Assembly: GCA_938073895.1 (NCBI GenBank)
Contig: CALJFB010000054.1
Coordinates: 1-43,835, forward strand
Origin: an uncultured Flavobacteriaceae bacterium
GTDB taxonomy: Bacteria; Bacteroidota; Bacteroidia; Flavobacteriales; Flavobacteriaceae
DNA length: 43,835 bases
Direction: 5' to 3'
The notes under the pieces were generated by a model that had not been told where the DNA came from, ran no database searches, and saw only the letters and a program-made list of their open reading frames with translations. Positions within the stretch are counted from its first letter, which is position 1. The number at the start of each line of letters is the position of its first letter. A program made the translations under genes and the position numbers. This document shows, in pieces, positions 1 through 43,835 of the stretch.

Positions 1-180
1 TAAATTTCTTATACCAACCATTGGGCATAATGCGAGAATAACACAAACTAAATGACAAAAATAAAATAAATAGTAAAATTTAAAAATTCGGCTTGTGTTT
101 CATCCGAAAATTATCGCTTATTTTCAGCGCTACTTTTCATATACAAAACCGTTGTGTTTATTTTGAAAAAACAAATGAAA

Positions 181-1887
181 ATGAAAAAAACTCTAGTACT
201 GATTTTAGGAATATGTCTATTATTCTCTTGTAAAGAAAATCAAAAATCAAAAATTAAAAATACTGCTGTTGTCTATTTTGGTGGCGATATTTTAACTATG
301 GCCGGCGACCAACCCAATTATGTAGAAGCCTTAGTAGAACAAGATGGAAAAATTGTATTTGCAGGGTCAAGTCAAAAAGCAATGGAAACAGCAGGCAAAG
401 GTCATAAAATGATAGACCTAAATGGAAAAACGATGCTTCCAGGATTTATTGATGGGCATGCACACTTCGCTAATTTTTCAGCACAAGCCATAGGCGCACA
501 ATTATTGCCGCCACCAGATGCTGGCGCAAAAGATATTCCGTCAATCATCAACTTACTTCAAGAATGGAATACGCCTGAAAATAGAACCTTAACCGGTTGG
601 ATTTTTGGAACTGGATTTGATGATTCGGTGATTGAAGAAAAACGCTTTCCAACCAAACACGATTTAGATAAGGTAACTACAGATTTTCCGATAATGATTA
701 CTCATATTTCGGGACACTTTGCTGTGGTAAATTCCAAAGGACTAGAAAAACTAGGTATTTCTGCAGACACTAAAAATCCTGATGGTGGTATTATTCGAAG
801 AGAAGAAGGTTCTCAAGAACCCAATGGTGTTCTAGAGGAATTAGCTGCCATACCTTATATGCTAGATGCTATATCTCCTAAAACACCAGAAGCAAATCTT
901 AAGTTTTTTAATGCTGGACAAGACATGGCTTTGCGCTACGGCTACACAACTGCACAAGAAGGCAGAGCAATGGGTAATAACGATTTATTAATTGATATGG
1001 CAGAAAAAGGTAACCTTAAACTAGATGTAGTAAGCTATGTGGATTATCTTTTTATAGATAAATACATGGACACCAAATGGAATAGCAAAACCTACGACAA
1101 GCATTTTAGAATTGGTGGTATAAAGTTAACCTTAGATGGCTCACCACAAGGAAGAACAGCCTGGAGAACAGAACCTTACTTATTAGCACCTCATGGTGCA
1201 ACACCAGGCTATTTGGGTTATCCTGCCATTGCTAGTGATGATGATGTGACTGCCATATACGAAACTGCCTTCAAAAATAACTGGCAAATACTTACGCATG
1301 CCAATGGTGATGCCGCTATGGATCAAATGATTAGAACCATGACAAAAGCAGCAGAAAAATATGGTAATGAGGATCGCAGAAGTGTTCTGATCCACGGACA
1401 ATATGTTAGAGATGACCAATTAGACTCTTTTAAAGATTTAGATGTCATCACATCCTTGTTTCCACTTCATACCTTTTATTGGGGTGATTGGCATCAAGAA
1501 ATCATAGGTGGCAAGCTGGGTCAAAAAATTAGCCCAGTGAGAACAGCTCTTAACAAAGGCTTAAAAATTACTATTCATACAGACGCACCCGTAGCATTAC
1601 CTAATTTAATGCGTGTGGTTTGGACGGCTGTTGAACGAACTTCTAGATCTGGTAAAGTAATAGGAGCAGATGAAAGAATTACCCCTTACGAAGCTCTAAA
1701 AGCGATTACAGATTGGAGTGCTTATCAACACTTTGAACAAGACACTAAAGGAACTCTTGAATCAGGTAAATTAGCAGATTTAGTGATCCTTGACAATAAC
1801 CCTCTGAAAGTAAAAGCCGCTGAGATTAAAAACATCAAAGTGTTAGAAACTATTAAGGAAGGTCAATCCATTTATAAATTGAATTAA
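181..1887 (+). CDS. Amidohydrolase family 3 lipoprotein (YtcJ-like)
   Basis: Predicted metal-dependent hydrolase of the amidohydrolase superfamily, exported and lipid-anchored; the substrate is unknown. From the ATG at 181 the N-terminus is a lipoprotein signal ending in LLFSC with Cys17. The open frame reaches back to a GTG at 154, but that only adds residues ahead of a good signal peptide, so 181 (or the ATG at 175) is preferred. Visible motifs: GFIDGHAHF with the HxH metal ligands at about residues 93 and 95, then THANGDAAMD, LIHGQYVRDD and IHTDAPVALP, which supply later His and Asp ligands. At about 568 residues the length fits the YtcJ-like amidohydrolase_3 family. The gene stands alone, with about 120 bases to the next gene. 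Family placement is firm; N-acyl or amide hydrolysis is inferred only from the family. Confidence 0.88.
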   Translation: MKKTLVLILGICLLFSCKENQKSKIKNTAVVYFGGDILTMAGDQPNYVEALVEQDGKIVFAGSSQKAMETAGKGHKMIDLNGKTMLPGFIDGHAHFANFSAQAIGAQLLPPPDAGAKDIPSIINLLQEWNTPENRTLTGWIFGTGFDDSVIEEKRFPTKHDLDKVTTDFPIMITHISGHFAVVNSKGLEKLGISADTKNPDGGIIRREEGSQEPNGVLEELAAIPYMLDAISPKTPEANLKFFNAGQDMALRYGYTTAQEGRAMGNNDLLIDMAEKGNLKLDVVSYVDYLFIDKYMDTKWNSKTYDKHFRIGGIKLTLDGSPQGRTAWRTEPYLLAPHGATPGYLGYPAIASDDDVTAIYETAFKNNWQILTHANGDAAMDQMIRTMTKAAEKYGNEDRRSVLIHGQYVRDDQLDSFKDLDVITSLFPLHTFYWGDWHQEIIGGKLGQKISPVRTALNKGLKITIHTDAPVALPNLMRVVWTAVERTSRSGKVIGADERITPYEALKAITDWSAYQHFEQDTKGTLESGKLADLVILDNNPLKVKAAEIKNIKVLETIKEGQSIYKLN

Positions 1888-2005
1888 AAAAACATCTTTA
1901 GACGTTACGCGGCTTTTTTCTTATGAATTACAAATGTGGAATTAAGAACTATTGCGATCAAAATATATAAAAAATAGCTCGAGTCATTGCTAAAACAAGA
2001 TAGAT

Positions 2006-2419
2006 CTGAAAAAAACAATCGGAATAATTTCAACTTTAATTGCTCTAACATCTTGGGGACAAACAACTAATTCAAAAGTAGAAAAAATGGACACTTCAAA
2101 ATTAACAAACAAAACTGTAAAAGGTGCAATTGATGCTTTACAGGAAAAAGATTCAAAAAGTTGGCTAACCTATTTTACTAGTGATGCTAAAATGACTGAT
2201 GATGGAAATCCACGAGATTTTCAAAATTTTTCAAAAAATGCGGTTGGAGATGAATGGTTCACAGAATTGAATCGTGTAGAGAATAGTGGAAAGGATATTT
2301 ATGGCCATTTAGCAACTAAACAATGGGGTGAATTTGATGTATATTTCAAATTTCACGTTAATAACGATGGTAAAATATATCAATTAGACATTGGCCAAAC
2401 CAGTAAATTAAAAAATTAA
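2006..2419 (+). CDS. Secreted NTF2/SnoaL-like protein, probable non-ATG start
   Basis: Small protein that looks like a single NTF2/SnoaL-fold domain: an N-terminal helix pair, then WGEFDVYFKFHV and GKIYQLDIGQT strands typical of the fold. The first ATG is at 2087, but the same frame continues upstream without a stop to 1994 and encodes a convincing Sec signal, KKTIGIISTLIALTSWGQ, directly after a CTG codon at 2006. I therefore place the start at CTG 2006 (137 residues); from ATG 2087 the product would be 110 residues and cytoplasmic. It ends 5 bases before the carbonic-anhydrase-like gene, so the two are probably co-transcribed. The iota-carbonic anhydrase family also has an NTF2-like fold, but its HHHSS motif is absent here, so no enzyme activity is claimed. 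Confidence 0.6.
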   Translation: MKKTIGIISTLIALTSWGQTTNSKVEKMDTSKLTNKTVKGAIDALQEKDSKSWLTYFTSDAKMTDDGNPRDFQNFSKNAVGDEWFTELNRVENSGKDIYGHLATKQWGEFDVYFKFHVNNDGKIYQLDIGQTSKLKN

Positions 2420-2424
2420 AAATT

Positions 2425-3159
2425 ATGAGTTTTATAAAAACAGTAAAAGAGCATTATTCAAACGCACTAACCACAGAAGACACAGTAAATAAGTTGTTAG
2501 ATATCATTGAAAACAATTTTGGCTTAAAACCAAATCAATTGATGCACGCAGATAGTTTATGTTGTGATGATGTAAATGCAATACAATATCCAAAACGAGC
2601 ATACGAAATGCTTGGACCTTTTAAATTAGGAGGTTTAGATGGCTATCCTTTTGCGGGTTTAACAGGAATGGGAGCATTTGCGCATCACGTTCCTGAAAAT
2701 GGTGCAATAGTTATTTTTTATGCACCACATATTGGAATTACCAAAGATGGAAAAATAGGAGAAATAAATCGTTACGGACAAACCAGTAACTCATCTTGTT
2801 GTGGAGCTGCCAAAGCAGGTTTAACTAAATTAGAAAATAATCAAATCAAAAAAGGACATATTACCGATTTAGATTATCAAATGAACACGATTGAACAAAT
2901 TTTATTAGCGCAAAAAGACCGAATCTTAAATGCCGAAATACCTATAAAAGAATCAACAGAAGTAATTTATGAAGCAATAGATAAACAAATTGATGTTTTA
3001 ATTTCTAAAACAGATTATCCTTGCAAACATATATTTCAAATTGGTGCTGTATTTATAAATGGAGATAGAGATATGGGTTCATTTTGTTCTTACAAACGTT
3101 TTGAACATATAAATTTAGAAACTAATGAGAGAACAGATTTAATGAGTAGCTTTTTATAA
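2425..3159 (+). CDS. Theta-type (LCIB/C-like) carbonic anhydrase family protein
   Basis: Probable zinc beta-type-fold carbonic anhydrase of the LCIB/theta-CA (CGHR-domain) family, which interconverts CO2 and bicarbonate in the cytoplasm. The 244-residue protein has no signal peptide. Family-like blocks: SLCCDDVNAI (Cys46, Cys47, Asp48), AFAHHVPENG (His87, His88), IFYAPHIGI (His102) and SSCCGAAKAG (Cys125, Cys126). This Cys, His, Cys spacing matches the zinc ligands of that family, with Asp48 and Arg58 as candidates for the active-site Asp/Arg pair. It lies 5 bases after the NTF2-like gene and 22 bases before a bestrophin homologue. In Chlamydomonas, LCIB works with bestrophin-like bicarbonate channels, which supports the call. 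The assignment was made by eye; some LCIB-family members are catalytically silent, so activity is not assured. Confidence 0.72.
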   Translation: MSFIKTVKEHYSNALTTEDTVNKLLDIIENNFGLKPNQLMHADSLCCDDVNAIQYPKRAYEMLGPFKLGGLDGYPFAGLTGMGAFAHHVPENGAIVIFYAPHIGITKDGKIGEINRYGQTSNSSCCGAAKAGLTKLENNQIKKGHITDLDYQMNTIEQILLAQKDRILNAEIPIKESTEVIYEAIDKQIDVLISKTDYPCKHIFQIGAVFINGDRDMGSFCSYKRFEHINLETNERTDLMSSFL

Positions 3160-3181
3160 TCCAATATTCTAAAATTAAAAT

Positions 3182-4243
3182 ATGTATACAAAAAAGGTTT
3201 TTAAAATTAAAGATTTAGCAAAATGGACTAGACACGAGACATTTTTGTTTATCGCAATAATTATAACATTTGTAAGTCTGTACTTTTTTCTTGAACTGGA
3301 TTGGTTAAGAATACCTTGGACACCATTAGCATTAATTGGTACTGCTGTTGCTTTTGTTATTGGTTTTCAAAATAATTCTGCTTATGGTAGAATTTGGGAA
3401 GCAAGAAAAATTTGGGGAGGAATTACAAACACTTCAAGAACATTTGGAATGCTTATTCAAGATATGGTAAATAACGAATATGCAACTAAAAACTTGTCTA
3501 ATGAAGAACTTAACAAAGAAATAAAAACACTAACATATAGGCATATTGCTTGGATGACTGCTCTTAGACACGCTATGAGAGTTTCTAAACCTTGGGAAAC
3601 CGTTATTCACGAAAAGACTAACAAAGAATGGAGCGAAATGGTAAGTCCGCCAGAATGGAAGTTAAAAGTTGAGGATGATATGAAACCATATCTTTCTAAA
3701 GAAGATTTGGATTATGTAATGAGTAAAAATAATAAGCAAACTGCAATGCTTTATTTACAATCTCACCATTTAAAAAGTCTTAAAGAAAAAGGTGTGGTTT
3801 GGGAGTTTTCATTTTTAGAATTAGAAGCAATTTTACAAGAACTTTTTACTTTACAAGGTCAGTCCGAACGAATAAAAAACTTCCCTTACCCAAGACAATT
3901 TGCCACGTTAAATCATTATTTTATGTGGATTTTTGTACTATTATTACCATTAGGAATTGTTCCTCAATTTGCTGAAATAGGAAAGGAAATAGTAACTTCT
4001 CATTCACTTATTGGTTCTTTATTTATTTGGCTTTCTATTCCATTTTACGTTGTAGTTGCTTGGATTTTTCATACAATGGAAAAAATAGGAAGAACTGGAG
4101 AAAATCCATTTGAAGGTTCCGCAAATGATGTTCCTATTTCTACTATGGCTCGTGGAATAGAAATTGATTTAAGACAGAATTTAGGAGAATCTTTAGAAGA
4201 TATTCCGAAGCAGTTTCCTGTAATTTACGATACACAGATGTAG
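3182..4243 (+). CDS. Bestrophin family anion channel (UPF0187)
   Basis: Inner-membrane anion channel homologue of bacterial bestrophins, which form pentamers. The diagnostic block NNSAYGRIWEARKIWGG lies at residues 64-80, after two N-terminal membrane segments (about 20-38 and 45-62). Two more segments sit near 248-266 and 273-297, with an ENPFEGSANDVP block at about 308-319, the region that carries the acidic calcium-clasp motif in animal bestrophins. The length of 353 is somewhat longer than typical bacterial members. Family members pass chloride, bicarbonate or, in some bacteria, cations; selectivity cannot be read here. Its place directly behind a theta-type carbonic anhydrase points to bicarbonate or other inorganic-carbon movement. 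No U-tract terminator follows, only a weak inverted repeat at 4263-4296. Confidence 0.85.
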   Translation: MYTKKVFKIKDLAKWTRHETFLFIAIIITFVSLYFFLELDWLRIPWTPLALIGTAVAFVIGFQNNSAYGRIWEARKIWGGITNTSRTFGMLIQDMVNNEYATKNLSNEELNKEIKTLTYRHIAWMTALRHAMRVSKPWETVIHEKTNKEWSEMVSPPEWKLKVEDDMKPYLSKEDLDYVMSKNNKQTAMLYLQSHHLKSLKEKGVVWEFSFLELEAILQELFTLQGQSERIKNFPYPRQFATLNHYFMWIFVLLLPLGIVPQFAEIGKEIVTSHSLIGSLFIWLSIPFYVVVAWIFHTMEKIGRTGENPFEGSANDVPISTMARGIEIDLRQNLGESLEDIPKQFPVIYDTQM

Positions 4244-4262
4244 GAACCTAAAGAAACACTAG

Positions 4263-4296
4263 GCCCAAAATGTATAAAAATAATAGTGTTTTGGGC
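4263..4296. other. Inverted repeat between bestrophin and YjbR-like genes
   Basis: An 8-bp perfect stem, gcccaaaa (4263-4270) with ttttgggc (4289-4296), lies between two convergent genes. A second, overlapping pairing of aaacact (4254-4260) with agtgttt is also possible. No U-tract follows on either side, so it is at best a weak terminator. Confidence 0.3.
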
Positions 4297-4393
4297 TAAA
4301 ATAAATGTGTTTAAAAACAACAAAATTCTGTATTTAACCAAAAAAAAAGTGCTACCATAGGCAACAAAAATTATAAAAACACGTTAAAAAAAC

Positions 4394-4759
4394 CTACAAA
4401 CCAAATGCGACCTTAACTTTCTTGGGTAAACCTTTTACAACTAAAACGTAAGAATGTGTAATTAATTCTGCTAAAAACTTAGGCGACATATTGTTATCTT
4501 TTAAATAAATACTATTCCAATGTTTTTTATTAGAATGATATCCAGGCATAATATTATCGTAATCAGCCCTTAATTCTAAGGCATAATCAGGATCGCATTT
4601 TAAATTAATAAAAGGGTTCCCATTTTCCCATTTTTTTAAAGATATTAGAGCAAAGACTTTACCAGCTACTTTATAGACTAAAGTATCTGCATCAAAAGGA
4701 AATGTAGCTTCTGTATGTGGTTTAGACTCACAAAATTCTTGAAGCTGTTGTAAATTCAT
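4394..4759 (-). CDS. MmcQ/YjbR family protein
   Basis: Small cytoplasmic protein of the MmcQ/YjbR family (formerly DUF419), whose fold resembles DNA-binding CyaY-like domains; no biochemical role is firmly established. The 121 residues match the family's usual length. Recognisable features are the N-terminal helix (LQQLQEFCESKPHTEATFPF), FALISLKKWENGNPFINLKC in the middle, the GYHSNKKHWNSIYL block at about 73-86, and the closing LVVKGLPKKVK. It lies downstream of the cyclase and DUF4230 genes on the same strand, about 265 bases from DUF4230, so co-transcription is possible but not shown. Confidence 0.85.
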   Translation of the reverse strand: MNLQQLQEFCESKPHTEATFPFDADTLVYKVAGKVFALISLKKWENGNPFINLKCDPDYALELRADYDNIMPGYHSNKKHWNSIYLKDNNMSPKFLAELITHSYVLVVKGLPKKVKVAFGL

Positions 4760-4774
4760 TTTATAGACTTGTCT

Positions 4775-4903
4775 TTAGAAGTTAAATCTATTAATTTTAT
4801 TTTGTTGTGTTTTAGACCTTCTTTTTTTTTTGAGACGTTTCTCTACCACAAGTATATCTAAACTTATTAAAGTATTTGTAATATAATCTAGTATTGAACT
4901 CAT
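4775..4903 (-). CDS. Possible 42-residue basic peptide (doubtful)
   Basis: The gap between DUF4230 and the YjbR-like gene holds one open frame. From its internal ATG at 4903 it would give 42 residues: a hydrophobic N-terminal helix (SSILDYITNTLISLDILVV) followed by a very basic tail (KRLKKKRRSK). A longer version back to 5014 is less likely, because its extra part is low-complexity sequence. I recognise no family, and composition alone could produce it. It fills the intergenic gap on the same strand as its neighbours, which is the only positive sign. Confidence 0.25.
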   Translation of the reverse strand: MSSILDYITNTLISLDILVVEKRLKKKRRSKTQQNKINRFNF

Positions 4904-5024
4904 ATAATTAAAAATCTTACCCGTAAATTTAAGGATTTGATAAATAAAGGTAGTTTTTAAAAAAAAATAACTATCTATTTTAGACAAGATACATATTTCA
5001 CAGCTTAAAAGCAAGGAATTACTT

Positions 5025-5636
5025 TTAAGCTTTTAATTTCTTAACATCTAATTCCTCTAACTTTAATTTAGAATAGTCTAACTGCCAACCAATAGTTTTC
5101 ACAACATTTTCAATTAATAAAATACTATCTAAAGCTTCTTTTCGTGCCACATCAAACAAACCACTTTCTGGTACTTTGCTAATAATATGTTGTTTAGCTT
5201 CTTTTTGTAGCTCGGTTAAATCTTGTGCTTCGAACTTATTAAAGAAACCTTCTTTTTTATCGTAATAATTAATGTCGTTTTCTATAGTTAGAATTTCGGG
5301 TTGAGGAAAATGAGTTAAAATGATTTTCTTCTGCTTCAAATTTGTTTCAATTTCAATTTTACTTAAGTCAAAACCTATGTGTGCTTTTGCATTTATAACA
5401 ATTAATGCTTTTTTGCGGCTTGACACCAATTTTAAATAGCGTTCTTTTACGTTTTCGTAATGATAAATTTCGGCAAAATCGCCTTCAACAGTTACAAACT
5501 TACAAACCTTTTTTATTTGATCTACTAATACTATGGCTTGATGGTTAATTTTCTGCTTTTCTGTAAAAAAACGATAAATACTTCCGCCAAATAAAACTAA
5601 TAACGCGCCTATTATTAATGTAAAAAGTGTTTCCAT
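5025..5636 (-). CDS. DUF4230 domain protein, N-terminally membrane-anchored
   Basis: Conserved Bacteroidota/Firmicutes-type protein of unknown function. Residues 4-24 form one membrane anchor (TLFTLIIGALLVLFGGSIYRF); the rest is a soluble domain with the DUF4230 pattern: an early block at about 50-62 (VTVEGDFAEIYHY), a central GFDLSKIEIE stretch, ILTHFPQPEILTIENDINYYD, and a C-terminal helix before WQLDY. The 203-residue length is usual for the family. It begins 2 bases after the cyclase gene stops, so the two are almost certainly one transcript. The membrane-anchored domain probably faces outward, but this cannot be settled from sequence. Confidence 0.82.
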   Translation of the reverse strand: METLFTLIIGALLVLFGGSIYRFFTEKQKINHQAIVLVDQIKKVCKFVTVEGDFAEIYHYENVKERYLKLVSSRKKALIVINAKAHIGFDLSKIEIETNLKQKKIILTHFPQPEILTIENDINYYDKKEGFFNKFEAQDLTELQKEAKQHIISKVPESGLFDVARKEALDSILLIENVVKTIGWQLDYSKLKLEELDVKKLKA

Positions 5637-5638
5637 AA

Positions 5639-6385
5639 TTATAATAATTTGTATAAAACTGGCTTACTTGGCGATGCATCGTTTTTAAAAGGTGCTATCT
5701 GTAAATTTAAAAGATATGTACCATCTAATATTTTATTAGACACATATATAAACTCTGTAATAGTTGCGTTTTTTCTAATGTTATCTGGGTAATTCCAAAA
5801 AGCTTTGTGTGCTAATAATTTACCGTTGTCTTTTTCCTTATCTACACTAGGTAAATCTATTAACAAATGATTAATTCCTTTGTTTCTAATAAATAATGCA
5901 GCTTCTTCTGTTAAATAGGCCCAATTTGTGTTAGAATATTGACGTCCTTTTTTTGAACTTGTATTTGGCATTGTTCTAATAACTAATGCTTCAGGTTTTT
6001 TAGTTTTTAAAAGATATTCTATTTGGTGTTTAGTAATTACCAAATCATCTCCCAAACGTTCTGGTGCAACAGATATAACCTCAGCTAGAAACATAAACGT
6101 TTTTAATGCTTTGTTTACGCTTCTAAAATCTTTAGAAATATGGCCTACACATTCTGTATGAGTTCCATGTGCGTGCGGATTAAATGCTATATTATTAAAA
6201 TTAACATCTGCACCTTTTTTTGTGCTACCAATCCAATCTCCTAATTGTACTGGATTAATTTTAGGTTCGTCTATGTACCAAGCATTTACGTTGTTTACAG
6301 AAGATTTTACAGGTATAGACAAATCTAAAGGTTTAGAAAAATCTATGGTAATCTTTTTGCTTTTTAGTTGAATTTCTGCTATCAA
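5639..6385 (-). CDS. Cyclase family protein (kynurenine formamidase-like metal hydrolase)
   Basis: Putative metal-dependent hydrolase of the cyclase superfamily (PF04199), which includes kynurenine formamidase. The metal motif is NPHAHGTHTECVGHIS, with His71, His73, His76, Glu78 and His82; the family norm is HxGTHxD, so Glu stands where Asp is usual. IDFSKPLDLSIPV near the N-terminus and LLIDLPSVDKEKDNGKLLAH later are also family-like. The start is a TTG at 6385, three bases after the hemW stop; there is no ATG before the metal motif, so TTG is the reasonable choice and suggests translational coupling. The substrate is unknown. No other kynurenine-pathway gene is nearby, so a tryptophan-catabolic role is not supported. 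Confidence 0.8.
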   Translation of the reverse strand: MIAEIQLKSKKITIDFSKPLDLSIPVKSSVNNVNAWYIDEPKINPVQLGDWIGSTKKGADVNFNNIAFNPHAHGTHTECVGHISKDFRSVNKALKTFMFLAEVISVAPERLGDDLVITKHQIEYLLKTKKPEALVIRTMPNTSSKKGRQYSNTNWAYLTEEAALFIRNKGINHLLIDLPSVDKEKDNGKLLAHKAFWNYPDNIRKNATITEFIYVSNKILDGTYLLNLQIAPFKNDASPSKPVLYKLL

Positions 6386-6388
6386 AAT

Positions 6389-7534
6389 TTAATCTATTTT
6401 AAAAAGTTGTGCTGCAATACCATCACACAAAAACTGGCCTTTTTTAGTAACTTTTAAGGTATTATTATTAATATACAATAATTGTTCCTTAATAAAATTA
6501 TTGGCTTGTTTAAGTAATTCTGTTTTATAATCTAAACCAAAATCAGTTTCAATTTTAGTTAGACAAATACCCCAAATGGTTCGTAAACCTGTCATTACAC
6601 ATTCGTTAAATCTATCGTTTTTAGTTAAGATTTCAATTTCGTTTGGTAAAGTATTATCTGTAATTGCATTTATATATTTAATATTATTTTTTATGTTCCA
6701 AGATCTTGAAAACCCATTAAATGAATGTGCTGATGGACCAATACCTATATAAGTTTTACCCAACCAATAGGCTGAATTATTTTGGCTGTAAAATCCAGGT
6801 TTTGCAAAATTAGATAACTCGTAATGCTCAAAACCATTTTTAGCTAATTCATCTTTTAAAATAAAGAATTGCTCTTGTGCTATTTCATCGTTAACATTAT
6901 CTATTTTTCCCTTAGCTATAAGGCTTTCTAAAGCTGTTTTTGGCTCTACAGTAAGTGCATAACTGCTAACATGGGAAATGCCAAAACGTAATGCAGTTTT
7001 AATATTTTCTAACCATTGCTTATTTGTTGCATTTGGAATACCGTAAATTAAATCTATAGAAATATTATTAAAATATTTTACCGCTTCGGCTATACATTTT
7101 TTTGCTTCAATGGCATTGTGCGCCCGATTCATTAGCTTTAAATCAGCTTCAAAAAATGATTGTACACCAATACTTAATCTATTAATTCCAATGTCTAAAT
7201 AATTTTGATAAATATTGGATAACTCGTTCTTAAGCTCAATTAAATCGTCTGGATTAGCTTCTAGTGTTATTTCTGGGTTTTCGGTAACGTTGTAATGCTT
7301 ATAAACGGCTTGAATAATAAAATCTAATTCTTTTACAGATAACACGCTTGGTGTACCGCCGCCAAAATAAATAGTTTCTACCTTAATGTCTTTAAATTCC
7401 AATTTACGTAGTTCCAATTCTTTAGCTAACGCCAAAACTAACTTATCTTTCTGTTTAAAGTTTGTAGAAAAATGAAAATCGCAATAATGGCATGCTTGCT
7501 TGCAAAATGGGATATGTATATAGATTCCGGACAT
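6389..7534 (-). CDS. hemW: HemW radical SAM heme chaperone
   Basis: Radical-SAM protein of the HemN/HemW group. The cluster motif CKQACHYC puts Cys11, Cys15 and Cys18 in CxxxCxxC spacing after IYIHIPF; YFGGGTPSVL (SAM-binding GGGTP) and RLSIGVQSF follow. HemW proteins bind heme and are not true coproporphyrinogen oxidases. The 381-residue length and the motif right at the N-terminus (HemN has a longer leader) favour HemW. The C-terminal HemN_C-like region (LTKNDRFNECVMTGLRTIWG) is present. It sits between ruvC and the cyclase gene with gaps of 13 and 3 bases, so it belongs to the same operon. Confidence 0.92.
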   Translation of the reverse strand: MSGIYIHIPFCKQACHYCDFHFSTNFKQKDKLVLALAKELELRKLEFKDIKVETIYFGGGTPSVLSVKELDFIIQAVYKHYNVTENPEITLEANPDDLIELKNELSNIYQNYLDIGINRLSIGVQSFFEADLKLMNRAHNAIEAKKCIAEAVKYFNNISIDLIYGIPNATNKQWLENIKTALRFGISHVSSYALTVEPKTALESLIAKGKIDNVNDEIAQEQFFILKDELAKNGFEHYELSNFAKPGFYSQNNSAYWLGKTYIGIGPSAHSFNGFSRSWNIKNNIKYINAITDNTLPNEIEILTKNDRFNECVMTGLRTIWGICLTKIETDFGLDYKTELLKQANNFIKEQLLYINNNTLKVTKKGQFLCDGIAAQLFKID

Positions 7535-7547
7535 TAATATTAAATAA

Positions 7548-8129
7548 TTATTTAGTCTTTTTTATCGGTTTTTTTTTAGAAACACGATCTTCATTTTTAC
7601 TCACAAAACTTGCCCAACCGGAATAATTTTTACCTATTTCTACACGACCTTGATTATAAAAATGACAAACTGCTGCTCCTAAACCATCCATAGCATCTAA
7701 ATTTTTAGGTAATTTTTTAATACCTAGCAAACTTTGTAACATTTTTGCCACTTGTTCCTTACTAGCGTTTCCGCTACCTGTAATAGCCATTTTAATTTTT
7801 TTAGGTGCGTATTCTGTAATTGGCACTTCTCTACTTAAGCCTGCTGCCATTGCAACACCTTGAGCTCTACCAAGTTTTAGCATACTTTGTACATTCTTTC
7901 CAAAAAATGGTGCTTCAATAGCAATTTCGTCTGGATGATGCGTTTCTATAAGTTCTATTGTACGCTCAAAAATAAGCTTAAGTTTTAAGTAATGGTCGTC
8001 GTATTTTTTTAAATCGAGCTCGTTTAACTGCAATAACTCCATTTTTTTATTAACTACTTTTATTAACCCAAAACCCATAATTGTGGTTCCTGGATCAATT
8101 CCTAAAATTATTTGTTCTTTTGCTGCCAT
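7548..8129 (-). CDS. ruvC: RuvC Holliday junction resolvase
   Basis: Endonuclease that resolves Holliday junctions together with RuvAB. The four acidic catalytic residues are readable: Asp12 in ILGIDPGTT, Glu72 in IAIEAPFFGKN, and Asp145 and Asp148 in NLDAMDGLGAAVCHFY. Length 193 is slightly longer than E. coli RuvC because of a basic C-terminal tail (KKKPIKKTK). The start codon overlaps the stop of the upstream outer-membrane barrel gene by one base (TAATG), which indicates translational coupling. No ruvA or ruvB lies in the window. Confidence 0.95.
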   Translation of the reverse strand: MAAKEQIILGIDPGTTIMGFGLIKVVNKKMELLQLNELDLKKYDDHYLKLKLIFERTIELIETHHPDEIAIEAPFFGKNVQSMLKLGRAQGVAMAAGLSREVPITEYAPKKIKMAITGSGNASKEQVAKMLQSLLGIKKLPKNLDAMDGLGAAVCHFYNQGRVEIGKNYSGWASFVSKNEDRVSKKKPIKKTK

Positions 8130-8758
8130 TAGTTACAAGTTCTACAACCACTTAAAGAAACCGAAAGCCCTAAAGTTACTGTTAATATATTTCCGTTAAA
8201 GGAACCGTAACCATCAAAAATTGGATCAAATTCGCTACCAAAAGCAAATACGTAAGATGCGTCTAAATATATAGATGTTGTTCTAGCTATTTTATAATGA
8301 AATTCTGCGCCAGCCATAGCGTTTAAAAACGATGTTTTATTAGCGCCAAAATCTCCCAAAGGCTTTATTATAGAAAAACCTGGTCCTGCGTGTAAAACCA
8401 AACCTGTTCCGTTTGGTAAAAACATAGATTTTGAAGTTAAATCGTAAACCAATTGTGCATTTACTCTAGTGTAATTTAGTTTAAATTCTGGTGAATCGCT
8501 TCCGTTTATTATTCGACTATATCCTAAATCTAATTTAGCTCCAAATTGAGGTTTAAACATATATTGAATTCCCAAATTAATAGCAGGAAAGTTAGTGCTA
8601 TTAGATTCGAAAGGTTTTACAAATCCATCTTGTGAAGGCGAATTAATTCCAAATGCTATTTGCCCTTTTAAAACACTGTAATCTTCTTGAGCAAATAAAC
8701 TAGAAACACTTAATAAAAATAAAAGGCCAAAGTATTTAAAACGGTTTTGTAATCGCAT
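8129..8758 (-). CDS. Outer membrane beta-barrel protein
   Basis: Predicted small outer-membrane barrel. A cleavable signal (GLLFLLSVSSLFAQ) covers about residues 11-24, and the rest alternates polar and hydrophobic residues in barrel-like strands: LGIQYMFKPQFGAKLDLGYS, FHYKIARTTSIYLDASYVFA, NILTVTLGLSVSL. The product ends GCRTCN, an unusual C-terminus because such barrels normally finish on an aromatic residue. It is the first gene of the run leading into ruvC and hemW. The 410 bases upstream contain remnants that look like another barrel gene on the opposite strand. Function is unknown. Confidence 0.82.
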   Translation of the reverse strand: MRLQNRFKYFGLLFLLSVSSLFAQEDYSVLKGQIAFGINSPSQDGFVKPFESNSTNFPAINLGIQYMFKPQFGAKLDLGYSRIINGSDSPEFKLNYTRVNAQLVYDLTSKSMFLPNGTGLVLHAGPGFSIIKPLGDFGANKTSFLNAMAGAEFHYKIARTTSIYLDASYVFAFGSEFDPIFDGYGSFNGNILTVTLGLSVSLSGCRTCN

Positions 8759-8984
8759 TATCTTTAGTTTTAATTATTTTGCAAGATAAAACTGTAGCTT
8801 TTAACCTTGCATTACAAATCTAAGCAATTCTTTTTTGTAGGACTAAAACTAGCCTTAGTGTTTGGTGTATTTTATATTATTTACTTAAAATGTTTTACAT
8901 CTTCCGGGTTAAATTGGACTGTATTTTTAAAATTACTAGAAAGTTCTAATATTTTAATTGTAACATCTGTTTTGTAGTGAGTTA

Positions 8985-9168
8985 TCTTATCTCTTATAAA
9001 TTAGGTTTTAGAGATAGTTAAATGGCAATTAATATTTGGTTTTGGAGCCGATTTTAAAATTGGTAATAATAACTAAATCACTATTGTTTAAAATGCTTTC
9101 TTTTTGGCAGTTTTTAAAAACTATAACTTCCCTATAGACTTTGCAGTTGGATATAAGTTTAGTTTATA
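8985..9168 (+). pseudogene. Remnant of an outer-membrane barrel gene
   Basis: The 412-base gap between two minus-strand genes carries barrel-like coding fragments on the plus strand in shifting frames. One reads LIFGFGADFKIGNNN and then stops (around 9030-9076). A later one reads FLAVFKNYNFPIDFAVGYKFSL and then stops, ending at about 9168; GYKF plus an aromatic and a leucine before the stop is a typical barrel C-terminus. Stops and frame changes separate the pieces and there is no start, so this looks like a decayed gene. Upstream (about 8765-8985) only weak coding traces are visible. The call rests on composition and the C-terminal pattern. Confidence 0.4.
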
Positions 9169-9171
9169 AGA

Positions 9172-9648
9172 CTAATTTACTTCTAATAAAATTGGTAATA
9201 CAAATTGAGTTTTAACCTGTTGTCCGCGTTTTATGGCTGGATAAGCTTGTGGTAAAGTTAAAATACTTTGAAGTAAAATCTTATTAATTTCTGGAATTGA
9301 AACTTTAACAATCTTACTTATTTTAGAAGATAAAATTGAGAAATCACCCTTTTCGGAAATTAATAATTGTAATTCTATGGTTTCAGACATAGAGTTGTAA
9401 ACCTCAACATTAGCCTTGTTTAAGGCTTTAAAAACATGGCTTGTAATTTCATTTTCAAAACACATCTTTTTTAAAGCTTGTGTTTCAAAAGAATTACAAG
9501 CTTCAAAACTTGGAAATGTATCAACCTCATTCCAAGTAAACGTTTTTAATTCCTGCTGCACAATACTATCTTTTGAAACTTTTTTAGATTCAAAGTAATT
9601 GCAAGACGTTAGTAGTAAACCACATAAAATTAATAAAACTCTATACAT
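9172..9648 (-). CDS. TonB C-terminal-like lipoprotein
   Basis: A 158-residue lipoprotein with signal VLLILCGLLLTSC and lipidated Cys16. The mature part resembles the periplasmic TonB C-terminal fold common in Flavobacteria: DTFPSFEACNSFETQALKKMCFENEI mirrors their usual 'P.FPGCE...CF...I..HI' opening, followed by ELQLLISEKGDFSILSS and a closing VKTQFVLPILLEVN strand. There is no N-terminal membrane anchor or proline-rich linker, so it cannot act as a normal TonB energy transducer. It sits 40 bases downstream of the TPR gene on the same strand. The family call is moderate and the function unknown. Confidence 0.6.
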   Translation of the reverse strand: MYRVLLILCGLLLTSCNYFESKKVSKDSIVQQELKTFTWNEVDTFPSFEACNSFETQALKKMCFENEITSHVFKALNKANVEVYNSMSETIELQLLISEKGDFSILSSKISKIVKVSIPEINKILLQSILTLPQAYPAIKRGQQVKTQFVLPILLEVN

Positions 9649-9688
9649 AAGTATTTAAAAAGCGAAAAATACAATATTTTTTTAGCAT

Positions 9689-10807
9689 TTACTCTTTAAG
9701 AAATGCTTCACTTTTAAGTGCGCTAACTTTATTATTTAAAAATATAGTAAATTTTGAATCGGGAAATTGTTTCTTAAAATTTTCTATTACTTTAATTTTA
9801 GGCTCTAAATCTTTATAATACTCAAGCTTAGTAGTAACAATATAGAAGTTAATAACTTCGTTATTTGGGCTTTCGTTTAGGGCTTTTTTATAAATTTCTA
9901 ATGCCTGTTTATGCTTTTTTTGTCTGTTATAATAATACGCTAATTTAGAATACTGCATATCTAAACTTACATCTTGAAGTTTTAATGCTACTTCTTGATA
10001 CTTTGCTGCATTTATATAATCCTTATTTTCTTCATATAAAAAAGCCAATTTATATAACAAATTAACATCTGTAGAATTGTTATTTATTACCAATTTTAAA
10101 TGCTCTATTGCTTTCTCGTAATTAGAATTATATCTGTAACATAAGCTTAATTTAGTGTTTACAAAATCGGTTGTTTCGTTTAAATTATATAAGTGTTGAA
10201 ACGTTTTTAATGCCTCCACATAATTATCTTTAAATAATAAACTTTGCCCTTTTAAGCTTAGCAAGGATTTATTACTAGCATAAACTTCTAATCCTTTATT
10301 TGCATATTTTAAAGCAGTATCAAAATGTGCTTTTTTTAAGTGATATTTACTTAATTCAAACAAGGCATTTTGATGGTAATTATCCAACTCGTAGGTTGAA
10401 AAAAATCTGCTTTGAGCCGAAAACTCATCGTTTAAATTTTGATGTACTTTTCCTAACTGGTAATGATAGTTAGGATTTTTATAATCTACATCTATTAACT
10501 TTAAAAACAGTTGTTTTGCTGCGTCGTAATTTTTAGTGTCTGCATATAATTTAGCCAGATCGAATTGTATGTTATATAAGGTACTATCTTGTTTTATAAC
10601 ATCTTTATAGGCTAAAATTGCAGCATCGTAATTACCAATAATTTTGTAAGCATTTCCAATATTAGCACTTGGTATGTTAGACGTATTATACATTTTAATA
10701 GCCTGGCTATATTTTCCAACAGCAAACAAACTATCTGCAATATGTAATGCAGATGTTTGCGCTTGAGATTTTACTAGAAATAAAAGAATTAGAATTGTTA
10801 CGCGCAT
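9689..10807 (-). CDS. Periplasmic TPR-repeat protein
   Basis: A 372-residue exported protein with a short signal (ILILLFLVKSQAQ), then at least eight tetratricopeptide repeats running almost to the end. Examples: ADSLFAVGKYSQAIKMYN, YKIIGNYDAAILAYKDVI, AKLYADTKNYDAAKQLFLKL, LCYRYNSNYEKAIEHLKLVI, LAYYYNRQKKHKQALEIYKK. TPR arrays mediate protein contacts, and no catalytic domain is present. The gene probably heads a two-gene unit with the TonB-C-like lipoprotein 40 bases downstream. The partner cannot be inferred. Confidence 0.85.
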   Translation of the reverse strand: MRVTILILLFLVKSQAQTSALHIADSLFAVGKYSQAIKMYNTSNIPSANIGNAYKIIGNYDAAILAYKDVIKQDSTLYNIQFDLAKLYADTKNYDAAKQLFLKLIDVDYKNPNYHYQLGKVHQNLNDEFSAQSRFFSTYELDNYHQNALFELSKYHLKKAHFDTALKYANKGLEVYASNKSLLSLKGQSLLFKDNYVEALKTFQHLYNLNETTDFVNTKLSLCYRYNSNYEKAIEHLKLVINNNSTDVNLLYKLAFLYEENKDYINAAKYQEVALKLQDVSLDMQYSKLAYYYNRQKKHKQALEIYKKALNESPNNEVINFYIVTTKLEYYKDLEPKIKVIENFKKQFPDSKFTIFLNNKVSALKSEAFLKE

Positions 10808-11280
10808 TATTTTGTATTAATTTGAATTTAAATTACATAAACAACCGCAACCTTTTCTTTACTAGGACATTTAAAGGTTTGCTAATTATCTAAAATTATA
10901 AAACCTTAAAATAAGGCTGTTTTGGATACTTTTAAAGGTTCAAAAAGATGATGTTTTTAAATCAAAATCAGTATTTTTAATTTCGTTAACTTAATAATAT
11001 CGTCTAATCCTTAATATTTAACTTTTACACAAGATAAATAAAATAACAAAACGGCAACATTACTATATACCATAACAAATTTTTCTGGCTAAAATTTGCT
11101 TTAATTAATCGGCTTTTATAAAATAAATTAACAAACGACAATTTTAAGGTTGTTAAAATAAATTAAATCTAATTTTTGGTTCTTTGTTTACATACACTTT
11201 TTTTTGTGAGCTTATAGAACTATGTTCAGCAATAAAGCTGTAACAAATTACTTAAACTAACGTCTTATAAATAAAAATGA
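10808..11280. other. 473-base intergenic region between divergent genes
   Basis: This stretch separates the divergent TPR and DUF456 genes. It is very AT-rich, has no credible open frame on either strand, and shows no clear hairpin terminator or RNA gene. Promoters for both genes must lie here, but no convincing pair of -33 and -7 elements stands out. Confidence 0.5.
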
Positions 11281-11778
11281 ATGGATATTTTATTAACCTT
11301 TATAGGTATACTTTGCATAATTCTAGGTCTAATTGGTAGCTTTCTACCTATTTTACCAGGTCCACCAATAAGTTGGGTAGGTTTACTTTTATTACATCTT
11401 ACAGATGCAGTTCCAGACAATAACACATTACTTATTATAACATTTATTGTTGCTGTTCTAGTTTTTACTCTAGATTATATAATTCCAGCTATAGGGACTA
11501 AACGCTTTGGCGGAAGTAAAGCTGGTGTTATAGGAACAAGTATTGGATTAATTATTGGGTTAATTGCACCTATTCCATTTGGAATTATTATTGGACCATT
11601 TGTTGGTACTTTAATTGGAGAATTAAGTCATAAAGCAGACATAAAAACAGCTATTAGAGCAGCTTTTGGTTCCTTTTTAGGTTTTGTTACTAGTACACTT
11701 TTAAAATTTATTGTAACGTGTATTTACTTTGGAATATTTGTTAATGTGTTATGGGATTATAAGAATGTGATTTTTTAG
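11281..11778 (+). CDS. DUF456 family membrane protein
   Basis: A 165-residue polytopic protein of the DUF456 (YqgC-like) family. It is almost entirely hydrophobic with glycine-rich helices: the opening ILCIILGLIGSFLPILPGPP (the GSFLPILPGPP turn is characteristic), VAVLVFTLDYIIPAIGTKRFGGSKAG, LIIGLIAPIPFGIIIGPFVG and a closing TM around 143-158. The FGGSKAG motif between helices is conserved in the family. An ATG four bases earlier (11277) is out of frame. The gene is monocistronic, and the tRNA-Asp lies convergently downstream. Function is unknown. Confidence 0.85.
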   Translation: MDILLTFIGILCIILGLIGSFLPILPGPPISWVGLLLLHLTDAVPDNNTLLIITFIVAVLVFTLDYIIPAIGTKRFGGSKAGVIGTSIGLIIGLIAPIPFGIIIGPFVGTLIGELSHKADIKTAIRAAFGSFLGFVTSTLLKFIVTCIYFGIFVNVLWDYKNVIF

Positions 11779-11824
11779 TTACTAGTTAATATACGCAAAC
11801 ATTAATGGTTACATTTTAAAACAT

Positions 11825-11854
11825 AAAAAAAGCTTCAAATTTCTTTGAAGCTTT
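11825..11854 (-). terminator. Intrinsic terminator after tRNA-Asp
   Basis: An 11-bp perfect stem (11829-11839 with 11844-11854, loop tttc) is followed on the minus strand by a U-run (the A-run at 11825-11831). It lies 14 bases past the 3' end of the tRNA. It may also help stop the convergent DUF456 gene. Confidence 0.8.
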
Positions 11855-11867
11855 AAGCAATTTTTTG

Positions 11868-11941
11868 CGGTCTGGACGGGATTCGAACCCGCGACCTCCG
11901 CCGTGACAGGGCGGCATTCTAACCAGCTGAACTACCAGACC
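11868..11941 (-). tRNA. tRNA-Asp (GTC anticodon)
   Basis: The reverse complement folds into a complete cloverleaf: a 7-bp acceptor stem GGTCTGG/CCAGACC with discriminator G, a D arm with AGTTCAGCTGGTTAGA, an anticodon stem CCGCC/GGCGG around loop CTGTCAC (anticodon GTC), and a T arm CGGGTTCGAATCCCG. Length is 74 bases without CCA, which is not encoded. It is a single gene with no neighbouring tRNAs. Confidence 0.97.
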
Positions 11942-12061
11942 GTTGCGTTATTGCGTTTACAAATATACTACCTTTTTCTAATAAAGAACAAAATTATATA
12001 GACAACAATTTAATATATTAATATTATACTAGACTTTAAAGGATTTTAAAGAATACCAAAC

Positions 12062-12092
12062 AAAAAATGCTTCCTGTTTAGGGAAGCATTTT
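12062..12092 (-). terminator. Intrinsic terminator of the glutaryl-CoA dehydrogenase gene
   Basis: Stem aaaatgcttcc (12064-12074) pairs perfectly with ggaagcatttt (12082-12092) around a 7-base loop, with a U-run on the minus strand from the A-run at 12062-12067. It lies 23 bases beyond the stop codon. Confidence 0.85.
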
Positions 12093-12114
12093 AATAAATA
12101 CAATATATAAAAGC

Positions 12115-13293
12115 TTATTTAAAAGCGTTTAATCCCGTAATATCTAATCCTGTAATTAGTAAATGTATATCGTGTGTTCCTTCATAAGTAACCACACTTT
12201 CTAAATTCATCATATGTCTCATAATGCTGTATTCGCCAGAAATTCCCATTCCACCTAACATTTGTCTGGCATCTCTAGCAATTTTTAAAGCCATGTCTAC
12301 ATTATTCCTTTTTGCCATAGATATCTGTGCAGAAGTTGCTTTTCCTTCGTTACGTAAAACACCAACACGCCAAGCTAATAATTGTGCTTTAGTGATTTCC
12401 GTAATCATTTCGGCCAATTTCTTTTGTTGTAGTTGGAATTGTCCAATAGGTTTACCAAACTGCAAACGTTCTTTAGAATATCTTAAAGCGGTATCGTAGC
12501 AATCCATTGCAGCTCCAATAACTCCCCAAGCAATACCATAACGTGCAGAATCTAAACAACCTAACGGCGCACCTAAACCAGATTTATTTGGTAATAAGTT
12601 TTCTTTAGGAACTTTAACGTTATCGAAAATTAATTCTCCAGTTGCACTAGCTCTTAAAGACCATTTATTATGAGTTTCTGGCGTTGTAAAACCTTCCATT
12701 CCACGTTCTATAATAAGACCGTGAATTCTTCCTGTTTCATCTTTAGCCCAAACTACTGCAACCTGAGCAAAAGGCGCATTACTAATCCACATTTTAGCGC
12801 CATTTAAAAGGTAATGATCGCCCATATCTTTAAAATTGGTAACCATTCCACTTGGATTAGATCCGTGATCCGGTTCTGTTAAACCAAAACAACCTAACCA
12901 ATCTCCATTTGCCAATTTTGGTAAAAAACGCTTACGCTGTTCTTCGTTACCATATTTCCAAATTGGATACATTACTAAAGAAGACTGAACAGACGCTGTA
13001 CTTCTAACTCCAGAATCTCCTCTTTCAATTTCTTGCATTATTAAACCATAACTAATTTGATCTAATCCAGCACCGCCATATTCTTCTGGGATATAAGGTC
13101 CAAAAGCACCTATATTTGCTAATCCTTTTATAATTTGAGATGGAAACTCTGCTTTTTGAGCATATGCTTCAATAATTGGAGAAATATCGCGCTTAACCCA
13201 TTCTCGAGCAGCATCTCGAACTAGCTTATGTTCGTCGTTTAATAAATCGTCTAAATTTAAGTAATCTGGTGCTTCAAATAAGTCTGGCTTCAT
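12115..13293 (-). CDS. gcdH: Glutaryl-CoA dehydrogenase (acyl-CoA dehydrogenase family)
   Basis: FAD-dependent enzyme that oxidises and decarboxylates glutaryl-CoA to crotonyl-CoA in lysine and tryptophan breakdown. All three acyl-CoA dehydrogenase domains are complete over 392 residues. Within the superfamily, the glutaryl type is indicated by SGVRSTASVQSSLVMYPI (matching the substrate-binding Arg block of characterised enzymes), CFGLTEPDHGSNPSGM, KMWISNAPFAQVAVVWAK, and the catalytic base Glu371 in VTYEGTHDIH. It is flanked by its own terminator and a promoter-like sequence, so it appears monocistronic. A saccharopine-dehydrogenase homologue at 39.9 kb could act in the same lysine pathway. 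Confidence 0.9.
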   Translation of the reverse strand: MKPDLFEAPDYLNLDDLLNDEHKLVRDAAREWVKRDISPIIEAYAQKAEFPSQIIKGLANIGAFGPYIPEEYGGAGLDQISYGLIMQEIERGDSGVRSTASVQSSLVMYPIWKYGNEEQRKRFLPKLANGDWLGCFGLTEPDHGSNPSGMVTNFKDMGDHYLLNGAKMWISNAPFAQVAVVWAKDETGRIHGLIIERGMEGFTTPETHNKWSLRASATGELIFDNVKVPKENLLPNKSGLGAPLGCLDSARYGIAWGVIGAAMDCYDTALRYSKERLQFGKPIGQFQLQQKKLAEMITEITKAQLLAWRVGVLRNEGKATSAQISMAKRNNVDMALKIARDARQMLGGMGISGEYSIMRHMMNLESVVTYEGTHDIHLLITGLDITGLNAFK

Positions 13294-13339
13294 GCGTATA
13301 AAATGTTTTGAGCTAAAAAATTAGTTCATATTATACTAA

Positions 13340-13370
13340 CAAAAATAACGAAAACGAATGCATTGCCCAA
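13340..13370 (-). promoter_or_regulatory. Predicted Bacteroidota promoter for gcdH
   Basis: On the minus strand, TTG (13368-13370) is followed after 20 bases by TATTTTTG (13340-13347), close to the Bacteroidota TTG / TAnnTTTG consensus. It lies about 47 bases upstream of the start. Confidence 0.45.
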
Positions 13371-13378
13371 TTAAAAAA

Positions 13379-14092
13379 CTACATTTTAAGATAAAAATCT
13401 TTGGTAAGTGTAACATAATCAGCAGTAAACTGATGTCTTTCTGTCTCTATAACTAACTCTTTTGTGGTTATTTCTAAGTTTTTAAATGAGAACGTAATAT
13501 AACTTCTTTTAAAACTAGATAACGGATTTCCTTTAACATTTAATCTACTATTAGGAAATAAATTTACTTGTTTGGCTAATTCTATTAATTTTGTTGCTTC
13601 TGAAAAAGGTACAACTACAGAGAAAATACCAGTTTCGGATAATAATTTAGAAACACTAGCTACTAAATGATTAAAAGGCATAGCATCCTGAAAACGGGCT
13701 AAATCTCTTGAAACATTTTCTGTTTTGTAATCTTCGCTATAAAAAGGTGGATTGCAAACTATTAAATCGTAACTATCATCTATTTCTTCAGCAAACTCTT
13801 GTATTGATGCATGATAACAAAACAAACGATCTCCCCAAGGCGATTGTTCGAAATTATCCACACATTGTTCGTAAGCTTCATCATCTATTTCAATAGCATC
13901 TACAATTTCAGCATAACTACGTTGGGCTAACATTAAGGCTAAAACACCAGTTCCAGAACCAATATCTAAAACTGAAAAAGGGTTTTGTTGTACTGGAGTC
14001 CAAGCGCCAAGTAAAACACCATCTGTACCAATTTTCATGGCGCATTTATCCTGATTTACAGAGAATTCTTTAAATTGAAATGGTTTACTCAT
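13379..14092 (-). CDS. trmN6: tRNA1(Val) adenine-37 N6-methyltransferase (TrmN6/YfiC)
   Basis: SAM-dependent methyltransferase that makes m6A37 in tRNA-Val. The N-terminus FKEFSVNQDKCAMKIGTDGVLLGAW is the family signature. SAM motif I is LDIGSGTGVLALMLAQR (about 43-59), and the N6-adenine catalytic motif is NPPFY in DLIVCNPPFYSED. Length 237 is usual. The gene starts about 80 bases after the rimM stop on the same strand. A role in translation fits the nearby rimM and rpsP genes. Confidence 0.9.
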   Translation of the reverse strand: MSKPFQFKEFSVNQDKCAMKIGTDGVLLGAWTPVQQNPFSVLDIGSGTGVLALMLAQRSYAEIVDAIEIDDEAYEQCVDNFEQSPWGDRLFCYHASIQEFAEEIDDSYDLIVCNPPFYSEDYKTENVSRDLARFQDAMPFNHLVASVSKLLSETGIFSVVVPFSEATKLIELAKQVNLFPNSRLNVKGNPLSSFKRSYITFSFKNLEITTKELVIETERHQFTADYVTLTKDFYLKM

Positions 14093-14173
14093 TTATTATT
14101 GTTAGTCTATACTTTTGGTTCAGAATTTAAATAGATTAAAGAGGTTTTTTTTAGTAAGGCTTTATAATTGCAC

Positions 14174-14704
14174 TTATTCTTCTAGATATAAATCTATTAA
14201 ACCGTCTGGCGTATTTACGTAAATGGTCTTATTCTCTTTATCTACTTTGTCTATAAAAGCATCATTCATTGGAATTAGTATTTCAATACCAGATTTATCG
14301 ACTTCAAATAAAGCTTGAGAAGTGGTATCGTTTACTCCAGTTATAAGGCCAACTTTACCAAACTTAACATCAATCATTTGGAAACCAATAATTTCATGAA
14401 AATAAAACTTATCATCGGCTAAAGTTGGTAAAAACTCTAAAGGAAGATATAATTCGCTTTTTAAAATAGCGTCTGCATCAGCTTCTGTATTAACATCTTC
14501 AAATTTAATCCGTAATAATTCTGATTTATGAAGTTGAGATGTTTCGATAAAAAAAGGGACTAGATTTCCTCTTAAATCTAAAAATAGAGCATCAAGGTTT
14601 TCATACAGACCAGGTTCGTCTGTATCCAATTTGGCAAGTAATTCACCTTTAAAACTGTATTTTTTTACAATTTTACCTAAATAAAAACATTCGTCTTTAG
14701 TCAT
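14174..14704 (-). CDS. rimM: Ribosome maturation factor RimM
   Basis: Assembly factor for the head of the 30S subunit that binds S19. The N-terminal domain opens with FYLGKIVKKYSFKGELLAKL, where most homologues have 'G.I...HG.KGEV'; the PRC-barrel-like C-terminal domain contains FYFHEIIGFQMIDVKFGKVG and a closing LIPMNDAFIDKVDKENKTI. Length is 176. It lies directly downstream of rpsP, the classic rpsP-rimM order, but a strong hairpin terminator separates the two, so rimM probably receives only read-through or has a separate start. Confidence 0.92.
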   Translation of the reverse strand: MTKDECFYLGKIVKKYSFKGELLAKLDTDEPGLYENLDALFLDLRGNLVPFFIETSQLHKSELLRIKFEDVNTEADADAILKSELYLPLEFLPTLADDKFYFHEIIGFQMIDVKFGKVGLITGVNDTTSQALFEVDKSGIEILIPMNDAFIDKVDKENKTIYVNTPDGLIDLYLEE

Positions 14705-14725
14705 AATTAAGAAAGTTTAAAGCAT

Positions 14726-14754
14726 AAAAAACTCCGATAGCTATATCGGAGTTT
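14726..14754 (-). terminator. Terminator or attenuator between rpsP and rimM
   Basis: An 11-bp perfect stem (14729-14739 with 14744-14754, loop gcta) is followed on the minus strand by a U-run (A-run 14726-14731). It lies 21 bases after the rpsP stop and before rimM on the same strand, so it would make rpsP more abundant than rimM. Confidence 0.8.
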
Positions 14755-14774
14755 AAAAGTATAAAAAATAATTT

Positions 14775-15281
14775 TTATTCTTCTTCGTTAGTTGCTTCAG
14801 TTTCAGTTGCAGCTGGAGTTTCCTCCTCAACAACTGGTGCATTAGCAGCAATACGTGCAGCGTTAACCGCTTTTTCAGCATCTAAAGCTTTTACTTTAGC
14901 ATCTTGTTCGGCTTTACTTAAACCTTCAACTTTAGCAGTAACTTTTCCAGCTTTTTCGTCTAACCAAGCAGTAAATTTAGCTTCTGCTTGCTCTTCAGTT
15001 AAAGCACCTTTTCTTACTCCACCGGCTAAGTGATTTTTTAATAAAGCACCTTTGTAAGATAAAATACCTTTTGCAGTATCTGTAGGTTGAGCACCATTTT
15101 GTAACCACTTTACAGATGAATCAACATCTAACTCAATAGTTGCAGGGTTTGTGTTTGGATTATAAACTCCTAATTTTTCTAAGAATTTACCATCTCTTTT
15201 AGCTCTAGCATCAGCTGCTACAACCCAGTAAAAAGGTTTCCCTTTTTTACCATGTCTTTGTAATCTAATTTTTACAGGCAT
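14775..15281 (-). CDS. rpsP: 30S ribosomal protein S16 with acidic C-terminal extension
   Basis: Small-subunit protein. The N-terminus VKIRLQRHGKKGKPFYWVVA and FLEKLGVYNPNTNP are diagnostic S16 motifs. The core ends near residue 90, and a further 75 residues follow: a helical Ala/Lys/Glu region and a highly acidic tail (EEETPAATETEATNEEE). E. coli S16 is only about 82 residues; long tails are usual in Bacteroidota, so this is not a fusion artefact. A good promoter lies upstream and a terminator directly downstream, so it can be transcribed as a single gene. Confidence 0.96.
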   Translation of the reverse strand: MPVKIRLQRHGKKGKPFYWVVAADARAKRDGKFLEKLGVYNPNTNPATIELDVDSSVKWLQNGAQPTDTAKGILSYKGALLKNHLAGGVRKGALTEEQAEAKFTAWLDEKAGKVTAKVEGLSKAEQDAKVKALDAEKAVNAARIAANAPVVEEETPAATETEATNEEE

Positions 15282-15296
15282 AATAATTAATTTGTT

Positions 15297-15311
15297 GAGG
15301 TTCTCGACCTC
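15297..15311 (-). promoter_or_regulatory. Small hairpin in the rpsP leader
   Basis: A 5-bp stem, gaggt with acctc around a 5-base loop, lies between the predicted promoter and the rpsP start, 16 bases before the start codon. It could affect translation, but it is short and may be chance. Confidence 0.25.
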
Positions 15312-15328
15312 GGTTATTAATAAGTCTG

Positions 15329-15357
15329 CAAATATAGTACATTTATTTAATTATCAA
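15329..15357 (-). promoter_or_regulatory. Predicted Bacteroidota promoter for rpsP
   Basis: On the minus strand, TTG (15355-15357), an 18-base spacer, then TATATTTG (15329-15336) match the Bacteroidota -33/-7 consensus very well. The 5' leader to the rpsP start would be about 40 bases. Confidence 0.65.
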
Positions 15358-15426
15358 CTTTTTACAATAAAAGTATTTTTTTATTTTTTTTATCTTATTT
15401 TTGATTTTTACCAAAATATACAAATA

Positions 15427-16164
15427 ATGAAAAAATTAGTTTTTTTAGCACTTTTAGTTCTAACAATAGCAGGTTGTAAAGAAGATTTAACTTTCAATAC
15501 ACCATCTTTTGATGCCATAAAAAACAATGAACCTTGGAGAGCCAACAATTTTACAGCATATCTTGACGCAGACAATAAATTTAACGTAAAAGGAGAATTA
15601 GGCACAGAATCTGTTATTTTAACCTTACCAGGAGCAGATGTTGGTACATATAATTTAGTAGCTGGCGGAACTTCTTATGCAACTTACAAAGATGCAACTG
15701 GTCTTGTTTTTTCTACTCAAAATAATCCTGACCCATCATTAACTCTTTATCCTGTTGGTGGAAAAATAGTTCTAGAAAATTCTGGTGCTATAACTAGTGG
15801 ACGCTTTCAGTTTAGCGCTTTCACATTAGACGGATTACAAGGTGTAACTTTTTCTGGTAATGCAACTAGTAGCAACTATGTAGATGAAAATGGAATTTCT
15901 GACACCAACAGATATGGTGTGTTTTATAGAATAAATTTTAGTGGAGCCAACGCTAATACCTCTACAAATAACACAGCCGCTTGTACAACAGCAACTGATA
16001 GTGCTGATGCAGCAAGAATAGTTTATGAAGCCACTGCGCCAACCGATGCTAACTTTGCTACTGTTTGTTCAACCTACAAAAGCGCCTTAGAAGTTGTAAT
16101 TGCAACTTGTACTGGTTCCGAACAAACTACCGCACAAACAGCATTAACAGCTTTACCTTGTTAA
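15427..16164 (+). CDS. Secreted lipoprotein, DUF6252-like
   Basis: A 245-residue lipoprotein. The open frame begins at 15292, but the ATG at 15427 gives a clean lipoprotein signal (KKLVFLALLVLTIAGC, Cys17), so that start is chosen. The mature N-terminal part (EPWRANNFTAYL, ESVILTLPGADVGTYNL, GRFQFSAFTLDG, GVTFSGN) looks like the beta-rich DUF6252 family of Flavobacteria. The last 60 residues form a separate Ala/Thr-rich helical segment with four Cys (AACTT, TVCSTYKSALEVVIATCTG, final C). TATTTTTG at 15396-15403 may be its -7 element. The gene is monocistronic, with a strong terminator behind. Function is unknown. Confidence 0.7.
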   Translation: MKKLVFLALLVLTIAGCKEDLTFNTPSFDAIKNNEPWRANNFTAYLDADNKFNVKGELGTESVILTLPGADVGTYNLVAGGTSYATYKDATGLVFSTQNNPDPSLTLYPVGGKIVLENSGAITSGRFQFSAFTLDGLQGVTFSGNATSSNYVDENGISDTNRYGVFYRINFSGANANTSTNNTAACTTATDSADAARIVYEATAPTDANFATVCSTYKSALEVVIATCTGSEQTTAQTALTALPC

Positions 16165-16185
16165 AAAAAAGAAAGACTTTTAACT

Positions 16186-16231
16186 AAATAATAAAACCTG
16201 TGTAGCTATAGTTACACAGGTTTTATTATTT
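16186..16231. terminator. Strong bidirectional-type terminator hairpin
   Basis: A perfect 19-bp stem (16186-16204 with 16213-16231) encloses an 8-base loop. The ends are rich in A on the left and T on the right. It lies 22 bases after the DUF6252-like lipoprotein gene. Confidence 0.85.
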
Positions 16232-16280
16232 AAGTTAGCAATATAATAATTTCACGAAATTACTTTAGACATTTATTGAA

Positions 16281-17495
16281 ATGAAACATTATGATATTAT
16301 AATTATTGGTGGCGGAGCTGCTGGTTTTTTTGCTGCAATTAACACAGCTGAAAAATTTCCAAATCTAAAAATTGCAATCCTTGAACGTGGAAAAGATGTT
16401 CTTGGAAAGGTGAAAATTTCTGGTGGAGGAAGATGTAATGTTACACATGCAGAATTTACACCTAAAGAATTAACCTATAATTACCCAAGAGGCGAAAAAG
16501 AAATCCTAGGACCTTTCCATACATTTATGACAGGAGACACTATGGAATGGTTTGACAAACGAGGCGTAGAATTAAAGATTGAAGATGACGGACGCATATT
16601 TCCCGTATCTAATAATTCTAAAACTATAATAGATTGTTTTTTAAATGAAACAAAAAAGCATAACATAGATATATTAACTAATCAAGGTGTAAAAGATGTA
16701 TTATACGCATCTAATAATTGGCATATAATAACTGGAGCAGATCAATTTACAGCAACCAAACTTTTAGTAGCTACAGGTAGTAGCCCTAAAATGTGGGGCA
16801 TTTTAAAAAAATTAAATCATACCATTACAAATCCAGTACCATCTTTATTTACTTTTAATTGTAAAGATTCTCGCATAGCGGATATTCCAGGAGTTGTAGT
16901 ACAAAACGTTAAAATAAAAGTTTTGGAAACTAATTTAGAATCCGAAGGTCCATTGCTAATTACACATTGGGGTTTTAGCGCACCATCAATTTTAAAACTA
17001 TCTGCATTTGGAGCTTTAGAATTAGCAAAACTAGAATACAAGTTCACTATTGAAATAAATTTTTTAAACCTAGAACTAGATACTGTTTTAGAAGATTTAA
17101 AAACTATAAAATTAGACGAAGCAAAAAAAACAGTTTACAAGTTTGCACAATTTGAACTACCAAAGCGTTTATGGTATAAACTAGTTTTAGACGCTAATAT
17201 AAAAGAAGATACTAAATGGGCCGATTTAAATAAGCAGCAATTAGACTCTTTAGCAAGCCAACTTTGTAAGGCGGAATTTAAGATTGAAGGCAAAAGCACT
17301 TTTAAAGACGAATTTGTTACCGCAGGAGGAATAAACCTTAAAGAAATAGACTTTAAAACCTATAAAAGCAAAAAGCATGAACATTTGTATTTCGCTGGCG
17401 AAGTTCTAAATATTGATGCTATTACAGGTGGATTTAACTTCCAAAATGCTTGGACAAGCGGTTATATTGTTGCCCAAAATATAGGTTTAGAATAA
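16281..17495 (+). CDS. NAD(P)/FAD-dependent oxidoreductase, BaiN/HI0933 family
   Basis: Flavoprotein of the HI0933/YhiN/BaiN family. The dinucleotide-binding motif IIIGGGAAGFFAA is at residues 7-19, and the family-specific GKVKISGGGRCNVTHAEF follows at 42-59. The C-terminal FAD contact is YFAGEVLNIDAITGGFNFQNAWTSG. At 404 residues it is full length. No substrate is established for most members; BaiN acts on bile acids in gut bacteria, which should not be carried over here. It is convergent with the TetR gene, and the two stop codons abut with no base between them. Confidence 0.88.
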   Translation: MKHYDIIIIGGGAAGFFAAINTAEKFPNLKIAILERGKDVLGKVKISGGGRCNVTHAEFTPKELTYNYPRGEKEILGPFHTFMTGDTMEWFDKRGVELKIEDDGRIFPVSNNSKTIIDCFLNETKKHNIDILTNQGVKDVLYASNNWHIITGADQFTATKLLVATGSSPKMWGILKKLNHTITNPVPSLFTFNCKDSRIADIPGVVVQNVKIKVLETNLESEGPLLITHWGFSAPSILKLSAFGALELAKLEYKFTIEINFLNLELDTVLEDLKTIKLDEAKKTVYKFAQFELPKRLWYKLVLDANIKEDTKWADLNKQQLDSLASQLCKAEFKIEGKSTFKDEFVTAGGINLKEIDFKTYKSKKHEHLYFAGEVLNIDAITGGFNFQNAWTSGYIVAQNIGLE

Positions 17496-18062
17496 TTAAT
17501 CTTCTATTAAACGAATACAATCCCAAGACATCTCAATAGCGTCATCTATTTGTTTGTCATCCATTTCTAATTCTTGACGTAACCTAATTCTAGAAATAGT
17601 AATTAAATTACCAAAAGACATTTGCATTAAAAGTTTTAACTCTACATTTTTAAGCTGCTTATTTTCTATTCCTTGAAGAATAAAATCTTTCATTCCTTTA
17701 TAGTGAACAACGTTTTTATCAACCTCTTCACTATCAATAATTGGCGGAATTGCCACAATATCCATAAAGTAAAATGCAGATGGATTTGCAATAAAATAAT
17801 TATAGAAATTTATCCATAACTGCTTGTACTGTTCTTTATAAGGTTTAGACTCGTCTCTGTTTAAAACTAACATACGAGCCAAATCCTGGACAATCATTGT
17901 ATATAATTCTTTAACAATGTCTTCTTTAGTATTGTAATAATGATATATTGTTCCTACAGCTACATTAGCTTCTTTAGCTACTTTAGATATTGGCGTTGCA
18001 TTTAATCCATTTTTCGAGGACAACTCAAGCATTGTTAATAAAATCCGTTGTTTTTTATCCAT
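17496..18062 (-). CDS. TetR/AcrR family transcriptional regulator
   Basis: A 188-residue one-component repressor type. The N-terminal helix-turn-helix is clear: ILLTMLELSSKNGLNATPIS followed by KVAKEANVAVGTIYHYYNTKEDIV (residues about 6-49). The C-terminal ligand domain is not recognisable in detail. It is divergent from mvaD with 130 bases between the starts, and each side has a TATATTTG -7 element, so it may control itself and the mevalonate genes. That link is inferred from position only. Confidence 0.88.
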   Translation of the reverse strand: MDKKQRILLTMLELSSKNGLNATPISKVAKEANVAVGTIYHYYNTKEDIVKELYTMIVQDLARMLVLNRDESKPYKEQYKQLWINFYNYFIANPSAFYFMDIVAIPPIIDSEEVDKNVVHYKGMKDFILQGIENKQLKNVELKLLMQMSFGNLITISRIRLRQELEMDDKQIDDAIEMSWDCIRLIED

Positions 18063-18096
18063 TATAATGAGGAATTCGTAAAGATTGGTTGATTGG

Positions 18097-18124
18097 TATT
18101 ACAAATATATGTTATTTAGTAATA
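18097..18124. promoter_or_regulatory. Possible TetR operator at its own promoter
   Basis: The inverted repeat tattac (18097-18102) / gtaata (18119-18124) brackets the predicted -7 element of the TetR gene. A direct repeat of gattggt lies at about 18083-18097. Both are short and could be chance. Confidence 0.25.
18102..18109 (-). promoter_or_regulatory. Predicted -7 element of the TetR gene
   Basis: TATATTTG on the minus strand matches the Bacteroidota TAnnTTTG box, 40 bases upstream of the start. No clear TTG lies at -33. Confidence 0.5.
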
Positions 18125-18166
18125 ATTCTAAGTATATATTCCGTTAAATAATCATGGAAATAGCAT

Positions 18167-18174
18167 TATATTTG
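18167..18174 (+). promoter_or_regulatory. Predicted -7 element of mvaD
   Basis: TATATTTG fits the Bacteroidota -7 consensus and lies 18 bases ahead of the mvaD ATG, implying a very short leader. Confidence 0.5.
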
Positions 18175-18192
18175 CAATATTAAACACAAAAA

Positions 18193-19272
18193 ATGAAAGA
18201 AAGATTGTTTTTAGCCCAGAATACAAAAAATAAAATTGATGATGGTAAAACAACTTGGTCTTCTCCAAGTAATATTGCTTTAGTTAAATATTGGGGTAAA
18301 AGGGATAAACAAATTCCAGAAAATGCATCGGTTAGTTTTACTTTAAATAATTGTAAAACTATTACAACTTTAACGTATTCTAAAAAAGAGGACAATTCAA
18401 CATTTAGCTTTGATGTGTTTTTAGATGGAAATAAGCAAGATGATTTTAAACCAAAAATTGAAACTTTTTTTAAACGAATAACATCATACCTTTCATTTTT
18501 AAAAGATTTTCATTTTAAAATAGAAACTGAAAACACATTTCCGCATAGTTCTGGAATTGCATCTTCAGCTTCTGGAATGAGTGCTTTATCTGCTTGTTTA
18601 ATGGCTATTGATAAGGAATTAAATCCAGAAATGAGTGCAGATTTTATTTTAAAAAAGACATCATTTTTAGCCCGTTTAGGATCTGGAAGTGCTTGTAGAA
18701 GTTTGGAAGGCGATTTAGTGGTTTGGGGCACACATAATTCTATACCAGAAAGCACCAATTTATTTGGCGTAAAATTCCCTTTTAATACGCATAACAACTT
18801 TAAAAACTACCAAGACACTATTTTGTTAGTAGATAAAGGCGAAAAACAAGTAAGTAGTACAATTGGACATAATTTAATGCATAATCATCCATTTGCACAA
18901 CAACGATTTACACAAGCAAACCAAAATTTAGAGAAAATAACAGAAATTCTTCAAAATGGAAATTTAGACGAATTTATTGCGCTTGTTGAAAGTGAAGCTC
19001 TTACGCTACATGCTATGATGATGACAAGCATGCCATATTTCATCTTAATGAAACCAAATACTTTAGAAATAATTAACAAAATTTGGGCATTTAGAAAGGC
19101 AACAAATTCAAAAGTTTGTTTTACCTTAGATGCAGGAGCAAATGTTCATGTTTTATATCCCGAAAAAGAGAAAAACACTGTTTTGCAGTTCATTAAAAAT
19201 GAGTTAGTTGCGTATTGCCAAAATGGTCACTATATTTGTGATAATATTGGAAAAGGTTTAGAACAATTATAA
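18193..19272 (+). CDS. mvaD: Diphosphomevalonate decarboxylase
   Basis: GHMP-superfamily enzyme that converts mevalonate diphosphate to isopentenyl diphosphate with ATP. Signature blocks: SPSNIALVKYWGKRD (24-38), the ATP loop HSSGIASSASGMSAL (118-132), GSGSACRSLEG (163-173), and catalytic Asp313 in FTLDAGANVHVLYP. Length 359 is near normal. It is first in a plus-strand run with the GHMP kinase 22 bases downstream. Using mevalonate rather than the MEP pathway is usual for Flavobacteriaceae. Confidence 0.95.
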   Translation: MKERLFLAQNTKNKIDDGKTTWSSPSNIALVKYWGKRDKQIPENASVSFTLNNCKTITTLTYSKKEDNSTFSFDVFLDGNKQDDFKPKIETFFKRITSYLSFLKDFHFKIETENTFPHSSGIASSASGMSALSACLMAIDKELNPEMSADFILKKTSFLARLGSGSACRSLEGDLVVWGTHNSIPESTNLFGVKFPFNTHNNFKNYQDTILLVDKGEKQVSSTIGHNLMHNHPFAQQRFTQANQNLEKITEILQNGNLDEFIALVESEALTLHAMMMTSMPYFILMKPNTLEIINKIWAFRKATNSKVCFTLDAGANVHVLYPEKEKNTVLQFIKNELVAYCQNGHYICDNIGKGLEQL

Positions 19273-19294
19273 TTATATTAATTAAACGTAGTTT

Positions 19295-20224
19295 ATGAAA
19301 GGACCACTTTTTTATTCGAAAATTTTATTATTTGGAGAATACGGAATTATTAAAGATTCTAAAGGCCTTTCTATACCTTATAATTTTTATAATGGTGCAC
19401 TAAAAAACGATGGAAATAGTTCTGATATAGCTATAGAATCTAATAGAAATTTAAAAAAATACGCAGATTATTTAAGTACAATTAATAGCAATATTGTTTC
19501 TTTTGACATATTAAAATTACAAGACGATATATCTAAAGGCATGTATTTTGACTCATCTATACCGCAAGGTTATGGCGTTGGAAGTTCTGGTGCATTAGTT
19601 GCTGCTTTGTATGACCAATATGCAAATAATAAAATTACAGTTTTAGAAAACTTAACAAGAGAAAAGCTTTTAAAACTAAAAACTGTTTTTGGTGAAATGG
19701 AATCTTTTTTTCATGGAAAATCTTCTGGATTAGATCCGTTAAACAGTTACTTAAGTATTCCTATCTTAATAAATTCTAAAGATAACATTCAAGCCACAGG
19801 AATTCCTGCACAAAGTGCTACAGGAAAAGGTGCTGTTTTTTTATTAGATAGCGGAATTATTGGAGAAACTGCTCCAATGGTAAGTCTATTTATGGAAAAC
19901 ATGAAAGCTTCAGGTTTTCGTAACATGCTAAAAAATCAGTTTATAAAACATACAGATGCTTGCGTAGACGATTTCTTAAAAGGCGATATAAAATCTCTAT
20001 TTAGTAACACAAAACAGCTAAGTAAAGTCGTTTTAAATCATTTTAAACCAATGATTCCAAAGCAATTTCACGCGTTATGGCAAAAAGGCTTAGAAACTAA
20101 CGATTACTACTTAAAATTATGTGGTTCTGGTGGTGGAGGCTATATTCTAGGTTTTACAGAAGATATAGACAAAGCACAAAACTCTTTAAAAGATTATAAG
20201 CTAGAAGTGGTTTACAACTTCTAA
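19295..20224 (+). CDS. Mevalonate kinase-like GHMP kinase
   Basis: GHMP kinase, most likely mevalonate kinase: SKILLFGEYGII at 8-19 (the KxxLFGEH-type opening, with Tyr in place of His), ATP loop PQGYGVGSSGALVAAL at 90-105, FHGKSSGLDPLNSYLS around 147-162 (the catalytic Asp region), and C-terminal CGSGGGGYILGF. At 309 residues it fits. It starts 22 bases after mvaD, which strongly supports the mevalonate pathway. Phosphomevalonate kinase is an alternative I cannot exclude from motifs alone, although the HGKSSGLDP block favours mevalonate kinase. Confidence 0.85.
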   Translation: MKGPLFYSKILLFGEYGIIKDSKGLSIPYNFYNGALKNDGNSSDIAIESNRNLKKYADYLSTINSNIVSFDILKLQDDISKGMYFDSSIPQGYGVGSSGALVAALYDQYANNKITVLENLTREKLLKLKTVFGEMESFFHGKSSGLDPLNSYLSIPILINSKDNIQATGIPAQSATGKGAVFLLDSGIIGETAPMVSLFMENMKASGFRNMLKNQFIKHTDACVDDFLKGDIKSLFSNTKQLSKVVLNHFKPMIPKQFHALWQKGLETNDYYLKLCGSGGGGYILGFTEDIDKAQNSLKDYKLEVVYNF

Positions 20225-20270
20225 ACTTATTTTATTGCAGAAATAAAATAGTTAAACTCATATTCTTACG

Positions 20271-21176
20271 ATGCTAAAGCGTAATCAGAAACATATTTTA
20301 TTAAAGTTTTTTAGTATGTTTTCTGTAGTTAGAGGCTACAATATTCTTATTGTAATTATTGCACAATATTTAGCTTCTATTTATATTTTTGCACCTCAAC
20401 TTACGGTTAAACAAGTCCTATTAGATATTAACCTTTTAATGTTGGTCTTGGCATCTTCTGTTAGTATTGCTGGAGGCTATATTATTAATAATTTTTACGA
20501 TTCAGAAAAAGACGTAATCAACAGACCTAATAAAAGTATGTTAGATAAATTGGTAAGTCAAAACACTAAATTATCGTTTTACTTTGTACTTAATTTTTTA
20601 GCTATAATTTTAGCAAGCTATGTTTCTTTTAAAGCTGTTGTTTTTTTCTCGGTATATATTTTTGGTATCTGGTTTTATTCGCATAAACTAAAACGACTTA
20701 CTTTTTTAGGTAACATTACCTCTACTCTGCTAACTATAACGCCATTTTTTATTGTAGCGCTGCACTATTCAAGCTTTAATACCATTGTTTTTTTACATGC
20801 TATTTTTCTGTTTCTAATTATGCTTGTTCGCGAATTAACTAAAGATTTAGAAAACTTAAAAGGCGATTTAACCCTTAATTACAAAACCATTCCAATTGTT
20901 TATGGCATTAAAAAAGCAAAGTTCTTAATTTCGCTTTTACTTATCTTAACCCTTTTACCAATCTACTTTTTACTTACCACAAAAGCCGTTGGTCTTATGT
21001 CTTGGTATTTTTATACCTGCCAAATACTACTTCTTATTTATCTATTTATATTATGGAAATTTAATAGCAAACAGCATTATAACTGGCTACATAACATCTT
21101 AAAAATTATTTTAGTTGCAGGCGTTTTTTGTATTATCTTAATAGATATTGATTTACTTTTAAATAAGCTACTATAA
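20271..21176 (+). CDS. UbiA-family prenyltransferase, GGGP geranylgeranyltransferase type
   Basis: Integral-membrane prenyltransferase with about eight or nine membrane helices. The two Asp-rich motifs of the UbiA superfamily are present: NNFYDSEKDVINRP at 73-86 and RELTKDLENLKGD at 187-199. The pattern most resembles bacterial homologues of archaeal digeranylgeranylglyceryl phosphate synthase, which attaches a second isoprenoid chain to a glycerol backbone; other UbiA roles (quinone or heme prenylation) are possible. It lies 46 bases after the mevalonate kinase gene and would draw on the isoprenoids made by that pathway. Length is 301. Confidence 0.75.
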   Translation: MLKRNQKHILLKFFSMFSVVRGYNILIVIIAQYLASIYIFAPQLTVKQVLLDINLLMLVLASSVSIAGGYIINNFYDSEKDVINRPNKSMLDKLVSQNTKLSFYFVLNFLAIILASYVSFKAVVFFSVYIFGIWFYSHKLKRLTFLGNITSTLLTITPFFIVALHYSSFNTIVFLHAIFLFLIMLVRELTKDLENLKGDLTLNYKTIPIVYGIKKAKFLISLLLILTLLPIYFLLTTKAVGLMSWYFYTCQILLLIYLFILWKFNSKQHYNWLHNILKIILVAGVFCIILIDIDLLLNKLL

Positions 21177-21222
21177 TTAGTATAAAAAAGACCACAAAAA
21201 ATGGTCTGTAAAAATTAAAGAT

Positions 21223-21230
21223 TATCTTTG
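21223..21230 (+). promoter_or_regulatory. Predicted -7 element of the pseudouridine synthase gene
   Basis: TATCTTTG fits the TAnnTTTG box, 46 bases ahead of the start. A small hairpin (agacca/tggtct, about 21189-21207) lies just upstream and may end the preceding transcript. Confidence 0.45.
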
Positions 21231-21276
21231 CAGACTATAAAGTAAAATGCCAAGCATTTAAAATAATAAAAATACC

Positions 21277-22170
21277 ATGTCTGAACGCAGAAATAACAAA
21301 AGAAACCCAAACAAATCTAATGGACCAAGCAAACCTGTTTCTAAAAGACCTGCAAAAAAACGTTTTAATAAATCTGCAGAAAACACAGCAGACAAACCTA
21401 AAACGAAAGACAAAGCTTTTGATACTAAAAAAATAGTAACAAAAATGCCTAAGCCTGCTAATCCAGACTTAATGCGTTTAAATAAATATATTGCCAATTC
21501 TGGAGTTTGTTCTAGACGTGAAGCAGATTCTTTTATTGCTATGGGATTAGTTTCTGTTAATGGTAAAATTATTAACGAAATGGGCTACAAGGTTAAACTT
21601 GAAGACGAAGTTAAATATGATGGCGCTAGAATTAACCCAGAGAAAAAAGCTTACGTTTTATTAAACAAACCTAAAGGTTTTGCTACAACAACTAGTGAAG
21701 GAAAAGGTAGAACTGTTATGGACTTAGTTGCAAACTCTACAACTTCTAGAATTAAACCAATTGGTAGATTAGGTAGAAGTACTACTGGTTTATTATTATT
21801 TACAAACGATATTGATATTTCTAGTAAGTTTACAAACTCTAACAAAGGTATTCCACGTTTATTTCATATTGAATTAAACAAAAACCTAAGATTCGAAGAT
21901 TTTAAACAAATTCAAGAAGGTTTTAGAATAGACGGAAAAATGGTTACTGTTGAAGAAATTAGCTACACAGATAACAACAATAAAAAGGAAATAGGCTTAC
22001 GTATTAAAAACACAGGAAACACTATTTTACATACTATTTTTGATCATTTTAATTACGAAATGGAACGCATAGATTGTGTTACTATTGGACATTTAACTAA
22101 AAAAGATTTACCTCGCGGACATTGGAAACATTTAAGTACGCTAGAGTTAAACACATTACAAATGATGTAA
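21277..22170 (+). CDS. RsuA/RluB-family pseudouridine synthase homologue, catalytic Asp absent
   Basis: RNA pseudouridine synthase homologue of the RsuA/RluB branch. Layout: a basic, disordered N-terminal extension (1-60), an S4 RNA-binding domain (about 65-120, LNKYIANSGVCSRREADSFI), then the synthase domain from VLLNKPKGFATT. The motif II region reads PIGRLGRSTTGLLLFTND: the residue normally Asp in GRLD, the catalytic nucleophile, is Gly166 (codon ggt at 21772-21774). The later 'RIVRR' basic block is also altered, to GNTILHTIFDHF. It may therefore bind RNA without catalysis, or be a divergent subfamily. The closing LTKKDLPRGHWKHL is intact. The gene has its own promoter-like sequence and a terminator. 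Confidence 0.85.
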   Translation: MSERRNNKRNPNKSNGPSKPVSKRPAKKRFNKSAENTADKPKTKDKAFDTKKIVTKMPKPANPDLMRLNKYIANSGVCSRREADSFIAMGLVSVNGKIINEMGYKVKLEDEVKYDGARINPEKKAYVLLNKPKGFATTTSEGKGRTVMDLVANSTTSRIKPIGRLGRSTTGLLLFTNDIDISSKFTNSNKGIPRLFHIELNKNLRFEDFKQIQEGFRIDGKMVTVEEISYTDNNNKKEIGLRIKNTGNTILHTIFDHFNYEMERIDCVTIGHLTKKDLPRGHWKHLSTLELNTLQMM

Positions 22171-22196
22171 TCTAATACAGATTCTTTTAAAATATT

Positions 22197-22233
22197 AAAA
22201 TCCCTTTTAAGTTAAACTTGAAAGGGATTTTTT
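22197..22233 (+). terminator. Intrinsic terminator of the pseudouridine synthase gene
   Basis: A 15-bp stem with one G-U pair (22197-22211 with 22217-22231, loop ttaaa) runs into a U-tract at 22228-22233, about 27 bases after the stop. Confidence 0.85.
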
Positions 22234-22404
22234 GGTTTGTAATAAATTGAAATAGCGTCAAAATCTTATAGAGCTTGACTTTGTCATTTTTTTTAACTAA
22301 CTTTTATTTAAATGTTGATATAAAACATTGAAACGTATTCATATCATCTAAACCGTTAAACGAAAATTTTAGAATTAAAAACATAAAGCTTTAACAATTG
22401 CCCA
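22234..22404. other. Intergenic stretch between two terminators
   Basis: AT-rich sequence between the convergent pseudouridine synthase and ahcY genes. Outside the two terminators and the small palindrome next to ahcY, I see no open frame, RNA gene or repeat here. Confidence 0.5.
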
Positions 22405-22441
22405 AAACAAAAAAATCCCAAACCTAAGGCTTGGGATTTTT
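22405..22441 (-). terminator. Intrinsic terminator of ahcY
   Basis: Stem aaaaatcccaa (22411-22421) with ttgggattttt (22431-22441), with an inner cc/gg pairing in the loop, and a minus-strand U-run from the A-run at 22409-22415. It lies 34 bases past the ahcY stop. Confidence 0.85.
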
Positions 22442-22449
22442 CGATATTT

Positions 22450-22473
22450 AAATTTCTGCCTACGCAGGAATTT
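22450..22473. repeat. Palindrome of the ctgcctacgcag type after ahcY
   Basis: aaatttctgc (22450-22459) pairs with gcaggaattt (22464-22473) around loop ctac, with one G-U pair. It begins right after the ahcY stop codon and before the terminator. Palindromes built on a 'ctgcgtaggcag' core recur in Bacteroidota genomes in my recollection, so it may be a dispersed REP-like unit. Confidence 0.4.
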
Positions 22474-22474
22474 G

Positions 22475-23791
22475 TTAGTATCTGTAATGTTCTGGCTTGT
22501 ATGGTCCTTCAACCGTTACTCCAATATATTCAGCTTGGTAAGGCTCCAATTCTGTAAGCTCTACGCCTATTTTAGCTAAGTGTAATTTTGCTACTTTCTC
22601 GTCTAAAACTTTAGGTAACATATATACATCGTTCTTATAATTTGCACTGTTTTTCCAAAGTTCTATTTGTGCTAACGTTTGGTTTGTAAAAGAGTTAGAC
22701 ATTACAAAACTTGGATGTCCAGTTGCACAACCTAAATTTACTAAACGTCCTTCTGCTAATAAGATAATATCTTTTCCATTAATAACGTATTTATCAACTT
22801 GTGGCTTAATAGTATCTTTTGTATGTCCGTGATTATCGTTTAACCAACCAACTTGAATTTCGTTATCAAAATGACCAATGTTTGCAACAATTACTTTGTC
22901 TTTCATTGCTTCAAAATGCTCTGCACGTACAATATCTTTGTTTCCTGTTGTGGTAATTACAATATCAGAATTTGCAACTACAGTTTCTAATTTCTTAACT
23001 TCAAAACCGTCCATTGCAGCTTGTAAAGCACAAATTGGATCTACTTCTGTTACCGTAACAATACTTCCTGCGCCTTTAAAAGATGCAGCTGTACCTTTAC
23101 CAACATCTCCATAACCACAAACCGTTACACGTTTTCCAGCTAACATAATGTCTGTTGCTCTACGAATTGCATCTACTGCAGATTCTTTACATCCGTATTT
23201 ATTATCAAATTTAGATTTAGTTACAGAATCGTTTACGTTAATTGCTGGCATTGTTAATGTACCATTTTTAACACGTTCGTATAATCTATGTACTCCAGTA
23301 GTAGTTTCTTCAGATAAACCTTTAATTCCTGGAGCTAGTTCTGGATAACGATCTAAAACCATATTAGTTAAATCTCCACCATCATCAAGAATCATATTTA
23401 ATGGTTTTCTGTCTTCTCCAAAAAATAAGGTTTGCTCAATACACCAGTCAAATTCTTCTTCTGTCATATCTTTCCAAGCGTAAACCGCAGTTCCATTTTC
23501 TGCAATTGCAGCGGCTGCTTGGTCTTGTGTAGAAAAAATATTACAAGAACTCCAAGTTACTTCTGCTCCTAAAGCTTGTAATGTTTCTATTAAAACAGCT
23601 GTTTGTATGGTCATGTGTAAACAACCAGCAATTCTTGACCCTTTTAAAGGTTGCTCGTTTTTATATTCTTCACGTAAAGACATTAAACCTGGCATCTCTG
23701 CTTCAGCTAATAAAATCTCTTTTCTTCCCCATGCCGCTAAAGACATATCTTTTACCTTATTAGGTACGTAAGCTACAGTTTTTGAACTCAT
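22475..23791 (-). CDS. ahcY: Adenosylhomocysteinase
   Basis: S-adenosylhomocysteine hydrolase, which splits SAH to homocysteine and adenosine in the methyl cycle. Clear blocks: [20 protein letters not shown] (substrate domain), [34 protein letters not shown] (with catalytic Lys and Asp), the NAD-binding motif [12 protein letters not shown], and the C-terminal [14 protein letters not shown]. It ends in PYKPEHYRY, the conserved Lys/Tyr tail that contacts the NAD of the neighbouring subunit. Length 438 is normal for the bacterial form. It is divergent from the phosphopantetheinyl transferase gene and probably has a leader of about 90 bases. Confidence 0.97.
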
Positions 23792-23827
23792 TTTTTTATT
23801 TTGAAATATTATACGAGAAACAACTTT

Positions 23828-23857
23828 GCGAATCGCCTTTTAATTGGTTAAATTCGC
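23828..23857 (-). promoter_or_regulatory. Inverted repeat in the ahcY leader
   Basis: gcgaat (23828-23833) and attcgc (23852-23857) form a 6-bp stem with an 18-base loop, inside the predicted transcript leader of ahcY. It does not match the SAH riboswitch motif as I know it, so any role is open. Confidence 0.3.
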
Positions 23858-23889
23858 TACTAAATTATTACTCATGCATTATAGCGATG

Positions 23890-23910
23890 CAAAGGTAAGC
23901 AATAACCTTT
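23890..23910. promoter_or_regulatory. ahcY -7 element overlapped by an inverted repeat
   Basis: TACCTTTG on the minus strand (23890-23897) fits the Bacteroidota -7 box for ahcY. It overlaps the inverted repeat aaaggt (23891-23896) / acctttt-side arm accttt (23905-23910), which ends 10 bases before the divergent gene's ATG and could be an operator for both genes. Confidence 0.4.
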
Positions 23911-23920
23911 AGAAAAGTAA

Positions 23921-24550
23921 ATGCCTCTTTATAAATCCATTACTGTAAATTCACAAACTACTGTTAAAATCTGGAAGATTGAAGAATCTTTCGAAGAGTT
24001 ATTTAACCCAAAACAGCTTAAAAATTCAAGCTTGCAACGTGTTAATGGTATGAAAAGCCAATTGCACCAACGTGGTTTTTTAAGCGTTAGACAACTTTTA
24101 GAAACCTTTGGCTATACCGATTTTGATTTATTTTATGACGATAATGGAAAGCCGCATTTAAAGGACGGAAAAGAGATTTCTATAACACATTCTTTTACGT
24201 TTTCGGCAGTTATTGTAAGCTCTCAAAAAGTTGGTATTGATGTTGAAAAGCAACGTGATAAAATCACCAAAATAGCTCATAAATTTGTAGATTACGAATT
24301 TAAATACTTAACTAAAAAAGCAGATAATTACATTAATAAACTTACGGTAATTTGGGGAATTAAAGAATCTCTATATAAATTATTTGCAACACCAGGAATG
24401 TTATTTAAAACACACTTTTTAGTCATCCCTTTTTCTATGGCAGACAAACATACCATAGCTTGGATAGATTATAATGGTCTTAAAAAACGCTATAATGCTA
24501 CTTTTCTAGAGTTTGAAGGTTTTACCTGTGCTTATGCAATTGAAGAATGA
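23921..24550 (+). CDS. 4'-phosphopantetheinyl transferase superfamily protein
   Basis: Enzyme that moves the phosphopantetheine arm of CoA onto carrier proteins. The two Mg-binding motifs are visible: VGIDVEKQRDKI (Asp107, Glu109) and IWGIKESLYKLF (Glu149, Lys150-Lys153 region) in the WxxKES form. Length 209 suits the Sfp/HetI-like group rather than the short AcpS type. It is divergent from ahcY with 129 bases between the starts, and the thiamine-binding gene follows after 72 bases. The carrier protein it serves is not in the window. Confidence 0.85.
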   Translation: MPLYKSITVNSQTTVKIWKIEESFEELFNPKQLKNSSLQRVNGMKSQLHQRGFLSVRQLLETFGYTDFDLFYDDNGKPHLKDGKEISITHSFTFSAVIVSSQKVGIDVEKQRDKITKIAHKFVDYEFKYLTKKADNYINKLTVIWGIKESLYKLFATPGMLFKTHFLVIPFSMADKHTIAWIDYNGLKKRYNATFLEFEGFTCAYAIEE

Positions 24551-24622
24551 AGCATATCTTGTAGCTATAAGAACTGCCTTAAAAAGACAATCTGTTTTTA
24601 AAGAATTATTAAATAAATCAAT

Positions 24623-24883
24623 ATGAAAATTTCTGTAGAATTAACATTGACACCTTTACAAGATAATTTTGAACCAGCCATAATTCATTTTATAAAAAAA
24701 TTAAGAGCTTCCAATTTAGAAGTTATAGAAACACCTTTAAGCACTCAGGTTTATGGCGATTATGATGTTGTTATGGAACTTCTAAAAGATGAAATTAAAG
24801 AAGCTTTCCAACTTATAGACAAAGGTTTATTATATATGAAAATTGTAAAATCGGATAGACATAATTACAAACCTCATTTTTAA
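24623..24883 (+). CDS. YkoF/MTH1187-like thiamine-binding protein
   Basis: An 86-residue single-domain protein of the MTH1187/YkoF family (DUF77): MKISVELTLTPLQ opening, FIKKLRASNLEVIETPLSTQVYGDYD in the centre, and the final IVKSDRH. Bacillus YkoF binds thiamine or its hydroxymethylpyrimidine part. The TAA stop directly abuts the TTG start of the kinase gene, so they are co-translated. A TPP riboswitch with a TonB-dependent receptor lies 2.5 kb downstream, which supports a thiamine link. Confidence 0.8.
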   Translation: MKISVELTLTPLQDNFEPAIIHFIKKLRASNLEVIETPLSTQVYGDYDVVMELLKDEIKEAFQLIDKGLLYMKIVKSDRHNYKPHF

Positions 24884-25423
24884 TTGACAAATACTAATAA
24901 CATATTAAAAATTGTATTTTTTGGTCCACAAAACACAGGAAAAACAACGTTATCTAAAAAATTAGCCAAAGTTTTTAATTGCGATTTTGTTCCAGAATAT
25001 GCAAGATTATTTGCTAAAAAGCATAAAGAATTATCGTTAGAAACAGTTTTACCAATAGCTAACGGACAAATTCAATTAGAATATGATTATTTACTAAAAG
25101 CAAATTCTATATTATTTTTTGACACCAATATTCTGGAAACCTTAGTCTATTCGGATATTTACTATAAACAAATTCCTTTAGAACTCGAGAAAATGGTAAA
25201 AACACAAACGTACACTTTGTATTTTTTACCTTATATTGACGTCCATTGGAAAAATGATTCTATTAGAGATTTACCTAAAAACAGACTACATCATTACAAT
25301 CGTTTTAAGCAGGAATTATTAGATAGAAAATTACCATTTATAGAATTAAAAGGCACTTTAGAAGAACGCTTTTTGAAATCTAAAAATGAAATAAACAGAA
25401 TATTACAACAACGTGAAATTTAG
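24884..25423 (+). CDS. P-loop kinase, NadR-like AAA_28 family
   Basis: A 179-residue ATPase/kinase. Walker A is FFGPQNTGKTTLSKKLA at about 12-28, followed by VPEYAR, ILFFDTNILETLVYS (Walker B-like) and a C-terminal LKGTLEERF. It resembles the ribosylnicotinamide kinase part of NadR. In Bacteroidota such kinases often sit next to PnuC/PnuT transporters, and a thiamine kinase role is plausible, but no transporter gene is adjacent here. The start is TTG, immediately after the stop of the thiamine-binding gene; no ATG lies before the P-loop. Its end overlaps the DUF4301 start by 11 bases. Confidence 0.75.
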   Translation: MTNTNNILKIVFFGPQNTGKTTLSKKLAKVFNCDFVPEYARLFAKKHKELSLETVLPIANGQIQLEYDYLLKANSILFFDTNILETLVYSDIYYKQIPLELEKMVKTQTYTLYFLPYIDVHWKNDSIRDLPKNRLHHYNRFKQELLDRKLPFIELKGTLEERFLKSKNEINRILQQREI

Positions 25424-26963
25424 TCAAGAAGACATAGATTATATAGAATCCAAAGGATTAAGTTTAGAGCAAATTGAGGCGCAATTACAAACGTTTCAAA
25501 AAGGATTACCTTTTGTTAATTTAAAATCTGCCGCAACACTTAACGATGGTATTATACAATTAGATAAAAAAGAAGAACAAGAACTTATTGCACTTTTTAA
25601 CCTAGAAAAAGACAACAAATCTATTCTTAAATTTGTTCCTGCATCTGGAGCAGCAACTAGAATGTTTAAGTTTTTATTCAATTTTCTTAAAAATTACAAC
25701 GCAAAAAAATCATCTATAAATGCTTATATAAACCGTTTTAATGCTACAGAATTATCGGTTTTTATGGTAGGTTTAGAAAAATTACCTTTTTACAAAACGG
25801 TAATTAATGCAACTAAAATTTATTTTACAAATTTCGATTCACTTTCAAGAAACGACCAATTAGTAGCATTTATTAAAACAATGCTAAATGAAGATAAATT
25901 AAATTATAGTAATTTACCTAAAGGTTTATTACCATTTCATAATTATCAAAATCATATTGCTAATGCGTTTGAAGAACATTTACACGAAGCTGCTCTTTAT
26001 GCTACTTCGAATAAGATTGCAAAGATTCATTTTACTATTTCCGAAAAACATTTAGAACAATTTAAATCGGCATTTAACGAGATTAAATCTACAATAGAGT
26101 TAAAAACAGGAATTGCTTTTGATATTACGTTTTCTTTTCAATCTGAAAAAACAGATACTATTGCCGTAAATTCTAAATTACAAGCTTTTAGAGACGAAGA
26201 AAACAAACTTCAGTTTAGACCTTCTGGACATGGCGCTTTATTACAAAATTTAAATGCACTTAATGCAGATATTATCTTTGTAAAAAATATTGACAATGTG
26301 GTCGTTTCAAAATACAAAAACGATATTGCTAACTATAAAAAAACATTAGCAGGATTAGTTTTAAAGCTTCAAAAACAAAGTTTCCATTATATAAATAAGA
26401 TTGAAACCACAGAATTAGCAGAAGAAGAAATAATTGAAATTGCAGAGTTCTTAAGACGCCAGTTAAATGTTATTATATCTCTTGAATTCGAGAAATATTC
26501 TACTAAATACCAAATAGATTATTTAAAAGAAAAACTAAACAAACCAATTCGTGTTTGCGGAATGGTTAAAAACGAGGGCGAACCTGGCGGTGGACCATTT
26601 TGGATTTGGCATAATACTGGCGCTGTTAGTTTACAAATTATAGAATCTGCTCAAATTGATTTAAGTAATCAAACTCAAAAACAAATTCTAGAAAACGCTA
26701 CACATTTCAATCCTGTAGATATAGTTTGTGGTATAAAAGACTATAAAGGCAATGCTTTTAATCTTGAAGATTTTGTAGATAAAAACACAGGATTTATTAC
26801 CAATAAAACCCGTCTTGGCAAAAAAATTAAAGCTCTAGAATTACCAGGTTTATGGAATGGAAGCATGGCTAATTGGAATAGTATTTTTGTTGAAGTTCCT
26901 ATACTTACATTTAATCCAGTAAAAACAGTTAACGACTTACTAAAACCTGCACACCAACTCTAA
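25413..26963 (+). CDS. DUF4301 family protein
   Basis: A 516-residue cytoplasmic protein of a family nearly confined to Bacteroidota. Recognisable blocks are KFVPASGAATRMFKFLFNF near 73-91, SFQSEKTDTIAV and LQFRPSGHGALLQNLN in the middle, and RVCGMVKNEGEPGGGPFWIW at about 380-399. The glycine-rich PASGAATRM and PSGHGAL motifs recall nucleotide-sugar pyrophosphorylases, so a nucleotidyltransferase-like fold is possible, but this is only an impression. It begins with GTG inside the end of the kinase gene and shares one base (TAATG) with arfB, so three genes are translationally coupled. Confidence 0.82.
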   Translation: MKFSQEDIDYIESKGLSLEQIEAQLQTFQKGLPFVNLKSAATLNDGIIQLDKKEEQELIALFNLEKDNKSILKFVPASGAATRMFKFLFNFLKNYNAKKSSINAYINRFNATELSVFMVGLEKLPFYKTVINATKIYFTNFDSLSRNDQLVAFIKTMLNEDKLNYSNLPKGLLPFHNYQNHIANAFEEHLHEAALYATSNKIAKIHFTISEKHLEQFKSAFNEIKSTIELKTGIAFDITFSFQSEKTDTIAVNSKLQAFRDEENKLQFRPSGHGALLQNLNALNADIIFVKNIDNVVVSKYKNDIANYKKTLAGLVLKLQKQSFHYINKIETTELAEEEIIEIAEFLRRQLNVIISLEFEKYSTKYQIDYLKEKLNKPIRVCGMVKNEGEPGGGPFWIWHNTGAVSLQIIESAQIDLSNQTQKQILENATHFNPVDIVCGIKDYKGNAFNLEDFVDKNTGFITNKTRLGKKIKALELPGLWNGSMANWNSIFVEVPILTFNPVKTVNDLLKPAHQL

Positions 26964-27364
26964 TGCTTAATCACGACGCTATACTAAAAGAATGCGTGTT
27001 TAAAGCTACAACAAGCTCTGGTGCTGGCGGGCAACATGTTAATAAAGTAGCAACGCGAGTTGAACTATATTTTAATATAGAAAATTCAATACATTTATCT
27101 TTAAGACAAAAAATAAAATTAAAGAATAAATTAAAACTCACTAAAGAGAACGTACTTGTTTTATCTTCTCAAGAAACTAGAAGTCAATTTAAAAACAAAA
27201 GCTTAATTATTAAAAAACTATTTTTTGTATTAACAAGCGCTTTAAAAGTATCTAAATATAGAATACCAACAAAAACACCTAAATCGGTTAAAGCAAAGCG
27301 TTTAAAAAACAAGAAAATTAATTCAGAACGAAAGTCTAATAGACAAAAACCAAACTTGGATTAA
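26963..27364 (+). CDS. arfB: Ribosome rescue peptidyl-tRNA hydrolase ArfB
   Basis: Release-factor-like protein that frees stalled ribosomes. The GGQ catalytic motif lies in TTSSGAGGQHVNKVATRVEL (Gly22, Gly23, Gln24), near the N-terminus as in ArfB/YaeJ and unlike RF1/RF2. The very basic C-terminal tail (KSVKAKRLKNKKINSERKSN) that enters the mRNA channel is present. Length 133 is typical. Its ATG overlaps the DUF4301 stop by one base. The TPP riboswitch follows about 60 bases downstream. Confidence 0.92.
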   Translation: MLNHDAILKECVFKATTSSGAGGQHVNKVATRVELYFNIENSIHLSLRQKIKLKNKLKLTKENVLVLSSQETRSQFKNKSLIIKKLFFVLTSALKVSKYRIPTKTPKSVKAKRLKNKKINSERKSNRQKPNLD

Positions 27365-27424
27365 AAAAAAACAAAAAGTTTATTTAATATTCAAAATTCG
27401 TAACTACATTTGCAGCGTTCTCAA

Positions 27425-27573
27425 AAAAGGGGTGCTTTTTTTAAGTTAACTGTTTTAATATTTTATGTAAAACACCAATAAACAAGTTTTATATTTAAAC
27501 ACATAAACTTCTAAACTTAAAAACGGCTGAGATCATACCCAATGAACCTGGGCAGGTAATGCTGCTAAGGGAC
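27425..27573 (+). promoter_or_regulatory. TPP riboswitch (THI element)
   Basis: Thiamine pyrophosphate aptamer. The conserved pieces appear in order: ggggtgc (27429-27435), gctgaga (27526-27532), tacccaatgaacctgg-type P4/P5 core (from 27536) and gctgctaagggac (27561-27573). The gap of about 90 bases between the first two pieces is an extended P3 arm. It precedes a TonB-dependent receptor, so high TPP should lower receptor synthesis. Confidence 0.93.
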
Positions 27574-27586
27574 AATTGACACTTGT

Positions 27587-27611
27587 AACCACAATAGACG
27601 TATTGTTGGTT
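27587..27611 (+). terminator. Candidate expression-platform hairpin of the TPP riboswitch
   Basis: aaccacaata (27587-27596) pairs with tattgttggtt (27601-27611) with one bulge, followed by the weak U-rich tract attttattta. It lies 14 bases after the aptamer and may terminate transcription when TPP is bound. Confidence 0.5.
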
Positions 27612-27682
27612 GCGCTATTTTATTTATAAACCATTAAAGAATAATGACCTCTTTTTATTCGATTAACATTTATGTAATCGAT

Positions 27683-29845
27683 ATGAAAAACACTTTTCTT
27701 TTTTTAGCACTACTTGTGCTAAGTACCACTATGCAAGCTCAAAACTCTGAGCAAAACACAAAAACCGTTAAAGATTCTACCAAATTAGAAATCCTGGATG
27801 AAGTCTTAGTAAAATCTGTAAGAGTAGATGCAGATTCTCCTATTACGCACACCAATGTAACTAAAGAAGACTTAGAGATTAGAAATTTAGGCCAAGACAT
27901 TCCTATACTATTAAATTATTTACCATCTGTTGTTACCACTAGTGATACTGGAGCAGGAATTGGCTACACAGGACTTAGAATTAGAGGTGTTAGTGGCGGT
28001 TCTACTAACGTTACAATTAACGGAATTGCCTATAACGACGCCGAAAGCTTAGGCACTTTTTGGGTTAATTTACCCGATTTCTCGTCGTCTATAGAAAGTT
28101 TACAAGTGCAGCGTGGCGTTGGATCTTCTACAAATGGATCTGGTGCTTTTGGAGCAAGTATTAATATTTTAACTAACAACCAAAATAAAGAAGCTTCGGC
28201 ATCTACATCTCATTCTGCTGGAAGTTTTGGGACTGTTAAAAACAATGTTCAATTTAGTACAGGAGTATTAAATAATAGATTTGAAGTATCAGGACGTTTG
28301 TCTAAAATTAAGTCTAATGGTTTTATAGATCGTGCATCTTCAGAGCTAAAATCATACTTTCTACAAGGTACCTATAAAGACAATAATCGCTTAATAAAAG
28401 CAGTAGTTTTTGGTGGTGGCGAAAAAACCTATCAAGCTTGGTATGGTGTAGATGTTTTTACTATTGACGATGATAGAACTGCAAATATTGCAGGAGCTAT
28501 TTATAACGATAATGGTGATTTAACCGGTTATTACGACAACCAAGTAGATGATTATAAACAAGACCATTACCAATTACATTGGAACGAAAAATTCAATAAC
28601 CAACTATCTTTAAACGTAGGCTTAAACTATACTTATGGTAGAGGTTTTTATGAAGAATATACTAATGATGGTGACATTGCATCTTTAGGACTTATGCCAT
28701 TTACATCTAACGGAAACAACATAGATACTATGGATTATATTAGACAAAAATGGCTTGATAACGATTATTATGTAGCTAATGCAAGTTTGAATTTTAAAAA
28801 TAACAACCTAGATATTGTTGCTGGCGCATCCTTTAGCAAATATATTGGAGACCATTTTGGAGAAATTATTTGGTCAGAATATGCTGCTCAATTAAATATT
28901 AGTAAAGATCATAGATACTATTTCTCTGAAGCTAACAAAGAAGACATTAGTGCGTTTGCAAAAGCAACAGTAAAAGTAATGGATAAAGTTAGCGTATTTG
29001 GAGACATTCAGTTTAGAAACGTAGATTATACTACAAATGGTATAGTTTCGGATCAGTCGGATTTTAACTTAGACGAAAATTACAGCTTCTTTAATCCTAA
29101 ATTTGGAATTAGCTATAATTTAAACCAAGAAAATAATCTTTACGCATCCTACGCTATTGCAAATAGAGAGCCAAGTAGAGGCGATTTTGAAAACAATGCA
29201 GACGTAAAACCAGAACAATTAAAAGACTTAGAAGTTGGTTATAGATATAATACAAAAAAGTATAGACTTAATGCCAATATTTATTACATGAGTTACAAAG
29301 ATCAATTAGTTTTAACTGGAGGATTAGATGAAGTTGGCGCTCCTATTAGAGCAAACTCAGGAAGTAGTTATCGTTTAGGTTTAGAATTAGATGGTGCAAT
29401 TGCAGTAACAAAAAAGTTTACTATTCAATCTAATTTAACATTAAGCGAAAACAAAAATTTAAACGAAGGCCAGTTTCTAAATGGTGAAGCTTTAGGTAAA
29501 ACAGATATTGCTTATTCTCCGGGAATTGTAACTAGTACATCTTTAATTTTTAAACCCTTAAATCAATTAACTTTAATTGCAATTAACAAATATGTAGGAG
29601 AGCAATTAATGAATAATATAGACGACCAAGATTCTAAATTAGCAGGTTATAATACAGTAGATTTTAATATTTCTTATGAAATTAAACCTAAATCAATTTT
29701 TAAGTCTATTTTATTTAATGGTGTAATTAATAATGTTTTAGATAGAGAATACAACGGAAATGGTTTTGATTATGGTGGTGGATATTACGTTTATTATCCA
29801 CAAGCTGGTTCCAATTTCTTATTAGGTGCAACCTTTAAATTTTAA
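27683..29845 (+). CDS. TonB-dependent receptor, predicted thiamine importer
   Basis: Outer-membrane receptor of 720 residues. The frame opens at 27644, but the ATG at 27683 gives a proper signal peptide (NTFLFLALLVLSTTMQAQ), so it is preferred. A TonB-box-like LDEVLVKSVRV precedes the plug domain (LGQDIPILLNYLPSVVTTSD, GLRIRGVSGGSTNVTINGI, QVQRGVGSSTNGSGAFG), and a long beta-barrel runs to the terminal LLGATFKF. The upstream TPP riboswitch indicates the cargo is thiamine or a precursor, as proposed for the Bacteroidota omr1-type receptors. No partner inner-membrane transporter is adjacent. A terminator follows. Confidence 0.9.
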   Translation: MKNTFLFLALLVLSTTMQAQNSEQNTKTVKDSTKLEILDEVLVKSVRVDADSPITHTNVTKEDLEIRNLGQDIPILLNYLPSVVTTSDTGAGIGYTGLRIRGVSGGSTNVTINGIAYNDAESLGTFWVNLPDFSSSIESLQVQRGVGSSTNGSGAFGASINILTNNQNKEASASTSHSAGSFGTVKNNVQFSTGVLNNRFEVSGRLSKIKSNGFIDRASSELKSYFLQGTYKDNNRLIKAVVFGGGEKTYQAWYGVDVFTIDDDRTANIAGAIYNDNGDLTGYYDNQVDDYKQDHYQLHWNEKFNNQLSLNVGLNYTYGRGFYEEYTNDGDIASLGLMPFTSNGNNIDTMDYIRQKWLDNDYYVANASLNFKNNNLDIVAGASFSKYIGDHFGEIIWSEYAAQLNISKDHRYYFSEANKEDISAFAKATVKVMDKVSVFGDIQFRNVDYTTNGIVSDQSDFNLDENYSFFNPKFGISYNLNQENNLYASYAIANREPSRGDFENNADVKPEQLKDLEVGYRYNTKKYRLNANIYYMSYKDQLVLTGGLDEVGAPIRANSGSSYRLGLELDGAIAVTKKFTIQSNLTLSENKNLNEGQFLNGEALGKTDIAYSPGIVTSTSLIFKPLNQLTLIAINKYVGEQLMNNIDDQDSKLAGYNTVDFNISYEIKPKSIFKSILFNGVINNVLDREYNGNGFDYGGGYYVYYPQAGSNFLLGATFKF

Positions 29846-29865
29846 TTACAAAACCTATTATAACA

Positions 29866-29897
29866 AAAAAAGGCGAACCATTTGGCTCGCCTTTTTT
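29866..29897. terminator. Bidirectional terminator between receptor and hemD
   Basis: A-run plus ggcga paired with tcgcc plus T-run; the inner cca/tgg extends the stem after one mismatch. A-tracts and T-tracts on the two sides let it serve both convergent genes. Confidence 0.85.
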
Positions 29898-29917
29898 ATT
29901 GTAATATTTAACTAAAT

Positions 29918-30664
29918 TTATTTTTTATTAACTTCTTTAATATATTTAGCCAAAGCCATTGTCATGCTTGGTGTTTCTGGTGTTGGCGCAGCAATATCTA
30001 CACGTAAACCTAAAGCTTCAACGGCTTTAATAGTTGTATTTCCAAAAACAGCAATACGTGTATCGTTCTGTTTAAAATTAGGATAATTATGAAGTAACGA
30101 ATCTATTCCACTTGGACTAAAAAAGACTAAAATATCATAAGTTACATTTTCTAAATCAGATAAATCGCTTATAACTGTTTTGTAGAAAGTACCTTGTGTC
30201 CATTTAATTTTTAAACCATCTAATAATTCTGGAATTTCTGGCTTAACTTTATCTGTAGTTGGTAATAAAAACGATTCGTCTTTATATTTTTTTATTAATG
30301 GAATTAATTCAGAAAAAGTTCTTTTACCTACATAAATTTTACGTTTTCTATACACTACATATTTCTGTAAATAATAGGCAACAGCTTCAGACTGGCAAAA
30401 ATAGCGCATAGTATCTGGAACCTTAAAGCGCATTTCTTCGGCAACTCTAAAAAAATGATCTACAGCATTTCTACTAGTTAATATTATTGCGGTAAAGTTT
30501 TTTAAATCAATTTTGTCTTGTCTAACTTCTTTAGACGAAACACCTTCAACATGAATAAAAGGTCTAAAATCTATTTTAACTTTGTGCTTCTCTGTAAGAT
30601 CAAAATAAGGAGAATTCTCTATTTTAGGTTCTGGTTGAGAAACAAGTATTGTTTTAACTTTCAT
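29918..30664 (-). CDS. hemD: Uroporphyrinogen-III synthase
   Basis: Enzyme that closes hydroxymethylbilane to uroporphyrinogen III in heme synthesis. The frame extends to 30739, but that would run into the DUF4271 gene. The ATG at 30664 (KVKTILVSQPEP) gives the family's normal opening, with 30670 as an alternative. Weakly conserved but typical blocks are FTAIILTSRNAVDHFF, DILVFFSPSGIDSLL and IAVFGNTTIKAVEALGL, close to the C-terminal half of HemD. Length is 248. It lies 31 bases downstream of the DUF4271 gene, an arrangement seen in other Flavobacteriaceae. Confidence 0.85.
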   Translation of the reverse strand: MKVKTILVSQPEPKIENSPYFDLTEKHKVKIDFRPFIHVEGVSSKEVRQDKIDLKNFTAIILTSRNAVDHFFRVAEEMRFKVPDTMRYFCQSEAVAYYLQKYVVYRKRKIYVGKRTFSELIPLIKKYKDESFLLPTTDKVKPEIPELLDGLKIKWTQGTFYKTVISDLSDLENVTYDILVFFSPSGIDSLLHNYPNFKQNDTRIAVFGNTTIKAVEALGLRVDIAAPTPETPSMTMALAKYIKEVNKK

Positions 30665-30695
30665 AATCATCCGCTTTTGCAACACCTCTTTAGAA

Positions 30696-31316
30696 TTACA
30701 TAATATGCTTATATAAAATAAAGTACGGTGCAATTTCAAGTGTGCAAATGTACAAAATAAAATAAAACGGATTATGTTTTACAACGTCTAAATAAGTACT
30801 TACAACGATGAAATAAGTTAGAACATGGATAACTATTATTATAACTAGGATTGTAATTATACTATTAGGTGTAAGTATATTACTAAATAAAAGCAAAGCA
30901 GATAATGGTACTAAAAAGAACACCATAAAGTACTTGTAACTTAATTTTCTAAACAAGAATAGCTTAAACGACTTAAAAGCACCTAATAATCGACCAAGAG
31001 TTAATTCAATTATAATTTTAAGGCCGTAAAAAAGAAATACTCCAATTAAAACGTTATAAATGCTTAAATCTGGCGTAAAATTTAAACCCACTATAAAAAC
31101 ACTTAAAGAAATGCAGTAAGACAAAAACAATAAGAAATTAAAAGTATCAAACCATTTTATATCTTTACCATAGGTGTTTAAATACGTAGAATTAATTAGC
31201 ACTTTAAAGTAATCTAAAAATCTTTTATAATCTAGTAATTTAGCTACGGCAAGTAACGTTATTACTAAAAGCAATAAAAGAGTTAATAAGTTATTATCTG
31301 AAAAAGTTCTAAGCAC
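30696..31316 (-). CDS. DUF4271 family membrane protein
   Basis: A 206-residue polytopic inner-membrane protein with about six helices: near 10-27 (LLTLLLLLVITLLAVAKLL), 60-78, 82-104, 131-147 and 150-173, then the final FILYICTLEIAPYFILYK. The family is Bacteroidota-specific, and the closing 'FYFILYICTLEIAPYFILYK' pattern with 'P' before the last helix is its best signature. It is probably co-transcribed with hemD. The divergent partner is the mannosyltransferase gene, about 105 bases away. Function is unknown. Confidence 0.8.
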   Translation of the reverse strand: MLRTFSDNNLLTLLLLLVITLLAVAKLLDYKRFLDYFKVLINSTYLNTYGKDIKWFDTFNFLLFLSYCISLSVFIVGLNFTPDLSIYNVLIGVFLFYGLKIIIELTLGRLLGAFKSFKLFLFRKLSYKYFMVFFLVPLSALLLFSNILTPNSIITILVIIIVIHVLTYFIVVSTYLDVVKHNPFYFILYICTLEIAPYFILYKHIM

Positions 31317-31394
31317 ACTATAAAATTAGTACTAATCGCATTAATTTAGCTATAATTTAAGGATTATTTCAAAAAAAATTGGATTTAAAACTTG

Positions 31395-31402
31395 TACATT
31401 TG
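31395..31402 (+). promoter_or_regulatory. Predicted -7 element of the mannosyltransferase-pyrC operon
   Basis: TACATTTG matches the TAnnTTTG consensus, 19 bases before the ATG. A TTG lies only 13 bases upstream, which is too close for a canonical -33 element. Confidence 0.45.
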
Positions 31403-31421
31403 CATAAACTTATTCAGTTAA

Positions 31422-32141
31422 ATGAAAGACGCTATCGTCATTATACCAACTTACAACGAAATTGAAAACATAGAAGCTATAGTTGAAGCCGTTTTTAATT
31501 TACCAAAAAGTTTTGATATACTTGTTGTAGACGATAATTCTCCAGACTTAACAGCTCATAAAATTAAACAATTACAGGATAAGTATACAGAGCAATTACA
31601 TTTAGAAGTTAGACAAAAAAAATCTGGATTAGGAACCGCATATATTCACGGATTTAAATGGTGCCTAGAAAGAGATTATAATTTTATTTTTGAAATGGAT
31701 GCCGATTTCTCTCATAATCCAAAAGATTTAATCAAACTCTATAATGCTTGCGCAAAAAACAATGTAGATTTAGCCATTGGATCACGCTATGTAAAAGGTG
31801 TAAATGTTGTAAATTGGCCTTTAAGTCGTGTTATTTTATCTTATGGTGCATCTATCTATGTTAGATTAATAACTGGCATGAAAATAAAAGACACTACTGC
31901 TGGTTTTATTTGCTACAAAAAAGAAGTTTTGGAAGCTATAGATTTTGATCATATAAAATTTATTGGATATGCGTTTCAAATAGAAATGAAATTTAAAGCT
32001 TACCTCAAAAAATTCAAGATAAAAGAAATACCGGTAATCTTTACAGACCGTACAAAAGGAGAATCTAAATTAAGCTCTAGTATTATATCCGAAGCTATAT
32101 TTGGTGTTATAAAAATGAAATTGATTAGTATTTTTAAATAA
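31422..32141 (+). CDS. Polyprenol monophosphomannose synthase (GT2)
   Basis: Family 2 glycosyltransferase that loads mannose from GDP-mannose onto a polyprenyl phosphate. It reads IIPTYNEIENIEAIVEAV, VVDDNSPDLTAHKI, EMDADFSHNPKDLIKL (the DxD-like metal site) and GSRYVKGVNVVNWPLSRVILSYGA, all typical of the Dpm1-like group. There is no C-terminal membrane domain, so it is the single-domain type of 239 residues. It is first of a three-gene run with pyrC 14 bases downstream. The polyprenyl carrier could come from the mevalonate pathway. Confidence 0.9.
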   Translation: MKDAIVIIPTYNEIENIEAIVEAVFNLPKSFDILVVDDNSPDLTAHKIKQLQDKYTEQLHLEVRQKKSGLGTAYIHGFKWCLERDYNFIFEMDADFSHNPKDLIKLYNACAKNNVDLAIGSRYVKGVNVVNWPLSRVILSYGASIYVRLITGMKIKDTTAGFICYKKEVLEAIDFDHIKFIGYAFQIEMKFKAYLKKFKIKEIPVIFTDRTKGESKLSSSIISEAIFGVIKMKLISIFK

Positions 32142-32155
32142 AAAAACTGCTTAAA

Positions 32156-33499
32156 ATGAACAAGACAACTTTAATTAAAAACGCAAAAATTGTAAACGAA
32201 GGACAAATTTTTGAAGGTGATGTTTTAATAGAAGGAAAACTTATTAAAAAAATAGACACTTCTATTAGTGCAAAATCTGCAGACGTATTTGTTATAGATG
32301 CAGAAGGCAAATATTTAATTCCCGGAGCTATAGACGATCAGGTTCATTTTAGAGAACCAGGATTAACGCACAAGGCTCACATAAAAAGTGAATCTAAAGC
32401 AGCTGTTGCAGGTGGAATTACTTCTTTTATAGAAATGCCTAACACAAATCCACAAACTACAACTATAGAAAAACTAAACGATAAATTTAATATTGCTAAA
32501 GAAACCTCTTATGCAAATTACTCTTTTATGTTTGGTGGAACTAACGATAATCTTGAAGAAATTAAAAAAGTAGACCCAAAACAAGTTGCTGGATTAAAAC
32601 TATTTTTAGGATCTTCTACCGGAAACATGTTAGTTGATGACCCAGAAGTTTTAGAAAACATATTTTCTAGTACTAACTTAGTTATTTCGGTACACTGTGA
32701 AGATGAAGCTACAATTAAAGCAAATACTAAGAAATTTGTTGAAGAATATGGCGAGGATATTCCAATGAAATATCATCATATCATTAGAAGTGAAGACGCT
32801 TGCTATATTTCATCTTCTAGAGCTATAGAATTAGCTAAAAAAACAGGTGCTAGGTTACACGTTTTTCATTTATCTACAGGAAAAGAAACAGAATTATTTA
32901 CCAATAAAATTCCATTAAAAGATAAAAAGATAACCTCAGAAGTTTGTATACATCACTTATGGTTTAACGATAAGGACTATGATAAAAAAGGCACTTTAAT
33001 TAAGTGGAATCCTGCCGTAAAAACACAAAAAGACCAAGAACAATTACTAGAAGCATTACTAGACGACAGAATTGATGTTATAGCAACAGACCATGCACCA
33101 CACACATTAGAAGAAAAAAGTAACGTATACACAAAAGCGCCTTCTGGAGGACCATTAGTACAACATGCGTTACCAGCATTGTTAGAAATGCACCACAAAG
33201 GATTAATCTCTATTGAGAAAATAGTAGAAAAATTGTGCCATAATCCAGCTATTCTTTTTGATGTTGAAAAAAGAGGTTACATTAAAGAAGGCTATTATGC
33301 AGACTTAGTATTAGTAGACTTAAACCAGCCGTGGACAGTTACAAAAGATAATATTTTATACCAATGTGGTTGGTCTCCTTTTGAAGGCACAACTTTTAAA
33401 TCAAGAATTTCGCATACATTTATAAACGGACATTTAGCTTATAATAACTTTAAAGTAAATGACATAAGTAATGCAATGCAATTAACTTTTGATAGATAA
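32156..33499 (+). CDS. pyrC: Dihydroorotase
   Basis: Zinc amidohydrolase of pyrimidine synthesis that closes carbamoyl-aspartate to dihydroorotate. The class I form of 447 residues is shown by IPGAIDDQVHFREPGLTHK, GGITSFIEMPNTNPQT, KLFLGSSTG (carbamylated Lys), VISVHCEDEA, RLHVFHLSTGKE and VIATDHAPHTLEEK. The usual HxH metal motif here is Gln62-x-His64, so the first ligand His is replaced; I recall the same DDQVHFREPG in other Bacteroidota enzymes. The gene sits between the mannosyltransferase and DUF4296 genes in one operon. Confidence 0.92.
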   Translation: MNKTTLIKNAKIVNEGQIFEGDVLIEGKLIKKIDTSISAKSADVFVIDAEGKYLIPGAIDDQVHFREPGLTHKAHIKSESKAAVAGGITSFIEMPNTNPQTTTIEKLNDKFNIAKETSYANYSFMFGGTNDNLEEIKKVDPKQVAGLKLFLGSSTGNMLVDDPEVLENIFSSTNLVISVHCEDEATIKANTKKFVEEYGEDIPMKYHHIIRSEDACYISSSRAIELAKKTGARLHVFHLSTGKETELFTNKIPLKDKKITSEVCIHHLWFNDKDYDKKGTLIKWNPAVKTQKDQEQLLEALLDDRIDVIATDHAPHTLEEKSNVYTKAPSGGPLVQHALPALLEMHHKGLISIEKIVEKLCHNPAILFDVEKRGYIKEGYYADLVLVDLNQPWTVTKDNILYQCGWSPFEGTTFKSRISHTFINGHLAYNNFKVNDISNAMQLTFDR

Positions 33500-33501
33500 T
33501 T

Positions 33502-33990
33502 TTGAAATATAATTACTACACATACCTATTAGTTGTTTTGGTTTTAACTAGTTGCTATCAACTAGAAAAACCAGAACAACCTAGTACGTTATTATCAGAA
33601 CAAGAAATGGTTAATGTTTTAACTCAAATGTCTATTCTGTCTGCTGCAAAAGGAATTAATAAAAGAAAATTAGAAGAAAACGGAATCCTACCTAAAGATT
33701 TTATTTTTAAGAAATATAAAATTGACTCTACCGTTTTTGCAGAAAACAATTTGTATTACTCTCATAATCTAGAAAGTTACAATCGTATTTACAATAGAGT
33801 TAAAGATACTTTAAGCTTATTAAAAAGTAAAGCAAACAAGAAAAAGTTAAAAAAAATTAACGCAAACGCAACTAACAAAAAAAACGCAAAAGCGCTAGAA
33901 AATAAAAACCCCAAAATAATATCTAAAAGAGATTCTACAATAAAAGCTGGCCTACTAAAAAAAAATCAAAGAAGTAGAACTCTAAAATAA
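33502..33990 (+). CDS. DUF4296 lipoprotein
   Basis: A 162-residue lipoprotein with lipobox VVLVLTSC (Cys18). The domain LLSEQEMVNVLTQMSILSAAKGIN plus FIFKKYKIDSTVFAENNLYYSHNLESYN is the DUF4296 pattern, and a long lysine-rich low-complexity tail (from about 105) follows. The start is TTG at 33502, two bases after the pyrC stop; no ATG lies earlier than the signal peptide. The last 9 bases overlap the end of the convergent epimerase gene. In other Flavobacteriaceae this gene also follows pyrC, as I recall. Function is unknown. Confidence 0.8.
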   Translation: MKYNYYTYLLVVLVLTSCYQLEKPEQPSTLLSEQEMVNVLTQMSILSAAKGINKRKLEENGILPKDFIFKKYKIDSTVFAENNLYYSHNLESYNRIYNRVKDTLSLLKSKANKKKLKKINANATNKKNAKALENKNPKIISKRDSTIKAGLLKKNQRSRTLK

Positions 33991-34974
33991 TTTACCGGTA
34001 TTAACAATTACAGTTGTAATATCTTCTAGTTCTATTTGCAAGTCTTTTTTAAACTTACTTGTATTATATTCCGTTTTATTTTGCGCAGATTTTACTATTG
34101 CACTATTTAAAAGTCTTGGTGTATTTGTTATAAAACATTTTAATTTATCTAACCAACTAGCTAAAGTTAAAAGCGTTTTATTAGCTTCAAATTTGGGCGG
34201 ATTAACATTTAAAACACCTGCAATTTTATTTAGAAATATATTAAAGCTTAAATGCTCTGCTACTAAAATATAACGCTCATTTGTAATAGTACTTTGCATT
34301 AAGTTTTGCATTACAGTTACCACATCTTTTACACCAACATAACCTGTAATACCTGTAGTATAAAAACGCATGCCTTTTTTTACTTTAGTAAAAAACAAAC
34401 CACTTCCATTATTCCAAAAACCTGGACCAATAATAACTCCAGGATTTACAATTACAGCATTTAAACCTTCTTGTGTACCGCGCCAAACTTCTAATTCTGC
34501 ACCATATTTTGTTAGAGCATAAACAGAATGTTTTTCTTCAGGATTCCAATCTGTTTCTTCAGTTAGTGCTTCTTTTGATAAAGAACCTATTGCCGCAACA
34601 GAACTTACGTAACATAATTTTTTAATACGTCCAGAAATAGACAAATTAACAATATTTGCTGTGCCTTCAATATTTGCTTTCTTTAGTAATTCAAAATCTA
34701 ATGTATTAAAAGAAATTAAAGCAGCACAATGATATACATAGTCAACATTAACAAAAGCTTCAATTAAATCAGGAATATTGTTTAAATCGGCTTTAAACCA
34801 TTCAATTTTACTAAAGTAAGTTTCTACATTATCTGTATAATAGGAAAACACCTTTTTAACATTCTCAAGTTTTAATTCATCTCTATAAATAGCGCGAACT
34901 ATTGTATTATTTCGAGTTAAATCAAATAATAAATGCGAACCAACTAAACCTGTTCCTCCTGTAACTAAAATCAT
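33982..34974 (-). CDS. NAD-dependent epimerase/dehydratase (extended SDR)
   Basis: Extended short-chain dehydrogenase of 330 residues. The NAD-binding TGGTGLVGSH is at residues 5-14, the active-site YALTKYGAE puts Tyr152 and Lys156 in YxxxK, and VSSVAAIGS supplies the serine. GVIIGPGFWNNGSG is also typical of the class. The C-terminal half resembles dihydroflavonol-reductase-like SDRs more than sugar epimerases, so the substrate is open. It is monocistronic, divergent from tyrS and convergent with the DUF4296 gene, whose end it overlaps. Confidence 0.87.
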   Translation of the reverse strand: MILVTGGTGLVGSHLLFDLTRNNTIVRAIYRDELKLENVKKVFSYYTDNVETYFSKIEWFKADLNNIPDLIEAFVNVDYVYHCAALISFNTLDFELLKKANIEGTANIVNLSISGRIKKLCYVSSVAAIGSLSKEALTEETDWNPEEKHSVYALTKYGAELEVWRGTQEGLNAVIVNPGVIIGPGFWNNGSGLFFTKVKKGMRFYTTGITGYVGVKDVVTVMQNLMQSTITNERYILVAEHLSFNIFLNKIAGVLNVNPPKFEANKTLLTLASWLDKLKCFITNTPRLLNSAIVKSAQNKTEYNTSKFKKDLQIELEDITTVIVNTGKLF

Positions 34975-35018
34975 AAAACTAAATTATAAAATTATGGCTA
35001 AAAATAACCTATAGTTTT

Positions 35019-35026
35019 TATATTTG
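35019..35026 (+). promoter_or_regulatory. Predicted -7 element of tyrS
   Basis: TATATTTG matches the Bacteroidota box, 21 bases ahead of the tyrS ATG. The leader is too short for a T-box. Confidence 0.5.
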
Positions 35027-35047
35027 TTGGCATAAAAATAAGCTATT

Positions 35048-36361
35048 ATGATAACAAATCCTTTAGTAGAAGAATTAAAATGGCGTGGTATGGTTCACGA
35101 TATGATGCCAGATACTGATGTGCAATTAAATAAAGAAATGACAACTGCATATATAGGTTTCGATCCTACTTCAGATTCGTTACATATTGGTAGTTTAGTT
35201 CCAATTATTATTTTGGTTCACTTAGAAAAAGCAGGACACAAACCTGTAGCTTTAATTGGTGGCGCAACTGGTATGATTGGTGATCCGTCTGGAAAAAGCG
35301 ACGAGCGTAATTTATTAGACGAAGCCACACTTAACCATAATGTTGCTGGAATAAAAGGCGTATTATCTCGCTTTTTAGACTTTAATTCTACAAAAGAAAA
35401 TGCTCCAGTTTTAGTAAATAATTACGACTGGATGAAAAACTTTAGTTTTATAGACTTTGCTAGAGATGTTGGTAAACGCATTACTGTTAACTACATGATG
35501 TCTAAAGATTCTGTAAAAAAACGTTTATCTGGAGACGAAGGAAATGTTGGCATGTCTTTTACAGAATTTACCTACCAATTAATTCAAGGTTACGATTTTT
35601 ACCATTTACACAAGCATTTAAATTGCAAATTACAAATGGGCGGAAGCGACCAATGGGGAAATATTACTACGGGTACAGAATTAGTAAGACGAATGAATCC
35701 AGGCGAAGAAAAAGCGAAGGCTTACGCTATGACTTGTCCGTTAATTACTAAAGCCGATGGTTCTAAATTTGGTAAAAGTGAAGGTGGAAATATTTGGTTA
35801 GACGCAGATAAAACATCGGTTTATAAGTTTTACCAATTTTGGTTAAACACAACAGATGAAGATGCCGAAAAGTATATTAAAATTTTCACATTTTTAGACA
35901 AAACAACTATTGATGTTTTAGTTGAAGCGCACAAGGCAGAACCACATTTAAGACAATTACAAAAGCGTTTAGCTGAAGAAGTAACTACTTTTGTGCACAG
36001 TAAAGAAGATTTAGATAATGCTATTAAGGCGTCTGGAATCTTATTTAGTAAAGATTTTAAAAATGAAATTAATGCCTTAAACGAATCTTTATTTTTAGAT
36101 GTTTTTGAAGGTGTACAAACTGCCGAAGTTTCAAGAGATAAAATTGAAGCTGGTTTAGATATGATTGCAGCACTTTCTGCAGAAACTGATTTCTTAGCAA
36201 GTAATGGTGAAGCTAGACGTGCATTAAAAGAAAACTCGGTTGCTGTAAATAAAGAAAAAGTAAAAGACGATTATACTATTACTACAAACGATTTAATACA
36301 CAATACTTACATTTTAATAAATAGAGGAAAGAAAAAAACCTTTATTATTAAAGTGGTATAA
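35048..36361 (+). CDS. tyrS: Tyrosyl-tRNA synthetase
   Basis: Class I synthetase that charges tRNA-Tyr. The HIGH motif appears as [10 protein letters not shown] (about 44-53), the tyrosine pocket has GGSDQWGNI, and the KMSKS equivalent is [10 protein letters not shown]-terminal S4-like RNA-binding domain ends in [15 protein letters not shown]. Length 437 is that of the standard bacterial enzyme. It is monocistronic with a strong terminator. Confidence 0.96.
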
Positions 36362-36366
36362 ATAAC

Positions 36367-36404
36367 AAAAGCTCAGTCTGAAATTTCAAACTGAGCTTTT
36401 TTTT
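36367..36404 (+). terminator. Intrinsic terminator of tyrS
   Basis: aaaagctcagt (36367-36377) pairs with actgagctttt (36390-36400), the loop contains a further tgaaa/tttca pairing, and an eight-base U-run follows. Confidence 0.88.
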
Positions 36405-36410
36405 GAGACC

Positions 36411-36567
36411 TAGTAAACCAACTAAAACTAAGCCTCTATAATAATCTAAGTACTTGTTTTACCTCTTAGACTTTAATAAGTAACTAATTACGTTAGGATT
36501 TAAATAAAAAAAACTGAGCCTAAAAAAAGCTCAGTTTTAATAAAATTAGTATACCAACTAAAACTAA
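36411..36567 (+). repeat. Direct repeat of 21 bases between two terminators
   Basis: The segment at 36411-36431 (tagta, one variable base, then accaactaaaactaa) recurs at 36547-36567 with one difference. Each copy follows a hairpin built on the same gctcagt/actgagc stem, so the whole tyrS 3' region may be a partial duplication. Confidence 0.6.
36506..36538 (-). terminator. Intrinsic terminator of the LuxE-like gene
   Basis: aaaactgagc (36510-36519) with gctcagtttt (36529-36538), and an A-run at 36506-36513 that gives a U-tract on the minus strand. It lies about 95 bases after the LuxE-like stop. Confidence 0.75.
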
Positions 36568-36632
36568 CTTATCTTTCTTATACTTACTAAGTCGGCTAAA
36601 TTATTAAGTGCTTACACTAAATTTAAATTATT

Positions 36633-37613
36633 TTAAAGTGCCATTAAATTACAACCTCTAATATCGCTGGAATCAAAACGTCCAACAACCTCAAAAGTGC
36701 CATTTTCGTAAACTTTACCTAAATCTTGCGTAGCAATAAAACTGCAAGAATTGACATTGGCTAAATCAATAATATTTAAGCCGCCTGTTTTTTTAGTGTT
36801 ATGAATTGTTAATGCATCTTCTGGATCTCTGGTTAAAACTTTCATCCATTTTGGGCATTCAAAAACGCCTTTTCCTTTAGAATAGGCTTGACTTAGTAAT
36901 TCCGTCATTCCGTATTCGCTATGAATAGTTTCTACACCAAAACCAGTAGTTAAAATCTGATGTAATTCTTCGCGAACTAACTCTTTTCGCATACCTTTCA
37001 TTCCACCAGTTTCCATAATTATGGTATGCTTCAACTTAAAAGGAAAGCTTTCAATTAGATTTAAAAGTGCAAAAGTAACGCCAATTAAAAGTGTTTTTTG
37101 TCCTTTAGCTTCTAAAGCTTCAATTTTAAACTTTAAGTCTTCATATTGATTCAAATAAAAACCAGATGCTTTATTATTAGAGCGTTTAATTAAATCGTCT
37201 GCCATATAGATTAAAGAAGAACCTTTTCGCTCTAAATAATTAGGCAATAAAGCTAAGACTACATAATCTTCTATGTTGCCATAAAAGTGCTTAAATGCGC
37301 TTAAATAGCTTTCTTCGTAAACCTTTAAATTGGTTACTAAATGTTTACTTGTTATACTTCCTGTAGTCCCACTACTTGTAAAGGTTTCCTGTACCGCATC
37401 ACGAGAAGATAATACGTTGTGCGATTTAAAAAATTGAATAGGTAAAAATGGAATGTCTTCTAATTTAGAAACATCTGTAGGATTAACATAAAGTAAATCG
37501 CAAAAAGATCTATAAATGCTATTGTTTTCAAACTGATATTTAAACACGTTTAATGCTTCCGCTAAAAAATCGGCTTCACTTTTAATCTTAAAAATGTTAC
37601 TTGTAGAAATCAT
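36633..37613 (-). CDS. LuxE/PaaK-like acyl-protein synthetase
   Basis: ATP-dependent acyl-activating enzyme of the LuxE family (326 residues). The adenylate-binding loop TFTSSGTTGSITSKH is at about residues 78-92. Also visible are FLPIQFFKSHNVLSS, HTIIMETGGMKGMRKELVR, HSEYGMTELLSQAYS and the C-terminal VGRFDSSDIRGCNLM, where the last part matches the lid region. In bioluminescent bacteria LuxE works with LuxC and LuxD, but neither is here, so this is an orphan with an unknown acyl acceptor. It lies upstream of its own terminator and downstream of the pckA terminator, so it is monocistronic. Confidence 0.82.
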   Translation of the reverse strand: MISTSNIFKIKSEADFLAEALNVFKYQFENNSIYRSFCDLLYVNPTDVSKLEDIPFLPIQFFKSHNVLSSRDAVQETFTSSGTTGSITSKHLVTNLKVYEESYLSAFKHFYGNIEDYVVLALLPNYLERKGSSLIYMADDLIKRSNNKASGFYLNQYEDLKFKIEALEAKGQKTLLIGVTFALLNLIESFPFKLKHTIIMETGGMKGMRKELVREELHQILTTGFGVETIHSEYGMTELLSQAYSKGKGVFECPKWMKVLTRDPEDALTIHNTKKTGGLNIIDLANVNSCSFIATQDLGKVYENGTFEVVGRFDSSDIRGCNLMAL

Positions 37614-37683
37614 TACTGCAAAAATATAGAAACTAAAGTTGTTATTTTACTAAAGTTGTTTCATTTTAAAAAACTGTTAAAAC

Positions 37684-37721
37684 AAAAAAGGCTGCTCTAT
37701 TTATAATAAAGCAACCTTTTT
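37684..37721 (-). terminator. Intrinsic terminator of pckA
   Basis: aaaaaggctgct pairs with agcaaccttttt with one mismatch around an AT-rich loop. The A-run on the left gives a minus-strand U-tract, 18 bases past the pckA stop. Confidence 0.75.
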
Positions 37722-37739
37722 AATCTCATCAAAATTAAA

Positions 37740-39350
37740 CTATTTTGTAATTGGTGCGCCAGCCAAAATTTCGGCGTTAGCGTTATCTTCAAATTTAACA
37801 AAATTGTCTTTAAATGCTTGTGCTAATTTATATGCTGTTTTGTAATAACCTTCGTCATTATTCCAAGTTTGTCTTGCGCTTAAAACTTCGGTTGGTACAT
37901 TTGGACATGTAAGTGGTTGTTGTACACCAAATACAGAATGTGTATGGAAGTTACCTTTGTTACCTTCTTCTAAAGAACCGTCCATAGCAGCAGTAATCAT
38001 TGCTCTAGTGTACTTTAATTTCATACGGCTACCTATTCCGTAAGGTCCACCAGTCCAACCTGTGTTAACTAACCAAACTGTTACGCCTGCTTCTTTCATT
38101 TTAGCACTTAACATCTCTGCGTATTTAGTTGGATGTAATGGCATAAATGGTGCGCCATAACATGCTGAAAAACTTGTTACAGGTTCTGTTATTCCTGCTT
38201 CGGTTCCAGCAACTTTGGCTGTATATCCAGAAATAAAGTGGTAAGCTGCTTGACCTGGTGTTAATTTAGATATTGGAGGTAATACTCCAAAAGCATCTGC
38301 TGTTAAAAAGAAAATATTTTTAGGATTCTTTCCAATAGATGGTTTTTGAATATTATCTATATGATAAATTGGATAACTAACACGTGTATTTTGTGTAATA
38401 GAAGTGTCTGCAAAATCTACAACGCCTGCATCATCCATTTTTACATTTTCAAGGATTGCGCCTCTTTTAATAGCTTTAAAAATGTCTGGCTCTTTTTCTG
38501 ATGTTAAATCAATAACTTTAGCATAGCAGCCACCTTCAAAATTAAAAACGGTATTTTCTTTAGTCCAACCGTGCTCGTCGTCTCCAATAAGTCTACGATT
38601 TGGATCTGCAGATAAAGTTGTTTTTCCTGTTCCAGATAAACCAAAAAAGATAGATGTATCTCCATCTTCGCCAACATTTGCACTACAATGCATTGGTAAC
38701 GTGTTTTTAAATACTGGTAATATAAAGTTTAATGCTGAAAAAATTCCTTTTTTGATTTCGCCAGTGTAACCTGTTCCTCCAATTAAAGCAATTTTACGTG
38801 TAAAATCTAATATTGCAAAGTTATGTTGGCGTGTTCCGTCTACTGCTGGATCTGCCATAAAACCTGGTGCATTTACTACGGTCCATTCTGGAGAGAAATT
38901 CTCTAATTCTGAATCTGTTGGACGTAAAAACATATTGTGAGCAAACATATTACTCCAAGCATACTCGTTTATAACGCGAATATTTAGTTTGTAATCTTCG
39001 TCTGCACAAGCATAAGCATCTCTAACAAACACCTCTTTTTCAGATAAGTAAGCTGTTACTTTTTTGTAAAGTGCCTCGAATTTATTAGAGTCGAAAGGAA
39101 TATTAATATTTCCCCACCAAACTTTATCTTCTGTAATGCTATCTTTTACAATAAAACGATCCATTGGAGAACGACCTGTAAACTCGCCTGTATTAATTGC
39201 AATTGCTCCAGTACTTGACTCTTTTCCTTGATTTTTGTCAAGAACAATGTCGTGTAAATCGTCAGAAGACAATTGGTAACGTACTTTTGCATTTTTAATT
39301 CCGTATTGCTCTAACGCAATCGTTTTGGTACTTGGTGTATGGTTTACCAT
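37740..39350 (-). CDS. pckA: Phosphoenolpyruvate carboxykinase (ATP)
   Basis: Gluconeogenic enzyme converting oxaloacetate and ATP to phosphoenolpyruvate. Kinase loop FFGLSGTGKTTLSADPNR at 235-252 and the second metal region LIGDDEHGW at 254-262 identify the ATP-type enzyme, as do GEFTGRSPMDRFIVKD near the N-terminus and PCK-specific TGWTGGPYGIGSRMKL. Length 536 is standard. It is monocistronic, with a -7 element upstream and a terminator behind. Confidence 0.97.
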   Translation of the reverse strand: MVNHTPSTKTIALEQYGIKNAKVRYQLSSDDLHDIVLDKNQGKESSTGAIAINTGEFTGRSPMDRFIVKDSITEDKVWWGNINIPFDSNKFEALYKKVTAYLSEKEVFVRDAYACADEDYKLNIRVINEYAWSNMFAHNMFLRPTDSELENFSPEWTVVNAPGFMADPAVDGTRQHNFAILDFTRKIALIGGTGYTGEIKKGIFSALNFILPVFKNTLPMHCSANVGEDGDTSIFFGLSGTGKTTLSADPNRRLIGDDEHGWTKENTVFNFEGGCYAKVIDLTSEKEPDIFKAIKRGAILENVKMDDAGVVDFADTSITQNTRVSYPIYHIDNIQKPSIGKNPKNIFFLTADAFGVLPPISKLTPGQAAYHFISGYTAKVAGTEAGITEPVTSFSACYGAPFMPLHPTKYAEMLSAKMKEAGVTVWLVNTGWTGGPYGIGSRMKLKYTRAMITAAMDGSLEEGNKGNFHTHSVFGVQQPLTCPNVPTEVLSARQTWNNDEGYYKTAYKLAQAFKDNFVKFEDNANAEILAGAPITK

Positions 39351-39374
39351 AATTTATTTATATGTTTTAGATGA

Positions 39375-39382
39375 CAAAGTTA
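39375..39382 (-). promoter_or_regulatory. Predicted -7 element of pckA
   Basis: TAACTTTG on the minus strand fits TAnnTTTG, 24 bases before the start. No TTG stands at -33. Confidence 0.45.
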
Positions 39383-39412
39383 ATAATTAAATAACGACTA
39401 TTAAATTAAAAT

Positions 39413-39805
39413 CTATTTAATCGACTTATTCTTTAATAAACCTAATAATAATAGGCTCCAAGCTGTAATAAGTAATAAACCTCCAATTGGCGTAATAAAT
39501 CCAATAGCAGCAAAGTTAATACCAGTAATAGCAGTTGTTGAGAGCAAATAAATTGAAAAAGAAAAACAAACAACTCCTGTAACAGTAAAATAATATATGT
39601 TTTTTTTAAATACGTTTGAAACCCCATTAAAACAGCCTAAAAACAGCAAAAATAAAGCGTGATACATTTGGTATTTAACACCAATATTAAAACTTTGCAA
39701 CGATTCTGGGGACAATTCCTTTTTTAATGCATGTGCTGCAAAAGCGCCAAGTACTATACTTATTACTCCAAAAATTACTGCGGTAACTAAAATACGTTTA
39801 TTCAT
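39413..39805 (-). CDS. DUF423 family membrane protein
   Basis: A 130-residue inner-membrane protein of the DUF423 (YgdD/YwdK-like) family with four helices. The opening ILVTAVIFGVISIVLGAFAA followed by HALKKELSPESLQSFNIGVKY and QMYHALFLLFLG is diagnostic, as is GFITPIGGLLLITAWSLLLL near the end. The function is not established. It stands 62 bases upstream of pckA on the same strand, but a promoter-like element suggests separate transcription. It is divergent from the saccharopine dehydrogenase gene. Confidence 0.88.
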   Translation of the reverse strand: MNKRILVTAVIFGVISIVLGAFAAHALKKELSPESLQSFNIGVKYQMYHALFLLFLGCFNGVSNVFKKNIYYFTVTGVVCFSFSIYLLSTTAITGINFAAIGFITPIGGLLLITAWSLLLLGLLKNKSIK

Positions 39806-39880
39806 AAATTCGTAATATCTGTTATAAGAACCAAGGTTAAATTATTATATTCGTATCAAATTTACAGAACTAAAACCATT

Positions 39881-41245
39881 ATGCGAAATATTTTAATTAT
39901 TGGATCGGGAAAATCCACTTCTTATTTAATAAAATACCTTTTAGATAAATCAGAATCTGAAAATCTTCACATTACTATTGGAGATTTAAATATTGACTCT
40001 GCTAAAAAAATGATTAATAATCATAAAAACGCTACAGCTATAACTTTAGATGTTTTTAATGAAGTGTCTAGAATTTCTGCTGTAAAAAATGCAGATATTG
40101 TAATCTCAATGTTACCTGCGCGTTTTCATGTAGAAGTAGCTAAAGACTGTATTACCTACAAAAAACACATGGTTACAGCTTCTTATGTAAGCCCAGAAAT
40201 GGAAGCTTTAGATAAAGATGCAAAAGCCAACAATTTAGTTTTTATGAACGAAATTGGTGTAGACCCAGGAATTGACCACATGAGTGCCATGAAAGTACTT
40301 GACCAAATTAGAGAAAAAGGCGGCGAAATATTACTTTTCGAATCCTTTACAGGTGGATTGGTAGCTCCAGAAAGCGACAATAACTTATGGAATTATAAAT
40401 TTACATGGAACCCAAGAAATGTAGTTGTAGCTGGTCAAGGTAGTGCTGCAAAATTCTTACAAGAAGGAAAATTTAAATATATACCATACAATCGTTTATT
40501 TAGACGTACAGAATTTTTAGATGTAGAAGGTTTTGGTCGTTTTGAAGCTTATGCAAATAGAGATTCTTTAAAATACCAAAGCATTTATAACTTAGAAAGC
40601 GCAAACACTTTATATAGAGGAACAATGCGTCGTGTTGGTTTTAGTAAAGCATGGAATATGTTTGTACAACTAGGTATGACAGACGATAGCTACACCATAG
40701 AAGATAGCGAAAACATGACCTACAGAGATTTTGTAAACACATTTTTACCATACAGTCCAACAGATTCTGTAGAACTTAAATTTAGATACCAATTAAAAAT
40801 AGATCAAGACGATATTGTTTGGAATAAACTACTAGAATTAGACCTTTTTAGTGCCACAAAAAACATTGGCTTAAAAAACGCTACACCAGCTCAAATGCTA
40901 CAAAAAATCCTTGAAGAAAAATGGACACTTGCAGCAAACGATAAAGACATGTTAGTTATGTACCATAAATTTGGGTACAAATTAAATGGTAAAAAACATC
41001 AAATAGACGCTACAATGGTAACACTTGGAGAAGACCAAACTTACACAGCCATGGCTAAAACCGTAGGTTTGCCAGTAGCTATTGCAACAATGGCAATTTT
41101 AAATAAAAAAATTACTACGCCTGGAGTTCAAATTCCAATAACAAAAGAAGTTTACACACCTATTCTAGAAGAGTTAGAAGCTTATGGTGTTAATTTTAAA
41201 GAAAAAGAAGTACCTTATTTAGGATATAATTCTTTAAATATATAA
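39881..41245 (+). CDS. Saccharopine dehydrogenase family protein
   Basis: A 454-residue NAD(P)-binding protein. The Rossmann opening IIGSGKSTSYLIKYLLD is at about 5-21, followed by ADIVISMLPARFHVEVAKDCI and NEIGVDPGIDHMSAMKVLDQ, which fit the saccharopine dehydrogenase (glutamate-forming, Lys9-like) branch. In lysine breakdown this enzyme gives aminoadipate semialdehyde and glutamate. Glutaryl-CoA dehydrogenase elsewhere in the window would act later in the same route, but no lysine-ketoglutarate reductase is visible here. A structured repeat begins 7 bases after its stop. Confidence 0.85.
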   Translation: MRNILIIGSGKSTSYLIKYLLDKSESENLHITIGDLNIDSAKKMINNHKNATAITLDVFNEVSRISAVKNADIVISMLPARFHVEVAKDCITYKKHMVTASYVSPEMEALDKDAKANNLVFMNEIGVDPGIDHMSAMKVLDQIREKGGEILLFESFTGGLVAPESDNNLWNYKFTWNPRNVVVAGQGSAAKFLQEGKFKYIPYNRLFRRTEFLDVEGFGRFEAYANRDSLKYQSIYNLESANTLYRGTMRRVGFSKAWNMFVQLGMTDDSYTIEDSENMTYRDFVNTFLPYSPTDSVELKFRYQLKIDQDDIVWNKLLELDLFSATKNIGLKNATPAQMLQKILEEKWTLAANDKDMLVMYHKFGYKLNGKKHQIDATMVTLGEDQTYTAMAKTVGLPVAIATMAILNKKITTPGVQIPITKEVYTPILEELEAYGVNFKEKEVPYLGYNSLNI

Positions 41246-41252
41246 ATTAATT

Positions 41253-41420
41253 ATGGCGTTTCCCTTTTTGAAAAAAAACAAAAAGGGTCAGGCTGTACAT
41301 TATATCTTTTTTTTACGCCTAATTTAGTGCAGCATCTTTAAAGGCAACTAGCTAAACTGTTAGGTGTTTTAAGTTACGGTTTTTCAAAAAAAAGGATGCC
41401 ATTTCCATCCTTAACGCAAA
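41253..41420 (+). repeat. Structured intergenic repeat, copy A
   Basis: Begins atggcgtt just after a stop codon and ends ttaacgcaaa. GCGTT (41256-41260) pairs with AACGC (41413-41417) to close the element. Inside, a 9-bp hairpin ccctttttg/caaaaaggg (41262-41270, 41279-41287) is followed by a U-rich/A-rich pairing (atctttttt with aaaaaaggat) and a small ggat/atcc hairpin near the end. A related copy lies at 42927-43039. Confidence 0.65.
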
Positions 41421-41635
41421 ATACTGCACTTATAAAAAAGTGAAATAATATTTATAGCTAATCTGTTTAGAACATAAATATTTACACCTTTAAAATATAA
41501 AAAAAACATATAAAGACATAAAACAGCAACGCCTTAAATTATAATTTAAAAATAAAAGGCGAAAAAAAAATATTCTAAAAACTTTCGTTTAAATAGCATT
41601 CTGTTTGGCTTTAAACTTAACAGTATTTTTATACC
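41421..41635. other. AT-rich intergenic remainder
   Basis: Between copy A of the structured repeat and the reductase terminator, I see no open frame or RNA gene. A cgcctt/aaggcg inverted repeat at about 41532-41562 has no terminator-like U-tract in a useful position. Confidence 0.4.
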
Positions 41636-41677
41636 AAAAAAAACGCTAACTATCGAACTTTATCTCGATAGCTAGCG
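41636..41677 (-). terminator. Intrinsic terminator of the ferredoxin-NADP reductase gene
   Basis: A 13-base stem with one mismatch (41644-41656 with 41665-41677) and a minus-strand U-run from the A-run at 41636-41643, about 45 bases past the stop. Confidence 0.85.
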
Positions 41678-41721
41678 CTTTAAAATATATTTACCATTCT
41701 TTTAAATAAGAATTTTATTTT

Positions 41722-42783
41722 CTACTCAATTTTTTTAACCACAGCTTTATCTGCTTCTTTTCTAGTACCATCAAAACCATCTACTCCAGCAACTGTTGTA
41801 TATTTCATAACGTAGCGTTTTCCTGGGTTAATAATTTTATAAGCCGATTGACACATTAAAGTAGCTTCGTGAAAACCACAAAGAATTAGCTTTAATTTTC
41901 CTGGATACGTATTAACATCTCCAATAGCAAAAACGCCTGGAATGTTAGTTTGGTAATCTAGACTATTATCTACTTTAATGGCATTTTTTTCTATCTCTAA
42001 GCCCCAATTTGCAATTGGACCTAATTTAGGCGATAATCCAAAAAGTGGAATAAAATGATCGCACTGTATTTCAAATTCTTTTTCTATATGTTCTGCTTGT
42101 TTTACAACAACGCCAGATACGTTATTGTCTCCAAGAATACCAACGATCTCTGCTGGCGTTACTAAATTTATTTTTCCGGCATCTTTAAGCTCTTGAACTT
42201 TATCTACAGAATCTAAATGTCCACGAAATTCGTTTCTTCTGTGAACTAAAGTTACTTCTGATGCAATATCCGATAAATAGATGCTCCAATCTAAAGCAGA
42301 ATCTCCTCCACCAGCAATAACTACTTTTTTATCTCGGTATATTTCTGGATCTTTAATAATATATTCTACGCCTTTATCCTCAAAAGATGTAATATTATGT
42401 ATTTGTGGTTTGCGCGGCTCAAAACTACCTAATCCACCTGCAATAGCTACAACTGGTGCGTGGTGTTTTGTTCCTTTATTTGTAGTGACTATAAAAGTGC
42501 CATCGTCTTGTTTTTCTATAGTATCTGCTCTTTCTCCTAAAGTAAATCCTGGTTCAAATTGCTTGCATTGCTCCATTAACTTGTGGGTTAAGTCGCCAGC
42601 AAGAATTTCTGGATATGCAGGAATATCGTAAATGGGTTTTTTAGGATAAATCTCGGAGCATTGTCCGCCTGGTTGTGGTAATGCATCTATTAAATGGCAT
42701 TTTAGTTTTAATAATCCAGCCTCGAAAACAGTGAATAATCCTGTTGGTCCTGCACCAATTATTAATATATCTGTTTTAATCAT
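41722..42783 (-). CDS. Ferredoxin--NADP reductase, type 2 (thioredoxin-reductase-like)
   Basis: FAD- and NADPH-binding reductase of 353 residues. FAD motif ILIIGAGPTGLFTVFEAG at 6-23, PQPGGQCSEIYPKKPIYDIPAYP, second nucleotide motif VVIAGGGDSALDWS, and VFAIGDVNTYPGKLKLI near the end are typical of the YumC-like type 2 reductases. The CxxC redox pair of thioredoxin reductase is missing at the GGGDSALDW region, which separates it from TrxB. It reduces ferredoxin or flavodoxin with NADPH. It lies just beyond the NifU-like and Mrp genes on the same strand, so a role in supplying electrons for Fe-S assembly is plausible. Confidence 0.88.
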   Translation of the reverse strand: MIKTDILIIGAGPTGLFTVFEAGLLKLKCHLIDALPQPGGQCSEIYPKKPIYDIPAYPEILAGDLTHKLMEQCKQFEPGFTLGERADTIEKQDDGTFIVTTNKGTKHHAPVVAIAGGLGSFEPRKPQIHNITSFEDKGVEYIIKDPEIYRDKKVVIAGGGDSALDWSIYLSDIASEVTLVHRRNEFRGHLDSVDKVQELKDAGKINLVTPAEIVGILGDNNVSGVVVKQAEHIEKEFEIQCDHFIPLFGLSPKLGPIANWGLEIEKNAIKVDNSLDYQTNIPGVFAIGDVNTYPGKLKLILCGFHEATLMCQSAYKIINPGKRYVMKYTTVAGVDGFDGTRKEADKAVVKKIE

Positions 42784-42926
42784 AATAAAGTTTAGCTTTT
42801 GTTTTATTTGTATCTACTAAATTATAAATATGGAATAGCAAAAAGAATGATTTTTGTTAGTGTAAACTATTGATAAATTATACAAGCCTTAACATGAGAA
42901 CTAATACATTTTAGAGGTTAACCTAA

Positions 42927-43039
42927 TTTGCGTTAGTGATAGCAGCGTTAGCTTTTGGCGAGCTATAGCTTTGAGCCAAAACTTTAGTGGATAGCACGAC
43001 CACATTTCTGATTTTTTTTCAGGAATGTGGTAACGCCAT
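42927..43039 (-). repeat. Structured intergenic repeat, copy B
   Basis: Read on the minus strand it starts atggcgttacc at 43039, 11 bases after the nifU-type stop, and ends ctaacgcaaa at 42927. GCGTT and AACGC (43032-43036 with 42930-42934) close it. The first internal hairpin is a 12-bp stem (43000-43011 with 43019-43030, one G-U pair) and a second is tttggc/gccaaa. Its borders and layout match copy A, but the inner stems differ in sequence. Confidence 0.65.
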
Positions 43040-43049
43040 TAGTAGTATT

Positions 43050-43286
43050 CTAACTTATATTAACAACATCTACTATATGTGGTGCGTACTTTTTAATAGT
43101 CATTTCTACACCAGATTTAAGTGTCATTTGGTTTACACTACAACCAACGCAAGCGCCTTGTAGTTGTACTGTAACTTTGGTATTATCTATAGAAATTAAC
43201 GAAATATCTCCTCCATCGCTTTGTAAAAAAGGACGTATTTCTTCTAATGCTTTTTCTACATTAAGCTTTGTCTCTTCTGCTGTCAT
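43050..43286 (-). CDS. NifU-like C-terminal domain protein
   Basis: A 78-residue iron-sulfur scaffold or carrier of the NifU C-terminal type. The Cys pair that binds the cluster is in LQGACVGCSVNQMTLKSGVE (Cys46, Cys49). FLQSDGGDISLISID is the usual N-terminal half. It starts 6 bases after the stop of the Mrp ATPase gene, so the two are co-transcribed, which fits a joint function in Fe-S cluster delivery. It is short even for the family, which normally has about 80-90 residues when free-standing. Confidence 0.92.
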   Translation of the reverse strand: MTAEETKLNVEKALEEIRPFLQSDGGDISLISIDNTKVTVQLQGACVGCSVNQMTLKSGVEMTIKKYAPHIVDVVNIS

Positions 43287-43292
43287 GTTAAA

Positions 43293-43835
43293 TTATTTTA
43301 CTGCAGAACAACCTGCCATTGTTGTAATTTTAATAGCTTCGGTTTCTGGAAGATTATCGTTTCTATTAACGACTTCTTGAACTACGTTTTGCGTAATTTT
43401 TTGAAAAGCAGCTTCTAAAGCTGTGCCGTCTTGTAAAGCTGCTGGTCTACCATAATCTCCTGCTTCTCTAATGCTTTGCACTAATGGAATTTCTCCTAAA
43501 AGTGGCACTTTTAAATCTTCGGCTAAATGTTTAGCGCCTTCTTTTCCAAAAATATAATATTTGTTATTTGGCAATTCTTCTGGTGTGAAGTAAGCCATAT
43601 TTTCTATAATTCCTAAAACTGGCACATTTATGCTTTCTTGTTGGAACATTGCAACTCCTTTTTTAGCATCGGCTAGAGCTACATTTTGTGGTGTACTTAC
43701 TATAACTGCTCCTGTTATTGGAAGCGATTGCATAATACTTAAATGAATATCTCCTGTTCCTGGTGGTAGATCTAATAATAGGAAATCTATGTCTCCCCAT
43801 GCTGCATCAAAAATCATTTGATTTAATGCTTTTGC
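43293..43835 (-). CDS. Mrp/NBP35-family P-loop ATPase, partial at window end
   Basis: C-terminal part of an iron-sulfur carrier ATPase. The gene enters from beyond the window end: the reading frame continues through AKALNQ before the ATG at 43817, so 43817 is not the true start. Readable are DIDFLLLDLPPGTGDIHLSI (Walker B region), SLPITGAVIVSTPQNVALADAKKGVAMF, ENMAYFTPEELPNNKYYIFGKEGAKHL and PLLGEIPLVQSIREAGDYG. The CxxC that usually follows ENMxYF in ApbC/Mrp proteins is absent; TPEELP stands there. The last residues are MAGCSAVK. It is paired with the NifU-like gene. Confidence 0.88.
   Translation of the reverse strand, partial: AKALNQMIFDAAWGDIDFLLLDLPPGTGDIHLSIMQSLPITGAVIVSTPQNVALADAKKGVAMFQQESINVPVLGIIENMAYFTPEELPNNKYYIFGKEGAKHLAEDLKVPLLGEIPLVQSIREAGDYGRPAALQDGTALEAAFQKITQNVVQEVVNRNDNLPETEAIKITTMAGCSAVK

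Follow-up and report, generated by a model that had tools for sequence, protein, structure and literature searches.

A conserved bacterial gene pair of an LCIB-type carbonic anhydrase and a bestrophin-family channel suggests coupled CO2 hydration and bicarbonate efflux

DAB and MpsAB are complexes that hydrate CO2 together with a membrane partner, as is proposed here for a different pair of protein families. For S. aureus, partial texts of two reports describe that mpsAB substitutes for a carbonic anhydrase (PMC13144422, PMC6689103). Closer to the locus presented in this study is the algal system, in which LCIB/C interacts with the bestrophins BST1 and BST3. A recapture in two steps has been suggested there: in Chlamydomonas, LCIB/C would make HCO3- from leaked CO2, and BST1-3 would carry it from the stroma to the lumen (PMC6708349, excerpt). 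In our view, this direction corresponds, side to side, to transport from the cytoplasm to the outside of a bacterial cell. As in the algal combination of LCIB/LCIC with BST1-3, an LCIB-family protein is paired with bestrophins in the bacteria described below. In contrast to algae, however, the bacterial genes lie side by side, mostly in genomes without a Rubisco-family gene and often together with K+ channel or Na+/H+ antiporter genes, and neither pyrenoid nor thylakoid is present. In the open-licence literature, as far as titles and opening lines of abstracts go, no report on a bacterial LCIB-bestrophin gene pair was found, and the algal CO2-concentrating mechanism is the one context in which the same literature deals with LCIB and bestrophins jointly. 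Both families and their algal partnership are already known.

Here, we analyzed a stretch of 43,835 nucleotides from an uncultured Flavobacteriaceae bacterium (contig CALJFB010000054.1), referred to as the window, in which three open reading frames on the plus strand between positions 2006 and 4243 encode an NTF2-fold protein, an LCIB and a bestrophin (Table 1). The NTF2-fold frame ends 5 bases before LCIB and the gap between LCIB and bestrophin amounts to 22 bases; the adjacency pointed out by an initial annotation, which was made from the letters of the DNA, is real and all three frames are in place. Counts of promoter-like sites and promoter patterns are below the means of shuffled sequences and terminator-like sites are near the shuffle mean; because these counts do not exceed the shuffles, it is from the spacing that we infer that the three genes may be transcribed as one unit. 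The bare set of NTF2, LCIB and bestrophin genes was found in this genome alone, and since the one other genome of the genus examined has no LCIB, the exact gene order of the window is known from a single genome. Formally, a chimeric contig could also give rise to this order.

Table 1. Features of the LCIB-bestrophin locus with their positions in the window.
Feature	Position	Strand	Basis
NTF2-fold small protein	2006..2419	+	predicted fold; open reading frames; 22 related frames
LCIB-type carbonic anhydrase, 244 aa	2425..3159	+	PF18599, PDB matches, structure model
Cys46-Cys47-Asp48 of LCIB	2560..2568	+	Cys46 and Asp48 invariant; 47 aligned with the residue changed in PtLCIB4 S47R
His88 of LCIB	2686..2688	+	aligns with PtLCIB4 His88 (H88A mutant 5b5z)
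His102 of LCIB	2728..2730	+	no variation among 84 close and 30 distant rows
Cys125-Cys126 of LCIB	2797..2802	+	Cys126 invariant
Bestrophin-family channel, 353 aa	3182..4243	+	PF25539, KpBest structure matches
Bestrophin pore-neck segment, Thr54/Phe58/Phe62	3341..3367	+	positions of KpBest I62, I66 and F70 by alignment

Assignment of the enzyme to the LCIB family, suggested at first from its residue layout, is borne out by a strong match to LCIB_C_CA (PF18599; E 3.1e-68, 229.8 bits at a cut-off of 25) and by a sequence search of the PDB, which retrieved 6kfs (E 3.7e-29) as well as PtLCIB4 from a diatom. The predicted structure (pLDDT 82.7, with residues 65-77 at low confidence) has its best match in PtLCIB4 (5b5y; TM 0.78, E 2.7e-15), and 6kfs reaches a TM of 0.77. 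The window protein has the fold and the aligned active-site residues in common with these LCIB/theta-type carbonic anhydrases, but it is bacterial, comprises 244 residues, adjoins a channel gene and shares 26-28% identity with them in the fold alignments. In an alignment of 84 close rows, including the window, and 30 distant rows, C46, D48, H88, H102, R116 and C126 are invariant, while position 125 is Cys in all 84 close and in 20 of the 30 distant rows. Position 47, aligned with Ser47 of PtLCIB4, is occupied by Cys in 39 and by Ser in 45 of the 84 close rows. Sites 88 and 47 are the two mutated in the PtLCIB4 structures 5b5z and 5b60, the correspondence of His88 in both proteins having been worked out by hand from S47. 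The window protein therewith carries the Cys-Asp-His-Cys active-site set of LCIB/theta-type carbonic anhydrases, and judged from sequence and model it likely catalyzes CO2 hydration. According to part of a review, three structurally characterized LCIB homologues had no carbonic anhydrase activity (PMC5876011), and membership in the family consequently does not prove catalysis.

LCIB was present in 31 of 296 genomes of a phylum sample and in 6 of 299 genomes of a family sample, the window's genome being counted in both, and falls into a close type, to which the window's protein belongs, and a distant type. Four other sampled genomes contain the close type (G494, G564, G479 and G579) and two of them, G564 (the counterpart of locus L041) and G579, have an adjacent bestrophin; at the distant-type loci, a bestrophin was adjacent in 0 of 30. 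In 25 of 35 LCIB genomes, each carrying the distant type, PF25539 was not matched at all, and this bestrophin family is therefore not indispensable to LCIB. A scan of the 84,980 species genomes of genome_contigs, started from peptide patterns and confined in its reach to close relatives, yielded 105 close LCIB relatives; the best 80 were retained. A bestrophin on the same strand lies within 1.1 kb in 59 of these 80, and the adjacency noticed in the window is therefore not confined to one genome but spread across Bacteroidota.

Among these 59 linked loci (here and below, from the best 80 of 105), the bestrophin is located upstream of LCIB in 57 and downstream in two, and the two open frames are at most 200 bases apart in 55. 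The 21 loci without adjacency comprise two with a bestrophin about 5 kb off, 18 with none and one interrupted, likewise with none; L102, with an in-frame stop in LCIB, is the 80th locus and was counted as not adjacent, the other 79 make up the adjacency table, and L121 and L041 denote one gene. When the loci of this table and the window were sorted by motif, adjacency was observed in 37 of 38 loci of the CCDD type, including the window, and in 23 of 42 of the CSDD type. Thirty of these genomes gave 126 PF25539 matches (about 4.2 per genome). Chance adjacency can be estimated at roughly 0.2% if about 4,500 genes per genome are assumed, and the observed adjacency is far above this expectation. 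When the neighbors of 114 loci and the window were clustered, 34 loci having short flanks, no family apart from LCIB was more frequent than bestrophin (65 loci, next family 31). Spread by plasmids or viruses was also considered and set aside, since LCIB had no match in plasmids and none that was confirmed in viral contigs.

The strongest evidence for a shared function in this analysis is the pairing of LCIB with non-orthologous channels. In a quick LCIB tree, the window LCIB is sister to that of Allomuricauda L037 (SH-aLRT 99), where DoxX, NTF2, K+ channel, bestrophin and LCIB genes follow each other in the usual order. The window bestrophin, in contrast, clusters with four flavobacterial bestrophins that are unlinked to LCIB (support 100/100 in a tree of 66 rows, thinned of near copies beforehand), and its grouping with the bestrophin of L037 was rejected (p-AU 5e-64), as was a tree that unites the linked bestrophins in one clade (p-AU 5e-4; AU tests on 48 rows). 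Because the window bestrophin belongs to another branch than that of L037, LCIB and channel came together on more than one occasion, and the two rejected groupings imply that their adjacency originated, or was re-established, repeatedly. In four related genomes (L269-L272), the genes next to window-type bestrophins do not match those of the window and no window-like LCIB stands beside the bestrophin, L269 reaching a contig end. The label "linked" changes 11 times on the 66-row bestrophin tree, at least 9 of these changes being forced by starred branches, and some of them could be losses of linkage. On the LCIB tree, 13 changes of adjacency were counted, at least 5 of them forced; linkage has therefore also been lost. 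Taken together, the LCIB-bestrophin pair of the window is best read as a new pairing.

The channel is a bestrophin, in agreement with the initial annotation, as reflected by its match to Bestrophin_2 (PF25539; E 4.8e-42, 144.9 bits at a cut-off of 27). By sequence, it belongs to the same family as KpBest (PDB 4wd7 and others), whose structures were matched with E 3.4e-17 to 1.6e-15 in the PDB search. KpBest, the best-studied bacterial bestrophin, is described as a Na+ channel with an Ile-Ile-Phe neck, and its I66F variant, with a eukaryotic-like Ile-Phe-Phe neck, is shifted to Cl- (PMC8496536). In contrast to KpBest, the neck of the window protein reads Thr-Phe-Phe, featuring Phe at the position of I66 and Thr instead of Ile as the first residue. 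This middle Phe is found in 61 of 61 rows of linked bestrophins (60 distinct; 58 TFF and 3 IFF; compared without the split bestrophin of L039) and in 37 of 81 unlinked ones, the latter being a chosen set, made up of 60 of the 126 PF25539 places and further loci after 28 found to be linked had been taken out, and not an unbiased rate. Since unlinked members of that branch carry Phe as well, the residue marks a bestrophin branch and not linkage. It supports a predicted passage of anions without tying it to LCIB, and HCO3- may be among the ions that permeate the window bestrophin.

In relatives, the pair is often embedded in a larger unit with the usual order AraC-type regulator, short-chain dehydrogenase (SDR), DoxX-like protein, NTF2, cation gene, bestrophin and LCIB, sometimes with an aldehyde dehydrogenase (ALDH) between the NTF2 gene and the cation gene (families named from one representative each). 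The neighboring ALDH, SDR and AraC genes are left without explanation by the pH control proposed below, an observation that speaks against it. The cation gene encodes a K+ channel (PF07885) or a Na+/H+ antiporter (PF00999; TIGR00831 above cut-off), and the two are interchangeable: of the 59 linked loci, the K+ channel is present in 29 and the antiporter in 10, while no locus has both and 20 have neither. In the 39 loci with either of them, this gene precedes the bestrophin, in most cases as its immediate neighbor. No more than 150 bases separate the end of the K+ channel from the bestrophin frame in 28 of 29 cases; for the antiporter, this is true of 7 of 11 frames. The motif [ST][IV]G[YF]GD, which we take to be the K+ filter signature, is kept in 31 of 31 K+ channels. 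By parsimony, K+ channel and antiporter replaced each other in five changes on the quick LCIB tree, which has many weak forks. The window, keeping only NTF2, LCIB and bestrophin with LCIB placed before the bestrophin, represents a reduced and reordered version of this unit, and as both the window and 20 of the 59 linked loci are devoid of K+ channel and antiporter, a role in ion balance is deduced from the relatives.

The frequent K+ channel also invites the view that the bestrophin works chiefly as a channel for Cl- or mixed anions, which together with the K+ channel sheds salt as an osmotic or membrane-potential valve while LCIB only buffers the pH. Bestrophins are reported to conduct Cl- (PMC8496536, partial text), and both the Phe neck and the K+ channel with intact filter motif near 29 of the 59 linked loci (among the best 80 of 105) would fit. 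A valve, however, would explain neither the pairing of LCIB with bestrophins from several branches nor the 20 of 59 pairs without a cation gene, and we regard it as decidedly unlikely.

Besides the cation genes, further members of the unit could point to a stress or detoxification cassette of AraC, SDR, DoxX-like, NTF2 and ALDH genes, in which the pair would acidify the cytoplasm during electrophile stress, as KefB and KefC do in E. coli. In fact, ALDH, SDR, DoxX-like and NTF2 genes are located next to numerous pairs, the majority of which belong to the CCDD type. Against such a cassette, the DoxX-like gene accompanies just 27 of the 59 linked loci from the best 80 of 105 (16 with K+ channel, 10 with antiporter, none with both and one with neither) and the NTF2 gene just 22, while the window itself has only the NTF2 gene out of the set; this option appears very improbable to us. 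Where the NTF2 gene is present, it occurs with the DoxX-like gene in 22 of 22 and with a cation-transport gene in 21 of 22 loci. With 22 of 59 linked pairs having it, the three-part unit envisaged by the initial annotation is weakened.

For the small upstream protein, an NTF2 fold and an export signal had been suggested. The fold is supported by the structure model (mean pLDDT 85.9, best Z 13.3), while the SnoaL_2 match in Pfam stays below its cut-off (E 0.006); NTF2-like folds are common to many other proteins. Export of the window protein is uncertain, because its hydrophobic N-terminus, starting at 2006, is not preceded by ATG, GTG or TTG and the first in-frame ATG follows at 2087. A lipoprotein-like Cys stands after the hydrophobic stretch in 18 of 25 related frames (manual count), and in the window this position is taken by Trp. 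Among the listed fold neighbors (50 VIA-align entries and 50 Foldseek rows), mainly C-terminal domains of orange carotenoid proteins and ketosteroid isomerases were found, together with other NTF2-like proteins. An iota-carbonic anhydrase role, also suggested for this protein, remained without support: neither Pfam nor NCBIfam gave a match to such a family (COG4337), and no iota-carbonic anhydrase entry was among the listed fold matches, an absence without excluding force. A 23-row NTF2 profile searched against PDB sequences returned nothing significant (best E 0.15).

Further hints on the role of LCIB come from the enzymatic background of 34 LCIB genomes, i.e., the window's genome, the four sampled ones and 29 of the 30 behind the loci searched for PF25539; G586 was left out as counterpart of G564, and the linked pair is not present in all 34. 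A beta-carbonic anhydrase match was obtained in all 34, including one in the window's genome, and the idea that LCIB is the sole carbonic anhydrase of the cell is therefore ruled out. DabA was matched in 7 of the 34, the window's genome not being one of them, and three gave a match to the Rubisco-large family, in which Rubisco and Rubisco-like proteins count alike. The other 31 gave none, among them the window's genome (92.67% complete), which yielded no match to RuBisCO_large, the enzyme that a CO2-concentrating mechanism would supply. With the beta-carbonic anhydrase universal and Rubisco matches rare, LCIB constitutes an additional carbonic anhydrase in mostly Rubisco-less organisms.

Carbonic anhydrases commonly feed biosynthetic carboxylases, and the pair could in principle supply bicarbonate to such enzymes at low CO2, either by a channel that admits HCO3- for dehydration by LCIB or by LCIB trapping CO2 as HCO3-. 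An inside-negative membrane, however, disfavors passive bicarbonate uptake, and a passive channel cannot concentrate the anion against this potential. Of the capture and the export of inorganic carbon, both considered in the initial annotation, capture is consequently the weaker option and export is favored. A supply role could be backed by the proposal that algal LCIB/C turns leaked CO2 into HCO3- (PMC6708349, excerpt), but the beta-carbonic anhydrases, the occasional DabA and the scarcity of Rubisco-family matches in the genomes described above argue against it as well, and we hold it to be unlikely.

Instead, we lean with modest confidence towards CO2 hydration and HCO3- efflux by LCIB and the bestrophin in the service of pH and cation balance. 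As family, fold and invariant residues suggest, cytoplasmic LCIB would convert metabolic CO2 to HCO3- and H+, and HCO3- would leave through the bestrophin along the inside-negative potential, a step for which family and neck residues speak. As CO2 crosses the membrane freely, the net result would be H+ left behind in the cytoplasm. Combined with the K+ channel, K+ and HCO3- would go out and H+ would be gained inside, amounting to a K+/H+ exchange driven by diffusing CO2. An antiporter would perform cation/H+ exchange directly, and this equivalence would explain why a cation/H+ antiporter can be found in the place of the K+ channel. The cation genes and the retention of H+ therefore point to a module for pH and cation balance, which works in addition to the beta-carbonic anhydrase and does not concentrate carbon. 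In this scheme, catalysis, HCO3- permeation and its direction are presumed, as are the purpose and the physiological trigger of the pair; the joint enzyme-channel system suggested at the outset thereby gains inferential support.

The conserved pair suggests that LCIB and bestrophin cooperate in turning CO2 into bicarbonate and moving it out of the cell. For the algal CO2-concentrating mechanism, in which LCIB activity and the role of the bestrophins are still debated, this is of special interest: that LCIB acquired bestrophins of different branches as neighbors argues independently for a functional link, and the bacterial pair consists of small, expressible proteins from mostly Rubisco-less hosts, rendering joint action and the direction of bicarbonate directly testable. 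More speculatively, and in our opinion somewhat doubtful, the pair could be a general bacterial unit for CO2-to-bicarbonate export which, in combination with a K+ channel or antiporter, would exchange cations for H+ with CO2 as the driving force; the algal pyrenoid would then reuse a non-photosynthetic LCIB-bestrophin partnership. The pair also suggests what one branch of the poorly understood bacterial bestrophins may do in the physiology of the cell.

A second, more distant type of LCIB was represented by 30 sampled loci, 24 of which came from a single family (f23), and retained the active-site residues. No bestrophin gene was found beside LCIB at these 30 loci; its frequent neighbours were a glyoxalase-like and a DEAD-helicase-like gene, both named by eye.

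Among the other relatives, we observed two broken genes. The bestrophin adjoining LCIB in the metagenome-assembled genome (MAG) OLB12 is split across three frames, which could be either a true frameshift or an assembly error. In Spirosoma lacussanchae, LCIB itself is interrupted by an in-frame stop, and no bestrophin was found near it. Apart from this, three MAGs labeled as Flammeovirgaceae or Cyclobacteriaceae (loci L094, L097, and L100) share two more gene families, clusters c50 and c51, 3' of the bestrophin-LCIB pair.

Coordinates of the distant LCIB loci, the broken genes and RNA elements elsewhere in the window
Feature	Location	Remark
Distant LCIB type	L002-L006, L011-L034	larger stretches: L115-L119, L124-L148
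OLB12 bestrophin	L039:4944-5974	
S. lacussanchae LCIB	L102:5968-6747	
Flavo-1 RNA	window 41282-41422	Rfam gathering score reached
S16 ribosomal protein leader	window 15286-15321	Rfam gathering score reached

The upstream stretch of the NTF2 frame (window 2006-2086) contains neither ATG, GTG nor TTG, and it encodes a Trp at the site where many relatives feature a lipoprotein-like Cys. The export signal of this frame may be decaying, or a rare start codon may be used. For the structural model of window 2006-2419 (m1aec1a956907), the nearest folds listed (Z ~13) were the C-terminal domain of orange carotenoid protein and CTDH, the free homologue of that domain, and this likeness of the predicted NTF2 protein may hint at a hydrophobic pocket.
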